A stretch of DNA of 64,000 bases, from positions 1-64,000 of the forward strand of contig NZ_JANQIM010000025.1 in NCBI RefSeq assembly GCF_028282165.1, given 5' to 3'. The notes under the pieces are model-generated. The model did not search any database. It saw nothing but the letters and a program-made list of their open reading frames with translations, and had not been told where the DNA came from. Origin of the DNA: Winogradskyella sp. Its GTDB lineage: Bacteria; Bacteroidota; Bacteroidia; Flavobacteriales; Flavobacteriaceae. A program made the translations under genes and the position numbers. This document shows, piece after piece, positions 1 through 64,000 of the stretch (position 1 is the first letter of the stretch; each line of letters begins with the position of its first letter).

Positions 1-250
1 ACGGTTAAACCGCCGCTTTACGGCTTCTTTTAATCCTATTTTTTGCCTACAGTCACGCAGTACACTGCTATTCGTCTTTTATTTGCTATATTCATACCTA
101 AACAAGGCAATGGCGCCTCGGCACATTTGCCAACTAACAACTAAAACGAATAGCGTTAAAAGCTTTCGTAGCTCGATCAAGACGCTGTCTTGAAACCCTA
201 CTCGCTTTACCCGCGTGACTGTTGTGCAACATTTGAAAAAACATTGAGAT

Positions 251-532
251 TTGATTAAAATATTTCAAAAGTCATTAAAGAAAGAGATTGCCGAATTGAG
301 TAATGAGATTCTGAATTTCGTTTGGTCATATAAAATTGAACATTCTGATATAAAAAGTAGCGGAGTAAAGGATGGAAAACAAATCATTACGGAATATTTA
401 GAAAATCGAGAATACGGAGTTGCTTATGAACATCTTGCATACATAATAACTGAATGCGAAATAGAATTAAAAGTCGAACAGAAAAACCGAATGGATAAAA
501 TCGCGGATAGAATGAATATTGAACCAATTTAG
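251..532 (+). CDS. small hypothetical protein, weakly MafI-immunity-like; TTG start
   Basis: 93-aa ORF; 'YLENREYGVAYEHLAYII' resembles the YLDxGEYGLAxEEL core of MafI-type immunity proteins (recall, not searched). Confidence 0.45.
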   Translation: MIKIFQKSLKKEIAELSNEILNFVWSYKIEHSDIKSSGVKDGKQIITEYLENREYGVAYEHLAYIITECEIELKVEQKNRMDKIADRMNIEPI

Positions 533-668
533 TTGCTAACTAATGAAAAAGGTACTGAATTTTTGTTTGGTTGCAAAACCTCTATTTGGCATCAATGATT
601 GGTATAGAATATTTGAAATAACGCTTTAACTTATGAGCAAATATTAAAAATTTAATCAAATAAATTAT

Positions 669-899
669 ATGAAAAACTTAGTCAAATATTTCCTTGTAGT
701 TTTTGTTATTTGCTTTTGTTCCTGTTCGGAACTTGGTCCTAACTCAAATGAATTTGTAGTGTACAAGAAGCATAAATATAATGCATATAATTATACATAT
801 AGATTAAAACCAACTAAAGGGAAAGGGAAATTATTTATAAATACTTCCGATATATTCAAAGTTGGAGACACATTGAAACTATCTGTTAATTGCAAATAA
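669..899 (+). CDS. short putative lipoprotein, possibly truncated
   Basis: signal peptide plus lipobox-like FCSCSE; 76 aa. Confidence 0.4.
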   Translation: MKNLVKYFLVVFVICFCSCSELGPNSNEFVVYKKHKYNAYNYTYRLKPTKGKGKLFINTSDIFKVGDTLKLSVNCK

Positions 900-1050
900 C
901 AATAGAATATGGAAAACGTAAACAGGATGAAACCTTAAATATGAGCGGAACGAAAACAATAATTGATTCTTGTTTGGAATGTCTAATATAAGAGGAAATC
1001 AATTCCTTGTAGCCCGAATTAATTGAAAACAAGAGAAAATGGATAAATAA

Positions 1051-1217
1051 AAACGTGCCACAACAACGTGTATAGCTCATTGCGGCTGATCCCGATAGCT
1101 ATTGGGACTAATCGGAATTGCCAAAGCCAGTTCGCACGTTGTGCTCGTGTCATTGCAATTTGCTATCTTTCCATTACGGCGGAAATCACAACAGATTTTC
1201 AGCAGTGAGCCATACAC
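1051..1217 (+). repeat. cassette-boundary-like intergenic element with inverted arms
   Basis: GTGTATAGCTCATTGC (1068-1083) and GCAGTGAGCCATACAC (1202-1217) are complementary at 14 of 16 positions. Confidence 0.6.
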
Positions 1218-1248
1218 AAAGCTGTCATACACAATTTAACCCAACAAA

Positions 1249-2130
1249 ATGAAAAAAATCTTAGCAATAATTATTCTGATTACGTTTTTAAGTTGTGAAA
1301 AAGATGATGGAAATAATTCAATTGAAATTGATAATAGCCCATTAACCCACGCTGAATTAGGGTTTGAATTAGATGAACCAGATGTGATTTTAAACGAACT
1401 CAGCAAAGGAGAGTTGAAAAAACATATAAATTCTATTTTGTTAGTAAGTTATGGAAACGCCTACCGAAAGTGGGAATTTGAATATATTGAGAATACAGAT
1501 ATGTTATCAAAAATGGTATTTTATTTGCCAAATTATCAAGGTTGCGAACAAAACGTTTACGAATTTTCATATAATGAAAATAGCTTGCTTGATAAAGTAA
1601 TTTCAACTCGGGAAAATGTTTGCAATGAATATGAGGTCATTAAAATATACACCTTTAATTATAATGACAATGGTTTATTAAAAAGTATTTTTATGGATAA
1701 TGACTTTTTTGTCGAAGAGAACTACTTTGGATATTATCCCAATGGAAAAATTAAAGAAATTTACAACGACCACAGAGGTAGAGGAGTTGAGCCAAGTTTT
1801 GGTGTACAAAAGTTTACTTATAATGATTCATTTACAAATGTAATCGAAGTAGAATCTATTGGAACAAGTACACATTACACATATAAATATTTTTACGACA
1901 ATAATACAAATCCCTTTAAAGATGTTTTTATTGGAACATCCGTCTTTATGCCATTCATTGGGCCAGCGTATTTATCAGAAAATAACGTTATTGAGATGAT
2001 TGAAAAAAATGAAAATAATATACATAACCAAGAATTTAGTACTGAATTTATATTCAATTACTCAAGTAATAATTCTTTAATTGACTACTCATCTTTAGAT
2101 AACGAAATAATCTATACAGTAAATCAATAA
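1249..2130 (+). CDS. lipoprotein with YD/RHS-like beta-strand repeats
   Basis: MKKILAIIILITFLSCEKD lipobox; repeated FxYNxNxLLxxI motifs. Confidence 0.65.
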   Translation: MKKILAIIILITFLSCEKDDGNNSIEIDNSPLTHAELGFELDEPDVILNELSKGELKKHINSILLVSYGNAYRKWEFEYIENTDMLSKMVFYLPNYQGCEQNVYEFSYNENSLLDKVISTRENVCNEYEVIKIYTFNYNDNGLLKSIFMDNDFFVEENYFGYYPNGKIKEIYNDHRGRGVEPSFGVQKFTYNDSFTNVIEVESIGTSTHYTYKYFYDNNTNPFKDVFIGTSVFMPFIGPAYLSENNVIEMIEKNENNIHNQEFSTEFIFNYSSNNSLIDYSSLDNEIIYTVNQ

Positions 2131-2299
2131 AAACCGTGTACAACAATGTGTATAAGTAATAGCGGTTGAAATGATAAAATGAGAGTATAAACATAAAACA
2201 AAGGTCAGTACGCTCTGAATTGTCAAGGTTGTGACGAACTCAAAAAAAAAGTGTCTAAAATCATAACTGACGGTTATGCTAAACGGTTACTACACATTG
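2131..2299 (+). repeat. cassette-boundary-like intergenic element with inverted arms
   Basis: AAACCGTGTACAACAATGTGTATAAGTAATAGCGG immediately after the stop; TTACTACACATTG at 2287-2299 is its inverted partner with a 3-nt gap. Confidence 0.55.
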
Positions 2300-2992
2300 A
2301 ACATAACGAGAAAAGAGTTTGAAAATAAAATCAGAAAATCTGCAATCAAATTTAAAGTTGGTGGATTTAGACCAGAAGAGTCCTTAACCGCTTCTTGGAT
2401 TGGTAATGTAACTGTAAAAGGGATCAATGAATCATGGCCTGAATCAAACGGAAAACCAATGATTCCGATTTGTCAACTAAACCTAGCTCAACTTCCAATC
2501 AGGCCAAACAATCTAAAAGATATTGAACTAATCACTTTATTTGTCGATTCAAATGAATTACCTGACGGCAAACCCAACGGACAGGGATGGTTAATCAGAA
2601 CGTACAAGAACATAAATGGTTTGGAAGAAATTGAGAAACCTGCTGTAGACTTTCCAATTAAACCATTTCAATTAAAACCTGAAGTAATTGACAATGATTT
2701 TCCATGTTGGGAAGATTGTCCAATTGAAGTCCCTGGTGAATTTGATGACGATTACCATAACTTATTTACAAATATAGAAGGAATAAAAATTGGTGGTTGG
2801 CCAACCTTAGTACAATCAGAAATTTTATGGGCTCCATTTAATCAACATCCAGCGGAACCAGAATTTGTTTTACAAATTGATTCGATTGAAAAAGCCAATT
2901 GGTATTGGGGCGATAATGGAGTGGCTTATATCGGTCGTGGAACGAAACCAAAAACTAAAGAAGATTGGACTTTTAGTTGGCAATGTTATTAA
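2276..2992 (+). CDS. DUF1963/YwqG-like protein
   Basis: 'PMIPICQLNLAQLP' and 'FVLQIDS...WYWGDNGVAYIGRG' are typical of DUF1963; the exact start is uncertain because the called ATG lies in an intergenic repeat arm. Confidence 0.6.
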   Translation: MLNGYYTLNITRKEFENKIRKSAIKFKVGGFRPEESLTASWIGNVTVKGINESWPESNGKPMIPICQLNLAQLPIRPNNLKDIELITLFVDSNELPDGKPNGQGWLIRTYKNINGLEEIEKPAVDFPIKPFQLKPEVIDNDFPCWEDCPIEVPGEFDDDYHNLFTNIEGIKIGGWPTLVQSEILWAPFNQHPAEPEFVLQIDSIEKANWYWGDNGVAYIGRGTKPKTKEDWTFSWQCY

Positions 2993-3156
2993 AAAACGTG
3001 CGGTAACACAATATATGCTCAATTTGGTTGCTGTTTTTTTGTTTCCAAAAAAGAAAAATCAATGAGTACTCCTCGACTAGGCGAGACTTTCATAAAATCG
3101 ACAACTGATAATAACAAATCTCTAAATTGGGCTAGACTCTGCCAATTATCAATACG

Positions 3157-3200
3157 ATTTTTCATTATCTTCACAAAAAAAGACAACTGCGCATAGCGCA
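3157..3200 (+). repeat. spacer repeat, copy 1
   Basis: ATTTTTCATTATCTTCACAAAAAAAGACAACTGCGCATAGCGCA. Confidence 0.75.
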
Positions 3201-3219
3201 ACATTAGGATGCATTTGAA

Positions 3220-3996
3220 ATGAAAAACATCAAATTTATTACAATTTCACTTTTTTTTATGTTTAGTTGCAGAAATGGTGAAATTTCTGAAGTAAATAAA
3301 AAGAAAGCCACTGAACTTAATAATCAAGCGGTTGAGCTAAGAATGAATGGAGAATTAGATAAAGCAATAAATCTTTATAAAAAAGCTTATGAGATAGATG
3401 AATCTAATTTAAATGTTCATTTTTCCATATTAGGAATTTATATCCAAAAAAAGGAGATAAAAAAAGCTTTTGACTTCTTAGATAAACTCTCAAAAGAACA
3501 AAAGAAAACCGTCTATTATTATCAAACCAAAGGTAACTTATTTGAATACGATGGTAAAATAGATGAGGCTAAAGAAAATTACAAAAAAGCATACGAATTG
3601 AATGAAATGGTAGAAATCAAAAATGAATCAGATTTAAATACACTCATTAATTATACTATGCTCGAAACTTTTGCTGGGCATAAGGAAAAAGCAGTGAATA
3701 GAATAAATGAAACCTTAAAATTAGAATGGCTGACTGAAGCTAATAAAGATTATTTAGAAACATTTAGAAACGAATTTGAGTTTTATCAAGGTGATGGTGC
3801 ATTAGAATTTCAAAACGAAAAAGAATTTCGAATTTGCACTAAAAATATTGATAGCTTAAAACAAATTTTAAAGGAAAATCATATTAATATTTCTGGTAGT
3901 AGTTCACCAATTGGAATTAGCGAATTCGGAGAAATAAGAGTAAATGAAAAGTTTCGAAGTAAAATTGAAAAACTTGAACTAAAAGAATGTGAATGA
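3220..3996 (+). CDS. TPR-repeat lipoprotein
   Basis: lipobox MFSCRN; TPR motifs (AINLYKKAYEIDESN, AKENYKKAYELN). Confidence 0.65.
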   Translation: MKNIKFITISLFFMFSCRNGEISEVNKKKATELNNQAVELRMNGELDKAINLYKKAYEIDESNLNVHFSILGIYIQKKEIKKAFDFLDKLSKEQKKTVYYYQTKGNLFEYDGKIDEAKENYKKAYELNEMVEIKNESDLNTLINYTMLETFAGHKEKAVNRINETLKLEWLTEANKDYLETFRNEFEFYQGDGALEFQNEKEFRICTKNIDSLKQILKENHINISGSSSPIGISEFGEIRVNEKFRSKIEKLELKECE

Positions 3997-4457
3997 AAAT
4001 GCATACAAATCAATACGATAGGGAATTAAGATATAACAAAGATGGGATTTATCAAGAGTTCAAATACTTCTTCAATCCAGTAAAACAAGAAGGCGGAACT
4101 AAAAGTATTAGTCATCACAATGGGGTTAAGATTTCCGAAAAAGACCATTCTGCCTATAAAACAGATATAAACGGTAATAAAATAGAAAAATATTCCGCCT
4201 ATTCAACTGACACCCTAAAATTAATCTCTACTCATAAATTCAACGAAAAAAATCAAATACTAGAAAATGACTATCCAACCAAACTTGAAAATTTTGAATA
4301 TGACAAGAATGGGCAGATTACAAATAAAATAATTAAAGACAAAAACGGAATTACAATTCTGAACTTCCACTACAAGAATTCATTACCTGAAAAGATAGTT
4401 AAACTTAACGGAGGAAATGAGTTAACTTTCAGATATGAATACGAATATTACAAATAA
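3993..4457 (+). CDS. hypothetical protein with YD-like repeats, translationally coupled (ATGA) to the TPR gene
   Basis: 4-nt overlap with the upstream ORF; ENFEYDKNGQITNK repeats. Confidence 0.5.
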   Translation: MKMHTNQYDRELRYNKDGIYQEFKYFFNPVKQEGGTKSISHHNGVKISEKDHSAYKTDINGNKIEKYSAYSTDTLKLISTHKFNEKNQILENDYPTKLENFEYDKNGQITNKIIKDKNGITILNFHYKNSLPEKIVKLNGGNELTFRYEYEYYK

Positions 4458-4605
4458 AAACTACTGGTAACAATGACAATAGCTGATTAGATCGGACTTT
4501 TTCTGCAACGAAACCATAGTCAAGACCGTTGGGCAAAATTGCAAAAAATGACTTGTATCCTTTCCCTTAACAGACCTTACAAACAATGGTAGACAAAATA
4601 AACTG

Positions 4606-5583
4606 ATGAGAATACTTTATATATTACTACTTATCGCTACGTTTTTAGGATGCAAACAATCCCAAAAAGAAGAAGACCGAAATCAAGAAAAGAAAGAGCG
4701 ATGGTTTTTTTGGTCAGTCGATTGGCATCCAACTAAGAAACAATTTGTAGTAGGAGGTTCTAACGATTCATTTTTAAAGTTTTTTTCTACCGATAATTTT
4801 CAAGAATTAAAAAGTATGCCTTATAAAGGAACGATTACAAAAACCAAATGGCATCCTACGAAAAGTAAATTAGCAATTTCGGTACAAGATGGGAAATCCA
4901 AATCTAAAATATTTAACGTTGACAGTGATATGATGGTCGAGCTAGATAGCATACCGAGTACTGGAGCAAGAGCCCTGGGATGGAACCAATCTGGAAATCT
5001 ATTGGCAGTGGGCGACAATGAGGGCTTTTTAACATTCTTTGATGAAAATGGGAAATTTTTAAAGAAAATAGATACTGGGCAAAAAGGTCTCATGAGTTTA
5101 GATTGGCATCCAAAAGAGAATATAATTGTTACGGTTGGCGACAAAATTTCGTTGTATAACTATGACATTAATAGCTTAAAACATTTTGAGGATAGAGATG
5201 AAGAAATGCTAATGCTTTGCGTGGCGTGGAATCCTAACGGAGAATTTTTTGTAACGGGCGACTATGGAGATTTTACAAATCACTATCCGCCATTATTACA
5301 GTATTGGACATATGAAGGGGAAAAAATAAAAACAATAGAAAAAAGTAAGGCAGAATTAAGGAACTTAAAGTGGTCTAATGATGGTGAATTATTAGCAACT
5401 GCCAGCGAAAAAATTAGACTTTGGGATAAAAATGGAAATTTAGTAGCTGAAGAAGCTACCAAAAATCTTCTTTGGGGAATAGATTGGAATAAAAACGGTA
5501 ATAAAATAATTGCCACAGATAACCAAGGGAAAATCATTTTTTGGGATAGAGACCTAAATAGGTTAAACGAATTGAAATATTGA
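4606..5583 (+). CDS. WD40-repeat lipoprotein
   Basis: lipobox LGCKQ; repeated SVDWHPTKK / LGWNQSGNLLAVGD / LKWSNDGELLATAS / IIFWDRD. Confidence 0.75.
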   Translation: MRILYILLLIATFLGCKQSQKEEDRNQEKKERWFFWSVDWHPTKKQFVVGGSNDSFLKFFSTDNFQELKSMPYKGTITKTKWHPTKSKLAISVQDGKSKSKIFNVDSDMMVELDSIPSTGARALGWNQSGNLLAVGDNEGFLTFFDENGKFLKKIDTGQKGLMSLDWHPKENIIVTVGDKISLYNYDINSLKHFEDRDEEMLMLCVAWNPNGEFFVTGDYGDFTNHYPPLLQYWTYEGEKIKTIEKSKAELRNLKWSNDGELLATASEKIRLWDKNGNLVAEEATKNLLWGIDWNKNGNKIIATDNQGKIIFWDRDLNRLNELKY

Positions 5584-5646
5584 AAAGACTGCCTACAAAA
5601 ATGGTTATAAGTAATCACCAATAAATTACTTCCCCACTTAGTACTA

Positions 5647-5677
5647 CTCGTATCACTCAAATCAATTATCTTTAGAC
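5647..5677 (+). repeat. promoter-like spacer repeat, copy 1
   Basis: CTCGTATCACTCAAATCAATTATCTTTAGAC. Confidence 0.65.
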
Positions 5678-5740
5678 TATGGCATAAAAATACACTGATG
5701 TTCCATAGCGAGCCATACCTTCAAGACGAATCACCAGACC

Positions 5741-6361
5741 ATGAAAACATTTTTAGGCATAATTCTTATACTTTTGTTCACTACTTCCTGTAAAGGTCAA
5801 ATGCAGAGAAACGTTGGCGGACCATGCGAAGATTGCGAAGCAGCCTTAGACTATAAAATACTCAATATAAAGCCAAAACCTATTGATACTTTGCCTGGAT
5901 TTCGTGAGAATGACCCAAAAATAAAAATCACGGGAACCGTATTTAAAAAAGACGGAAAAACACCAGCTGCTCAGATAATTCTATATATCTATCATGTTGA
6001 CAGAAAGGGAATATACCAAGCTAGTGCCGATCCAAAAGGATGGGAAAAACGTCACGGACAGTACAGAGGATGGCTAATGACCGACAATAATGGGCAGTAT
6101 GCGTTCTATACCTTTAGGCCCGCACCCTATCCTGAAGTGCAAGAGCCCGAACACATTCATATTTATGTAAAAGAACCGAATACGAGACCCTACTATATTG
6201 ATAGTTATCTTTTTGAGAGCGATCCAACACTCACGGACAAAATAAAAACATCTCAAAAAAAGCGTGGCGGTTCAGGAATCGTGAGACTTGACCTCCAAGA
6301 CGGAATTTGGATCGCGAAAAGAGACATCATTTTAGGACTAAATATTCTGGACTATGAATAA
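5741..6361 (+). CDS. intradiol ring-cleavage dioxygenase-like lipoprotein
   Basis: lipobox TSCKG; 'TGTVFKKDGKTPA...YIYHVDRKGIY...RGWLMTDNNGQYAFYTFRPAPYP...PEHIHIYV'. Confidence 0.7.
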   Translation: MKTFLGIILILLFTTSCKGQMQRNVGGPCEDCEAALDYKILNIKPKPIDTLPGFRENDPKIKITGTVFKKDGKTPAAQIILYIYHVDRKGIYQASADPKGWEKRHGQYRGWLMTDNNGQYAFYTFRPAPYPEVQEPEHIHIYVKEPNTRPYYIDSYLFESDPTLTDKIKTSQKKRGGSGIVRLDLQDGIWIAKRDIILGLNILDYE

Positions 6362-7181
6362 TCTAAAATCAATTGTATTACTTTCCATAGTCTTTTTAAG
6401 CTGTCAGACAAGAACCGAATTTCCTAACGTTAGTAATCAAATAGATTTTGCTTACAAACAACTAAAATATATTGATAAAGTTTCTGAAAAAAATTTACGG
6501 GGAGTTAGGTATTTCTCAAATGATAGTTTATTGATTGAAGTCATAGGGCACGAATATCGTTATAAACTAATTTACGATAGTAATAATAAGCTAACAGAAG
6601 AATACGACTGTAGAATGTACAATTGCGATGTTGGTTACAGAAAACTATTCTTTTATGACAAAAACAATAACTTCATTGGGAATTTCTATACTTTAGAGAC
6701 AGAAGTTGACAAAGACACTATTAGTTTTAAACAAACCAAATTTTATAATTCCAACAATCAGTTAATTAAGGAACTGATTCAAAGTGGAAAGAATGCTAAA
6801 GGAGAATATTTTGAAACTTGGAAAGTCTATGATTATGTGAATAATAGGATAAACAAAGAAATAGAAACTCATAATTCTGACACCATTTGGGTTGGAAATT
6901 ACTTTTATGATAAAAAGAATAACCTATCTCAAATAACTAGAAGATTTGGAGATAAATATGAAATCGAATTGTTCTTTTACAGTACATCAAATCAAATAAA
7001 AGAGCACCGAATTATGAGTAATGAGTACCAAATCGAAAAATCCACGTCATATAGCACAAACAATAATTCCACACAATACCTATACTACGACAATGGCCTT
7101 ATTAAAGAAAAGGTACATTATAATCACTTAGGAGAAGAACATTGGAAATATATTTATGAATATGAATCGAAAACAGACTAA
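6354..7181 (+). CDS. lipoprotein with YD-like repeats
   Basis: lipobox LSCQT; repeats such as KLIYDSNNKLTEEYD, KFYNSNNQLIKEL; overlaps the 5741-6361 ORF by 8 nt. Confidence 0.55.
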   Translation: MNNLKSIVLLSIVFLSCQTRTEFPNVSNQIDFAYKQLKYIDKVSEKNLRGVRYFSNDSLLIEVIGHEYRYKLIYDSNNKLTEEYDCRMYNCDVGYRKLFFYDKNNNFIGNFYTLETEVDKDTISFKQTKFYNSNNQLIKELIQSGKNAKGEYFETWKVYDYVNNRINKEIETHNSDTIWVGNYFYDKKNNLSQITRRFGDKYEIELFFYSTSNQIKEHRIMSNEYQIEKSTSYSTNNNSTQYLYYDNGLIKEKVHYNHLGEEHWKYIYEYESKTD

Positions 7182-7563
7182 GCGCAACAATCGCTACGAG
7201 CAGGTTAGAAAGATGATTCTCACAGGTTGCTAGTGCCTGCACGTATTATTATTCTAACTCAAGTGTTGATTTTAATATAGCAGAAAACCATCATAAAATG
7301 TAGAATATTATCCCGATTTTAATTATTGCCTTGCCATTTTACCTGTCATATAGATAAAATTTTAAAGAATTAATAACATAATTAATACAAAAAGAACTAG
7401 AATTAATTCTTATCTTCTTATCAAGAAACATAGATCTATTTACGTCTTGTGATCAATTCAAAATCAATAGAACCACAGCCTTAAACTAAAGGAGCAGATA
7501 GGTCAAAAAAATGGACAAGCCGAACACCATTTTACAAAGTAGGCAAATCAAAAGTCTATAAAA

Positions 7564-8157
7564 ATGATTAGAAAAGTTACGTTTATACTATTATTAGTTA
7601 TAGGAGTTTCCTGCAATCAAACAGATAATCAAAATACTACCAAACAAGAATCTAATCAAGATCACAAAATAACTCTTTTTTCATCTGAATGTATTACGGA
7701 ATCCGAAGTTGTTAAAGCTCAAGAAGAATGGGGTGCTGGAATAGTGAAAATCGGAAAAGTGTATTCCGAAGGAGGCAACTACAAACAAGCTGCTATAGAG
7801 CATATTCAAAACCTATATGGATACGACCTAAGTTCGGTTCTCTTTAAACCTACTCTAGCTTCTGAAGAGCAATTTAGGGGCACGTTTGACGCAGCTTTGT
7901 CTTACTTTGTTGGCGGAAACGAAACTTATCAAGAAGACAAAGGCTTTGCTTTGGCGCCATACACCAAAGTTCGTTGGGAAAACAGCGGAATAATAAACAA
8001 CAGTTGTAATATGGCCATTGCTATGGGCAATTATTACTTCACTAAAACAGATGGTGAAGAAGTAAAAGTCGAATATACTTTGGGATACATTAAAGATGCT
8101 ACCGGAAAGTTGCGAATTGTTGTCCATAAATCAGCTCTACCCTACAGTCCAGAGTAA
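7564..8157 (+). CDS. NTF2/SnoaL-like lipoprotein
   Basis: lipobox VSCNQ; 'ITESEVVKAQEEWGAGIVKIGK...GKLRIVVHKSALPY'. Confidence 0.5.
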   Translation: MIRKVTFILLLVIGVSCNQTDNQNTTKQESNQDHKITLFSSECITESEVVKAQEEWGAGIVKIGKVYSEGGNYKQAAIEHIQNLYGYDLSSVLFKPTLASEEQFRGTFDAALSYFVGGNETYQEDKGFALAPYTKVRWENSGIINNSCNMAIAMGNYYFTKTDGEEVKVEYTLGYIKDATGKLRIVVHKSALPYSPE

Positions 8158-8264
8158 AATAAAAAGCCGAATAAGCTAGCTATGGCAATGACTATAACTT
8201 ATTAAGCTTAATATCGATATCAATCCCGATAGTCCCGATAGCTATCGGGACAAGTATCTACGCA

Positions 8265-8310
8265 ATTTTTCATTATCTTCACAAAAAAACAGACAACTGC
8301 ACATAGCGCA
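8265..8310 (+). repeat. spacer repeat, copy 2
   Basis: ATTTTTCATTATCTTCACAAAAAAACAGACAACTGCACATAGCGCA, nearly identical to 3157-3200. Confidence 0.75.
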
Positions 8311-8332
8311 GTGTTACCACACTACCACACAT

Positions 8333-8830
8333 ATGAGAAGCAGTGTACTAATAACAATATTTTTAATTTCGATAAAAAGCTTTTCGCAAGAAAAAAGCAA
8401 AATGTTTCAGTCGGAATTTGCGCCATATACAATCCAATGTGAAAAAATTGGAAGATTATTAATTGACAAAACAGCCGGGTCAAATTTAACTGAATGGTTT
8501 GAGGGAAATGATTTAGACAAATACAAATCTGAACTCTCTGAATTTGAATCTGATATTGACAAATCTGAATTAGAAGTCACTTATTATCTATCGTTGATGA
8601 GCGAAAATCCATTGATTTATGCATTTGATTTTCGAAATGCAGAAACTGAAACACCATTCGGACAAATATATATTAGATTTATAAATCGCGAGAATATATT
8701 AGTTGATGACATAAAAATTATTACTAAATCTAAAATGGATGAAATAGAATCGGAATCTGACAATTCTGAATTGCCAAAACTTCCACCTCCACCAAAACCA
8801 CCAAAAGAAAAAAAGAAAAGTGGAAATTAA
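8333..8830 (+). CDS. hypothetical exported protein with Pro/Lys-rich tail
   Basis: signal peptide; C-terminal KLPPPPKPPKEKKK. Confidence 0.45.
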   Translation: MRSSVLITIFLISIKSFSQEKSKMFQSEFAPYTIQCEKIGRLLIDKTAGSNLTEWFEGNDLDKYKSELSEFESDIDKSELEVTYYLSLMSENPLIYAFDFRNAETETPFGQIYIRFINRENILVDDIKIITKSKMDEIESESDNSELPKLPPPPKPPKEKKKSGN

Positions 8831-9026
8831 AGTACATGTGGTAACAATATATAACCGCAATTATGGCAATGTTTATACTATAAAGCTTAAAGGTCACCCA
8901 AAAGCTTAAAACCACTAAATCAGAAAATCTTTCACTTCCCAAACAATTAATCTGCCTTTATTTGCTAACTTGCGTATAAAAGCAACAAACTAAACCCGAG
9001 CATTAGTAAACCTAAAAAACTAAGAA

Positions 9027-10280
9027 ATGACAAAAAAACTACTATTGATTTTTACATTACTTGTAAGCCTTATTACTTGGGGGCAAACCTATGTGAGCGG
9101 CGGCATCAACCAAGACACATTTTGGACACTGCAAAACAGTCCCTACATCATAACCGGGGATACTGTTATCTTTGGTGACAACACGCTAACCATAGAGCCA
9201 GGGGTTGTTGTGAGATTCGATAATGACGTTCAGTTACGTATACAAGGCTCGCTCATTGCCATAGGGGATAGTTCTAATACTATAATATTCACTTCTAATG
9301 ATCCCAATCCTCAAAGAGGATCGTGGCATGAAATAAATCTCGAATTCAATGCTGTATTACAGTTAGATTATGTTGAAATGGAATATGCAGACAATGCTTT
9401 GTATTATAGCTATATAAATACATCGAGCTATATTAGGAATTCAATTTTTCAATCTAACAACAATGCGATTGAAGCAGAATCTGGCGGACAGTTTGCATTA
9501 ACCATAGAATCTGTTAGGTTTATCGATAATGATAAAGGAGTTTCTAATTATCACGATGATTTAACTTTATTGAATTGTGAATTTATAAATAATAGAATTG
9601 GTGCAGAATTAGTAGAAAGCAACGTCGATTCATGCCTGTTCGAACAGAATTCTGAAATTGGTCTTGACGGCCATACATCCACAATTCAAAACTCCACCTT
9701 TATATTTAATAATATTGGATTAGAGCAAAGTTTTAGTGGCGGAATCGATTCGTCTATTATGATAGGAAATACCATTAAGGATAATTCAATTGGTGTTAAG
9801 ATAAGAGGTAATAATCCCATGGCAACATTTACAAATAATACCGTATGCAATAATACCATATATAACATAGAAAATACAAGTTCTTTTAGTGGGCACGACT
9901 TATCCGATAATTGTTGGTGTACAAGTGATACCAATGAAATAGAAGACAGCATTTTTCATGGCTTGGATGACATTAATTTTGGAGTTGTTACTTTTACCCC
10001 AACTGCTACAGGATGTCCAGATTCTACATTAAGTGTTACCGATGTACTTGAATCAAATAACGGCAATTTATTTTACCCAAATCCAATTATCGAGGAATTG
10101 CATTTTTTTGATGACTTTAAGAAAGTCTATGAGATTTACGCAATAAGTGGTGTCCTTGTAGAAAAAGGGGCCGCTATTGGTAAAATCAATCTTTCTAATC
10201 TTAATGCAGGATTATATGTGATAAAAGTAGAAATAGTGGACCAATCGAAAACAATAATTAATAAGCTTATTAAGAATTAA
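9027..10280 (+). CDS. parallel beta-helix (PbH1-like) secreted protein with T9SS type A sorting domain
   Basis: signal peptide; NSIFQSNNNAIEAE-type repeats; C-terminal FYPNPI...ISGVLVEKG...LNAGLYVIKV...KLIKN. Confidence 0.75.
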   Translation: MTKKLLLIFTLLVSLITWGQTYVSGGINQDTFWTLQNSPYIITGDTVIFGDNTLTIEPGVVVRFDNDVQLRIQGSLIAIGDSSNTIIFTSNDPNPQRGSWHEINLEFNAVLQLDYVEMEYADNALYYSYINTSSYIRNSIFQSNNNAIEAESGGQFALTIESVRFIDNDKGVSNYHDDLTLLNCEFINNRIGAELVESNVDSCLFEQNSEIGLDGHTSTIQNSTFIFNNIGLEQSFSGGIDSSIMIGNTIKDNSIGVKIRGNNPMATFTNNTVCNNTIYNIENTSSFSGHDLSDNCWCTSDTNEIEDSIFHGLDDINFGVVTFTPTATGCPDSTLSVTDVLESNNGNLFYPNPIIEELHFFDDFKKVYEIYAISGVLVEKGAAIGKINLSNLNAGLYVIKVEIVDQSKTIINKLIKN

Positions 10281-10328
10281 GCATTGCCAAAAGTGTATAA
10301 CTGGAATTAGCATCGTCAGTTCTTGTTA

Positions 10329-10358
10329 TTCGTATCACTCAAATGAATTGCTTTTAGG
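10329..10358 (+). repeat. promoter-like spacer repeat, copy 2
   Basis: TTCGTATCACTCAAATGAATTGCTTTTAGG. Confidence 0.65.
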
Positions 10359-10414
10359 TTATAGTAAAACTATAGTCGCGACTACTACCCCCAAGTCAAA
10401 AATATAAATCAAAT

Positions 10415-11191
10415 ATGACAAAAATTCACCACCTAAACTGTGTTAAGATAGAATCGCCAATGGGTTCCGCTATTGGACATTGTTTGCTCATTGAAGAAAA
10501 TGGCAAACTAACGCTGATCGATTCTGGAATCGGACTTTTGGAAACCAAGGATCCTGAAAAGACATTAGGAAAAGAATTGATTGAAGTAACTGGCTATATC
10601 TTTGAAGAGCGTCTAACAGCAATAAGACAAATCGAAAAACTTGGTTTTGAATCTAAAAACGTTGAGAACATTATCTGTTCGCATCTTGACCCTGACCACA
10701 TTGGAGGATTGGCAGACTTCCCCAATGCCACAGTTCATGTATCAAAAGAAGAATATGAGAGTTTTAAAAGTGGAAACGAAAGGTATTTGCAGCAACAATT
10801 ATTCCATAAGCCAGATTTAAAACTTTATGAAAACAACGATTCGGAATGGTTTGAACTTGCAGCCAGAAAAGTTGATTTGAACCTGCAAAGTGAAATATAT
10901 TTAATCCCTCTGTTTGGACATACACTTGGCCACTGTGGAGTTGTAGTAAAAGCAAACAATCAGTGGACTTTCTACGTTGGAGACGCCTATTACCTGCGCG
11001 CAGAAATAGACAATAAAAACCATCCTGTTGACCAATTAGCGACAATTAGAGCCGTAGACAATAGTTTAAGAATTGCATCCTTAGAAAAAGTCAGGGAAAT
11101 CATAAGACGGCATGGTGACCAAATCGAATATTTTGGCTATCACGACCCAACTGAATTCAAAATGAAAAAGCCCGTCGGCAACAGTATATAA
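10415..11191 (+). CDS. MBL-fold metallo-hydrolase
   Basis: 'ICSHLDPDHIGGL' (HxxxDH-type motif), 'GHTLGHCGV', 'YVGDAYY'. Confidence 0.75.
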   Translation: MTKIHHLNCVKIESPMGSAIGHCLLIEENGKLTLIDSGIGLLETKDPEKTLGKELIEVTGYIFEERLTAIRQIEKLGFESKNVENIICSHLDPDHIGGLADFPNATVHVSKEEYESFKSGNERYLQQQLFHKPDLKLYENNDSEWFELAARKVDLNLQSEIYLIPLFGHTLGHCGVVVKANNQWTFYVGDAYYLRAEIDNKNHPVDQLATIRAVDNSLRIASLEKVREIIRRHGDQIEYFGYHDPTEFKMKKPVGNSI

Positions 11192-11231
11192 TTGTAGTAA
11201 TACAACACCATTGTAAGCCATCAAAACGGAT

Positions 11232-11723
11232 ATGAATGTAAGAGTGTTAGAACATACTGAATCCGATTTTTTGGCAGAAATGCTGTATGAAGCCATCTAC
11301 ATTCCTGAAGGACATGATCCTTTACCTAAAGAAATAATAAAGGATCCTTCTTTGTCTAAATACATTGAAAATTGGGGAAAAGATAAATTCGATATTGCCT
11401 TAGTTATGGAAATAGAAGATCAACTGGTTGGTGCTATTTGGGGACGACTTTTTTCCAAGGACAATAAAGGATTTGGCTATGTCGATGAAAATACCCCAGA
11501 ACTGAGTATGGCTGTTTTGAGCGACTATCGAAATCAAGGAATAGGAACAAAACTAATTCATACAATAGCTACTGAATATCAGAAAATCGGAGTGCAAACA
11601 CTATCGCTAAGTGTTGATAAAGCCAATAATGCTTCAAATCTTTATAAACGACTTGGATATAAAATCATAGAAGAATTAGAGACATCTTGGACAATGAAAA
11701 AAGAATTAAATGACCACTTATAA
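11232..11723 (+). CDS. GNAT-family N-acetyltransferase
   Basis: 'LSMAVLSDYRNQGIGTKLIHTI' acetyl-CoA loop; 'NNASNLYKRLGYKI'. Confidence 0.8.
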   Translation: MNVRVLEHTESDFLAEMLYEAIYIPEGHDPLPKEIIKDPSLSKYIENWGKDKFDIALVMEIEDQLVGAIWGRLFSKDNKGFGYVDENTPELSMAVLSDYRNQGIGTKLIHTIATEYQKIGVQTLSLSVDKANNASNLYKRLGYKIIEELETSWTMKKELNDHL

Positions 11724-11778
11724 AAATAACCAACTCAACAAAGCCATTACATTGAGTTACTAACACTAGATCGCATTG

Positions 11779-11809
11779 CTTGTATCACTCAAATAAATTA
11801 CCTTTGAGC
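11779..11809 (+). repeat. promoter-like spacer repeat, copy 3
   Basis: CTTGTATCACTCAAATAAATTACCTTTGAGC; contains TACCTTTG. Confidence 0.65.
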
Positions 11810-11864
11810 CCTGGCGAAATCATAACTGAGGCCGCCACAAACCATTTAAACCAAACGCTACAAA

Positions 11865-12635
11865 ATGAAAAAACTACATTTACTCATTGGATTTTTAATC
11901 GGATTTACAATACTAGCTTGCTCGTCGGACGACAGTTCTTCAGATACAAATCAAGAAACAAATAGATTCTATAAAAAGTCTGAAGCCTATAGAAATAGTA
12001 GTCTAGTTTTTGATAAGACCGTAAACTATAACTCTAATAATAAAATTCAATCCATTTTAACAAATGACTATGGATACAATACAGAGACGATTACTGTGAC
12101 ATATTCAGGAAATACAATAACAAGTATAAACGAAATTGATGAATTTGATAATCCAAGCAATGCTGACCGAAATGTCACGTATGATGTAACCATTGAAAAT
12201 AATAAAATTACTTTAGAATCAGACGATTATACCATTGAGATAAACCACTCTAATGGTTATGTAAATTCTACAAGAGAATTTTATCCTTCAAATCCAAATG
12301 CTTTTACTGAACAAATCTTTACGAGGGATTCAAACCTAAATTTAGTTTCAAACACAACGGGAGACGGTTCAACATTTACGTATACAGATTTTGACTCGGA
12401 TAAAATGATAGACCCATTTGGGAGTGTCATGGAATATTTCTATTCCGACTACTTTAAAATATTTGACTTAAAAGTAACAAATAGTAATCCTCTGACAGCA
12501 ACCTACAGTCAAGGAAGTATAACCGATACATATAGTCAGTATCTAGAATATGATGAACTAGGGTATGTTATAAGAACTACATTCGAACCTAATTCAACTA
12601 CTGATTATACGGAACATGAATACATTGAATTGTAA
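11865..12635 (+). CDS. lipoprotein with YD/DUF4595-like features
   Basis: lipobox ILACSSDDSSS. Confidence 0.5.
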   Translation: MKKLHLLIGFLIGFTILACSSDDSSSDTNQETNRFYKKSEAYRNSSLVFDKTVNYNSNNKIQSILTNDYGYNTETITVTYSGNTITSINEIDEFDNPSNADRNVTYDVTIENNKITLESDDYTIEINHSNGYVNSTREFYPSNPNAFTEQIFTRDSNLNLVSNTTGDGSTFTYTDFDSDKMIDPFGSVMEYFYSDYFKIFDLKVTNSNPLTATYSQGSITDTYSQYLEYDELGYVIRTTFEPNSTTDYTEHEYIEL

Positions 12636-12870
12636 AAACTGTTTGTAACGACAGCTATAGTTTGTTACTACCATAACTAGCCCTACAGTATCATTCTGTA
12701 GGGTAGCTTTCACCAATCTGTATTGCGGATTTCACGCTATTTTATTAACTTTAGACAAAGTCGGAAAATCCTCTTCCAACGTTAAGTTTCTGTGAACACG
12801 AACGGATTATCCTGCATAGCCCTGCACACAAAGCCTTTGTAATAATTGTTAACTTAAAACAAAACCAAAC

Positions 12871-13359
12871 ATGAAAAACCTTATCTTTCTTTTAGCATTG
12901 ATCCTTCTATCCTGTAACGAAAAAAGCAAAGAATCCCATTCAGAACCTTCAAAAACGAAAGCTTTAGATATTGAAGCCGAATTAGCATCGATTGAAAAGA
13001 CCCGTGCTGGATTTCAATTAGCAATTAAAGAAAAACGATATTCTGATCTAAAAAACTATAGTACTAAGGATATCATTTCTTTAACACCCATTTGTGGCAC
13101 CTGGGAAGAATATAAACAACTTAGAGATGAACCCGTTGGTTCTTTCAGCTATGACAGTCTCATAATGAAACCAAAAGAAACAATTATCGTAAGCGATAGT
13201 GTTGCTTATGATTTCGGAACGAGTTCCATGTACTACACCAATGCAGAAGGTGAACCTGTAGAAATTAAGGACACTTTTTTAGCCATACTTAAAAAAGACA
13301 AAAATGATGGAAAATGGAAATTGCATAGAGAAGTCGCCACTACAAACATATTGGAATAA
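12871..13359 (+). CDS. NTF2/DUF4440-like lipoprotein
   Basis: lipobox LSCNE; 'AGFQLAIKEKRYSDLKNYSTKDI...FLAILKKDKNDGKWKLHREVA'. Confidence 0.6.
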   Translation: MKNLIFLLALILLSCNEKSKESHSEPSKTKALDIEAELASIEKTRAGFQLAIKEKRYSDLKNYSTKDIISLTPICGTWEEYKQLRDEPVGSFSYDSLIMKPKETIIVSDSVAYDFGTSSMYYTNAEGEPVEIKDTFLAILKKDKNDGKWKLHREVATTNILE

Positions 13360-13456
13360 AAACTATGGCCAGCAATGGTTATAGTTCATAAAGAACATAT
13401 CGTAGTCAAGATCATTACTAGTAATTTGAAAACGCTAGTGATGAAAAACATAAAAA

Positions 13457-14593
13457 ATGAAAATAATGTCTATTTGTTTGATGATAATTTTAGCATTAGT
13501 GTCTGGCTGTGACGAGGATAGCAAGGCCATCACTACAGAAACAGACATCCTCTACATTATGCCTGAAGAAAGTGAGCCCCACGAGGGTACTTGGCTGCAA
13601 TGGCCACATCAATATCAATATGGTGTTGAATATCGGAATAGTCTAGACCCAACGTGGATAGATATGACCCAAGCGTTGGTAAGTAGCGAAAACGTTCATA
13701 TTATTGCATACAATGAGACAGAAAAAAATAGAATTATAGGGTTATTGACTTCCGCAGGAATAGCATTAGATCATATAGATTTCAAAATTCAAAAAACTGA
13801 CGATGTTTGGGTTAGAGACAACGGGCCAATTTACACCAAAGACTTAGACGGGAATTTAGTGATACAAGATTGGGGATTTAATGGTTGGGGAGAAAAAATT
13901 GACGAAGTATCTGGGTTTCCTATCGAATTTGAAAATTGCGATATCATCCCAACTAAAATTGGTGAAAGTCAAGGAATAGACGTGATCGATTTAAACAGCA
14001 CAATGATAAATGAAGGCGGAAGTGTAGTCATAAACGGAAATGGCACTTTAATGGCCTGTAAAAGCTCTATTTTAAACAACAACCGTAATCCTGGAATGAC
14101 CCAAACAGAGGCAGAAAGAATATTCAAAACCTATCTGGGTGCAACCCATTTTATTTGGTTAGACGGCCAGGCAGGTCTAGAATTGACTGACCAACATATC
14201 GATGGATTTGCAGTATTTGGTAATGCTACCACTATTGTAACAATGAGCGAAAGTGATCTTTTGGAATATGATGTGCTTCAAAGTGATATTGATAAACTAT
14301 ATACAGCAACAAATAAGAACGGTGAAGCTTACACTTTTGTGCAAGTTCCCTTAACCCAAAATACAGTTAAAAAAACGGACGGAACAGACCTTGGCTATAA
14401 AGGCTCCTATATAAACTATTATATAGCAAACAATAAAGTATTAGTCCCTAATTATAATGATCCTAACGACGCTGTTGCTAATGGAATTATACAAACACTT
14501 TATCCAACAAGAACAGTGGTAGGCATAGACGTAAGAAATCTATACGAAAATGGTGGCATGGTACATTGTGTAACCCAACAACAACCTTTATAG
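13457..14593 (+). CDS. agmatine deiminase / peptidylarginine-deiminase-family lipoprotein
   Basis: lipobox VSGCDE; 'EPHEGTWLQWPH', 'DDVWVRDNGPIY', 'NEGGSVVINGNGTLMACKSSILNNNRNP'. Confidence 0.8.
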   Translation: MKIMSICLMIILALVSGCDEDSKAITTETDILYIMPEESEPHEGTWLQWPHQYQYGVEYRNSLDPTWIDMTQALVSSENVHIIAYNETEKNRIIGLLTSAGIALDHIDFKIQKTDDVWVRDNGPIYTKDLDGNLVIQDWGFNGWGEKIDEVSGFPIEFENCDIIPTKIGESQGIDVIDLNSTMINEGGSVVINGNGTLMACKSSILNNNRNPGMTQTEAERIFKTYLGATHFIWLDGQAGLELTDQHIDGFAVFGNATTIVTMSESDLLEYDVLQSDIDKLYTATNKNGEAYTFVQVPLTQNTVKKTDGTDLGYKGSYINYYIANNKVLVPNYNDPNDAVANGIIQTLYPTRTVVGIDVRNLYENGGMVHCVTQQQPL

Positions 14594-14617
14594 TTAGTTC
14601 ATTATACCAAACTCCAA

Positions 14618-15376
14618 TCAATAACTCTTCAACGTCAGTCCAAAGGTTAAAAATTGGTCTTCACGCTTTTGGCCTTCAACGACAATACTTTCAAAGGTAT
14701 GCAGGTAATTGATCTTAAAGTTAAGGAACTTCCAAATGGGCAATTCGATTCCAAAATCGGCCTGCCAGCGGTAATTATCGCTTTCCTCTAAGGAAGGCTG
14801 TACATAACTTTCGTGACTGAGAATCACCTTTTCCTTAAAGAGGTAGTACTTACCATTCACCCAAATCGTACCGCGAAAGGTATTGATCTCATCACTACTG
14901 TCATATTCATCGATATTAAAATCGGTATTATCAAAATTGGTTTGCTCGTACTCACTAGTCAACGAAAACTTAAGCCAGTTCTTGTCTTTCTTGTAGGCTT
15001 GCCAAGTAAACCCGGCACCTATTAACGATCGCGAACTAATTTCTCGCCTAAAATTGGTACTTAAAAAGCCCAAGACCTGCGGATATATTTTCTTTTCGGG
15101 GTTGAAGTATAAAAAATTAAGACTCAAAAAGTCGGCATCGGCTTTTTCTTTACCAAATTCCTGATACACATAAGAATTTTGGGTTTTAACCACCCATTTT
15201 TTCCACGGTTTATAAGTCACACCAGACTTGGCCCTAAAAATGAAAGTCTCTACATTACCGCCTTGCCAAAAACCCGTTAAGGATAGATCAGCTTTAATCT
15301 TTAGCGAATCACTTTCGTTTATTTGCGCCGAAAGCAACACAGGCAACCACAATAAAACGCAAACTATCTTTTTCAT
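14618..15376 (-). CDS. DUF481-family outer-membrane beta-barrel protein
   Basis: 'KADLSLTGFWQGGNVETFIFRAKSGVTYKPWKKWVVKTQNSYVYQEFG'. Confidence 0.65.
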   Translation of the reverse strand: MKKIVCVLLWLPVLLSAQINESDSLKIKADLSLTGFWQGGNVETFIFRAKSGVTYKPWKKWVVKTQNSYVYQEFGKEKADADFLSLNFLYFNPEKKIYPQVLGFLSTNFRREISSRSLIGAGFTWQAYKKDKNWLKFSLTSEYEQTNFDNTDFNIDEYDSSDEINTFRGTIWVNGKYYLFKEKVILSHESYVQPSLEESDNYRWQADFGIELPIWKFLNFKINYLHTFESIVVEGQKREDQFLTFGLTLKSY

Positions 15377-15487
15377 GCTACAGTAACTGAAATTATACTT
15401 CCATATACAATGCGAAGATATTTATTTGTTAAATATTACGTTTAATTGAATTGAGAATTTTACGATAACGTTTTCTTTGGAGGGAGA

Positions 15488-16729
15488 TTAAGGCTTACCC
15501 TCATTTAATAACTCAGCCACGAAGCTTTCAAATTCGGCTTTAAACTCGGTATATTTTTCACCAGTGGCTGGACCGTTAAAACCTGTGTGTATTTTACGAA
15601 CCTTTCCTTTTTTATCAATAAAAATGGAGGTTGGGTACGACAACACATGATTGAGCATTGGCAATTTTTCCTGCGCTTTGGTTTTACTCGACGTACCATA
15701 TTGCGCCAAAAGTATAGGGTAGTCAATACCTATCTTAGATTGTAAACGTTCTATTCGGCTAAACGCTGTTGCCTTGTCTTTCGCATATTCAAAGGCCAAA
15801 GCAATAAACTCAATATTTTTGTCTTTGTTCTTTTTGTAAAAGTCAGCGTAATATTTGCTCTCATCCAAGCAGTTAGGACACCAAGTCCCCATAATTTGTA
15901 CAATCACAACTTTGTCTTTAAATCGCTCGTCTTTAAGGCTTACCAATTCATTGGACGTATTAGGAAATGTAAAGTCAATACTATCGTAACCTTCTTTTAA
16001 AAATGTGAGTTCGTTGGCACTTGGCAGTTCATAAGTTGGGTTACGTTTGGCAATAAAAGGTTCTTTCCAATGATTACCCGAATAAAAAGTACCTTCCATA
16101 GTAGAATCGGTCACCGTTGCCGTAAATAAAAAAGCATGTGCGCCATCGAAGGTGGAAAGTTTCACGGTATTACCATCCATCACACCTTCGAGATAACGGT
16201 AATCACCTGTGGTGGTTCTAAAAGTACCTGTGACCTTTTGTCCTTCCTGTTTAAAAATACCTTTCGCCATATACTCATCCTCAGGAACACCTTTACTAAA
16301 AACCGTTTCCCAGATTCCAGAAACATTTTGGGTAGCGTCCTGTTGTATTTCAAAACGTTTGTTATTATTAAGCTCTGCGGAAAAAGGTACGATGCGATCT
16401 AAGCTTTCTTTAATAAAACTACCTTTAAGCTGTTCACCATCAAAAGCTGCTGCGATATACCCTTCAAATACAGGTGTTGTAATAAAAACGGAATCGTTTC
16501 GGTATTCAATCTCGTCAACATCAATCACTTCGTCAGCATTAAAAATTTGCAAGGATTTAGGTGATTTCACTTCAAAATTAAAAGGTAAGAACGTACCGTC
16601 CTGTACCTTTAGTGTTGCTCTGTAAGTTCCTGTCTTTAAAACATTGTCCATTACAGCTTCTTTTTTTACATCTTTCTTACAAGACAAAACAGTTAAGAAA
16701 ACAAAACAACAGATTAGGTATCGCATCAT
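15488..16729 (-). CDS. TlpA-family thioredoxin-like lipoprotein
   Basis: lipobox LSCKK; 'VQIMGTWCPNCLDE' WCPNC active site. Confidence 0.8.
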   Translation of the reverse strand: MMRYLICCFVFLTVLSCKKDVKKEAVMDNVLKTGTYRATLKVQDGTFLPFNFEVKSPKSLQIFNADEVIDVDEIEYRNDSVFITTPVFEGYIAAAFDGEQLKGSFIKESLDRIVPFSAELNNNKRFEIQQDATQNVSGIWETVFSKGVPEDEYMAKGIFKQEGQKVTGTFRTTTGDYRYLEGVMDGNTVKLSTFDGAHAFLFTATVTDSTMEGTFYSGNHWKEPFIAKRNPTYELPSANELTFLKEGYDSIDFTFPNTSNELVSLKDERFKDKVVIVQIMGTWCPNCLDESKYYADFYKKNKDKNIEFIALAFEYAKDKATAFSRIERLQSKIGIDYPILLAQYGTSSKTKAQEKLPMLNHVLSYPTSIFIDKKGKVRKIHTGFNGPATGEKYTEFKAEFESFVAELLNEGKP

Positions 16730-16749
16730 GAAATAGTATTATTTTTCAG

Positions 16750-16854
16750 TAAAATTCGTCAATTCGAATAATTTTTCGTTATCTGATATCAAAAAATTGT
16801 ATCGAGAATAGAATTTCAGCTCTCGATACACTCTTTCGGAAAGATCAAACTGAC
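16750..16854. repeat. dispersed palindromic intergenic repeat, copy 1
   Basis: ATTCGTCAATTCGA...TTGTATCGAGAATAGAATTTCAGCTCTCGATACA...TCAAACTGAC. Confidence 0.75.
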
Positions 16855-16944
16855 AGTAATTTGTAGTATTTGGATTTGAAAACTTACAACATACATAATT
16901 ATTAAAAATTGTCTCCTCTGATTTCTTTAGGAATCTAGTATTTT

Positions 16945-16952
16945 TATCTTTG
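16945..16952 (+). promoter_or_regulatory. Bacteroidetes -7 element upstream of pheT
   Basis: TATCTTTG, matching TAnnTTTG, 22 nt before ATG. Confidence 0.6.
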
Positions 16953-16973
16953 TAGCTTGATTAATGTAAGCGC

Positions 16974-19400
16974 ATGAAAATATCATACAACTGGCTTAAA
17001 CAGTTCATAAAGATAGATTGGGATGCTGAGAAAACAGGGGAACTACTCACGGATCTTGGCTTAGAAATAGAAGGTATTGAACACTACGAGTCCGTAAAGG
17101 GTGGGCTAAAAGGTGTTGTTGTTGGTGAAGTGTTGACCTCTGTGCAACATCCTAATGCTGATCGACTAAAAGTCACTACGGTTAATATTGGCGAAGACGA
17201 ACCAGTACAAATTATTTGTGGCGCTCCTAATGTGGCTGCTGGACAAAAAGTGCCTGTAGCAACTATTGGTACTACCCTATATACTGCTGAAGGTGAAGCT
17301 TGGAAAATTAAGAAAGGAAAAATTCGCGGTGAGGAAAGCTATGGTATGATTTGCGCCGAAGATGAATTAGGTCTCGGTGAATCGCACGATGGTATAATGG
17401 TGTTAGATGAAAAACTCAAAGTGGGCACACTAGCTGCCAATATTTTTGATATTGAGAATGACGATGTTTTTGAAATTGGCCTTACTCCTAACCGTGCCGA
17501 TGCTATGAGTCACTATGGCGTGGCACGCGATCTAAAAGCTGGACTACTGCAAAAGGAAATTGCTCTAGAACTCATAACACCATCCGTAATGTCGTATCAT
17601 GTAGATGCGAGATCCTTAAAGATTGATGTAGAAGTTAAGGACAAAGAAAAGTGCCCTCGCTATTGCGGTGTAACAATTTCTGGTGTTAAGGTAGAGGCAT
17701 CTCCCAATTGGTTACAGCATCGCCTAAAATCAATTGGCCTATCACCTATTAATAATATTGTTGATATCACCAACTATGTATTGCACGAATTAGGACAGCC
17801 TCTACATGCCTTTGATGCAAACAAAATCTCAGGCAATAAGGTTGAAATAAAAACATGCAAAGCTGGTACAAAATTTACGACACTCGATGAAACCGTTAGG
17901 GAATTACATGAAGATGATTTAATGATCTGCGATGCCGAAAAACCGATGTGTATAGCTGGTGTTTTTGGTGGTATCGATTCAGGAGTTACCGAAAATACAG
18001 AGAATATATTTTTGGAAAGTGCTTATTTCAATCCAGTTAGCATTAGAAAAACAGCTAAGCGCCATGGACTAAGTACAGATGCATCGTTTAGGTTTGAAAG
18101 AGGTATCGATCCCAATATCACCGAATATGCATTAAAGCGTGCAGCCTTATTGATTGCTGAAATAGCTGGTGGCGAAATTACGAGCGATATTTCTGATGCC
18201 TATCCAAAGAAAATCGAAGATTTTCAGGTACGCTTAAGTTTTGAAAATGCCAAAAAATTGATCGGTGAAGAAATCCCAAGAGAGACCATCAAAAGTATTT
18301 TAACATCCTTAGAAATTAAAGTCAATAACGTTACTGAAACCGGATTAGGACTAACAGTACCGGCTTACAGAAATGATGTACAACGCGAAGCCGATATTAT
18401 TGAGGAAATCCTAAGAATCTATGGTTATAACAATATCGGTATCAATGAAAAGTTGAACGCTTCTATATCCAATTCTAACCGATTTGAAGATTACAAACTT
18501 CAAAATGTTATTGGCAATCAGTTAGCATCCCAAGGCTTTTATGAGATTATGGCCAACTCCTTAACGTCTTCTAAATACATTGAATTAGACGAGGATTTAA
18601 ATACCGAGCACAATGTACAAATACTAAATCCATTGAGTAACGATTTAGAAGTAATGCGCCAGTCACTTTTGTTTTCTGGTTTAGAAGCGGTATCTCACAA
18701 TATCAACAGAAAGCGTAACGACTTAAAACTATTTGAATTTGGTAAAACCTACCATCAATATTCAGGGAATCGTGAAGAGCATAAACATTTATCGCTTTTT
18801 GTTTCAGGAAACAAAACGGAAGAACGTTGGAATTCTGTAACAAGCCCTAGCGACTTTTTCTATCTAAAGGGCATCGTTGAAGCGATTTTACAGCGTTTAG
18901 GTTTAAACCGTTTAAGGTCTACTCCTACTAAATCCGGCGTTTTAAGTGAAGGGATGCAACTTTCACTTGGAAAGAGAACCTTAGTTGATTTTGGATTGGT
19001 AAAGAAATCGGTATTGAAACATTTTAGCATTTCTCAAAATGTATTGTTTGCTGATTTTAATTGGGATAACATTTTGGAAATGGCACAACACAACAAAATC
19101 AAGTTTAGTGAAATTGCAAAATACCCGGAAGTACGCAGGGATTTTGCGCTGTTGCTAGATAACAATGTGACTTTTGAGGATATCCATACTATTGCCAAAC
19201 AAACCGAAAAGCAATTACTTAAAAACATCAATTTGTTTGATGTTTACCAAGGCAAGAATTTACCAGCAGGTAAAAAGAGTTATGCGGTGAGTTTTATATT
19301 GCAAGACGAACATAAAACCTTAACCGACAAACAGATCGACAAAATAATGTCTAAACTCCAAGCGAATTTTGAATCCAAGCTTGGTGCAGAATTAAGGTAA
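16974..19400 (+). CDS. pheT: phenylalanine--tRNA ligase beta subunit
   Basis: 'MKISYNWLKQFI', 'SVQHPNADRLKVTTVNIG', B3/B4 and FDX domain 'YPEVRRDFALLL'. Confidence 0.95.
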   Translation: MKISYNWLKQFIKIDWDAEKTGELLTDLGLEIEGIEHYESVKGGLKGVVVGEVLTSVQHPNADRLKVTTVNIGEDEPVQIICGAPNVAAGQKVPVATIGTTLYTAEGEAWKIKKGKIRGEESYGMICAEDELGLGESHDGIMVLDEKLKVGTLAANIFDIENDDVFEIGLTPNRADAMSHYGVARDLKAGLLQKEIALELITPSVMSYHVDARSLKIDVEVKDKEKCPRYCGVTISGVKVEASPNWLQHRLKSIGLSPINNIVDITNYVLHELGQPLHAFDANKISGNKVEIKTCKAGTKFTTLDETVRELHEDDLMICDAEKPMCIAGVFGGIDSGVTENTENIFLESAYFNPVSIRKTAKRHGLSTDASFRFERGIDPNITEYALKRAALLIAEIAGGEITSDISDAYPKKIEDFQVRLSFENAKKLIGEEIPRETIKSILTSLEIKVNNVTETGLGLTVPAYRNDVQREADIIEEILRIYGYNNIGINEKLNASISNSNRFEDYKLQNVIGNQLASQGFYEIMANSLTSSKYIELDEDLNTEHNVQILNPLSNDLEVMRQSLLFSGLEAVSHNINRKRNDLKLFEFGKTYHQYSGNREEHKHLSLFVSGNKTEERWNSVTSPSDFFYLKGIVEAILQRLGLNRLRSTPTKSGVLSEGMQLSLGKRTLVDFGLVKKSVLKHFSISQNVLFADFNWDNILEMAQHNKIKFSEIAKYPEVRRDFALLLDNNVTFEDIHTIAKQTEKQLLKNINLFDVYQGKNLPAGKKSYAVSFILQDEHKTLTDKQIDKIMSKLQANFESKLGAELR

Positions 19401-19471
19401 ACATTATCATTTTATTTACATTTATCACAAACCCTTTTTTTATTTTTAACAAAACTTAAAACATCAAAAAA

Positions 19472-19972
19472 ATGGCAAATGTAACACTTGGAGGAACTCC
19501 AGTAGAAACTATAGGAAATTTACCAACAGTTGGTAGCAAAGCACCAGATTTTAAACTTACTGGTACAGATTTAACGGATAAAACACATGCTGATTACACA
19601 GATATGCGATTGGTACTAAATATTTTTCCAAGTGTAGATACTGGGACATGTGCACAATCCATAAGAACATTCAACGAAAAAGCGAGTCAGTTGGACAATA
19701 CCAAAGTACTTTGTATCTCTAAAGACCTACCCTTTGCTATGGCACGCTTCTGTGGTGCCGAAGGTATAGAAAACGTAGAGAGTCTTTCGGATTATAAAAC
19801 TGGTAAGTTCGGTACGGACTATGGTTTAACTTTTTCTACTGGCGCATTTGAAACTTTGTTATCGCGATGCATAGTGGTTATAGATACCGATGGTACAATA
19901 CTACATACTGAGCAAGTTTCTGAAATTGCGGACGAACCTAATTATGATGCCGCCATTGAGAGCTTAGCATAA
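19472..19972 (+). CDS. tpx: thiol peroxidase
   Basis: 'VNIFPSVDTGTCAQSIRTFNEKA' Tpx motif. Confidence 0.93.
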   Translation: MANVTLGGTPVETIGNLPTVGSKAPDFKLTGTDLTDKTHADYTDMRLVLNIFPSVDTGTCAQSIRTFNEKASQLDNTKVLCISKDLPFAMARFCGAEGIENVESLSDYKTGKFGTDYGLTFSTGAFETLLSRCIVVIDTDGTILHTEQVSEIADEPNYDAAIESLA

Positions 19973-19977
19973 GCTTT

Positions 19978-20346
19978 ATGCAAAAAAAAGAACCGTTTCT
20001 TATCAATAGGCTCAAAAGTATAGGCTTTGCCTTTAAAGGTATGCTTATTCTTATAAGAACAGAGTCTAGTATAAAAATTCAGGTCTTTATAGCTATTGGC
20101 GTAACTGTTGCTGGTTTTTACTTTGATATTTCCTCTACAGAATGGATGATACAGATTGCTATGATTGGCTTGGTGATGAGTATTGAAGGGGTTAATACAG
20201 CCGTTGAGTATATCGCTGATTTTATTCATCCAGACCATCATCCAAAAATTGGACTGATCAAAGATATCTCTGCAGGTGCGGTTTTTATTGCAGCAATAAT
20301 TGCGGTAATTGTAGGTAGTATTATTTATTTTCCAAAAATTTTTTAA
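19978..20346 (+). CDS. dgkA: diacylglycerol kinase family protein
   Basis: 'EGVNTAVEYIADFIHPDHHPKIGLIKDISAGAVFIAA'. Confidence 0.85.
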   Translation: MQKKEPFLINRLKSIGFAFKGMLILIRTESSIKIQVFIAIGVTVAGFYFDISSTEWMIQIAMIGLVMSIEGVNTAVEYIADFIHPDHHPKIGLIKDISAGAVFIAAIIAVIVGSIIYFPKIF

Positions 20347-20417
20347 ATACCAAATCTAGCGAATAAGCGTTAAAGAAGAGCAGCTTTGTTCTGCTACTAA
20401 TCTTTAGTATCTCTAAA

Positions 20418-21191
20418 ATGAAACATTTGGCACTAATTCTTTTTCTAGGTTGTTCAATAATTAGTTGTCACACCAAAACAAAAGACACAAACGGTATTGA
20501 GATTAAAGAACCCGCAAAAGACACTTTAAAAACTATCAAAAAAGACACCCTCAATATTTCAAAAGCATTTGTTTTGGGCAAGTTTGATTATAAATCCGAT
20601 TCAACATTTGTGAAGGTCAGCTCAAACTATTCATCAAAAAATATATACTTGAAAAATGAGGTATACCAAGCTTTTTTACAAATGTGTAATGCTGCAAACA
20701 AAGACAGTGTAACATTCAAAATTATTTCAGGAACTCGGAATTTTAATGAACAAAAATCGATTTGGGAACGTAAATGGGTAAGATACAAAGATCTTAATCC
20801 CAAAGACCGTGCTTTGAAAATTTTAGAATACAGCTCCATGCCCAGTTCTTCGAGACACCACTGGGGAACCGATATTGATTTGAATAGTTTAAATAATTCG
20901 TATTTTAACAGCGGAAAAGGGCTTTTGGAATACCAATGGCTAACAATCCATGCCAATAGGTTTGGTTTTTATCAAGTTTATACCGATAAAACAGATGGTA
21001 GAACTGGGTATCAACTAGAAAAATGGCATTGGTCGTATTTACCTTTGGCAAATCAATATTTGGCATTTTACAACGCTAATGTTAATGCTGGAGATATTAA
21101 AGGATTTAAAGGCTCAGAACTTGCCGCACAACTCCGTATCATCGAAGATTATGTTAATGGCATTTCTAAAAAGGCAATAAATTATAATTAA
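20418..21191 (+). CDS. M15-family D-alanyl-D-alanine carboxypeptidase, lipoprotein
   Basis: 'SGTRNFNEQKSIWERKW', 'SSRHHWGTDIDLN', 'EKWHWSY'. Confidence 0.85.
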   Translation: MKHLALILFLGCSIISCHTKTKDTNGIEIKEPAKDTLKTIKKDTLNISKAFVLGKFDYKSDSTFVKVSSNYSSKNIYLKNEVYQAFLQMCNAANKDSVTFKIISGTRNFNEQKSIWERKWVRYKDLNPKDRALKILEYSSMPSSSRHHWGTDIDLNSLNNSYFNSGKGLLEYQWLTIHANRFGFYQVYTDKTDGRTGYQLEKWHWSYLPLANQYLAFYNANVNAGDIKGFKGSELAAQLRIIEDYVNGISKKAINYN

Positions 21192-21217
21192 GCTTCCATT
21201 TTTGGTGGAAGAGATAT

Positions 21218-23641
21218 ATGGCAAAAAGAACAACTAAAAAGAAAAGTACTTCTAAAGTTAAGGCGAAACCAAAAACGAAACTAAAAAAGCCTTCTTTCAA
21301 ACTATCAAATCAGCAAAAGCTCATTTTTGGAAGTTTATTGATTATACTTGGTGTATTGCTTTTTATTTCGTTTTTATCCTTCATTTTTACCGGAAAGGAA
21401 GACCAAAGCGCACTCAGTAATTTCCCAGAGCGTTCGGATGCCTATAAAAACTGGGCGAGTCAGTTAGGCGCATGGGTAAGCGAGCTATTTATTAGTAAAG
21501 GATTTGGTGTTCCGTCATTTATCTTTTCGGGTTTAATCTTTCTTTCTGGTGTATATGTCACCTTAAATCTCAAAAAAAATAAACTGACGAAGCATTGGAT
21601 ATGGGGAACTTTAATTGTTATATGGCTGTCTATTTTCTTTGGTTTTTTTACACATAAATATGATATCCTAGGTGGAACCATTGGTTTTGAGATGAATCAA
21701 TTCTTTCAAGATTATATCGGTAAAATTGGTACCATACTATTATTGTTATTTGGGCTTATAGCTTACCTAGCCATTAGGTTTAATGTTACTGGTGATACCT
21801 TTGTTAACATATTCCAAAGTGCCAAAAAAGATTTAAAAAATGACTTGTCGTCAGATTCTGAAAGTGAACACCCTTCTGTTGTAATCGATAATAGCCTAAC
21901 TGAAGAGGCCGAAGCCATAAAATCTGCTTTTGAAATTCAGCTCGATAAACCAGAGCCAACAATTAGCAACCACTCAAAGCCAAGTTCAAAAGTTGAAGAG
22001 CCAAAAATCGAGGTCGACAAAAAACCAAAAGAAAATACCGTAGATACACCAGAGTTAAAAGTTGAAGTAAAAACTGTTACTGAGGAAAAATCTGAAACAG
22101 ACAATTTAGCAGACAAACTCGTTGAGGATTTTGGACAATTTGACCCCACCCTAGAATTGAGCAATTATCAATTTCCGCATTTAGACTTACTAAAAAAATA
22201 TGATAACGAAGGGATTTCTATAGACCAAGAGGAACTCGAAGAGAACAAAAATCGTATTGTAGAAACCTTAAACAACTACAAAATTGGCATTACAAGTATT
22301 AAGGCAACGATAGGTCCAACAGTGACACTTTATGAAATTGTACCAGATGCAGGAATCAGAATATCTAAAATAAAAAATCTAGAGGATGATATTGCTTTAT
22401 CACTATCAGCTTTAGGTATAAGAATCATTGCCCCAATTCCAGGTAAAGGTACCATAGGTATTGAAGTTCCGAATAAAAAATCGACCATAGTCTCAATGCG
22501 CTCTGTCATTGCCTCTCAAAAATTTCAGCAGTCTAAAATGCAATTACCTATTGCCTTTGGTAAAACCATTAGTAATGAAACCTTTGTCGTAGACTTGGCT
22601 AAAATGCCTCACCTACTCATGGCAGGTGCTACTGGGCAAGGAAAGTCTGTGGGGCTCAATGCTGTATTAACGTCATTATTGTATAAGAAGCATCCTGCAG
22701 AGGTAAAGTTTGTTCTCGTCGATCCAAAGAAAGTTGAATTAACATTATTCAATAAGATAGAGCGTCACTATTTAGCTAAGCTTCCCGATAGTGAAGAAGC
22801 TATAATAACTGACAACACAAAGGTTATAAATACGCTGAATTCGCTCTGTATTGAAATGGACAACCGCTATGATATGCTGAAAAATGCATTTTGTAGAAAC
22901 ATAGCAGAATATAATGCCAAGTTTAAAGCTAGAAAGCTTAACCCAAATGATGGTCATAAATTCTTACCATATATAGTCTTAGTCGTTGATGAATTTGCCG
23001 ACCTCATCATGACCGCTGGTAAAGAAGTAGAAACACCAATAGCACGATTAGCACAATTAGCGCGTGCGATTGGGATTCATCTCATTATTGCCACACAGCG
23101 TCCTTCAGTAAACGTTATTACTGGTATTATTAAAGCTAATTTCCCTGCTCGTATAGCATTTAGGGTAACCAGTAAAATAGATTCTCGTACCATCTTAGAT
23201 GGTTCTGGTGCAGACCAGCTTATAGGTCGTGGTGATATGCTTTATACCCAAGGTAACGATTTAATAAGGCTTCAATGTGCCTTTGTAGATACCCCAGAAG
23301 TTGAAAGGATTACAGAATATATTGGCTCCCAAAAAGCCTATCCAGATGCACATCTATTGCCTGAATATATTGGTGAAGAAGGTGGCACAAATCTTGATAT
23401 AGATATTTCAGATAGAGATAAGTTATTTAGGGAAGCTGCAGAAATTATTGTTACTGCCCAACAAGGGTCAGCCTCTTTATTACAACGAAAACTAAAATTG
23501 GGCTACAATAGAGCCGGAAGATTAATAGATCAATTAGAAGCAGCAGGTATTGTGGGACCTTTTGAGGGTAGTAAAGCTAGACAAGTATTAGTCCCAGATT
23601 TAGTAGCTTTGGATCAATTATTAGAAAATGAAAAACTTTAA
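21218..23641 (+). CDS. ftsK: DNA translocase FtsK
   Basis: N-terminal TM helices, 'LLMAGATGQGKSVGLNAVLTSLLYKKHP', C-terminal gamma domain. Confidence 0.95.
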   Translation: MAKRTTKKKSTSKVKAKPKTKLKKPSFKLSNQQKLIFGSLLIILGVLLFISFLSFIFTGKEDQSALSNFPERSDAYKNWASQLGAWVSELFISKGFGVPSFIFSGLIFLSGVYVTLNLKKNKLTKHWIWGTLIVIWLSIFFGFFTHKYDILGGTIGFEMNQFFQDYIGKIGTILLLLFGLIAYLAIRFNVTGDTFVNIFQSAKKDLKNDLSSDSESEHPSVVIDNSLTEEAEAIKSAFEIQLDKPEPTISNHSKPSSKVEEPKIEVDKKPKENTVDTPELKVEVKTVTEEKSETDNLADKLVEDFGQFDPTLELSNYQFPHLDLLKKYDNEGISIDQEELEENKNRIVETLNNYKIGITSIKATIGPTVTLYEIVPDAGIRISKIKNLEDDIALSLSALGIRIIAPIPGKGTIGIEVPNKKSTIVSMRSVIASQKFQQSKMQLPIAFGKTISNETFVVDLAKMPHLLMAGATGQGKSVGLNAVLTSLLYKKHPAEVKFVLVDPKKVELTLFNKIERHYLAKLPDSEEAIITDNTKVINTLNSLCIEMDNRYDMLKNAFCRNIAEYNAKFKARKLNPNDGHKFLPYIVLVVDEFADLIMTAGKEVETPIARLAQLARAIGIHLIIATQRPSVNVITGIIKANFPARIAFRVTSKIDSRTILDGSGADQLIGRGDMLYTQGNDLIRLQCAFVDTPEVERITEYIGSQKAYPDAHLLPEYIGEEGGTNLDIDISDRDKLFREAAEIIVTAQQGSASLLQRKLKLGYNRAGRLIDQLEAAGIVGPFEGSKARQVLVPDLVALDQLLENEKL

Positions 23642-24353
23642 CACTACAACATACTTAAACAAAATGAAATCAAAGATTCATAAACCCAACAAGGCAAATA
23701 GAAGTCTTGTGAGTAAAAGATTATTTATTCTAGCATTTTTAGGACTTGGAATGATAGGTTTTGCGCAGAATGATGCAAAAGCCGAAACATTACTAAATGA
23801 AGTAAGTAGTAAAATTAAAGCTTACAAGAATATAAGCTTAGACTTTAAATACGAACTCAATAATATTAGCGAAGACATTAATCAAGAAACAAGAGGCGAT
23901 GTCGTTATTGAAGGTGAAAAATACAAACTAAATGTTTTGGGCGTCACCAGAATCTATGATGGCAAAACCTTGTACTCAATAAGCCCTGAAGATGAAGAAG
24001 TGACCATATCTTCAGATAATACTGAAGAAGAAGGCACCATTACACCGAGCAAAATGCTATCGTTTTACGAAGAAGGCTACATCTACAAAATGGATATTGT
24101 TCAAAATGTAAAAGGTAGAAAGATTCAATACGTAAAATTGAGCCCTATGGACACAAATTCTGAAATTAAGCATGTTTTACTAGGTATTGATGCAACAACA
24201 AAACACATTTACAATCTAATAGAAGTAGGCAAAAATGGTACTAAAACAACTTTAACTGTTAATTCTTTTAAAACCGATCAGCCTATCTCAAAAACCTTAT
24301 TTACATTTGACGAAAGTAAATACGAAAATTACTTTATCAACAGAATCGACTAA
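23628..24353 (+). CDS. LolA-like outer-membrane lipoprotein carrier protein; likely start at 23664
   Basis: 'YKNISLDFKYELNN...GDVVIEGEKYKLNVLGVTRIYDGKTLYSISPEDEEV'. Confidence 0.8.
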   Translation: MKNFNTTTYLNKMKSKIHKPNKANRSLVSKRLFILAFLGLGMIGFAQNDAKAETLLNEVSSKIKAYKNISLDFKYELNNISEDINQETRGDVVIEGEKYKLNVLGVTRIYDGKTLYSISPEDEEVTISSDNTEEEGTITPSKMLSFYEEGYIYKMDIVQNVKGRKIQYVKLSPMDTNSEIKHVLLGIDATTKHIYNLIEVGKNGTKTTLTVNSFKTDQPISKTLFTFDESKYENYFINRID

Positions 24354-24371
24354 GGTTTTAAACGCTTACAT

Positions 24372-26354
24372 GTGAAAATACTTGATAGGTACATACTTAT
24401 CACATTTTTGAGGACGTTTTTTAGCGTCTTCATTATATTCATGTTCATCTTTGTTCTTCAAGGGGTTTGGCTATATATTTCTGAACTCGCAGGCAAAGAC
24501 CTTGATATTTCCGTAACTGCCAAGTTTATATTGTACTATATACCAAAGCTTATACCTCTGGTTGTTCCATTAACAATATTATTGTCATCAATAATGGTGT
24601 TTGGCAACTTTGCTGAGAATTATGAGTTTGCCGCAATGAAATCTACTGGGATATCTCTACAACGTGCTATGAGGAGTCTTAGTGTCTTTATTGTAGCTTT
24701 AGGTATAGCCTGCTTCTTTTTTGCAAATAACGTTATTCCCTGGGGTGAATTTAATTTTTATAATCTAAGGCGTAACATTGCTAAAGTGAAACCTGCCCTC
24801 GCCATTGCTGAAGGTCAATTTAACGAAATCGGAAACATAAATATTAAAGTAGATAAAAAATCTGGAGATAAAGGCCAATATCTAGAAGGTGTAGTGATGC
24901 ATCAAAAGAGTGCTTCTAAGTCTGGAAACTTTAAGGTAATCGTCTCTGAAAAAGGTGAATTAAAAAGTACGCCAGATTCTAACATTTTACAATTAGAACT
25001 AATAAATGGCAATTATTACGAAGAAATTGTCAATAGAAAATCGCGTAAAAATGTAAATAAACCACATGCTAAAAGTTATTTTGACACCTATACAATAAAT
25101 GTTGATTTAGAAATCTTAAACTCCGAAGACCTAGATGAAAAAAACTATAAAGATCGTTATAGCATGTTGACGCTTAAGCAACTCAACAGAACTATCGACA
25201 CTTTAAAAAAAGAAAGGGAAAAGGATTATAAATATTTATCTAGAACACTCTATAACCGTACCACCTATGGAGCTCTTAATGCAAATATCAATACTACGGA
25301 AAAAGATTCTTTATACACTGGTGAAATTCTAGATCTCTTTGGATCAAACATCAAAGTACAAATTGTAAATTTAGCGATTAACTCGGCTAATAGTACGACT
25401 CAAATACTAGATTCTAACAAGAGAAATTTTGAAAAAAAATCCATCTGGCTAAACAAACATATCATTTCCTTACATGATAAATTTGTACTTGCCTTTGCCT
25501 GTGTTATCCTATTTTTTGTTGGTGCACCACTTGGTGCTCTAATTAGAAAAGGTGGCCTTGGTTTACCTATAGTAATTGCAATGGTGATATTTTTAACATA
25601 TCATTTCTTCGGTATTTTCGCTAAAAAAAGTGCAGAAAAAGGGAGTTTTAGTCCTATAATTGGCTCATGGCTCTCCACTATGGTTATGTTTCCTTTGAGT
25701 ATTTATTTAACCTATAGAACAACTAATGATAAAGGTGTCTTTCAGTTCGATGCCATTGTGGTCCCTTTAAAACGAATCTTTTATCCGAAAAACAAACTAC
25801 AACTATCAGAAAGTGAAACTAAATCCTACAACTATTACAAAAGATATTCTGTAGAAGAATTGGTCAATGTGATTAAGCAACAAGGCGAATTTGACTTAAA
25901 TAAAAAACCCAAGCAGATAGCCTTGCACAACTTATTGAACAGAAACATTCCGCTCGAAAATCTACAGGAAGAAGGCCTAGAAGTTGATAATGCACTTATT
26001 AAAGGCAAGCGTTTATTAAAAGACTACATGGATTACTCCAAGACAAGCTTGGTAAGTTTTATTGTTGGTGGAGCTTTATTAGGGCTGCATTTTATTTGTA
26101 AAAACAATAAACTACCAGTACTTACCGATGCTTCATTTAACCTAAGCATTATAGCTTTTATATTTTTTGCCATATATGTTGTTGTGGATGCTTATGTTTA
26201 TTCTGAATTCTATAAAACCATTGGACAAAAAAACAAACGTATAAATCCATTTATTTTAATTCTATCGCTTCCTTTATACCCATTAAAGTATATCATCCTT
26301 AGAAATAAGATAGAACACGACTTCTACCAAAGTTGTATTCATAACATAAAATAA
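24372..26354 (+). CDS. LptF/LptG-family permease, GTG start
   Basis: 'MKILDRYILITFLRTFFSVFIIFMFIFVLQGVWLYISELAGKDL'. Confidence 0.88.
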   Translation: MKILDRYILITFLRTFFSVFIIFMFIFVLQGVWLYISELAGKDLDISVTAKFILYYIPKLIPLVVPLTILLSSIMVFGNFAENYEFAAMKSTGISLQRAMRSLSVFIVALGIACFFFANNVIPWGEFNFYNLRRNIAKVKPALAIAEGQFNEIGNINIKVDKKSGDKGQYLEGVVMHQKSASKSGNFKVIVSEKGELKSTPDSNILQLELINGNYYEEIVNRKSRKNVNKPHAKSYFDTYTINVDLEILNSEDLDEKNYKDRYSMLTLKQLNRTIDTLKKEREKDYKYLSRTLYNRTTYGALNANINTTEKDSLYTGEILDLFGSNIKVQIVNLAINSANSTTQILDSNKRNFEKKSIWLNKHIISLHDKFVLAFACVILFFVGAPLGALIRKGGLGLPIVIAMVIFLTYHFFGIFAKKSAEKGSFSPIIGSWLSTMVMFPLSIYLTYRTTNDKGVFQFDAIVVPLKRIFYPKNKLQLSESETKSYNYYKRYSVEELVNVIKQQGEFDLNKKPKQIALHNLLNRNIPLENLQEEGLEVDNALIKGKRLLKDYMDYSKTSLVSFIVGGALLGLHFICKNNKLPVLTDASFNLSIIAFIFFAIYVVVDAYVYSEFYKTIGQKNKRINPFILILSLPLYPLKYIILRNKIEHDFYQSCIHNIK

Positions 26355-26357
26355 GCG

Positions 26358-26365
26358 TATCTTTG
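26358..26365 (+). promoter_or_regulatory. Bacteroidetes -7 element upstream of ribB
   Basis: TATCTTTG, 18 nt before the ORF start. Confidence 0.55.
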
Positions 26366-26382
26366 CGCTGTTCAAATCCATT

Positions 26383-27534
26383 GTGATGACTGTAAACTCT
26401 ATGAATACACAAACCAAACTAAACACTGTAGAAGAAGCCATTGAGGATATTCGTCAAGGAAAAGTGATCATTGTTGTAGATGATGAAAATCGAGAAAACG
26501 AAGGTGACTTTCTTGCAGCTGCCGAAAAAGTAACACCAGAGATGATCAATTTTATGGCTACACACGGTAGAGGTTTAATTTGTGCACCACTCACCGAGCA
26601 TCGCTGTAACGAATTAGAGCTCAACATGATGGTTAGGAACAATACAGACCCAATGGAAACTGCATTTACAGTCTCTGTAGATTTAAGGGGAAATGGCGTA
26701 AGCACAGGTATTTCAGCCAGTGATAGAGCAAAAACGGTAAAAGCTCTGGTAAACAAAGACACTAAAGCTTTTGAACTGGCAAGACCAGGTCACATTTTTC
26801 CTTTAATAGCCAAAGAAGGAGGTGTTTTAAGACGTACAGGCCACACAGAAGCTGCCATTGATTTTGCACGCTTAGCTGGTTTTGAACCCGCTGGAGTCAT
26901 TGTAGAGATAATGAATGAAGATGGTACCATGGCCCGCTTGCCACAACTTATGGAAGTTGCCAGAAAATTTGATCTAAAAATAGTGTCTATCGAAGATCTT
27001 ATAGCCTATCGTATGGAGCACGATTCCCTCATTGAGAAAAAGGAAGACTTTGATATAGAGACACGCTTTGGGAAATTTAGACTTAGGGCTTATTTGCAAA
27101 CTACAAACAATCAAATTCATATTGCACTTACAAAAGGTAGTTGGACCTCTGATGAAACCGTATTAACAAGAGTTAATGCTACTTTGGTTAACAATGACAT
27201 ACTTGGCACGTTGACCAATAATGCAGATAAGAAATTAGACGATATGTTCAATGTCATCAATTCTGAAGGTAAAGGCGCCATTATTTTTATAAATCAACAA
27301 GCAGAATCCATGAATATTCTATCCAGACTTTCTATACTAAAGGAAGATCAGGTAGAAGGTAAATTAGTAAAAGCCCCAAGAATACCTATGGACAGTAAAG
27401 ACTTTGGTATTGGTGCTCAAATACTACACGACTTAAAAATAAGTAAGCTCAAGCTAATGTCTAATAGTCTTCAGACCAAACGTGTAGGAATGATTGGATA
27501 TGGCCTAGAGATTGTAGAATATATAAATTATTAA
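26383..27534 (+). CDS. ribB: 3,4-dihydroxy-2-butanone 4-phosphate synthase with GTP cyclohydrolase II-like C-terminus
   Basis: 'VDDENRENEGDFLAAAEKVTPEMINFMATHGRGLICAPL', 'RTGHTEAAIDFARLAG'. Confidence 0.9.
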   Translation: MMTVNSMNTQTKLNTVEEAIEDIRQGKVIIVVDDENRENEGDFLAAAEKVTPEMINFMATHGRGLICAPLTEHRCNELELNMMVRNNTDPMETAFTVSVDLRGNGVSTGISASDRAKTVKALVNKDTKAFELARPGHIFPLIAKEGGVLRRTGHTEAAIDFARLAGFEPAGVIVEIMNEDGTMARLPQLMEVARKFDLKIVSIEDLIAYRMEHDSLIEKKEDFDIETRFGKFRLRAYLQTTNNQIHIALTKGSWTSDETVLTRVNATLVNNDILGTLTNNADKKLDDMFNVINSEGKGAIIFINQQAESMNILSRLSILKEDQVEGKLVKAPRIPMDSKDFGIGAQILHDLKISKLKLMSNSLQTKRVGMIGYGLEIVEYINY

Positions 27535-29066
27535 TTTACTACCACTCGTCCACTTACCGAACGGTCTTTAGAATAAATTTTAAGAATATAACAGCCTGTC
27601 TTAAGTTCCTCTACATTGATGCTTTTTGAATTTTTGTTACCAACAACTAATTGCCCTAAAATATTATAAAGTTCTACTCTGTCTATAGGCTCATCTGTTT
27701 TAATATTGATGTAGTTTGAAGTGGGATTTGGGTAAATTCTAAATTTTTCCCCAAACACTTCGTCAATACTCAAGCCTGTATTTTGATACACCCTAACATA
27801 ATCTATAACCATAGAGCTTTGTGCAAAACTAGGGTCGATTCCGCCAGAAATACCACCCATGGCCACATTCAATATTAAATACTGCTCTAAATCAAATGGC
27901 CAGGTATTAGCATCCTTAACTGCCGGATTATAGGTATAATAACCCACGCCATCGATCATAAATGTAACCTGATTTGGAGACCAATTCATCGAATAAACAT
28001 GAAAATCATTCGCCACATCAGATAAAAACTGTGTTGCCGTATTAACTGTATTTCCGAAACTAGAAGGTGTATGTATCGCACAACTGACTTCATTCGTAGA
28101 ATGCAAACCGTGTTCCATTATATCCAGTTCGCCACAAGCTGGCCAGGTAGTAGTTCCAAATCCTTGGGTTTGCCAATATGCACCTGTTTCATTAATATTT
28201 TTCCCAAGTGTCCATATAGCTGGCCAAGTGCCCTCACCTTCAGGTAATTTGGCTCTCACATCTACTCTTCCATAAGTGAAGGCAAATTTAGAGTTTAATC
28301 GTGCGGAAGTATAATTTAATGTAACTCCATCTTGGGTTAACGTTTCGCTTTTCGCGACGATGTTTAAAAATCCATTTTCTACATAGGAGTTATCTAGTCG
28401 GTCCGTATAATGCTGTTCTTCTCCATTAAACCATTGCCCACCATTGGGACCAAACGTTTGGTGATGCCATTTAGATGCATCAACAGCCGCTGGAATTGTA
28501 CTATCAAATTCATCAGACCATACCAAATCTGTATAGACCACATCCAGTTCATGTGGGTCTCCTGGTATAGATCCGTCGTTTATATCATCAATTCTAAAAG
28601 CACCAGGTACAGCACTGCCATCATCTATTCTAATCACAAATCTACTGTAAGCACCACTTCCCCCAACAGTAGAAAAATCAAAAGTTAGATCTGACCATGC
28701 ATCCTGATTGGAAGGAACTGCTACACTAACCTCTACATCGGGATTTGTTCCATTCTCTAACTTAACAACTACAGTATGTGTATTAGAATCGAAAGCGTAA
28801 AATCTTAAAGTTATTTGATCTTCTATATCCAAATCTACAGGTTGGCTTAAATCGATATAATGGCCTTGTTCTGATGTAGAGCCTGAACGAAAAAACTCTC
28901 CTGTAGGATTATTGGCATCTGTTGGTGATGGCACAATACCAAATGTACTACCGCCCCAAACATTGAAATTGTGAGAACTGTTTGAAAAGTCAATTGGCAT
29001 TTGTTGCGAAAACAACAAAGACATTGAGAAGGAAAACAAAAATGTTAGTGCGTAATTTAACTTCAT
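27531..29066 (-). CDS. GH16-family glycoside hydrolase (laminarinase-like) with T9SS sorting domain
   Basis: 'GELDIMEHG' catalytic motif, 'WFNGEEQHYT', C-terminal YPNPTSNYINI...KTGCYILKI; start moved from the ORF track to MKLNYALTFLFSFSM. Confidence 0.85.
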   Translation of the reverse strand: MKLNYALTFLFSFSMSLLFSQQMPIDFSNSSHNFNVWGGSTFGIVPSPTDANNPTGEFFRSGSTSEQGHYIDLSQPVDLDIEDQITLRFYAFDSNTHTVVVKLENGTNPDVEVSVAVPSNQDAWSDLTFDFSTVGGSGAYSRFVIRIDDGSAVPGAFRIDDINDGSIPGDPHELDVVYTDLVWSDEFDSTIPAAVDASKWHHQTFGPNGGQWFNGEEQHYTDRLDNSYVENGFLNIVAKSETLTQDGVTLNYTSARLNSKFAFTYGRVDVRAKLPEGEGTWPAIWTLGKNINETGAYWQTQGFGTTTWPACGELDIMEHGLHSTNEVSCAIHTPSSFGNTVNTATQFLSDVANDFHVYSMNWSPNQVTFMIDGVGYYTYNPAVKDANTWPFDLEQYLILNVAMGGISGGIDPSFAQSSMVIDYVRVYQNTGLSIDEVFGEKFRIYPNPTSNYINIKTDEPIDRVELYNILGQLVVGNKNSKSINVEELKTGCYILKIYSKDRSVSGRVVVN

Positions 29067-29268
29067 AGTATTCGTTTTACGATAAAAATAGAAATACTGT
29101 GAATTAATTACTAGAAAGTTACCTATACAAAACCTGTACAACAGCAAAAAGCCACTCCAAACAGGGGATCTCTGAGAATTGCACACTTATTCTTTTTATA
29201 TGTTTGTATATAGTATTATTTACTTGTATTAATTTTGAATATGTAGAAAGTCTTTAAATAATAAGCTA

Positions 29269-30564
29269 TTAATCCATCACCCAAACATCATTAAAGCCTG
29301 CACCATCAAATAAGCTTTCTGAACCAGCTATTACCCAAAGCTTGTCATCATAGGTAATGGATGTATGGAAAACACGTTCTTCAAAAAAGCCATTATTTGT
29401 AACCAATGTCCAAATTGCACCGTCTTTAGATTTCCAGATGTCATTGGTTTCGCCAATTATTGGCTGTTCTTGTCCGCCAATAACATAAAGATAGTCATCA
29501 AAAACTGTTGTTGAATGATGGAACCTAGGTGAGAATGATGCATTATCTGTTATCTGAATCCAATTAATACCATCCGATGATTTCCAAACATCATTCTTTA
29601 GATCTTCAAGTGAACTGCGCCCTGCAATTAACCAGATTTCATCTTTGAATACGGAAACAGAATACCCTTCCCTTGGCATAAAACCTGCTTGAGGATTAAC
29701 TAGCACCCAATTAACACCATTACTTGTGTTCCACACTTCACTATTTTGAAAAAGCCAAATTTTACTTTCAAATACTATTGCCTTTGGATGATTCATCGCA
29801 GTGAAGTTTGCGTTTGCCGTTTCGAGTGTCCAGTTAAAACCGTCCGTGCTCGACCAAACATCATTTTTTGGTGTTCCATCATTTCCCCCTATCACCCACA
29901 TCTTATTATTGAAGCTGACCGAAGCGTGGCCAAATCGTTTCGAGAACTGAGCTTCGTTGGTCATTTCTTCCCAATTAAAGCCATCTAGTGTTGAGTAAAC
30001 ATCGTTATAGCGAATAAAGTTATTAGTAACACCATCTTTAGTAGTTCCTGCTATAAGCCATAGTCTGTCATCATAAATGATGGTTTTATGCCTGCTTCTT
30101 TTAGCAAAACTTGCATCATCAATTATTGGATTAGAATTTATGTTTATAGGTCTTGTAGTAAAGCTAAATATATTGTTGCTTTCTGTTTCTCCTCCTTTGT
30201 CGTCCCTTGCAATGACCCTCCAATAGTATGTTGTGCATGTATTAGCGCGATCTGTTAAAATCATGGAAGTATCCGTAGTAATTTCAACCAAAGCCGAACC
30301 TAGGTTGGATGGATCTGTACCAAATTGCACCTCGTAAACCACAGGATCGCCATCTATATCTATTGCGCTTTCCCAGCTAAAAGTCAACTGGGTTAAATCC
30401 GTATTAGCTGACCCGTCAGGTAAATTTATGAGACTAAAGCTGCTCGGTGGGGTATTGTTTTGGTTAGCCATATTTAGATTATCATCATTATCACAGCTAC
30501 TTATAAACCCCACGATTAGTAGAATAAGGTAGAATTTGCTCAACATGTTTATGCTCTTTTTCAT
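29269..30564 (-). CDS. Kelch-like beta-propeller lipoprotein with N-terminal fibronectin-III-like domain
   Basis: lipobox SSCDN; six or so repeats of 'ASVSFNNKMWVIGGNDG...DVWSSTDGFNW'. Confidence 0.75.
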   Translation of the reverse strand: MKKSINMLSKFYLILLIVGFISSCDNDDNLNMANQNNTPPSSFSLINLPDGSANTDLTQLTFSWESAIDIDGDPVVYEVQFGTDPSNLGSALVEITTDTSMILTDRANTCTTYYWRVIARDDKGGETESNNIFSFTTRPININSNPIIDDASFAKRSRHKTIIYDDRLWLIAGTTKDGVTNNFIRYNDVYSTLDGFNWEEMTNEAQFSKRFGHASVSFNNKMWVIGGNDGTPKNDVWSSTDGFNWTLETANANFTAMNHPKAIVFESKIWLFQNSEVWNTSNGVNWVLVNPQAGFMPREGYSVSVFKDEIWLIAGRSSLEDLKNDVWKSSDGINWIQITDNASFSPRFHHSTTVFDDYLYVIGGQEQPIIGETNDIWKSKDGAIWTLVTNNGFFEERVFHTSITYDDKLWVIAGSESLFDGAGFNDVWVMD

Positions 30565-30589
30565 GATTTCAATTTTTTACTTTTTTATA

Positions 30590-31822
30590 TTAACCTTCAT
30601 CGCAAATATTATTACTTGCAATACTGTTATATGAGTTAGAATTGCCGTTAAAAATGCATTGATCCCATCCAGAATTTGATGTGCCTACTACTATTCCACA
30701 TCCGCCACTATTAGAAATGGTGCAATTGTTAACGGTAAGTCTCGAGCCATGAAAAATTGTTATGTTTGCCCTGTTGGAAACAAAGTTATGGCTATCACTT
30801 CCACCATAAGAGATTTCGCAATTTGATAGTCTATTTTGTGTATTATTAGTATCAAAATAGTATAGCCCTTTCCACGATCCTGGTATATTTACCTCGCCCG
30901 TAAATATGCTTCCTTCAGCATTTAGATAGGCATTGTCCCCATCAATTGACATAAACCCATTTGGTGTAAATTCTAGGTGGGCTCCAGGTAATATTGATAG
31001 ACCTTTTTCTACTTCTATTTCACCATCTATTTTATAATTTAAACCTTGCCAAACATGATTGGTATTATCATTCAGTTTAGACTCTCTAATGGAGATACCA
31101 TCAAATCCATTATTGGTGTAAGTACTGTTGGCATCTATTTTTTGGACATGTTTAGCAGATAGCCTTACCGCTTGTCCAATATTATTATTAAATGTGTTGT
31201 TTTCAAAGTTGCGCAAGTCTGCAATACTCGTACCAGTAATATTATTCATGACTAACAGGCCAATACCATCTGTATTTTCAATGGTTGTATTTTTAATTGT
31301 CAACTTACCTGTTGTAGTGGTTTTATATATTACAACGGCAACCTTTTGGTTAACCCAAGTGCTATTTATAGGACTACTGCCAGCATCAGTGACAATTACA
31401 TGATTTAGCTCATTTCTGACATCATTAGACTCAAACCCAATACCTCTCCAAAAGCCAGCTACAGGCTCTTCACCTTGAAAAATAATAGGGTTGGTGTCAG
31501 TTCCTATTGCTGATAATGCACCATCGTCATTTACATACATCGAACCATCAGATTTAAAAATAAAAGTGGTGCCAGGTTCTATGGTTACTATGGCATTTAT
31601 TTCCAAGTTGCAATCTATCACATAGTCAATACCTTCGGAATGATTCATAAGGGTAACATCTTCATTGATATCGCATTCTAGAGGTATTGCATTAGAGGCA
31701 TTGTTATTGTTATCGCTATTTAAATTCTCTTGGTCGTCTGAAGAGCAACTAAAAATGGAAATAAATAAGAATATTACAATTGGTATGAATAGTTTTAAAG
31801 TTTTCATAATATTAATGTTCAA
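30590..31822 (-). CDS. right-handed parallel beta-helix lipoprotein
   Basis: lipobox FSCSSDD; 'IVTIEPGTTFIFKSDGSMYVNDDGALSAIGTDTNPIIFQGE'. Confidence 0.75.
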   Translation of the reverse strand: MNINIMKTLKLFIPIVIFLFISIFSCSSDDQENLNSDNNNNASNAIPLECDINEDVTLMNHSEGIDYVIDCNLEINAIVTIEPGTTFIFKSDGSMYVNDDGALSAIGTDTNPIIFQGEEPVAGFWRGIGFESNDVRNELNHVIVTDAGSSPINSTWVNQKVAVVIYKTTTTGKLTIKNTTIENTDGIGLLVMNNITGTSIADLRNFENNTFNNNIGQAVRLSAKHVQKIDANSTYTNNGFDGISIRESKLNDNTNHVWQGLNYKIDGEIEVEKGLSILPGAHLEFTPNGFMSIDGDNAYLNAEGSIFTGEVNIPGSWKGLYYFDTNNTQNRLSNCEISYGGSDSHNFVSNRANITIFHGSRLTVNNCTISNSGGCGIVVGTSNSGWDQCIFNGNSNSYNSIASNNICDEG

Positions 31823-31931
31823 TAAATTAAATACCTAAAAAGTTAAGCTTTGATAAATTTGGGCAATAGCAACCTAGGTGGCTAAAAATGCCACACAATT
31901 AAGTTTATTAAAAAGATTAAGAAATTTAAAC

Positions 31932-32315
31932 CTAAGTCTTGGCTTCCATGATACCTAACTGCTCCATGAGAACAACCTGATCGGCCATAAGCCAATGATC
32001 TACAATTTTCCCATCCTTAATGGTATAACGAATTACAAAAGGCAAATTCATTTCCTTATTAGTAGGTGGAATACCATTAAATTCCGCTTTATGTATTCCT
32101 TTAGCTCGACCTTGAACCAACACCTTATCACCTTCGCAAATCATTTCTTCAATAAAAAGTTCATACTTAGGAAAAGCACCATCAAAAAATGCAATATGGT
32201 CTATTAATTTTTGGTCAGTCGTATAACGCCTACAAAGTGCTTCAGATTTCTCAACACCTGAAATAGCATTAAAATACTCTACAATAAAAGCTCTATTCTT
32301 TTTTATAATACCCAT
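31932..32315 (-). CDS. SnoaL-like polyketide cyclase / ester cyclase family
   Basis: 'DHIAFFDGAFPKYELFIEEMICEGDKVLVQGRAKGIH...DHWLMADQVVLMEQLG'. Confidence 0.75.
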   Translation of the reverse strand: MGIIKKNRAFIVEYFNAISGVEKSEALCRRYTTDQKLIDHIAFFDGAFPKYELFIEEMICEGDKVLVQGRAKGIHKAEFNGIPPTNKEMNLPFVIRYTIKDGKIVDHWLMADQVVLMEQLGIMEAKT

Positions 32316-32396
32316 AATAACAATGATTTATGAAGCAAATTTAAAAAGCATTTTAATAAAAAAATTGTAGGAATGTTTCCATTTGTTGCCTCTATG

Positions 32397-33227
32397 TTAC
32401 ATCGCCTGTTTTTTAAAACTACTTGGTGTTATGCCAAAATACTTTTTAAAGGAACGCGAAAAATGTCCCTTGTCTGAGAACCCACAAGAATATGCCACCT
32501 CGGTAACGGATAAATCCTGCTTAGTATCCTTGAGAAGTTGTTTGGCGAGTTCGAGTTTAAATATCATAATGTATGATAAAGGCGATTTCTCAGTGATCTC
32601 CTTAACTTTTCTATAGAGATGTGTTCTACTCATATTTAGTGATTTTGCTAGCTCGGCCACACCATAATCTCCATCTTGTAAATGCAACTCTAATAATTTA
32701 TTGATTTTATTTAATAAAATATGGTGGTCTTTATTAATCTTGCATGCCTCTTCCTTAGAACCTTTACCAAAAAAATGATTGCGAAGACTCTTGTTCATCT
32801 CAATGTAATATGGCGAAAAATTAAGCGGTTTTTCCCAATGGGCATTTATGCCAGTTGGAACATAAATTTGATACTGGGTATTGGTTCCTTCAATATGTAT
32901 TCTATTTACCTTAAGCTGAGTGATAGAAAGAATCTCGGTTATTCTGTATAAATCTATACCTTGAATAAATACATTAATACAGATTTCTTTATTTTTTATT
33001 GACGCTACACCAATTTTAATTTTACAACCCTCTGGAATAAAATCCAAAATTCTATAAAACAGTTTATCTAGTTGATTTTTTATTTGAGAATTAATCGATA
33101 ATTGTCTGTGTCCATAATTGTCAGGTACTATTTTAATATCAATATCCTGATGAGAAGCTTCTAATTTAAGTTCATCCAACCAGTCATATAGTGTACTAAT
33201 ATCTAGTTTTGGCAATAGTGTCCCCAC
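32397..33227 (-). CDS. AraC-family transcriptional regulator
   Basis: C-terminal 'VAELAKSLNMSRTHLYRKVKEITEKSP...VAYSCGFSDKGHFSRSFKKYFGITPSSFKK'. Confidence 0.9.
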   Translation of the reverse strand: MGTLLPKLDISTLYDWLDELKLEASHQDIDIKIVPDNYGHRQLSINSQIKNQLDKLFYRILDFIPEGCKIKIGVASIKNKEICINVFIQGIDLYRITEILSITQLKVNRIHIEGTNTQYQIYVPTGINAHWEKPLNFSPYYIEMNKSLRNHFFGKGSKEEACKINKDHHILLNKINKLLELHLQDGDYGVAELAKSLNMSRTHLYRKVKEITEKSPLSYIMIFKLELAKQLLKDTKQDLSVTEVAYSCGFSDKGHFSRSFKKYFGITPSSFKKQAM

Positions 33228-33289
33228 TGTGATTGATTAATAATCAAGAAGATACTTAAAACAAAAGAATTAAAAAAATTCTCTGGATT

Positions 33290-34483
33290 TTAAATTTTAG
33301 AGGTAATAATTTGCGCCATCTTCTCTGCACGAGCTTTCACTTCATATTCAGTCCAAGACAATTTAATTAAGCAAGATAAATTTCTGGCTATAAAAGCATC
33401 AGATTGCTCGAAGGTTTTTGAAGTAAGATACTTCAATCCCTCTTTGACTTCTGCTGAAATTGGAAACAAAGACTTTAAATCTTTGAGGTGGTCCCATTTT
33501 CTTATATAATGCCAATTATTATCGTAGTAATGGAAACAAGCATCAACTCCATTTTCCTTAAAGGCTTCAGAAACCTTTCTGGTTGTATCTAGATCAGGTA
33601 AGAAAAAATTCAAAAAGGCATAGCTTTCAACACCACCATTCGGAATCTTTCTAAATTCAACTTCGGGTATTTGGGACAGTGCCTCTCTTAGTATTGTATA
33701 ATTTCTTTTCTGAATTTCAATAAACTCTGGCAATCGTCTTACCTGAGCCAAGCCAACCGCAGCATGTAACTCAGAAATCCTAAAGTTGTAGCCCAAGAAT
33801 GGATGTGTTTCTGCACCTCTATCATGACCTATATGATCATGTCCATGGTCCGAATAGTGATCGGCATGTGTATAATAAGCTTCACTATTTGTAACAACAG
33901 CTCCGCCTTCACCACATGTAATCGTTTTTACAAAATCGAAAGAAAAGCAACCTATATCCGCTATACTTCCCAATGGCTGTCCTTTGTAAGTTCCGCCTAT
34001 AGCCTGACAAGCATCTTCGATAAAGATCAAATTATGTGTCTCACAGACCGACCTTAAGGCGTCCATGTCTCCCATACTTCCGCACATTTGCACAACCATA
34101 ACGGCTTTGGTTCTAGAAGTGACGGCGGCCTCTACTGCACTAGGGTCTAAAGTTAATGTGCTGTCTATATCAACTAAAACCGGAATAGCTCCTAACATCA
34201 TAATGGCTTCAAAACTTGCTACAAAGGTAAATGTGGGCATAATCACTTCATCACCTGCTCCTACTCCAGCTGAAGCCAAAGCTACAGTTACAGCAGCTGT
34301 TCCGCTAGATACTAATTGTACGTATTTGGTGTTAAAGGTACTGCTAAGTTCGGATTCTAATGCCTTAGCCTTCCAGTGGCCTTTGCGCATCCCATCAAAT
34401 CCATAGCGCATTAGAACACCATTGTCTAAAACATCGTTAACTTCCTTACGCTCTAAATCACTGAATAATTCGAAACCTGGCAT
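33290..34483 (-). CDS. DegT/DnrJ/EryC1/StrS-family aminotransferase
   Basis: 'LVSSGTAAVTVALASAGVGAGDEVIMPTFTFVAS', 'IEDACQAIGGTYKGQPLG', 'SFDFVKTITCGEGGAVVT'. Confidence 0.9.
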   Translation of the reverse strand: MPGFELFSDLERKEVNDVLDNGVLMRYGFDGMRKGHWKAKALESELSSTFNTKYVQLVSSGTAAVTVALASAGVGAGDEVIMPTFTFVASFEAIMMLGAIPVLVDIDSTLTLDPSAVEAAVTSRTKAVMVVQMCGSMGDMDALRSVCETHNLIFIEDACQAIGGTYKGQPLGSIADIGCFSFDFVKTITCGEGGAVVTNSEAYYTHADHYSDHGHDHIGHDRGAETHPFLGYNFRISELHAAVGLAQVRRLPEFIEIQKRNYTILREALSQIPEVEFRKIPNGGVESYAFLNFFLPDLDTTRKVSEAFKENGVDACFHYYDNNWHYIRKWDHLKDLKSLFPISAEVKEGLKYLTSKTFEQSDAFIARNLSCLIKLSWTEYEVKARAEKMAQIITSKI

Positions 34484-34547
34484 AAATTTGAATTGTTATA
34501 TTTTTACAACAAATATAACCTTTTGTTCACTTTCTGGAAGGGTCTTA

Positions 34548-35186
34548 TTATAATTCTATGATAGTTTCGGATAAAGATTTTCTTACTTTTTTGAGCTCAG
34601 CAAACATATCGTCTTCTGCCCTAAATCCGACGGGAAACATTAAAACAGAACTTAAACCAAATCGATCTAGGCTTAAGGCCTTGTCTATTTCAGTAGGAAT
34701 AAAACCTTCCATAGGACATCCATCAATACCTTCTACAGCGCAAACTGTCATTAAATTTCCCAAAGCGATATAAGCCTGTTTTGCCGCCCAATCTGTTTTT
34801 TTCTCATTTGGCATATTACTGATCGTTGTTTTTAAACCGTTCTTAAATGGCTCTAAAACACTATCTGGAGTTTGTCTTATCTTTTTTACATTATCAAAAT
34901 GCTGTTCTACATCAGCATCGTCGATATCATTTTGAATACATAATATGAGCAGATGAGAGGCGTCTGCTACTTGGCGCTGACCATATGAATGCTCCACTAA
35001 TGCTTCACGACGCTTTCTATCTTCTACAACAACCATCTTTAATGTTTGTAAACCGTAGGACAATGCCGTTAGATTAAATGCTTCTTTTAATATTTGAATT
35101 TGCTGCTCTGACAAAGTCTTTGAATTATTAAATTTCTTGGTAGCATAACGCCATTTTAATTTTTCTATAATCATTTCAATCTTCAA
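34548..35186 (-). CDS. NAD(P)H-dependent nitroreductase
   Basis: 'LKWRYATKKFN', 'YIALGNLMTVCAVEGIDGCPMEGF'. Confidence 0.88.
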   Translation of the reverse strand: MKIEMIIEKLKWRYATKKFNNSKTLSEQQIQILKEAFNLTALSYGLQTLKMVVVEDRKRREALVEHSYGQRQVADASHLLILCIQNDIDDADVEQHFDNVKKIRQTPDSVLEPFKNGLKTTISNMPNEKKTDWAAKQAYIALGNLMTVCAVEGIDGCPMEGFIPTEIDKALSLDRFGLSSVLMFPVGFRAEDDMFAELKKVRKSLSETIIEL

Positions 35187-35230
35187 TTAAAATCTTTCAC
35201 TTTGCAAATATACAATGGGTCATATAATTA

Positions 35231-35268
35231 AATACAAAACCCATACTAAAGCGTATGGGTTTTGTATT
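35231..35268 (-). terminator. terminator-like hairpin downstream of the FemAB-like gene
   Basis: perfect 16-bp stem AATACAAAACCCATAC-TAAAGC-GTATGGGTTTTGTATT. Confidence 0.75.
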
Positions 35269-36325
35269 ACACTTTTACTTTATCATTCTTAATCCTGGAG
35301 CGATAGAGTGGAAAAAAGTCGGTTTCATTTTTATACATTTCAAAATCCTGCCCAAATTTACTTTTGGTTAGGCCATTGTATGCGTCTTCATTGACGATAT
35401 ATTTCCAAGTCTTAAATTCCTTGAATTCTTTTGAGAAACTACTCTTAAATCTAAACAAGGAGTCTTCCCTACTACCTAAACCTCCACCTAAGTTGAAAAA
35501 CTCATAACCCTCATTAGTAGATTTTATTCGCATCTCATCAATAATCAATTTAATAGGATTGAGTTCAAAATGGTCTTCACTCAAACCGGACAAATGATAC
35601 TGTACAATATTTCCTTTTTTCATAAACATCGAAGCGCCAATTATTTCCTGACTTTCGTTATGGATACATAGGGACAGCTCAGATTTATAATCATTACTTG
35701 ATAGAACCTCGCGATAATACTCATCTGTAAAAAAATAACTATCATCGGCTTCGACACGTTCCATATTCTGATGGTATAAACGCTTAAAATCTCCAAGATG
35801 CTTATCAATATCGCCTTCAATGACTGTACAAGATCTTCTGGATTTATTCAGATAGGTCTTTAAACGTCTATTAAATTTTGCTCTTTGGTTCTCTATAGTG
35901 TCTTTTAAGTCTATATAAACCACTTTACCCAAAGTATTTATTTCGCCCAATCCATCAAGGATCATCTCCTGATGCGCTATAAAAGGATGCAATCTGGAAA
36001 AAACAGAGACAATATGATGTTCATTAAGAAATTCATTAAAGGTATTGTGGAAATGATCCCGATTAAAAGAATCATCCATGTGTTGTACCAAAGGGCCTGC
36101 ATATCCGTATACAGAGGTGGCATCCTTATAGTTTGAGTTCTCTATAGCTCTTAATAGTAAAGGAATCAATAAAGATATTTGTCCATCCACATACTTTATA
36201 AGCACAGGCTCTTCGCCTTCATTTTTAGAAAGCTGATGATAATCGTATGTGTGGTAAAAATCTGGATTTACAGCCAAATCGATCTGTTCTTTCCAGAGTT
36301 TTTTATCTTTAATTACTTCAATCAT
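35267..36325 (-). CDS. FemAB-like / GNAT-fold acyltransferase
   Basis: 'RRLKTYLNKSRRSCTVIEGD...LYHQNMERVEADDSYFFTDEYY...EFFNLGGGLGSREDSLFRFKSSFSKE'. Confidence 0.75.
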   Translation of the reverse strand: MIEVIKDKKLWKEQIDLAVNPDFYHTYDYHQLSKNEGEEPVLIKYVDGQISLLIPLLLRAIENSNYKDATSVYGYAGPLVQHMDDSFNRDHFHNTFNEFLNEHHIVSVFSRLHPFIAHQEMILDGLGEINTLGKVVYIDLKDTIENQRAKFNRRLKTYLNKSRRSCTVIEGDIDKHLGDFKRLYHQNMERVEADDSYFFTDEYYREVLSSNDYKSELSLCIHNESQEIIGASMFMKKGNIVQYHLSGLSEDHFELNPIKLIIDEMRIKSTNEGYEFFNLGGGLGSREDSLFRFKSSFSKEFKEFKTWKYIVNEDAYNGLTKSKFGQDFEMYKNETDFFPLYRSRIKNDKVKV

Positions 36326-36365
36326 AGGGTAAGGTATTACATTGAAATAAAAATGTGCTCGGCAA

Positions 36366-37544
36366 TTATATTCTAAACATTGCGCCTGTAGGCTTAAGAC
36401 CTAAATAGGCCATACCTGCTTGATTCATCCAGTGTGGTTGAACAATGCCGTGTTGGTTAACCGCGTGCACATCTCTGTGAGCTCGTTCTATTACATTCTT
36501 AGTGTATAACGCCACTGTGCCGGCTGCTGCATATATTTCAGTCACCATAGCTCTCGCTGTAGTTGCGGCCTGATATGATGCCGACCAAACATCTGCTAGT
36601 TGAATATCCGAATAGTCATTACCAGCTTGTGCTTGTTCCCAAATTACGGATACCGAATTATAAAGCTGGCATCTCGAAGCATCCAATAAGGTTTTGCTTT
36701 TTGCCACTACACTTTGTACACGGTCTCTATCTCGTAAATCTGGATTTTTTCCTGGTGTTATTTTTTCGAAACATATTTTTACAAGGTCATCCATAGCAGC
36801 CTTATAGATGCCCAAAGCAATAGCTGCATTACCTGCAGCATTCATACATCCTATGGGTAAGCGACTGTAAGGATTATCTATAGCTACAGGGCTTTCAAAA
36901 TCCACGGCATAAGCTTCTGGTACAAAATGGCCTTCTACTTTTACATCATGACTTCCTGTACCTCTTAAACCACCAACATGCCAAGTATCAATAATTTCAA
37001 TAGCCTCTTTTGGGATGAAGAATAGTTTTAATTTAGCACCCGGCCCAAGTGTTTTTGGTAAACCTTCACCAGTTACTAAACAACGTAGTGCAAACCAGTC
37101 TGAAATTTCACATCCAGAGACTAATGTCCATCTACCATTTATTTTATAACCGCCAGGTACAATCTCTGCTACACCTTCTGGACGTGCGGAGTTGGCGTAA
37201 ACGTGAGAAGCATCTTTGTATATCTCTCTCATGCTTTCTTCATTAAGAAAACGTCCAAAAGTACAGGCTAAGTGATTATTCCAAGCACTCCATCCAGCAG
37301 CGGCCTCACCGCTACTCAATATTTCATAAGCTTTTAAAACCTCTATTGGATTGTCTTCCCAGCCTCCAAGAAATTTTGGTAGTCCCATTCTAAACAATCC
37401 AGTTTCCGTAAGATGGTTTACAAGGGCTGGTGCAAGCTTTCTAGATGCTTCGGTTTCTTCACGATGTGCTCTCGCGGTTTCATAAACAGCCTTAGCAGCA
37501 TCGGATGGTAACATTGTAGTAATTTCTAACGTTGATTTGTGCAT
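36366..37544 (-). CDS. acyl-CoA dehydrogenase-fold flavin-dependent oxidase/monooxygenase
   Basis: 'GWSAWNNHLACTFGRF', 'INGRWTLVSGCEISDWF', 'WHVGGLRGTGSHDVKVEGHFVPE'. Confidence 0.8.
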   Translation of the reverse strand: MHKSTLEITTMLPSDAAKAVYETARAHREETEASRKLAPALVNHLTETGLFRMGLPKFLGGWEDNPIEVLKAYEILSSGEAAAGWSAWNNHLACTFGRFLNEESMREIYKDASHVYANSARPEGVAEIVPGGYKINGRWTLVSGCEISDWFALRCLVTGEGLPKTLGPGAKLKLFFIPKEAIEIIDTWHVGGLRGTGSHDVKVEGHFVPEAYAVDFESPVAIDNPYSRLPIGCMNAAGNAAIALGIYKAAMDDLVKICFEKITPGKNPDLRDRDRVQSVVAKSKTLLDASRCQLYNSVSVIWEQAQAGNDYSDIQLADVWSASYQAATTARAMVTEIYAAAGTVALYTKNVIERAHRDVHAVNQHGIVQPHWMNQAGMAYLGLKPTGAMFRI

Positions 37545-38038
37545 AATTCTAATTTTATTATAAATGATATAACTACCATTAGTTTTTCATAGGATTTAAT
37601 TAACTGCTGAATTTTTTAGAAATATGACCAGGTGTAAGGCAATAATAAAAATTCAGGGCTTTAATTCGAAGATATTGCTAATAAGTTGAAGACTTGAAAA
37701 TTAATTGATTAAATGCCAAAAAAATGGTTAAAGAAAAAATATCGAAAAAACCTTGACGGTATTGACTTACAAAATATGGCATATGATGACTGTAGTCGGT
37801 TGGGCCACTGTAAAAACAACGATAGATAACAACGTTAGGAACATTGAAGGCAAGCAAGCACTTAAAAAATGCTTTTATACGATCTAAAATGTACCTTTGA
37901 TTCTTTGCTATTTGCAAGCTATGTCGAATTAGTTATTAAACATTCTTAGCTCAAATTTTTAAAACGTGTTTACAGTTTCGATATTTAATGGCTATATTTA
38001 GCTACCCTTTGTACTAATTCCCCTTGAAATAAATTTAG

Positions 38039-38187
38039 ATGTCTGAAGAATGAAAAAGCTCTTGGAGCAACAACTATGGCATATTGCCAATAAACTGTGC
38101 GGTAAAATGGATGCCGATGCGTACTTGGATGCTATTAAAGAGGAATCGCTTCTAAAATTAGGATATTTTCTAAGATCAAATAAATGA
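38039..38187 (+). pseudogene. hsdM N-terminal remnant (type I restriction-modification)
   Basis: ATG TCT GAA GAA (MSEE), then a shifted frame KKLLEQQLWHIANKLCGKMDADAYLDAI, matching the HsdM N-terminus (MSEEQ..LEQQLWNIANxLRGKMDADEF), then stop. Confidence 0.65.
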
Positions 38188-38339
38188 TTCGGTTTTATAG
38201 CCAAAAAAAAGTACTTCTAACAAAGAAAACAAGTGCATCTTTGTCTTATAAGCATTAGAAAATATTCTAAATTATATAGAATAAAGTATCATGAGAACCG
38301 AAAGTGTTAATGATTTCAACAAGTTATTTTGAGAATTTA

Positions 38340-38426
38340 GACCTCAACAGTACCAAATTTGGCAGAAATACTAGTAAAAAAATACGAGCCTTTAAAAAAG
38401 GTTTGTTGCAGAAGATGTTTGTGTAG
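38340..38426 (+). pseudogene. hsdS C-terminal remnant (type I restriction-modification specificity subunit)
   Basis: frame ending '...KKIRAFKKGLLQKMFV*', like the HsdS terminus (LKAFKKGLLQQMFV). Confidence 0.6.
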
Positions 38427-38429
38427 GTT

Positions 38430-39872
38430 ATGGAAAAAGAAAATACAATACATGAAGTTGTAAGCAGCGAATCCTCTTTTTTACAAATTATAAAGGAGTT
38501 GCCCAATAAACATTTGCAAACACTAATTAGCATACCACAGCAGAGTGCCGGTGTTATTGTAGAAGGTTTAGAGTTCTCTTACTTTCCAAATCCTGCAATA
38601 AGTACACTTAAGAAACAATTACTAAATGAAAATATTGTTAAGGAATTGACTAAGTACTTAGTTAATTCCTTAATAAAGGTAGAGCCAAAACTATACTTTG
38701 TACAATTTATAAATTGTGTGTTCGATGATAGTATAATTCTGTTTGACGATAGCAGTACTGTTGACCTAACGTTTTCAAACTGTTCTTTTAGTAAGCCATT
38801 ACTTATTCCTAAAACTTCTAACACGCTAACATTTGTTAACACTTGTGTGTTCAAAGAAAAACTAAGTTTTGCATCCACAGATAAGATTCTAACATTTGTT
38901 GACTGCATTTTTAAGAAGGAGGTAATGGCAAAGGATAAAACCTTTAAAAACAAAGTGCGTTTTAGAAACTGCGACTTTATAGGTTATGCCAATTTCAGAA
39001 ACACAACTTTTGAAGACTTAGCCGATTTTTGGCGGTGTACCTTTTATCAAAAAACTATTTTTTATAAAACCGACTTTTTAGATACCATAGTATTTTCGGC
39101 TGTTACATTTATGGATGATGTGTTGTTTACTTATGCTTTAATCGATAAATTAATGATTCTGAGAGGTACAGATGTAGAAAAAGGGTTTGATATTTCATTA
39201 GCAATCATATCTGGTAGACTAAGCATTTTCGATTTTAAATTAAAAGAGAAAAATTATAAATCATATAAGGATATTTATAAAGATGCCATAATACTTATGC
39301 CTAATTATCAAGGACATAGTACATTTTTAAAAGCTTATGAAGAAGTCTATGAAAAAGCCGTTTCTGAGAAAGCATTAATCCCCATAGAAAATAAAAGAGA
39401 AACCTACCGTATTCTCAAAAGTCAATTGGATAGCCAAAAAAACTATATAGATGCCGTACCCTATAGAGTGATGGAGCACAAAACATATTTGAAAGAATCT
39501 TGGAAAAAATTTTGGAGTAGGCATCAACCCTATACCAGACCCTTTTCTAATATTATCGTTTTGTCTTTAAATGGTATATCTAATTGGTTTGGTTCGTCTT
39601 ATATTATCGGTATAATTTTTACAGTTTCTATTGCAGCAATATTTTTTAACAGTATGCTGTCACACATTAGTGATTTTGTTTACACAACTGATATTAGAGA
39701 ATGGCAATGGGAATATTTTGTTCAGTTTTTGAACCCCGCGCATAAATTTGATTTTATGAATAAAGTGGATGAGAATCCAAGAACTTATTTTTATATATTC
39801 GACTTTTTGGGTCGCATATTTATTGGGTATGGTATTTATCAAACTGTACAGGCTTTCCGAAAGTATAAATAA
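38430..39872 (+). CDS. uncharacterised membrane protein with pentapeptide-like repeat region and C-terminal TM segments
   Basis: 'FINCVFDDS', 'FSNCSFSKP', 'FRNCDFIGYANFRNTTFEDLADFWRCTFYQKTIFYKTDF' repeats; C-terminal hydrophobic segments 'YIIGIIFTVSIAAIFF' and 'IFDFLGRIFIGYGIYQTVQAF'. Confidence 0.7.
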   Translation: MEKENTIHEVVSSESSFLQIIKELPNKHLQTLISIPQQSAGVIVEGLEFSYFPNPAISTLKKQLLNENIVKELTKYLVNSLIKVEPKLYFVQFINCVFDDSIILFDDSSTVDLTFSNCSFSKPLLIPKTSNTLTFVNTCVFKEKLSFASTDKILTFVDCIFKKEVMAKDKTFKNKVRFRNCDFIGYANFRNTTFEDLADFWRCTFYQKTIFYKTDFLDTIVFSAVTFMDDVLFTYALIDKLMILRGTDVEKGFDISLAIISGRLSIFDFKLKEKNYKSYKDIYKDAIILMPNYQGHSTFLKAYEEVYEKAVSEKALIPIENKRETYRILKSQLDSQKNYIDAVPYRVMEHKTYLKESWKKFWSRHQPYTRPFSNIIVLSLNGISNWFGSSYIIGIIFTVSIAAIFFNSMLSHISDFVYTTDIREWQWEYFVQFLNPAHKFDFMNKVDENPRTYFYIFDFLGRIFIGYGIYQTVQAFRKYK

Positions 39873-39880
39873 ACGGAAGT

Positions 39881-40651
39881 ATGAGAAAAGAATTTGAAAA
39901 AAAACTCGGCTTACATGGCTCTGACGACTATGGCGCATGGATAAAAGGCACACGAACATTACGCCAACTCATAGGGTATCTAGGTATGCTTTTACCAGTA
40001 TTTCTAATTACCTTCAGTAATAAATGCGACGAGCTCCCTTTAGAATCCATAAGCCATTATTTCTACACGCGATCTAATTCCTTTTTTATAGTGATTCTAA
40101 GCCTTGTAGGTATCTTTTTAATTATCTATACAAAAGATTTCATCCTTTCTAGCATCGCCGGAATATGCGCCTTGTGTGTAGTATTCTTTCCTACAGACCC
40201 TTTGTTGGACCGTTGCTGTATTGTTGATATCCCAGGTAATAATTGTAGGGAAGGGTTTCATTATTTAAGTGCAGCTATATTTCTTGTGATTTTAGCCTAT
40301 ATGTGCATACGCAAGTTTACTAAACTAGATAAGGAAGAAATTGATATGCGCCATGATAAAGTTAAATATAAACTATTTTACAAGATCTGTGGGTATATGA
40401 TGCTTCTTTCCTTGGCCATAATCGGGCTGAAATTTCTTAGTAGCAAATTTTTTCCAGACTCATTTGAAGGGTTTATAGAATTCTATGACGAGAACCAATT
40501 GACTTTCTGGATGGAACTTGTGGCTTTAGAGTTCTTTGGATTAGCATGGCTGGTAAAGGGTTATAATACTATAAAGTATTCGGATTACAGAATTCATCTG
40601 TTTAGAGGCGCAAGTAGTGAACTTAAATATAAGTCATCAAAAAACAATTAA
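39881..40651 (+). CDS. uncharacterised multi-pass membrane protein
   Basis: 8 nt after the upstream gene; multiple TM segments; 'LESISHYFYTRSNSFFIVILSLVGIFLIIYTKDF'. Confidence 0.7.
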   Translation: MRKEFEKKLGLHGSDDYGAWIKGTRTLRQLIGYLGMLLPVFLITFSNKCDELPLESISHYFYTRSNSFFIVILSLVGIFLIIYTKDFILSSIAGICALCVVFFPTDPLLDRCCIVDIPGNNCREGFHYLSAAIFLVILAYMCIRKFTKLDKEEIDMRHDKVKYKLFYKICGYMMLLSLAIIGLKFLSSKFFPDSFEGFIEFYDENQLTFWMELVALEFFGLAWLVKGYNTIKYSDYRIHLFRGASSELKYKSSKNN

Positions 40652-40731
40652 AAAACACTTAAGTTTTAAATGAACCCACAATCAGACTATATATTAGAAG
40701 ATAATTCAGATTTTAAAAAGCGTAAAAATTA

Positions 40732-40766
40732 AAAGGTCGCTAAGAAGTAAACTTATGCGACCTTTG
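40732..40766 (+). terminator. terminator-like hairpin after the two-gene membrane module
   Basis: AAAGGTCGC ... GCGACCTTT followed by a T-rich stretch. Confidence 0.6.
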
Positions 40767-40797
40767 TGCCTTTTGGAATGATTTTTCATTCTCTGAG

Positions 40798-40882
40798 CGG
40801 AGAAAGAGGGATTCGAACCCCCGGAGGTGTGACCCTCGCCGGTTTTCAAGACCGGTGCATTCGACCACTCTGCCATTTCTCC
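40798..40882 (-). tRNA. tRNA-Ser(TGA)
   Basis: minus strand GGAGAAATGGCAGAGTGGTCGAATGCACCGGTCTTGAAAACCGGCGAGGG...GGTTCGAATCCCTCTTTCTCCG; long variable arm, TGA anticodon. Confidence 0.95.
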
Positions 40883-41091
40883 AATTACTTACCAGCCCAG
40901 TAAACATGCTTTACCGCTCTAGCGGGTGCAAATATAAAACCCTTTTTCATGTTGCCAAAAGGTTTTTTTAGTTTTTTCATTATTAATCTTGTGTAGCAAA
41001 TTTGAAAATAAAATTAGCATCATTAACCTAAGGGTCGTATTTTCGGCATAATATATGTTATCAAACACTTTATTATCACAAATCCATCTTC

Positions 41092-41871
41092 ATGAAACAA
41101 AATATATTACTCCTATTGGTTTTTTTCACTGCCGTTAGTACTGCTCAAAATAAAACGATTGCAGTGGGTGAAAAACTCGTATATTCAGCATCTTATAATA
41201 TGTCGGGGTTAATGACAAACATCGCCCAAGTAAAAATGGAGACCAGCGAGGTAAAAACATCTAAGAGTACTTTAATGCGCTTAAAATGTACAGCAACTAC
41301 ATACAAAAAATGGGATGGCTTTTTTAAGATAAGGGATTTGTACGAAAGCTATGTAAATCCCAAAACACTCACACCCTATTTATATAAGAGAGATATTAGC
41401 GAAGGTGGCTACTACAAATTTATGCAATACAAGTACAATCATAAAGCCAAATTGGTAACAAGCTTAAAACGTAAAAAAAGAAAGGATGGTACTACCTGGG
41501 ATGAGAACAAAAGTGTAAAAATTAATCCATCGACTAAAGATATTGTAAGCACATTGTATTACATTAGAAACTTAGATATACATAAAGCCAATCCTGGCGA
41601 TCAACAAAATTTTACGATACTTTTCGATAATCAAGAAAACACAATAACATTAAGATATATCGGTAAAGAAACTATAGCGACTAAAATTGGAAAAAAGGAA
41701 TGTTACAAACTAGCCCTATCCATTAAAGGAAGTGATGCCTTAAAAGGGAATAATAACAACTTGTTGTGGTTAACAGCTGATGCCAATAAAATTCCAGTAT
41801 ACGCGACGTTTAAAATCGCAGTTGGAAACGGCGAATTAAAGATTGAATCCGCCACTGGATTAAAACATTAA
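41092..41871 (+). CDS. DUF3108-family exported protein
   Basis: 'VGEKLVYSASYNMSGLM...GFFKIRDLYESYVNPKTLTPYLYKRDISEGGYYKFMQYKYNHK'. Confidence 0.7.
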   Translation: MKQNILLLLVFFTAVSTAQNKTIAVGEKLVYSASYNMSGLMTNIAQVKMETSEVKTSKSTLMRLKCTATTYKKWDGFFKIRDLYESYVNPKTLTPYLYKRDISEGGYYKFMQYKYNHKAKLVTSLKRKKRKDGTTWDENKSVKINPSTKDIVSTLYYIRNLDIHKANPGDQQNFTILFDNQENTITLRYIGKETIATKIGKKECYKLALSIKGSDALKGNNNNLLWLTADANKIPVYATFKIAVGNGELKIESATGLKH

Positions 41872-41900
41872 ACGGCAAACAAGATTAAAAGCAAATAGAA

Positions 41901-42239
41901 ATGATAAAAAAACTATTCATTATTTTAGGTTTTGTAACAGCAATTTTAGCGGTCGTTTTAGCCGTTACTCCACTTTCTACCTTAGCCATAGCACCAATTA
42001 TTGTAGCATTTGTTAGCGGAGTATTAGTCTTGTTGGTTTCCAGAAAAGAGAAAACCAAAACAAAAACCATTCAGTATATTTTTCTAATGGTTATAATCGC
42101 CTTGTTTTTAACCATTTATAAAAGTTTCAATCCTACTTCAGAAATTGGTGATACCAAACAGCTAGAGCAACGCGACGAAGAAAATCTTGAAAACTCTATA
42201 AAAACTTTAGAAGGCATTGAAATTGAAGAGGATTTTTAG
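41901..42239 (+). CDS. small membrane protein
   Basis: two or three hydrophobic segments; 112 aa. Confidence 0.55.
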   Translation: MIKKLFIILGFVTAILAVVLAVTPLSTLAIAPIIVAFVSGVLVLLVSRKEKTKTKTIQYIFLMVIIALFLTIYKSFNPTSEIGDTKQLEQRDEENLENSIKTLEGIEIEEDF

Positions 42240-42307
42240 AATTTCTATAGCAACGTGAGAAAATATATCGCTCTTTTAACTTATTTTTGACCAAATCAAT
42301 TAGTTAC

Positions 42308-43339
42308 ATGAAATTTTTAGTTGCCTCAGCTCTTGTTCTTGTCGGTTCTTGCTCTACCCTTAGGCATAGTGAAAGAATAGATAATTTAAAAGAAAGTATA
42401 TCCTACGAGGATAAAAGTACTGTAGAACAGTATTTAAGCACTATCAATGCCGATCAATTAAAAACTTATGTAGAAGAAGTATCTTCTGATAAATATGAAG
42501 GACGGATGACAGGAGAAGAAGGCCATAACCAGGTTTGTGATTATATTAGAAATTATTACAAATCTTTAAATATTAAGGCTCCAGAATCCCATCCCGATTA
42601 TTATCAAAAAGTCCCTAAAGAAGCCTTACCAGAAGACATAAACGACTCCCAAAACGTCATTGCCTATATTGAAGGATCAGAATTTCCGGATGAATATATT
42701 TACATCACAGCACATTCTGATCATGAAGGCACAGTTGACGGCGAGATCTATTCTGGAGCTGATGATAACGGTTCGGGCACCGCTGCTGTGTTTGAAATGG
42801 CAGAAGCCTTTAAGATGGCATCAAACGATGGAAATGGTCCTAAGCGAAGCCTTGTATTTCTTCATGTAACAGCCGAAGAAGTAGGCTTACATGGCTCACG
42901 CTATTACACCAACAACCCTATTTTTCCTATAGAAAATACCATTAGCACCTTAAATATAGATATGATAGGTCGTGTAGATGAAAGACATCAAGACAATGAA
43001 AACTACATTTATGTTATAGGGGCAGACCGCATTAGTACTGAGCTCCATTTTATTATACAAGAAGCCAATTCAAAGTTTATAAACTTAAATTTAGATTATA
43101 AGTACAATGAAGATAGCGATCCAAACCGCTATTTCTATAGGTCAGATCATTATAATTTCGCAGTAAAGGATATACCTGTGGTTTTCTTTTTTAATGGTGA
43201 ACACGAAGATTATACAAAACCTACCGATACCGCAGACAAAATAAATTATCAACTTTTGGAAAAACGAACCAAGCTCATCTTTGCTACGACTTGGTACTTA
43301 GCAAATTCGCCAGTTCAATTGAAACGGGAAATCATCTAG
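42308..43339 (+). CDS. M28-family metallopeptidase, lipoprotein
   Basis: 'YITAHSDHEG...YSGADDNGSGTAAVFEMAEAF...HVTAEEVGLHGSRYY'; start at MKFLVASALVLVGSCS. Confidence 0.88.
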   Translation: MKFLVASALVLVGSCSTLRHSERIDNLKESISYEDKSTVEQYLSTINADQLKTYVEEVSSDKYEGRMTGEEGHNQVCDYIRNYYKSLNIKAPESHPDYYQKVPKEALPEDINDSQNVIAYIEGSEFPDEYIYITAHSDHEGTVDGEIYSGADDNGSGTAAVFEMAEAFKMASNDGNGPKRSLVFLHVTAEEVGLHGSRYYTNNPIFPIENTISTLNIDMIGRVDERHQDNENYIYVIGADRISTELHFIIQEANSKFINLNLDYKYNEDSDPNRYFYRSDHYNFAVKDIPVVFFFNGEHEDYTKPTDTADKINYQLLEKRTKLIFATTWYLANSPVQLKREII

Positions 43340-43420
43340 CGTTAAAGTTTGTTAAAAGCAAAACGGTCTAAACGTCTTGATATTTCGATTTTTGTATTTT
43401 TAAATTTCAATCTCCTTACA

Positions 43421-45013
43421 ATGAAAAAGAAACTATTACTTCTTAGTATCTATATTGTCTTTGTTAATTGTGGTACCTCGTCAAAAGGCAATAATACTGC
43501 AATACAGACTAATGAAGCCAAAACAGTAGACCCTACAGAATATGGCGCCACGATTACTTCAGACGAATTAAAAGAACTACTTTATACGTATGCCTCAGAT
43601 GAATTCGAAGGAAGAGATACAGGCGAAAAGGGACAAAAGTTGGCTGTTCAGTATCTAAAGGACCTATACAAATCTATAGATATTGCAACACCACTAGGCA
43701 ATGATGACTACTTTCAAGAAGTGCCCTTAGAAAAACAAAGTGTTACCGAGGCTAAAATTTCAGTCAATGGAACTGATTTTAAGAGTTTTGAAGATCATAT
43801 CGTTTTAAATGCTTCTGGCAAAGTAGATATTTCGGAAGACGAAATTGTCTATGTAGGTTATGGCATTGATGCCGACAATTATTCAGATTATAAAAATATA
43901 GACGTTAAGGGCAAAATAGTTTTGGCCAAAGACGGAGAACCAAAAGATGCAAACGGTAATTATGTAACTTCAGGAAATACTGAAAATACAAAGTGGTCCT
44001 ACGGACGCCAATCACTCTCTAGTAAAAGGGATGCAGCAAAAGAAAATGGTGCCAAAGGACTTATTTATATGGATAGTTATTTATTCTCCAGATATGCACC
44101 ATATTTACAAAGGCAAGCCATGTTTAATGCTTTGGGTCGCCTCTCCCTAAAAAGTAATCAACCAGAAATGATGATGCTTATGGTCAACGAAAATCTAGGT
44201 AAAGCGCTACATAACTCAATCTTAGAAGATGAAATACCTAAAACTGTAAACACAAATATTAACTTATCCATAGAAAATAAATCGGAAACCATATCTTCAG
44301 AAAATGTAGTAGCTTATATTAAAGGTTCGGAAAAACCTAATGAGATTGTTGTTATTTCTGCCCACTTGGATCACGAAGGTGTTAAGGATGGTGAAATATA
44401 CAATGGCGCCGATGATGATGGTTCTGGTACAGTGGCAATCGTTGAAATTGCTGAGGCCTTTAAAATGGCAGAAAAAGATGACAATGGTCCAAAACGCTCT
44501 ATACTATTTCTGCATGTTACTGGCGAAGAAAAAGGACTTTTGGGTTCTAAGTATTACACAGATTACGACCCCATTTTTCCGTTAGAAAATACAGTTGCAA
44601 ATTTAAATATTGATATGATAGGTAGAACAGACCCTAAGCGTGAAGAAGGTGACAGAAATTATGTCTATCTCATCGGCAGTGATAAATTGAGTACAGAATT
44701 ACATGCTATTTCAGAAGACGTCAATACTAAATATTGTAATGTTGAATTAGATTATAAATATAATGACGAAAATGACCCCAATCGTTTTTATTACCGATCC
44801 GACCACTACAACTTTGCAAAAAATAATATTCCCGTAATCTTCTATTTTAATGGTACCCATGACGATTATCACAAGCCAACTGACACAGCGGACAGAATTG
44901 AATATGACTTATTGCAGAATAGAGCACGTTTGGTCTTCCACACGGCATGGGAATTGGCAAATAGAAAAGAGCGTATAATAGTAGATAAGCCTTTAGAAAG
45001 CACTAAACCATAG
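43421..45013 (+). CDS. M28-family metallopeptidase with PA-like insert, lipoprotein
   Basis: 'VISAHLDHEGVKDGEIYNGADDDGSGTVAIVEIAEAF...TGEEKGLLGSKYYT'; start at MKKKLLLLSIYIVFVNCG. Confidence 0.88.
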   Translation: MKKKLLLLSIYIVFVNCGTSSKGNNTAIQTNEAKTVDPTEYGATITSDELKELLYTYASDEFEGRDTGEKGQKLAVQYLKDLYKSIDIATPLGNDDYFQEVPLEKQSVTEAKISVNGTDFKSFEDHIVLNASGKVDISEDEIVYVGYGIDADNYSDYKNIDVKGKIVLAKDGEPKDANGNYVTSGNTENTKWSYGRQSLSSKRDAAKENGAKGLIYMDSYLFSRYAPYLQRQAMFNALGRLSLKSNQPEMMMLMVNENLGKALHNSILEDEIPKTVNTNINLSIENKSETISSENVVAYIKGSEKPNEIVVISAHLDHEGVKDGEIYNGADDDGSGTVAIVEIAEAFKMAEKDDNGPKRSILFLHVTGEEKGLLGSKYYTDYDPIFPLENTVANLNIDMIGRTDPKREEGDRNYVYLIGSDKLSTELHAISEDVNTKYCNVELDYKYNDENDPNRFYYRSDHYNFAKNNIPVIFYFNGTHDDYHKPTDTADRIEYDLLQNRARLVFHTAWELANRKERIIVDKPLESTKP

Positions 45014-45088
45014 GATACAAATCAAATAAGTAAAAAAAGGTTTTGCAGAAAAACGTAAATCATTTACATTTGCAAACCTAATTAAAAT

Positions 45089-45164
45089 GGTGGTTGTAGC
45101 TCAGTTGGTTAGAGCGCCTGATTGTGGTTCAGGAGGTCGTCGGTTCGAGACCGATCTTCCACCC
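45089..45164 (+). tRNA. tRNA-His(GTG)
   Basis: GGTGGTTGTAGCTCAGTTGGTTAGAGCGCCTGATTGTGGTTCAGGAGGTCGTCGGTTCGAGACCGATCTTCCACC; GTG anticodon, extra 5' G. Confidence 0.9.
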
Positions 45165-45172
45165 GAAAAGAC

Positions 45173-45202
45173 CAAGCCTTTCAGAAATGAAGGGCTTTTT
45201 TT
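45173..45202 (+). terminator. Rho-independent terminator after tRNA-His
   Basis: AAGCCTTTC-AGAAAT-GAAGGGCTTTTTTTG. Confidence 0.8.
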
Positions 45203-45208
45203 GTATCC

Positions 45209-45931
45209 CTATATCAAATCTAAAAGAGAGTCTACCGCAGGATAACGCTCAACCGTAAAACCTTCACCATATTCTGTTCCGATAAGGCGGCCTAGATTTC
45301 TGGCTCTATACGTAATACTATCCGTAAAATTCTTACTTGAAATCGGAGTCTCCGGTTCATTACTAGTCGGATCAAAAAATTGAGTCTTATAAGCAAGTAC
45401 AGCTTCCATTTTTTTGTCCATAAATCCAGTAACATCAACAACAATATCTGGTTCAAGATCTTTCCATTGAATATAGTGATACACGGCTTTTGGTCGCCAA
45501 GGCAATTGCCAATCATCTTCATCTTCGTGCTTTGTGTCTATCTTTCGCAAACCGCTTAAAAAACAAGCATCCCTAACCAATTGACTTGCTCTTCCATGGT
45601 CTATATGGCGATCTTCTATGGCATTGCATATTACAATTTCGGGCTTATACTTTCGTATTTCTTTAATAAGTTCGATCTGATGCTGTTTATCATTGCTAAA
45701 AAACCCATCGGCAAATTCCATATTCGTACGCATAGTAATATTTAAAATTCTGGCAGATTCAGTAGATTCAGCATCACGTGTTTCTGCTGTACCACGGGTT
45801 CCGAGTTCACCTCTTGTCAAATCTATGATCCCTACTTTTTTGCCATTAGCGGTTTCTTTGGCTAGTGTTGCTCCACAACCTAATTCTACATCATCTGGAT
45901 GTGCTCCAATGGCTAAAATGTCTAATTTCAT
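45209..45931 (-). CDS. bshB1: bacillithiol biosynthesis deacetylase BshB1 (PIG-L family)
   Basis: 'MKLDILAIGAHPDDVELGCGATLAK', 'GIIDLTRGELGTRGTAETRDAES', 'EDRHIDHGRAS'; start moved from the longer ORF. Confidence 0.9.
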   Translation of the reverse strand: MKLDILAIGAHPDDVELGCGATLAKETANGKKVGIIDLTRGELGTRGTAETRDAESTESARILNITMRTNMEFADGFFSNDKQHQIELIKEIRKYKPEIVICNAIEDRHIDHGRASQLVRDACFLSGLRKIDTKHEDEDDWQLPWRPKAVYHYIQWKDLEPDIVVDVTGFMDKKMEAVLAYKTQFFDPTSNEPETPISSKNFTDSITYRARNLGRLIGTEYGEGFTVERYPAVDSLLDLI

Positions 45932-46151
45932 ACGATTTTTTATTTTCTCTGTTGTCAAAAATATTAAAAAGGATATAGAATTCCGTTTTCTTTTTATCAC
46001 GCAAACGGTTTCGTTTAAATTCTCTCCATATTTCTTCTTAAATGCATCCCTAAAATTGAATAATTCGCAATTCCGAAAAAGCATGACATTCATCATAATT
46101 ATTGCACTGTTCTACAAGTAATTTTACCCTGTAATTCTTAGTCGATATCAT

Positions 46152-47990
46152 ATGAATTTAATGCTGGCCATCTTAATCATTACCATAATCCTTTTTATTT
46201 GGGGGAAATTTACGCCAGATATTGTTGCTTTACTCTCTATGTTAAGCTTATTTCTTTTCGGGATACTCGATTTAACGGAAACCCTGAGCGGCTTTAGCAA
46301 CCCAACGGTAATTATGATTGCCGCTTTATTCATTATAGGTGAAGGTTTATCTCAAACAGGATGGACAGCTTTAGCTGGACAAAAATTCATAAAAATGGCA
46401 GGTAAAAGTACTACTAAGCTTTTACTGATTACTACCTTAGGTTCAGGATTGCTCTCTAGTGTTGTAAGCAATACAGGTACAGTAGCAACATTGATGCCTG
46501 TGACCATATCTTCAGCCTGGAGTATAGGAACATTACCCTCTAAGCTCTTAATGCCTGTAGCCTTCGGATCTAATACAGGTGGTTTATTAACATTAACGGG
46601 AACACCTCCTAATATTATTGTTAACAACACGATGTTAGAAAGTGGCATAGAAGGCTTTTCTTTCTTCGAATTCGCATTAATAGGATTGCCCTTGTTACTT
46701 ATTGCACTCATCTATTTTAGATATATAGGATACAGATTATTACCGAGCAACAAGACCAATAATAAACCTGTGGATATAAGCACTACACTGCATAAATGGA
46801 TTGAAGCTTATAAAGTAGATGATGACTATTATCGACTTAGAGTACGTTCGGTATCTCCCTTACTAGGAACTACACTCGGTCAATGGCATTTTGAAGACAA
46901 TCACCATGTTTCTATTTTAAGAATAAAACGACGTCATCCAAATCGCTTAAGAGGCAACGACCCTTTCATTGAATTTCCATCCAATGATACAGAATTTAAG
47001 TATCATGATATTATAACAGTTAAAGGTGATACCAAAGCCATAAACGCCTTAATGATTAGATTTAGATTAGGTCTTTTACCATTAGAACCTATTGCAGACG
47101 AGCTAAGAAACAACCTTATAAATCAGGAGGTTGGAATGACAGAAATTATAGTTACACCAAAATCGACTTTAGTGGGAAGAAAAGTAAGAATTGGTCGTTT
47201 CTTTAAACGCTTTGGTGTACAACTTATGGCTGCCTCCAGAAATAACAAAGCATTTACCGATCGTGAAATAGTAGTTAAAGCTGGCGATGCTTTCTTAATC
47301 CGAGGTATTTGGAGTGATATAGAACAATTAAAATCACACCACGAAAATCTGGTCATTATAGGAAGCCCAGAAGGGATGGCAAAAACAGTCACCAATTTGA
47401 CACATAAATCCTACATCGCACTTTTTGCACTTGTATTGATGATAGTGCTATTAGTAATGAATGTTGTTCCAGGTGCCATAGCTGCATTAATATCAGCAGG
47501 TATTATTTTAATTACAGGCTGCGTGCCTATTACTAAAGCCTATAAGGGCATTAGTTGGATAAGCGTTGTCATGATTGCTGCCATGATACCAATGGGACTC
47601 GCATTACAAAAAACAGGTACTGCTGAGCTCATTGCTAATGGCTTAGTGGAGACTTTGGGAACTTTACATCCTATAGTTTTATTGGGAGGTGTATTCCTTT
47701 TAACGACAACATTTAGCCAAGTCATTAACAATTCTGCTACAGCTGTATTAATGGCACCAATTGTTATTATAGCCGCAAATACCTTGAGCTTATCTGCCGC
47801 GCCTTTTATGATTGCTGTGGCAATAAGTGCCTCTACTGCTTTCTTAACCCCCGTAGGTACAACAACCAATGCTATGGTGATGACAGGTGGAGGCTATAAG
47901 TTTAAAGATTACGTAAAAGTAGGAGCACCATTACTTCTACTATTCTTAATAACAACATTAACATTAGTGCCATTGATTTGGCCATTTTAA
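46152..47990 (+). CDS. SLC13-family permease with TrkA-C (RCK_C) domains
   Basis: 12 or so TM segments; 'GSNTGGLLTLTGTPPNIIVNNTM'; central soluble TrkA-C-like repeats. Confidence 0.88.
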   Translation: MNLMLAILIITIILFIWGKFTPDIVALLSMLSLFLFGILDLTETLSGFSNPTVIMIAALFIIGEGLSQTGWTALAGQKFIKMAGKSTTKLLLITTLGSGLLSSVVSNTGTVATLMPVTISSAWSIGTLPSKLLMPVAFGSNTGGLLTLTGTPPNIIVNNTMLESGIEGFSFFEFALIGLPLLLIALIYFRYIGYRLLPSNKTNNKPVDISTTLHKWIEAYKVDDDYYRLRVRSVSPLLGTTLGQWHFEDNHHVSILRIKRRHPNRLRGNDPFIEFPSNDTEFKYHDIITVKGDTKAINALMIRFRLGLLPLEPIADELRNNLINQEVGMTEIIVTPKSTLVGRKVRIGRFFKRFGVQLMAASRNNKAFTDREIVVKAGDAFLIRGIWSDIEQLKSHHENLVIIGSPEGMAKTVTNLTHKSYIALFALVLMIVLLVMNVVPGAIAALISAGIILITGCVPITKAYKGISWISVVMIAAMIPMGLALQKTGTAELIANGLVETLGTLHPIVLLGGVFLLTTTFSQVINNSATAVLMAPIVIIAANTLSLSAAPFMIAVAISASTAFLTPVGTTTNAMVMTGGGYKFKDYVKVGAPLLLLFLITTLTLVPLIWPF

Positions 47991-48049
47991 GTGGAGTAAA
48001 TAAAAAAGTAAATAGATAAAAAAGATAACAGAACATTAAACAAACAGTT

Positions 48050-49945
48050 ATGGAAACATTAGAATTAAAAAAAGATACTTTACCTGTTGGTAACATTTCA
48101 GAATTACGAGAGTTAATTGATGTTGCACCAAGTATTACTGTGGCGAGGAACGTTGATGAACTTGTAGATCTTGCCGTTGGTGATGAGCTAAACAAAACTA
48201 AAGAAGTTCGCTTTGATTTGCCAGATGGAAGCAGTTATCACGAAGTGGACGTCATGCGAACTAAAAATGGTATAGCTGCAAATTATAAAGAGGTTTATAT
48301 GCGTAGACGCGATCCAGATTGTATGGTAATAGCTGATGACCGGCCTACGGATAAACCTACATTCAAGGATAGATTTGGAACCAATTTTGATGCCCTAAGA
48401 GAAGAAACATTCGAATGGTTAAAGAAACAAGACTTGGCCATGTTTTACTTTAATGCTGGTCAACCAGGTATGGGCTATAATGCCGTAGCGGTTATCCCAG
48501 CTAATTGCGGTTTCTTTGGACTGGGCTTAGCGCTCTTACAAGGAATTTTAGATTATACGGACTTGCCTGAGGATTTCTCACCAGAGGCTGTTATTTATGT
48601 GGCACCTCCATTTAGACATACGCATTTTGAGGGAAAACAAGTTGTTGTACACAACAGAATACCCGGTAAATATGAAATGTTCTCCTATAATCTTTATCCA
48701 GGACCAAGTGCAAAAAAAGGAGTCTATGGTATGTTAATTGGTAAAGGTGAAGATGAAGGTTGGGTAACTGCACACTGCTCTGCCGTAAGAGTAACCACAC
48801 CTTATGATAACGTCATAACAGTTATGCACGAGGGTGCTAGTGGTGGAGGAAAAAGTGAGATGCTACAGCAGCCACATAGGCTTGATAATGGTAGAATCTT
48901 GCTTGGAAAGAATATTTTTACTAACGAAGAATTCGCCTTAGAGCTTCCTAGAACCTGCGATTTGAATCCTGTGACAGATGATATGGCCTTATGTCACCCT
49001 AACCTACAACAGGATGCTAAAAAACTTTGGCTCGAAGATGCTGAAGATGCTTGGTTTGTTAGAGTAGATCACATAAAAAAATACGGAACGGATATAACAC
49101 TTGAGAAAATTACAGCTCAATCTGAGCAGCCGCTTTTATTTTTAAATATTGAAGCTGTACCAGGTGGAAGAGCGATGATTTGGGATCATGTTGAGGATGA
49201 ACCAGGAGTACCGTGCCCAAACCCAAGAGTGATTTTACCAAGGGACGCCATGCCAGGAGTGTATTCAGGACCAGTAAGAGTAGATATTAGAAGTATCGGA
49301 TTAAGAACTCCACCTTGTAGTAAGGAAGAGCCCAATTATGGTATCGTTGGATTAATGCATGTTTTACCACCAGCTCTAGCTTGGCTCTGGCGTTTAGTAG
49401 CACCAAGAGGACATGCCAATCCTAGTATTATTCAAACCGAAGGCATTAGTAGTGAAGGCGTTGGAAGCTATTGGCCATTCGCTACCGGTAAGAAAGTAAA
49501 ACAAGCAAATTTACTCCTAGAGCAAATAATTAGAACCCCAGGTGTAAAATATATTCTAACACCAAACCAACATATTGGTGCTTGGAAAACTAGTTTCATG
49601 CCACAATGGATAAGTAGAGAATTTTTGGCTAGACGTGGAAATGCTGATTTTAACGAGGAACAAATAAGCCCATCGAGATGTAGTCTTTTAGGTTATAGTT
49701 TAAATTCAATGAAAGTAGAAGGAGTAAGAGTTTCTAGAAGATTCCTAAAGGTCGAAAGACAAGAAGAAGTTGGAACTGAAGCTTATGATCAAGGTGCTGA
49801 AATGTTGTATGATTTCTTCGTGAAAACTTTAGCTCAGTTTCAAGATGAAAATCTACATCCATTGGGTCAAAAAATTATTGAATGCTGTTTGAACCGTGGT
49901 ACGGTAGAAGATTACGAAAGAATTTTTAATGAATATGTAAAATAA
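48050..49945 (+). CDS. DUF4914-like protein with PEPCK/HprK-like P-loop
   Basis: 'VMHEGASGGGKSEMLQQPHR' P-loop; 'FYFNAGQPGMGYNAVAVIPANCGFFGLG'; 631 aa. Confidence 0.7.
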   Translation: METLELKKDTLPVGNISELRELIDVAPSITVARNVDELVDLAVGDELNKTKEVRFDLPDGSSYHEVDVMRTKNGIAANYKEVYMRRRDPDCMVIADDRPTDKPTFKDRFGTNFDALREETFEWLKKQDLAMFYFNAGQPGMGYNAVAVIPANCGFFGLGLALLQGILDYTDLPEDFSPEAVIYVAPPFRHTHFEGKQVVVHNRIPGKYEMFSYNLYPGPSAKKGVYGMLIGKGEDEGWVTAHCSAVRVTTPYDNVITVMHEGASGGGKSEMLQQPHRLDNGRILLGKNIFTNEEFALELPRTCDLNPVTDDMALCHPNLQQDAKKLWLEDAEDAWFVRVDHIKKYGTDITLEKITAQSEQPLLFLNIEAVPGGRAMIWDHVEDEPGVPCPNPRVILPRDAMPGVYSGPVRVDIRSIGLRTPPCSKEEPNYGIVGLMHVLPPALAWLWRLVAPRGHANPSIIQTEGISSEGVGSYWPFATGKKVKQANLLLEQIIRTPGVKYILTPNQHIGAWKTSFMPQWISREFLARRGNADFNEEQISPSRCSLLGYSLNSMKVEGVRVSRRFLKVERQEEVGTEAYDQGAEMLYDFFVKTLAQFQDENLHPLGQKIIECCLNRGTVEDYERIFNEYVK

Positions 49946-49994
49946 TTTAAAAGTCATTAATATTCAATCTGTTATATAAAAGTGAGGATAAATA

Positions 49995-50038
49995 ATGTCG
50001 AATAAGGATTTTTGGATGCATTAATCCTTATTTGACAT
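49995..50038. other. strong intergenic hairpin between the DUF4914-like gene and pckA
   Basis: ATGTCGAATAAGGATT-12 nt-AATCCTTATTTGACAT; 16-bp stem including one G.U. Confidence 0.75.
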
Positions 50039-50185
50039 GGCTTTCATAGTTCTTAAAACTCAAAAAACAAGCATGATAAATATCATAGATTTTTGGTCTT
50101 AAACGAAGTAACTTTATGCATTCATAAATATTATTTATGATACTCATAAATCTTTCTTTCGCAAAAAAATCACAAACATATAATC

Positions 50186-51823
50186 ATGGAAACATTATTA
50201 AAAGAACCAATTATGAAAACTAGAGACCTCACTAAGTATGGCATAATAGATTCTAAAGTTCATTGGAATTTATCGCCAGAAGAATTACAAGCCATTACCG
50301 TAGAAAAGGGAATGGGGAAAGAGACTGCAAATGGTACATTGGCCATTAATACTGGGAAATTTACTGGACGTTCACCTCAAGATCGATTCTTAGTTAAAGA
50401 TGATTATACAACAGATAGAGTTTGGTGGGGAAAAACAAATAAAGGCATATCTCCTGAAAATTTTGATTATTTACAGTCTGAAATAGAAAAATACCTCAGT
50501 GGTAAAGAGATTTTTGCTAGAGATGGTTTTGTATGCTCCGACCCTAAATATAGAATGGGTGTAAGAACTATAACTGAATACCCTTGGTCTAATATGTTTA
50601 TTTATAATATGTTCTTAAGACCAACAGCCGAAGAATTAGAGAACTTTGAAGAAGAGTGGTTGGTACTTTGTGCACCTGGTTACGAATGCCCAGAACCAGC
50701 TAAACGTGGACTTAGACAAGGTAACTTCTCCATACTTAATTTTACTAAGAAGATAGCACTTGTAGGTGGTTCTGCCTATACAGGCGAAATGAAAAAAGGT
50801 ATTTTCTCTGCCCTTAACATGATTTTACCTGTTGATAAAAACGTATTACCAATGCACTGTTCAGCTAATGTTGGCGAAGATGGCGAAACTGCTATTTTCT
50901 TTGGTTTATCAGGAACTGGTAAAACTACTTTATCTGCCGATCCAGACCGTAAACTTATTGGTGATGATGAGCATGGTTGGACAGCTGAAAATAGAATCTT
51001 TAATTTTGAAGGTGGATGTTATGCGAAATGTATAGACCTTACAGAAGAAAAAGAACCAGACATTTATAGAGCTATAAAGCCGGGTGCTATTCTTGAAAAT
51101 GTGATCTTTAAGGACAATAATGAGGTAGATTATTTTGATAGCACCATTACACAGAATACTCGGGTAAGTTATCCATTATATCATATAGATAATATACAAA
51201 CACCATCTTATGCCGATAACCCTAAGAATATCTTCTTCTTAACTTGTGACGCATTTGGTGTATTACCTCCAGTATCGAAGTTAACTCCTGGTCAGGCCGC
51301 TTATCACTTTATATCTGGTTACACAGCTAAAGTAGCAGGTACAGAAGCAGGAATTACAGAGCCGGTACCATCTTTCTCAGCATGTTTCGGTGAACCATTT
51401 ATGCCATTACACCCAACAAAATATGCTGAAATGTTAAGTGCAAAAATGCAAGAAGCTGGAGTTAACGTTTGGTTAGTAAATACAGGATGGAGCGGTGGCC
51501 CATATGGTGTGGGTTCTCGCATAAAACTTAAATATACAAGAGCTATGATAACAGCCATTCTTAATGGAGACTTAGATAATGTAGATTTTGAACAACATCC
51601 AATATTTGGATTATTTATGCCGAAGTATTGCCCTAATGTTCCAACGGAAATGTTAGACCCAATGAATACTTGGTTACAAAAAGGAGCTTATATAAGTAAA
51701 GCTATACAATTAGCGCATTCTTTCCACTTGAATTTTGAAAAATTTGCGAGTGAAGCTTCAGATCAAATCATAGAAGGCGGTCCATTAATTGATGAACACC
51801 ATCACTTAAACGACCACGTTTAA
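50186..51823 (+). CDS. pckA: phosphoenolpyruvate carboxykinase (ATP)
   Basis: 'FFGLSGTGKTTLSADPDRKLIGDDEHGW', 'NTGRFTGRSPQDRF'-like N-terminus. Confidence 0.96.
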   Translation: METLLKEPIMKTRDLTKYGIIDSKVHWNLSPEELQAITVEKGMGKETANGTLAINTGKFTGRSPQDRFLVKDDYTTDRVWWGKTNKGISPENFDYLQSEIEKYLSGKEIFARDGFVCSDPKYRMGVRTITEYPWSNMFIYNMFLRPTAEELENFEEEWLVLCAPGYECPEPAKRGLRQGNFSILNFTKKIALVGGSAYTGEMKKGIFSALNMILPVDKNVLPMHCSANVGEDGETAIFFGLSGTGKTTLSADPDRKLIGDDEHGWTAENRIFNFEGGCYAKCIDLTEEKEPDIYRAIKPGAILENVIFKDNNEVDYFDSTITQNTRVSYPLYHIDNIQTPSYADNPKNIFFLTCDAFGVLPPVSKLTPGQAAYHFISGYTAKVAGTEAGITEPVPSFSACFGEPFMPLHPTKYAEMLSAKMQEAGVNVWLVNTGWSGGPYGVGSRIKLKYTRAMITAILNGDLDNVDFEQHPIFGLFMPKYCPNVPTEMLDPMNTWLQKGAYISKAIQLAHSFHLNFEKFASEASDQIIEGGPLIDEHHHLNDHV

Positions 51824-51837
51824 TAATTCCATGACTG

Positions 51838-51866
51838 AGAGGAGCTCGAAAAGAGCTCCTCTTTAT
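51838..51866 (+). terminator. terminator downstream of pckA
   Basis: AGAGGAGCTC-GAAAA-GAGCTCCTCTTT. Confidence 0.8.
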
Positions 51867-51878
51867 TAATCACCCACA

Positions 51879-52571
51879 ATGAAACCCCTACTTTTCCCTC
51901 TTTTCTTCTTTCTATTCGCTATTCATTTATTTTCACAAAATCCTTCCGAAAATCACCTTGGTTCTTGGTATACCTACGGAAGCCACCACAGATTAAGTGA
52001 ACGTATAAGTCTTAATCCTTACACAGAATTACGGTTTTATGAACCCTCATCTAATTACAATTTGGCTTTTGTATCACTAAGAGGAAACTATCATTTTAGT
52101 GCAAATCAAACTATAGGTATTGGTTATGCCTATTTAGATATCGACACTGTTTTTGAGTTTGATAATGAACCTAATATACATGAGCATCGTATTTTTGAGC
52201 AATACACCGTTTCGCACAAAGTTTCTAAGTTCAGCGTTCTCCATCGCACACGTTTAGAACATCGATTTTTAGATTTTTCAGACCGAAACGAGCTTCAAAA
52301 CCGCTTCCGTTATCGCTTGAGTGTTAAGTATGAGCTAAGCAAAACGTTTTTTATTCTAGTGTCTGAGGAACCCTTTGTGAATTTTCAAGATCAGGTGTTT
52401 CATGAAAATCGGTTTTATGCCGGGATCGGTATTAACGTATTGAAAAACTCCCGACTTCAAATAGGCTATTTAAAACAGCACATTAGAAAAAACAATTTGA
52501 ACAGAATACAGGTCGGAATCAGTATTAAGACGGATTCCCGAAAACCAAAAACTAAGCTAGCGCAGCTATAG
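51879..52571 (+). CDS. DUF2490-family protein
   Basis: 'LGSWYTYGSHHRLSERISLNPYTELRFYEPSSNYNLAFVSLRGNYHFSANQTIGIGYAY'. Confidence 0.75.
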   Translation: MKPLLFPLFFFLFAIHLFSQNPSENHLGSWYTYGSHHRLSERISLNPYTELRFYEPSSNYNLAFVSLRGNYHFSANQTIGIGYAYLDIDTVFEFDNEPNIHEHRIFEQYTVSHKVSKFSVLHRTRLEHRFLDFSDRNELQNRFRYRLSVKYELSKTFFILVSEEPFVNFQDQVFHENRFYAGIGINVLKNSRLQIGYLKQHIRKNNLNRIQVGISIKTDSRKPKTKLAQL

Positions 52572-53697
52572 CCCGATTGATATCTTTCTTTAAGTCCTTA
52601 AACGCTTCAATACCTACAGAGAATCGTATTAACTGATCACTTATGCCAACGGCTTCACGTTCTTCTTGAGTCAATAATGCATGGGAGGTTAGATGTGGTG
52701 AAATAACCGTACTTTCAATACCTGCTAAGCTCATAGAGGGCTTTATTAATTGTAATGCCTTCTGAAATTCGTAGGCATCCAAATCTTCTGTTAATTCAAA
52801 AGACAACATGGCTCCAAAGCCTTTCATTTGTGATTTGGCCAATTTATGCTCAGGATGCGATTTTAAACCTGGATAATAGACCTTGCTGATCTTTGGGTGC
52901 TTTTGCAACCATTTGGCCAATTTCATAGCATTATTAGTCTGTGCTTTTACTCGTAAGCCTAAGGTCTTCATGCTCCGTTCTAGCATCCAAACGGTCATAT
53001 CGCTAAGACTTCCGCCTAAGTTCTTGCTTACATTCCAGATACGTTCTATATGCTCGTATTTCCCAGCAACTGCTCCAGCGCATATATCACTATGGCCTCC
53101 AAAATACTTCGTCGCCGAATGCATAACCATATCAATGCCAAAATCAATAGGATTCTGGTTAACTGGTGATGCAAATGTATTATCAATGGATGTTAAAATA
53201 CTTTTAGATTTTGCCAGTTTAACCACAGCTTTAATATCTGTAATTGTTAATAATGGATTTGATGGTGTTTCAATATGAATTAATTTTGTGTTTGCTTTAA
53301 TGGCAGCCTCAAAATCCTCAACCTCATAGCCATTGGTAAATGTATACTCAATACCATACTTAGGAAACTCTTCCTTGATGAAGTTAACCGTTCCGCCGTA
53401 TAAGGTATTTTGTACCACCAGATGATCTCCTTTTTGCAAAAAAGCAAAAAACATATGGCTAATGGCCGCCATACCAGAACCAAAAATTAGAGCAGCTTCT
53501 GTGTGCTCTAGTGCTGCTATCTTTTTGGCAAGATGTTCTTGATTTGGTGTATTAAAATACCTCGGATAGCGTTTTACATCAACATCCAAAAACTCATAAG
53601 AAGAGCTTAAGTATATCGGCGAAACTGACCCTTTAAATTGTTCGTCCTTTAACTGACCAACATGTGCACAAATGGTATTTAGTCCTAATCTTTTCAT
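52552..53697 (-). CDS. trans-sulfuration PLP enzyme (cystathionine gamma-synthase/lyase family)
   Basis: 'HSATKYFGGHSDICAGAV', 'ETPSNPLLTITDI'. Confidence 0.9.
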   Translation of the reverse strand: MKRLGLNTICAHVGQLKDEQFKGSVSPIYLSSSYEFLDVDVKRYPRYFNTPNQEHLAKKIAALEHTEAALIFGSGMAAISHMFFAFLQKGDHLVVQNTLYGGTVNFIKEEFPKYGIEYTFTNGYEVEDFEAAIKANTKLIHIETPSNPLLTITDIKAVVKLAKSKSILTSIDNTFASPVNQNPIDFGIDMVMHSATKYFGGHSDICAGAVAGKYEHIERIWNVSKNLGGSLSDMTVWMLERSMKTLGLRVKAQTNNAMKLAKWLQKHPKISKVYYPGLKSHPEHKLAKSQMKGFGAMLSFELTEDLDAYEFQKALQLIKPSMSLAGIESTVISPHLTSHALLTQEEREAVGISDQLIRFSVGIEAFKDLKKDINRAIAALA

Positions 53698-53735
53698 ATC
53701 ATAAAAATAAGAGTTTTAAAATTTTTAAGGAAACC

Positions 53736-54605
53736 TCAATTCTTATTTAAAAAGTACATTACAATAACATGAGGAACAGTTATTGCTGCCAAAAAAGCGA
53801 AGAAGACCGTTATGAAATTTATTTCAAAATAAGTAGTAGCTATATATAACAGTATTAGACCCAATATTGAAATTAACCAATAAACAAATGACGATTTTAT
53901 GTAATGAACAATATTGACTTTATTAGATTCACCATAAAGTGTTTTAATTTGATCCATAAGACTAGGTAAAGAATGCCATACTATAAAATATATAGCGAAA
54001 GCCCACAAAAGTGCTGCAAGCTTAAAAAGTATGGCAAATAACAAAATCAAAAATATTTCCTGAAAGTGATTGGAACTCTCTTTAAAATTCTTATAATTCA
54101 GACTATATAATACTACTGTTGAAGCTATCCCTATTGCCATAAACCATAGAAATTGAACCTCTGTTAAAGAATACCCTATTAAGTCATTGATTATTATAGA
54201 TGTACTTTCGGAATTAAAGTAAAAAAGTAGTCCAAATATTAAACTCCCATAACTCAAGAAAAGTAATTTAGACAGCATATCGTGTCTTTTAATCCGATTA
54301 TGAAAATGTTGCTCCCCAAAATGATAACAACTTATAAATATGAAAAAAAGCAAAGCTAATGTGGGAGAAATCAAAAATGCTGCAATATTGATAACGATCA
54401 ATCCTACATAGAACAAAAGATACTTAAAAGGAAGTCTATTCTGTTTTTTTACAACTTTTATTAATGATATATCGTTTGAGCCATGAATGATTCCAATTGT
54501 CAATATAAAAAAGTATGATAAATACTCCTCATAAGAGGCTTCCAACTGAATGGTCAACCAAAATAAGAAAACCGTAAATATTAAGTTAAAAATTGGGAAT
54601 TTCAT
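53736..54605 (-). CDS. blh: Brp/Blh-family beta-carotene 15,15'-dioxygenase (retinal synthesis)
   Basis: multi-TM protein with 'GIIHGSNDISLIK' and 'YHFGEQHFHN'; adjacent and divergent to the rhodopsin gene. Confidence 0.88.
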   Translation of the reverse strand: MKFPIFNLIFTVFLFWLTIQLEASYEEYLSYFFILTIGIIHGSNDISLIKVVKKQNRLPFKYLLFYVGLIVINIAAFLISPTLALLFFIFISCYHFGEQHFHNRIKRHDMLSKLLFLSYGSLIFGLLFYFNSESTSIIINDLIGYSLTEVQFLWFMAIGIASTVVLYSLNYKNFKESSNHFQEIFLILLFAILFKLAALLWAFAIYFIVWHSLPSLMDQIKTLYGESNKVNIVHYIKSSFVYWLISILGLILLYIATTYFEINFITVFFAFLAAITVPHVIVMYFLNKN

Positions 54606-54710
54606 AATACAAAGGTAGCAATATTACATTTTGTTTAATTTTTTTATGAAAACTTTAAACATTTTTTGTTTAACTATTTTTAAATTTGCTTGAACAAAAA
54701 AATTATTGTT
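54606..54710. promoter_or_regulatory. divergent blh/proteorhodopsin promoter region
   Basis: TAAATTTG (+) and TACCTTTG (-) match the Bacteroidetes TAnnTTTG -7 element; repeated TTTGTTTAA motifs. Confidence 0.65.
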
Positions 54711-55457
54711 ATGAAATTACTAACCATGCTCATCGATGGCACACAGAGAATTGCTACTGATGATTACGTTGGCTTCACATTCTTTGTTGGGTGTATGGCC
54801 ATGATGGCCGCCTCGGCCTTTTTCTTTTTATCAATGAATAGTTTTGATAAAAAATGGAGAACTTCTATCCTAGTATCAGGACTAATTACATTTATTGCCG
54901 CAGTACATTATTGGTATATGAGAGATTATTGGGCTTCGTTTGCCGAATCTCCAACATTCTTTAGGTATGTAGACTGGGTTCTTACCGTACCGTTAATGTG
55001 TGTTGAGTTTTACCTCATTCTCAAGGTTGCTGGCGCTAAGAAATCACTAATGTGGCAGCTGATCTTTTTATCTGTAGTAATGCTCGTTACGGGTTACTTT
55101 GGTGAAGCTGTACATACATCAGCACCTGGACCAGCGATTTGGGGATTCATTTCTGGTGTGGCATACTTTGCCATTGTCTACATCATTTGGTTTGGTGCTG
55201 CAAAGAAGTTGGCAGAACAAGCCGGTGGCGCTGTATTAAAGGCGCACAAAACACTATGTTGGTTTGTGTTGGTTGGATGGGCAATCTATCCTTTAGGTTA
55301 TATGGCGGGAACAGAAGGTTGGTATGATGGTTTAGCTGGATTAGGGCTTAACATGGATGTTATATACAACATAGGTGACGCTGTTAATAAAATAGGTTTC
55401 GGATTAGTTGTCTACAGCTTAGCTGTTGCTTCTACTACTAAAACATCTGAAGCTTAA
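54711..55457 (+). CDS. proteorhodopsin, DTE-type proton pump
   Basis: 'RYVDWVLTVPLMCVEFYLIL' (D..T..E spacing of the proton-pump motif; M at the spectral-tuning position); retinal Lys in 'GDAVNKIGFGL'. Confidence 0.95.
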   Translation: MKLLTMLIDGTQRIATDDYVGFTFFVGCMAMMAASAFFFLSMNSFDKKWRTSILVSGLITFIAAVHYWYMRDYWASFAESPTFFRYVDWVLTVPLMCVEFYLILKVAGAKKSLMWQLIFLSVVMLVTGYFGEAVHTSAPGPAIWGFISGVAYFAIVYIIWFGAAKKLAEQAGGAVLKAHKTLCWFVLVGWAIYPLGYMAGTEGWYDGLAGLGLNMDVIYNIGDAVNKIGFGLVVYSLAVASTTKTSEA

Positions 55458-55475
55458 TCTTAGTTTAATTAGGTC

Positions 55476-55506
55476 AAAAAGCCTTTCCGTGTTGGAAAGG
55501 CTTTTT
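55476..55506. terminator. bidirectional terminator between proteorhodopsin and MATE
   Basis: AAAAAGCCTTTCC-GTGTT-GGAAAGGCTTTTT. Confidence 0.88.
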
Positions 55507-55512
55507 ATTTTG

Positions 55513-56919
55513 TTATACTTTAACTGCCTTCCAAAGTCCTTTTTTGAACCAAACCAAACCTAAGATCGTAATCAATACTTCTGCCAAAGTAATGGCTATA
55601 AAAACACCTAATGGCCCTAAATCCAATGACATAGCCGACAAATAAGCTAGTGGTAACTGAAACAGCCAAAAGCAAATAAAATTTATCCAAGTTGGTGTCC
55701 TAGTATCTCCAGCACCATTAAAGGCATTAATAATTACCATTCCATAGCCATAGAACACATAGCCTGCAGCAATGATTCTAAGACATAACGCACCATTTTT
55801 AACTACTTCTGGCTCTTGGGTAAACCATGAGATAATCTCAGGAGCAAAAATGAGATAAACTACGGAAACAAAGCCCATAAAAATGGCGCTGTACTTACCT
55901 GTTTTCCAAACTGATGCTTCTGCACGATCAGGTTTTTGGGCTCCTAAATTCTGCCCTACTAAAGTAGCCGCTGCATTGCTCATACCCCAAGCTGGCATTA
56001 AAGTAAACATCATTACACGAATAGCAATCGTATAACCTGCTAACACTTCGCTTCCAAACTCACTCATAATGCGCATTAAAAACACCCAGGATGATGTACC
56101 AATTAAGAATTGCCCTATTCCACCTAAGGATACCTTAATGAGATTCAGCATTACCGTAACTCTAAGGACGATATCCCTCAATCCTACCTTTATCTTACTC
56201 CAACCATAAAACAGCACCAGTAACTGAAATATTACTGCTGTACCTCTACCAATGGTCGTCGCTATGGCAGCACCTTTTACGCCATAAGCTGGTATCGGAC
56301 CGAGTCCAAAAATAAAGATTGGATCTAAGATAATATTCAACCCATTGGATAACACCAAAGCCCACATGGCAATTGAGGCGTCCCCTGCACCTCTAAAAAC
56401 GGCATTGATCAAAAATAAGAGCATTATAGTTACATTTCCGCCAAGCAGTACTTGCGTATAGCCATAACCTTCAGCAATTAAATCTGGCTCGCCTCCCATT
56501 AATTGCAATATCTCCTTTGGAAAAAAGATGCCTATTACACTTATAATAGCAGCTACCAAAATACCTAGACCAATCACCTGCACTGTGGCCTGCGAAGCTC
56601 CTTCCCGATCCTGTTCACCGATTCGCCTAGCCACAATAGCTGTAGCTGCCATACTAAGACCTATAGCTACAGCATACACCAAAGTAATTACGGATTCGGT
56701 TAGACCTATAGTTGCAACGGCATTTACACTGACTTGGGATACATAAAATATATCTACAATAGCAAAGATAGATTCCATGAGCATCTCTAAAATCATTGGA
56801 ATAGAAAGCATAAACACTGCTCTCCGAATACTACCTGAAGTAAAATTCTGCTCCTTACCAGAAACTGCGATTCTTAAATATTTAAAAAATTGTTTTATTG
56901 AAATTTTATTGGATTGCAT
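55513..56919 (-). CDS. MATE-family efflux transporter
   Basis: 'GSIRRAVFMLSIPMILEMLMESIFAIVDIFYVSQVSVNAVATIGLTES'; start moved to MQSNKISIK. Confidence 0.92.
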   Translation of the reverse strand: MQSNKISIKQFFKYLRIAVSGKEQNFTSGSIRRAVFMLSIPMILEMLMESIFAIVDIFYVSQVSVNAVATIGLTESVITLVYAVAIGLSMAATAIVARRIGEQDREGASQATVQVIGLGILVAAIISVIGIFFPKEILQLMGGEPDLIAEGYGYTQVLLGGNVTIMLLFLINAVFRGAGDASIAMWALVLSNGLNIILDPIFIFGLGPIPAYGVKGAAIATTIGRGTAVIFQLLVLFYGWSKIKVGLRDIVLRVTVMLNLIKVSLGGIGQFLIGTSSWVFLMRIMSEFGSEVLAGYTIAIRVMMFTLMPAWGMSNAAATLVGQNLGAQKPDRAEASVWKTGKYSAIFMGFVSVVYLIFAPEIISWFTQEPEVVKNGALCLRIIAAGYVFYGYGMVIINAFNGAGDTRTPTWINFICFWLFQLPLAYLSAMSLDLGPLGVFIAITLAEVLITILGLVWFKKGLWKAVKV

Positions 56920-56947
56920 AACATAAGAATAAACTATTGAACCATGG

Positions 56948-56969
56948 CTAAACAAATCATTTTGTTTAA
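56948..56969. promoter_or_regulatory. palindromic operator-like site upstream of MATE
   Basis: TAAACAAA-TCAT-TTTGTTTA, perfect 8-bp arms; same TTTGTTTAA word as in the proteorhodopsin/blh promoter region. Confidence 0.5.
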
Positions 56970-57050
56970 CACTCTTACATCACATGAAGTGGTGACGATT
57001 TTTCCGAAAGTTGAATTAAGCAATCATGACGCAAATATGCACATTATTTT

Positions 57051-57467
57051 TTAATTCTGAAGAAAATATATCAATGATATTAAAAATAATGATGTCCAAA
57101 GCACTGTCCTAGTCCAATTTCTTGTTACTAATTTTTTACAGACATTTTCTACTGGCTTGTTATTGTCTATACTAAAGTGAAGTGGGACAAAAACTCGAAA
57201 CGTCAGTATCCATAGCATTAAAACCAGAAATAAACTAATAATGGTATACCAGTTTCTTATTTGCAATAAGTGAAAAATACTAAGTGCCAGTTGACTAAAC
57301 ATTAGAGGCAATACGATAAAGGTAACACGCTTAGTATAACTTCTATGCCACTTAACTAAATCTGATTTTGAATAATAACCAAAACTTGGATAAATGACCA
57401 GCTGAACAGCCCAGATTAATATTACAAATCCAAAATCTATGAGCAATCTCAATATTTCGACCGTCAT
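57051..57467 (-). CDS. hypothetical membrane protein
   Basis: 138 aa, four hydrophobic segments. Confidence 0.6.
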   Translation of the reverse strand: MTVEILRLLIDFGFVILIWAVQLVIYPSFGYYSKSDLVKWHRSYTKRVTFIVLPLMFSQLALSIFHLLQIRNWYTIISLFLVLMLWILTFRVFVPLHFSIDNNKPVENVCKKLVTRNWTRTVLWTSLFLISLIYFLQN

Positions 57468-57469
57468 TT

Positions 57470-57853
57470 TTAATTTACTTTTCTAACCATCCAAGCCCAA
57501 TACATAAGGATTGGATGTACAATTAATAGTCTAAGCCAAGCTATCCAAGGCGCAACGCAAAAAGCACTCTCTACACATGACCCCTTTAAGATAAAATCGA
57601 CATGCGATGGTATAAACAGAATTAGCAAGATAATGATTCCTTTCGCAGCTAATAACCTTGTTTTGGGAAAAACAATACCTAAGCCTAGGAGAATTTCAAA
57701 AGTACCACTAGCATAGTTAATAAAGGAATGAAATGGTAGATAATCAGGAATTAAATCTGAATAAAACTCTGGATTAATAAAATGATAGCTTCCTGCAAAA
57801 AGATAGAATCCTACTAATATATTGCGTAAAATTTTAATCACGATAGTTTCCAT
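57470..57853 (-). CDS. DoxX-like membrane protein
   Basis: 'LRNILVGFYLFAGSYHFINPEFYSDLIPDYLPFH...GTFEILLGLGIVFPKTR'. Confidence 0.75.
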   Translation of the reverse strand: METIVIKILRNILVGFYLFAGSYHFINPEFYSDLIPDYLPFHSFINYASGTFEILLGLGIVFPKTRLLAAKGIIILLILFIPSHVDFILKGSCVESAFCVAPWIAWLRLLIVHPILMYWAWMVRKVN

Positions 57854-58221
57854 TTATGATCTACATGCACTTTTCTCAGAATTAGAAAAAATGGAATCCA
57901 CCAAATAAAATCATTGGTAATTAAGGTATAAATGAATTCTAAGGGCACATCACCATTTAGGTAATTAAAAACAAAGCCTAAAGGACCAAAAACTTTACCC
58001 AAAAAGCCAACCGCTACAATTGGCCAATGTTTCATTGGGTTATAAGACGCCCACCAATAGCCTAAACCATAAACACCAATGACCATGCCCATACCCTGCC
58101 AAACCATTGGATGGTTTAGAGGTGCCATTCCGACAAGTTCAAAAAAATGATTAGGAAAAAGAACTACCCAAGCCCCCCAAATAACATTGTAGATTGCTGC
58201 AAGACGAAGCGTTAAGCGCAT
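57838..58221 (-). CDS. small membrane protein
   Basis: 127 aa, multi-TM; overlaps the DoxX-like gene by 16 nt. Confidence 0.65.
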   Translation of the reverse strand: MRLTLRLAAIYNVIWGAWVVLFPNHFFELVGMAPLNHPMVWQGMGMVIGVYGLGYWWASYNPMKHWPIVAVGFLGKVFGPLGFVFNYLNGDVPLEFIYTLITNDFIWWIPFFLILRKVHVDHKWKLS

Positions 58222-58270
58222 TTTTCTTTTTTATGCAAAGATAAGGAACAAAAAAAGAGTACGATGAATC

Positions 58271-58381
58271 TTAGTCGTTTTTACCAGCCTTGTTATACGC
58301 ACGGATCATAAGAATTGCCCATAAGGCTACAAGTGCTATAACTATAATGGAGAACCATAATACAATATCATTTGCTACCAT
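58271..58381 (-). CDS. 36-aa single-TM protein missing from the ORF track
   Basis: MVANDIVLWFSIIVIALVALWAILMIRAYNKAGKND*; overlaps the upstream 62-aa ORF by 14 nt. Confidence 0.55.
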   Translation of the reverse strand: MVANDIVLWFSIIVIALVALWAILMIRAYNKAGKND

Positions 58382-58556
58382 GATCTACAAGTTTTAAGTA
58401 GATCATGACTCCTAGTAATGTTGGTGCCCAAAGGCCCACAAATATACCATGCATCTGATCTCCGGTTAGAAATAAATATTCTGCGACAATAATTATAACT
58501 GCACACAAGATCAACATGAACAAATTTGCAGTTCCTAATTTTTTGAAGTAATCCAT
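58368..58556 (-). CDS. 62-aa membrane protein
   Basis: two TM segments; MDYFKKLGTANLFMLILCAVIIIVAEYLFLTGDQMHG... Confidence 0.6.
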   Translation of the reverse strand: MDYFKKLGTANLFMLILCAVIIIVAEYLFLTGDQMHGIFVGLWAPTLLGVMIYLKLVDHGSK

Positions 58557-58631
58557 CTTTGAGGGTTAGTTTAAACCCTCAATTTAAAAAAAAATTACAA
58601 TGTGTTAAAAAAATCCTAATGAAATAATTAA

Positions 58632-61600
58632 CTATTTATAGTACACTTTGTGCTTTCGGTAAGCAAAGAAAGCTAATATCGCTATGATAACCAATGTAAT
58701 AGCTATAAATTGAAAACTCAGTATTTGGTCTCCACTTGCATAAGCGTGCAATCCAGAGAGGTAAAAATTAACGCCAAAATAGGTCATTAAAATACTACCG
58801 AAGGCTAAAACCGACATTAAATTGTAGAACCAACGTCCCCGTAATCCAGGCACTAAACGCATATGAATCACAAAAGCATAGATCATAATACTTATTAATG
58901 CCCACGTTTCTTTTGGATCCCAGCCCCAATAACGCCCCCAACTTTCATTAGCCCACATACCTCCTAAGAAATTACCAATAGTGAGCATTACCAAACCAAC
59001 GGTCAATGCCAATTCGTTAATTATGGTCAGTTCCTTAATATTAATCAGCATACGTTCTTTATTTGTCTTGTTGGTTAAAATCATAAGAAGTAAAGCGACC
59101 ACGCCTAAAATCATGCCTATAGCAAAAGGGCCATAACTTGCCACAATGACTGATACGTGAATCATTAACCAATAGCCTTGTAGAACAGGTTGTAAGTTAG
59201 CAATTGCCGGATCCATCCAATTCCAGTGTGCTACCATTAAAATCATAGAACAAACAAAGGCTGCTGATGCAATAGTGAGATTACTCTTCCTCCCAAATAA
59301 AAGACCAAAAAGCATCACAGACCATGCCACATAGATCATAGATTCATAAGCATCACTCCAAGGTGCATGTCCAGACAAATACCAACGCCAAATTAGGCTA
59401 AGTGTATGGGACAAGAACAAGAGTATTACAATACCGATCATTGCATTTATTGCCCATTTTAATACTTTGCTCTTAAACTTAAATATCTGAACGATTATAA
59501 GAATAAACAATAGTGTTGCGGCATACATATACCAACTAAATAGCTTCTTAAAAATATCGTATTTATTGTAGAGAATTTCAGATTCTATTTTTTCATCTGA
59601 TAACATAATATTACCACCAAACTTCTGTTGGGTTTTCTTTATACCTTCTAGAAGCTCTTCTGCTTTTGTAAAATCACCTGTTTGCTTGGCATTATTTAAA
59701 GTTACCAGATAAGCACTAAAACCATTGTTAATAAAATTTTTATACAAAGAATCCTTGATCTTATCGTTGTAACCCTTTTCCCTGTATTCTAATGACGAAA
59801 TCCAAGTATTGTTCTCATCCTCTGGAACAGGGAATATTTTTATAGAGCGTCCTTCAATGGCATTATACAATAGATTGACACGAGAATCCGCTTCCTTAAC
59901 TTCTTTCTGAAAACCATTGGGAACTTGTGCTTTGTAGGCTTCTTCTAGATATGGTCCTAGTTTATATCTCCCTTCTGGTGTAAAGAAATCTACAAGACTT
60001 GCATATTTTTCACCATAATCTACACCGATTATTGTTCGAATGGAGTCAGCCTTTCTTTTCTTTAAATAAATAATAGGGACATTATACCACAGCAATGGGC
60101 TCTCTTGGATGGATAAAAATACCTGCGTCGCATTAAACGCTTCGTAAACATCTTTTTTACTTAGTTTCCTTAAAGTTTCCGAAGCATAGGTATGCATGGG
60201 CATCATACGACCACTATAGTCTTGAATCACCATCTCGGCAAACTTATCCGCATGCTCTTCTGGCGTTATGTTAGCACTTAAGATAGAATCAATCTGAGAC
60301 TTAATAGGCTTTTGGGAATGATCATGGCCATCACCGCTTGAATGTTCCTGAGCAAATGATGAAAAACTTAATAATAAGGCAATCATTGCCATCAGTTTTG
60401 CCTTTTTCTTTTTCAATTTATACAAACGTTGTCTTAAGTCATCGAATCGTGTATGCCTGGCAAAAATAATCGCCATCAAACCAAAGTACAATAATAAATA
60501 ACCAGCATAAGTTATGTAGGTACCCCAGCGATCGTGATTTACAGAAAGTACAGTTCCCTTTTCATCTGGATCAAAACTCGCCTGAAAAAATCGATAACCT
60601 CTGTGGTCTAGGATATTATTCATATAAATGTGATAGTCAAAATCCCCTTCGTCCCTATCCAATACAGTCACCTTACTTTCATATGAGGAATATGCATTTT
60701 CGGTTCCTGGGTATTTTTCGGCTATGAAATCATTAAGTTTTACCTGAAAGGGTAATTGCTCTAATCTAGAGCCAAAGCGCAGTGCCACATCCAATCCACC
60801 CACATTAATTTCTTCCATTCTATTGTAGGTTCCCAGACCACCAATAAGATTGATACTCTTGGTTTCTCCGTTTGCTGTAATATCTAGCACAGCTCCACTT
60901 TCATCACCTTTAAGAATCGTTGGTTTCTTTACGATATCGAAAACACCTTTTACAACAGGTTTAGGAAATACCAACTGCATATTTGCAATAATGTATCTAG
61001 AACGCAGTGCCAAACGTTGCAAACTGTCCTTTACCAATTTACCACGCTGACCAGTAGCCATAGTCATATATTCACCCTCATAAGGAGACTTTATAAATAA
61101 GCCTTCTTCGGTATTAAATATGTTTATGGCACCATCTTGTTCTTTATTAAGGGAAATTAAGACATTATGCAAGTTAGAAATTTGCCCTTCCTTTAAAAAG
61201 TGGTTATGCGGTCTTCCATCTCCTGCTTCAACAACCTTCAAATAACTTTCACCATTTTCATCTGGTATAATATCTTTTTCTGCACCCTTTATGAACCTTT
61301 TGAGCTTAAAACCAACATTAGTATCACCATAATCATAAGTGCGTTCAAAATCATTATTGAGGCGATGTGAAAAATCTACTTCCTCCATAATATTGCGCTG
61401 TTGTAGTTCTCCATTAATTTGGTAATCTCCTACAATACGTCCACTGATATAGGTTTTTAGGGATCGAAACTGGCTCTCGGTTGCTCCTTCCCGAATGTTC
61501 ATCATCCCTTCGTAGCCAATGTATCGCGTTACACCAGCACCAACTATGATCAAAATCCAAGCTAAATGTAAAATAAGCGTGGCCCATTTTTCCTTTCGCC

Positions 61601-61823
61601 ATAAACGGTATCGTCCTATATTTCCAATAAAATTGATCACAAAAATGACCATGATCGTCTCGAACCACCAAGCGTTATAAATCAATGTTCTCGTATAGGG
61701 TGTTGGAGAGGTCTCCATGTTTCTATCCATAATGGTTCCTGTGGCCATAGCCACAGCAAAAACAATGAATAGAACGGCAGTAAGTCTTGTTGAAAAAAGG
61801 AAATTAAGGATTTTCTTTTGCAT
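58632..61823 (-). CDS. ccsBA: fused cytochrome c biogenesis protein CcsB/ResB-CcsA
   Basis: ResB-like N-terminal half; CcsA half with 'WANESWGRYWGWDPKETWALISIMIYAFVIHMR'; the -7 element at 61851-61858 argues for the MQKKIL start over the longer ORF. Confidence 0.9.
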   Translation of the reverse strand: MQKKILNFLFSTRLTAVLFIVFAVAMATGTIMDRNMETSPTPYTRTLIYNAWWFETIMVIFVINFIGNIGRYRLWRKEKWATLILHLAWILIIVGAGVTRYIGYEGMMNIREGATESQFRSLKTYISGRIVGDYQINGELQQRNIMEEVDFSHRLNNDFERTYDYGDTNVGFKLKRFIKGAEKDIIPDENGESYLKVVEAGDGRPHNHFLKEGQISNLHNVLISLNKEQDGAINIFNTEEGLFIKSPYEGEYMTMATGQRGKLVKDSLQRLALRSRYIIANMQLVFPKPVVKGVFDIVKKPTILKGDESGAVLDITANGETKSINLIGGLGTYNRMEEINVGGLDVALRFGSRLEQLPFQVKLNDFIAEKYPGTENAYSSYESKVTVLDRDEGDFDYHIYMNNILDHRGYRFFQASFDPDEKGTVLSVNHDRWGTYITYAGYLLLYFGLMAIIFARHTRFDDLRQRLYKLKKKKAKLMAMIALLLSFSSFAQEHSSGDGHDHSQKPIKSQIDSILSANITPEEHADKFAEMVIQDYSGRMMPMHTYASETLRKLSKKDVYEAFNATQVFLSIQESPLLWYNVPIIYLKKRKADSIRTIIGVDYGEKYASLVDFFTPEGRYKLGPYLEEAYKAQVPNGFQKEVKEADSRVNLLYNAIEGRSIKIFPVPEDENNTWISSLEYREKGYNDKIKDSLYKNFINNGFSAYLVTLNNAKQTGDFTKAEELLEGIKKTQQKFGGNIMLSDEKIESEILYNKYDIFKKLFSWYMYAATLLFILIIVQIFKFKSKVLKWAINAMIGIVILLFLSHTLSLIWRWYLSGHAPWSDAYESMIYVAWSVMLFGLLFGRKSNLTIASAAFVCSMILMVAHWNWMDPAIANLQPVLQGYWLMIHVSVIVASYGPFAIGMILGVVALLLMILTNKTNKERMLINIKELTIINELALTVGLVMLTIGNFLGGMWANESWGRYWGWDPKETWALISIMIYAFVIHMRLVPGLRGRWFYNLMSVLAFGSILMTYFGVNFYLSGLHAYASGDQILSFQFIAITLVIIAILAFFAYRKHKVYYK

Positions 61824-61850
61824 AGCTCGATGGGCTTTTTTAAGCTCGTG

Positions 61851-61858
61851 CAAAGATA
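61851..61858 (-). promoter_or_regulatory. Bacteroidetes -7 element upstream of ccsBA
   Basis: minus strand TATCTTTG. Confidence 0.6.
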
Positions 61859-61928
61859 ATGCTTTTTCGTGATTTTGTATTTGTTTTTAAACCATCAAAA
61901 AGCGTTAAAATTATCCTTAAGCTTACAA

Positions 61929-62378
61929 TCAATTTGAAATTTTGGACTTTAGTAATTGATTTTGTTCTTCCATTAAATGTTTTAAGTCCGATAATAACTC
62001 AATATCCTTTGGTGTCACGACGGTTTGGTCATTGGTGTCTTGTGCTTTATTACGTAATTTGTTCATGGCCTTTACTACAATAAAGATGGTAAAACCGATA
62101 ATTAAAAAATCTAGAAAGACCTCTATTAAGGCACCATAAGCTACGACAACTTCACTCGTAGTCACGGTTCCTGCTGCATCTGTTACCCCATCCCTTAGCA
62201 CCAATTTTTTATCCTGAAAATTAACGCCATCAGACAGTAATGACAACGGTGGTAACAAAACCTGCTTGGCCAATACACCAATCACTTTATTAAAGGCAGC
62301 ACCGATAATGATACCAATGGCCATGTCCATCATATTGCCCTTTACGGCAAATTCTTTAAATTCTTTGAGGAGTTTCAT
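61929..62378 (-). CDS. mscL: large-conductance mechanosensitive channel
   Basis: 'LLKEFKEFAVKGNMMDMAIGIIIGAAFNKVI'. Confidence 0.95.
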   Translation of the reverse strand: MKLLKEFKEFAVKGNMMDMAIGIIIGAAFNKVIGVLAKQVLLPPLSLLSDGVNFQDKKLVLRDGVTDAAGTVTTSEVVVAYGALIEVFLDFLIIGFTIFIVVKAMNKLRNKAQDTNDQTVVTPKDIELLSDLKHLMEEQNQLLKSKISN

Positions 62379-62407
62379 GCTAGTTATTTGTTTTATGTTT
62401 CTTTAGT

Positions 62408-62536
62408 GTGAAATTCGTCAATTCGAGTGAATTTCAGGAATAATTATGAATGAAATTGTATCGAGAATAGAATTTCAGCCGTATTGTAGTTCTCGATACG
62501 TCCCGACTTTTACTGTCGGGATACTCGAACTGACAA
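62408..62536. repeat. dispersed palindromic intergenic repeat, copy 2
   Basis: ATTCGTCAATTCGAGTGAATTTC...TTGTATCGAGAATAGAATTTCAGC...TTCTCGATACG...TCGAACTGAC; shares a 24-nt core with copy 1. Confidence 0.8.
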
Positions 62537-62695
62537 CCATTATTTAGTTCTTGCCTCAAAAATTTTTAAATAGTCGTTTCTCACTTTGGTATAGAACTGA
62601 GAAACCAATTGATAAATATCTGCTCTGGTTTTGATGTCTGATTTGCCAACAATTCAAAGTTATTCTTTTAAACTAAATCTTACTATTTTTACAGC

Positions 62696-63457
62696 ATGAT
62701 AACTGTTGTTCTTCTTGGTGCTGGCAATGTGGCCACACATCTTTATAAGGCATTTAAAGCTTCTAATGCAGTAACTATTGTGCAGTGGTACAATCGCAAT
62801 TATACTGCTATTTCATCTTATGCCAACGAGGTTGATATTACTGATGATTTATCAAAATTAAAAGAGGCTGACCTATATATTTTGGCCATTAGTGATGACA
62901 GCATTTCTAAGGTATCTAAGGACTTACCTTTTGAAAGCCGATTGGTAGCTCATACTTCGGGAAGTGTTTCTATTCACGATTTGGACAAGAAAAACCAGCG
63001 TGCCGTGTTTTACCCCGTACAGACCTTTTCTAAAGAAGCCGAATTAGACTTTAGTGAAACTCCGATCTGCATTGAGGTTACTGAAAAGCAAAATCTTCAA
63101 TTTATGAAGAATTTGGTTCAAGCATTAGGCTGTACGCCTTATAGAATTACCACAGAACAAAGGCAAACCTTGCACTTGTCGGCTGTGTTCGTTAATAACT
63201 TCACCAATCAATTGTATCGAATTGCACACGAAATAAGTGATGCTAAAAGCATAAATTTTGATATATTAAAACCTTTAATATTAGAAACCGCGAAAAAAGT
63301 TCAAAATATGTCACCTTATATGGCACAAACAGGACCGGCAAAACGAAACGATAAAAAAACCATAAGACGGCATCTAAAGCAACTAGAAAATGAAGAGCAT
63401 AAAGCGATTTACGAACTTTTAACCGCTTCAATAAAAAAAACACATGGACAACGCTAA
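62696..63457 (+). CDS. Rossmann-like / DUF2520 domain protein
   Basis: 'VVLLGAGNVATHLYKAF', 'LVAHTSGSVSIHDL', 'HLSAVFVNNFTNQLYRIA'. Confidence 0.85.
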   Translation: MITVVLLGAGNVATHLYKAFKASNAVTIVQWYNRNYTAISSYANEVDITDDLSKLKEADLYILAISDDSISKVSKDLPFESRLVAHTSGSVSIHDLDKKNQRAVFYPVQTFSKEAELDFSETPICIEVTEKQNLQFMKNLVQALGCTPYRITTEQRQTLHLSAVFVNNFTNQLYRIAHEISDAKSINFDILKPLILETAKKVQNMSPYMAQTGPAKRNDKKTIRRHLKQLENEEHKAIYELLTASIKKTHGQR

Positions 63458-63977
63458 AAGCTATAAAGAATATCTAATCAATATTACCACCTTCATCTTT
63501 GATGTAGATGGTGTGCTTACAGACGGCACTATCACAGTCACTACTGATGGAGAAATGCTGCGAAAGATGAGCATTAAAGACGGCTTTGCCTTAAAAACTG
63601 CTGTTGATGCTGGTTTTAATGTTTGTATTATTTCCGGAGGTTCTAACGAAGGTGTTCGGAAACGATTAAAAGGACTTGGCATAACCGATATTTATCTTGG
63701 TGCACATAATAAAATTGAGCAATTGGATGAATATTTGGATATTTACAATATTAAGCCCGAATCTGTGTTGTATATGGGAGATGATATTCCTGATTATCCG
63801 GTGATGAAGTTGGTTGGTCTACCTTGTTGTCCTCAGGATGCAGCACCAGAGATTAAGGCAATTTCAAACTATATTTCGCATAAAAATGGGGGAAAAGGTG
63901 CTGTGCGCGATATTATTGAGCAAGTGCTAAAAGTCCATGGTAAATGGAATGCTAACTTCGATGCAAAATATGACTAA
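63444..63977 (+). CDS. KdsC-like HAD phosphatase (3-deoxy-D-manno-octulosonate 8-phosphate phosphatase)
   Basis: 'FIFDVDGVLTDGTITVTTDGEMLRKMSIKDGFAL', 'YMGDDIPDYPVMKLVGLPCCPQDAAPEIK'. Confidence 0.9.
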   Translation: MDNAKSYKEYLINITTFIFDVDGVLTDGTITVTTDGEMLRKMSIKDGFALKTAVDAGFNVCIISGGSNEGVRKRLKGLGITDIYLGAHNKIEQLDEYLDIYNIKPESVLYMGDDIPDYPVMKLVGLPCCPQDAAPEIKAISNYISHKNGGKGAVRDIIEQVLKVHGKWNANFDAKYD

Positions 63978-64000
63978 ATAAATGGGACGCAGAAGCAGAA

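Follow-up and report, generated by a model that had tools for sequence, protein, structure and literature searches.

The window, by which we mean the whole 64,000-nucleotide stretch analysed here, opens with a run of genes that all read in one direction. Within positions 1-14600, all 16 ORFs of a non-overlapping set (spanning 251 to 14593) lie on the + strand, as the preliminary description had it, and they are separated by spacers of 100-380 nt, with the exception of a 40-nt gap at 11192-11231. Pfam searches confirmed the TPR, WD40, dioxygenase-like, metallo-beta-lactamase, GNAT, DUF1963 and peptidyl-arginine deiminase families that had been proposed from the letters alone, and most of the genes are mutually unrelated. 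The features are as follows, R'', L'', L' and R' being the boxes of attC-like sites.

1..220, + strand: left edge of contig C10, where bases 1-78 are identical to the right end of contig C12
221..235, + strand: R' box (GTTGTGCAACATTTG) opening the first window cassette; GTTGTG is a six-base match to the reverse complement of the R'' at 1055-1064
251..899, + strand: two small cassette ORFs without a Pfam family, 251-532 and 669-899; the second encodes a short lipoprotein
1055..1226, + strand: attC-like site 1, R'' ..CCACAAC (AAC at 1062-1064), L'' GTGTATA, L' CATACAC; 55.6 bits; included in covariance model R1
1249..2130, + strand: cassette gene for a 293-aa lipoprotein (lipobox rule), with copies in other cassettes
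2134..2288, + strand: attC-like site 2, R'' ..GTACAAC, L'' GTGTATA, 3' half GTTATGC-taaacg-GTT at 2286; 36.1 bits (AAC position 2142)
2276..2992, + strand: cassette gene, DUF1963 (ORF call, Pfam); the called start overlaps site 2, and the real start probably lies further inside
2999..3219, + strand: spacer with a decayed site, without a match in the full-site and half-site scans and not separable from chance on its own
3220..4457, + strand: two-gene cassette, TPR lipoprotein 3220-3996 and ORF 3993-4457 (ORF call, Pfam)
4461..4530, + strand: attC-like site 3, R'' ..CTGGTAAC, L'' GACAATA, L' CATAGTC-aagacc-R' GTT at 4528; 45.2 bits (4469); R1 E-value 5e-10
4606..5583, + strand: cassette gene, WD40 beta-propeller lipoprotein (ORF call, Pfam)
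5589..5618, + strand: remnant att 5' half with AAA replacing AAC; 12.8 bits
5741..7181, + strand: genes 5741-6361 (dioxygenase-like) and 6354-7181 (lipoprotein), which overlap (ORF call, Pfam)
7564..8830, + strand: cassette-like genes 7564-8157 and 8333-8830 (ORF call; no Pfam match)
8835..8864, + strand: remnant att 5' half (GGTAACAATATATAAC); 14.2 bits
within 9027..12635, + strand: genes 9027-10280 (Por secretion tail) and 10415-11191 (metallo-beta-lactamase fold) (Pfam)
within 9027..12635, + strand: genes 11232-11723 (GNAT) and 11865-12635 (lipoprotein) (ORF call, Pfam)
12871..13359, + strand: lipoprotein gene (ORF call, Pfam search)
13363..13392, + strand: remnant att 5' half with AGC replacing AAC; 8.7 bits
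13457..14593, + strand: final array gene, peptidyl-arginine deiminase family (Pfam), with an 88% copy at the same locus in genome G299
14618..16729, - strand: flanking genes closing the array, 14618-15376 (DUF481) and 15488-16729 (redoxin/TlpA-like, a core gene) (Pfam)

Our lipobox rule flagged 9 of the 16 array ORFs (56%) as against 6 of 39 in the remaining window; the preliminary description had counted at least ten. Its suggestion that the system is specialised for exported lipoproteins did not hold up, since lipoboxes amount to 0-17% in the arrays of other genomes.

The element common to the spacers proved to be the 5' half of an attC-like site. The full layout, a long imperfect palindrome, reads R''(..AAC)-AAT-L''(GNNTATA)-variable stem-L'(CATANNC)-6 nt-R'(GTT..), usually followed soon after by AATTT and then by the next ATG. 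Variants of L'' include GGCTATA, GTGTATA and GTATAAC, matched among L' boxes by CATAGCC, CATACAC and GTTATAC, and the two arms covary (51 cells changed on both sides against 21.7 in shuffles, 0/500). As to extrahelical bases, inspection of the arms by eye showed one unpaired bottom-strand base in some sites and G.T wobbles in others. The order R''-spacer-L''-variable stem-L'-spacer-R' is that of canonical attC sites, whereas the R box consensus RYYYAAC/GTTRRRY is matched by only 25 R' and 23 R'' among 285 sites. The preliminary description was thus right that the boundaries depart from this consensus; its denial of a canonical attC stands for the boxes and falls for the architecture. Rfam held no family matching these sites.

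Clean copies of the post-stop word occur elsewhere in the genome, mostly as co-oriented clusters on contigs C3, C11 and C12, and complete sites are present both there and in the arrays of relatives, which number up to 74 sites. Within the window, the bare motif is not significant alone (20 matches where 14.1 are expected; 8 of 100 shuffles reach as many). A covariance model built from the sites (R1), as had been proposed, works and recovers site 3, but its genome search overlooks sites with long variable stems, and we therefore used our own two-half profile scanner, which takes arm pairing into account, was trained on 157 sites from elsewhere than the window and was run with reversed-sequence controls. 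Because this scanner was written from a few sites of this genome, strongly divergent sites would escape it. The window yielded three full sites, each within the array and on the + strand, whereas 216 kb of control sequence gave no match of 14 or more. Full sites are thus kept in only 3 of about 13 window spacers, and the R' of site 1 is itself degenerate (GTC at 1224). Lone 5' halves were picked up at 8843, 5597 and 13371 (14.2, 12.8 and 8.7 bits); the best values in a 256-kb control were 33.9, 18.4, 17.5 and 16.0, then 9.5; some of these high-scoring control halves may be real sites not recognised as such. The related words reported after stop codons correspond to full sites at 1062, 2142 and 4469 and to decayed 5' halves at 5597, 8843 and 13371; those at 2996 and 12636 are individually indistinguishable from chance.

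An integron cassette carries an R'' that pairs with the R' at its own start, since both meet in the excised circle. When we compared distinct cassettes from 24 arrays in silico, all six bases of R'' (6/6) complemented the cassette's own R' in 244 of 309 cases and the adjacent R' in 9 of 309; shuffled partners gave a mean of 4.2 and a maximum of 13 (2000 shuffles). A first, smaller run had given 127 own against 2 adjacent matches (n=184). Judged from sequence, own-R' complementarity is the signature expected of circular cassettes recombining at G^TT, and it agrees with the earlier proposal of an integron-like, recombination-driven array in which the element marks cassette boundaries. The bottom strand had the more stable fold in 171 of 193 sites (mean 2.4 kcal/mol, folding energy only), which suggests that this strand may serve as a single-stranded substrate. 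Sites of the present genome showed no such bias (6/13), consistent with decay.

These results bear on what had been named as the main alternative, a lineage-specific expansion sharing terminators; we took it as an expansion of exported lipoprotein genes with a common terminator or REP-like hairpin and no site-specific recombination. Such an expansion would fit the post-stop position and inverted repeats of the element, the high lipobox fraction of the window array and the weak significance of the motif within the window alone. Terminators, however, work as top-strand RNA, yet it is the bottom strand that folds more stably, and they give no reason for R'' to complement a box that lies some 1 kb upstream; the own-R' test thus already contradicts this alternative. 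The array genes are also unrelated to one another, and lipoboxes are few (0-17%) in the arrays of other genomes. We consider this alternative very improbable.

Cassette borders could be followed in the largest array, that of genome G141, which holds 74 sites on one strand over about 75 kb. Where duplicated cassettes sit in different neighbourhoods, their identity runs to G^TT, to within a few bases attributable to chance, except that two pairs, being parts of a duplicated block, agree further left. The circle signature of canonical integrons, R'' paired with its own R' and G^TT borders, is therefore present. Block duplications of this kind, together with the IS3-type and MITE-like insertions found in arrays, could also suggest that no cassette recombinase spread the arrays, but a transposon, a palindromic repeat of the MITE kind or homologous recombination between repeat copies. 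Against such spread stand the single orientation maintained over up to 75 kb, the G^TT borders, the variable stems with covarying arms, the pairing of R'' with its own R', and the recombinase and attI-like site at array starts described below; we give it very little credence.

Cassette recombination is the reading to which the history of one window cassette also points. In a search of 301 family genomes, the 293-aa lipoprotein encoded at 1249-2130 was present only in this genome and in another genus. One copy (57%) lies at C12:69603-70478 in another cassette of the same array, and one (64%) at G174:C14:4286-5179 in a cassette array of the other genus, so that the same cassette is observed in different arrays and genera. 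Nucleotide homology among the copies of cassette 1224-2286 begins and ends inside att sites. In the G174 copy, GTTGTACACA is matched by TGTGTACAAC; the window copy carries GTCATACACA, which shows that its R' has mutated.

The array appears to extend leftward onto contig C12, from about 64.7 to 74.05 kb, where att sites lie at 69442, 70493, 71450 and 73731, all on the + strand. This join is drawn from repeat overlap and synteny rather than from reads: the overlap between C12 and C10 is exact over 78 bases and falls inside an insertion of about 300 bp that splits an att site, and C12 genes are syntenic with window genes in relatives. In five of them (L183, L184, L188, L189 and L190), a distance of 1.5-3.7 kb separates the C12 genes (to 64670) from the DUF481 or the redoxin gene (14618-16729), which makes the array an insertion of about 24 kb. 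The redoxin/TlpA-like gene itself is found in 60 of 61 genus genomes. At the same spot, G299 holds other, mostly + strand genes and shares only the last array gene; array content at the locus is therefore not conserved across relatives but turns over. With this turnover, and with an element that marks cassette boundaries, neither of the outcomes that the preliminary description had set as refuting its proposal came about. In G011, an array with a recombinase stops about 8 kb short of this redoxin gene; its left flank, compared to see whether that array sits at the same junction, gave no match within 20 kb.

No integrase lies at the window locus, although a look for a tyrosine recombinase near either array end had been proposed. 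With at least two attC sites (1062, 2142, 4469), no integrase and decaying sites, the window array is CALIN-like, CALIN being the IntegronFinder term for clusters of attC lacking integron-integrases (PMC9024848); what sets it apart from that description is that its sites are of the Bacteroidota type and decayed.

The dedicated tyrosine recombinase of this genome, a protein of 356 aa, is encoded at C8:311-1381, on another contig than the window array, and is its only member of the family. A truncated recombinase (190 aa) beside a second array on C11 was weighed as the cognate enzyme and set aside, since the family that occurs at array starts is that of C8. Homologues of the C8 protein adjoin an array in 15 of 16 genome loci; G293, of the same clade, has a recombinase without recognisable sites. 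The recombinase is divergent from the array in G004, G294 and G291 and co-oriented in the other loci, with the array downstream. An independent genome-wide scan of 80 loci gave 49 sites downstream on the recombinase strand and 5 elsewhere, against 5 in the reversed control.

Catalytic residues are invariant in the family. The distance from the beta-lysine to HxxR is 64-65 residues compared with 106 in true IntI, and 21 residues stand in place of 64 in the solved IntI4; the proteins thus do without the insertion of about 42 residues (I2) of integron integrases. The C8 recombinase scored 192.9 bits against TIGR02249 (cut-off 265), 181 and 177 bits against the XerC and XerD equivalogs (cut-offs 335 and 330) and 205.9 against the XerA model NF040815 (cut-off 220), whose NCBI name hedges between the two activities as 'site-specific tyrosine recombinase/integron integrase'. 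The best sequence matches of the family profile were XerA structures (PDB 4a8e and 5hxy, 221 and 210 bits), and an AlphaFold model with an additional N-terminal domain (mean pLDDT 84.7) had XerA and IntI4 as top Foldseek matches. In a tree, the array-linked recombinases cluster (values given 91/97) apart from two IntI and from Xer, in a group that also takes in unlabelled rows, some without recognised arrays; the integrases of G289 and G297, two genomes of the same genus, fall with W. ursingii, which makes Winogradskyella the probable genus.

A further hallmark of integrons was sought as a partner of the first cassette's R'' near the recombinase, with a match of at least 5 bases. Such an attI-like R', preceded by an imperfect inverted repeat (for example GGATATAgttaatacgTATATCCaattGTTG), was located in silico in 18 of 22 loci, where its distance from the recombinase is 45-220 bp, giving the system the attI-type site of an integron. 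In the remaining loci the partner lies at 348 bp in one and 1.9 kb away in another, G141 has an intervening IS3-type element, and the fourth offers only a three-base match. In this genome the attI region diverges after GCGTATATTTA; its attI may be broken, consistent with the decay of the window array.

Could this be an ordinary integron whose canonical IntI was missed in a draft of 48 contigs? The site architecture and G^TT borders are integron-like. TIGR02249, however, exceeded its cut-off in 0 of 22 genomes (this genome and 21 relatives), several being single-contig chromosomes with arrays; the array-adjoining recombinase moreover lacks the insertion and groups apart from IntI in the tree. 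We judge this the least probable of the three alternatives.

Collectively, our results make it very likely that the first 14.6 kb of the window are the decayed, CALIN-like distal part of an array built by a Bacteroidota integron-like system with a dedicated tyrosine recombinase. A recombinase of the C8 type would insert circular cassettes at the attI-like site adjoining its own gene. Between cassettes it would recombine attC-like sites folded from the bottom strand, with the cut at G^TT; catalysis by this enzyme is predicted from its sequence and setting. By its working principle the system is an integron, and by integrase hallmark and box consensus it is not a canonical one.

The system shares with the sedentary chromosomal integrons of the Vibrio type large arrays whose genes read in one direction and are mostly unknown, sites with attC architecture, an R'' complementary to the R' of its own cassette, borders at G^TT, the bottom-strand folding bias, an attI beside the recombinase and, in a clade of its own genus, the divergent layout. 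It differs in a recombinase without I2 that falls below IntI cut-offs and has an extra N-terminal region of about 80 residues, in boxes of the form GTT-R-B-V rather than GTTRRRY, and in central spacers of 3 and 6 nt. XerA of archaea is a dif-type chromosome recombinase; it is the best match to the family profile and likewise has no I2, but it is not known to be tied to cassette arrays. In Treponema, intI reads toward the cassettes and is co-oriented with them (PMC3607928), as are most of the loci here, but the enzyme there is a canonical IntI, whereas ours form a separate recombinase clade, one clade of which has the divergent layout.

IntegronFinder 2.0 recorded one complete integron in Bacteroidetes proper, in Salinibacter, where earlier only In0 elements were listed (PMC9024848). 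Otherwise the literature searched, with most subscription journals and preprints outside its scope, gave only general mention of Bacteroidota, no complete integron on record for marine Flavobacteriaceae and no description of such a system. We tentatively regard this Bacteroidota integron class as novel.

The exact core word of the element occurs in 173 of 251 Flavobacteriaceae genomes, and the gene-capturing system appears widespread in marine members of the family. The I2 insertion is regarded as what marks out integron integrases, and it takes part in the recognition of folded attC sites. We lean towards the view that Bacteroidota own a deep-branching integron class, with a XerA-like recombinase without I2 and capture via folded bottom-strand attC sites of a different box code, so that integron function arose twice or preceded I2. 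A working relative without I2 would make the need for I2, and the origin of integrons, testable. If this view is true, most Flavobacteriaceae hold an unrecognised cassette reservoir, and a large store of cassettes would have been overlooked in a family that is major and for the most part marine.

At the proposed leftward continuation of the array from contig C10 onto contig C12, an att site, the attC-like element between cassettes, is interrupted by an insertion of about 300 bp, the split point lying between the 6-nt spacer and GTT. Both contig ends, that of C12 and that of C10, fall inside this insertion. A second array was observed on contig C11 of the same genome, with a truncated tyrosine recombinase at its end.

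Window 1-220, also locus L038:19970-20000: insertion of ~300 bp, TAGGCAAAAATGCCTGGCGGCACGG...GTGACT
Contig C11:35285-41000 (locus L039:7285-13000): truncated tyrosine recombinase, 190 aa, and second array

In the relative genome G141, a cassette of about 305 bp (TTACCGTTAAATGG...) is present at least nine times within one array (L078-L082), and its length is below that needed for a usual gene.

Outside Bacteroidota, recombinases encoded on Acinetobacter plasmids share 46-49% identity with this recombinase family (H2-H5, plasmid records). Two family members also lie on a single contig (L119) of a metagenome-assembled genome labelled Undinarchaeales; their presence there could reflect a binning error. 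The N-terminal region reaches about 400 residues in some Bacteroidota members (L141, L142, L143), and the N terminus is likewise longer than usual in the recombinases of L098, L100, L112 and L113.

Read from their sequences, two genes carried by the C11 array are possible defence cassettes: one, of 784 aa, is restriction/NTPase-like and the other is TIR-like.
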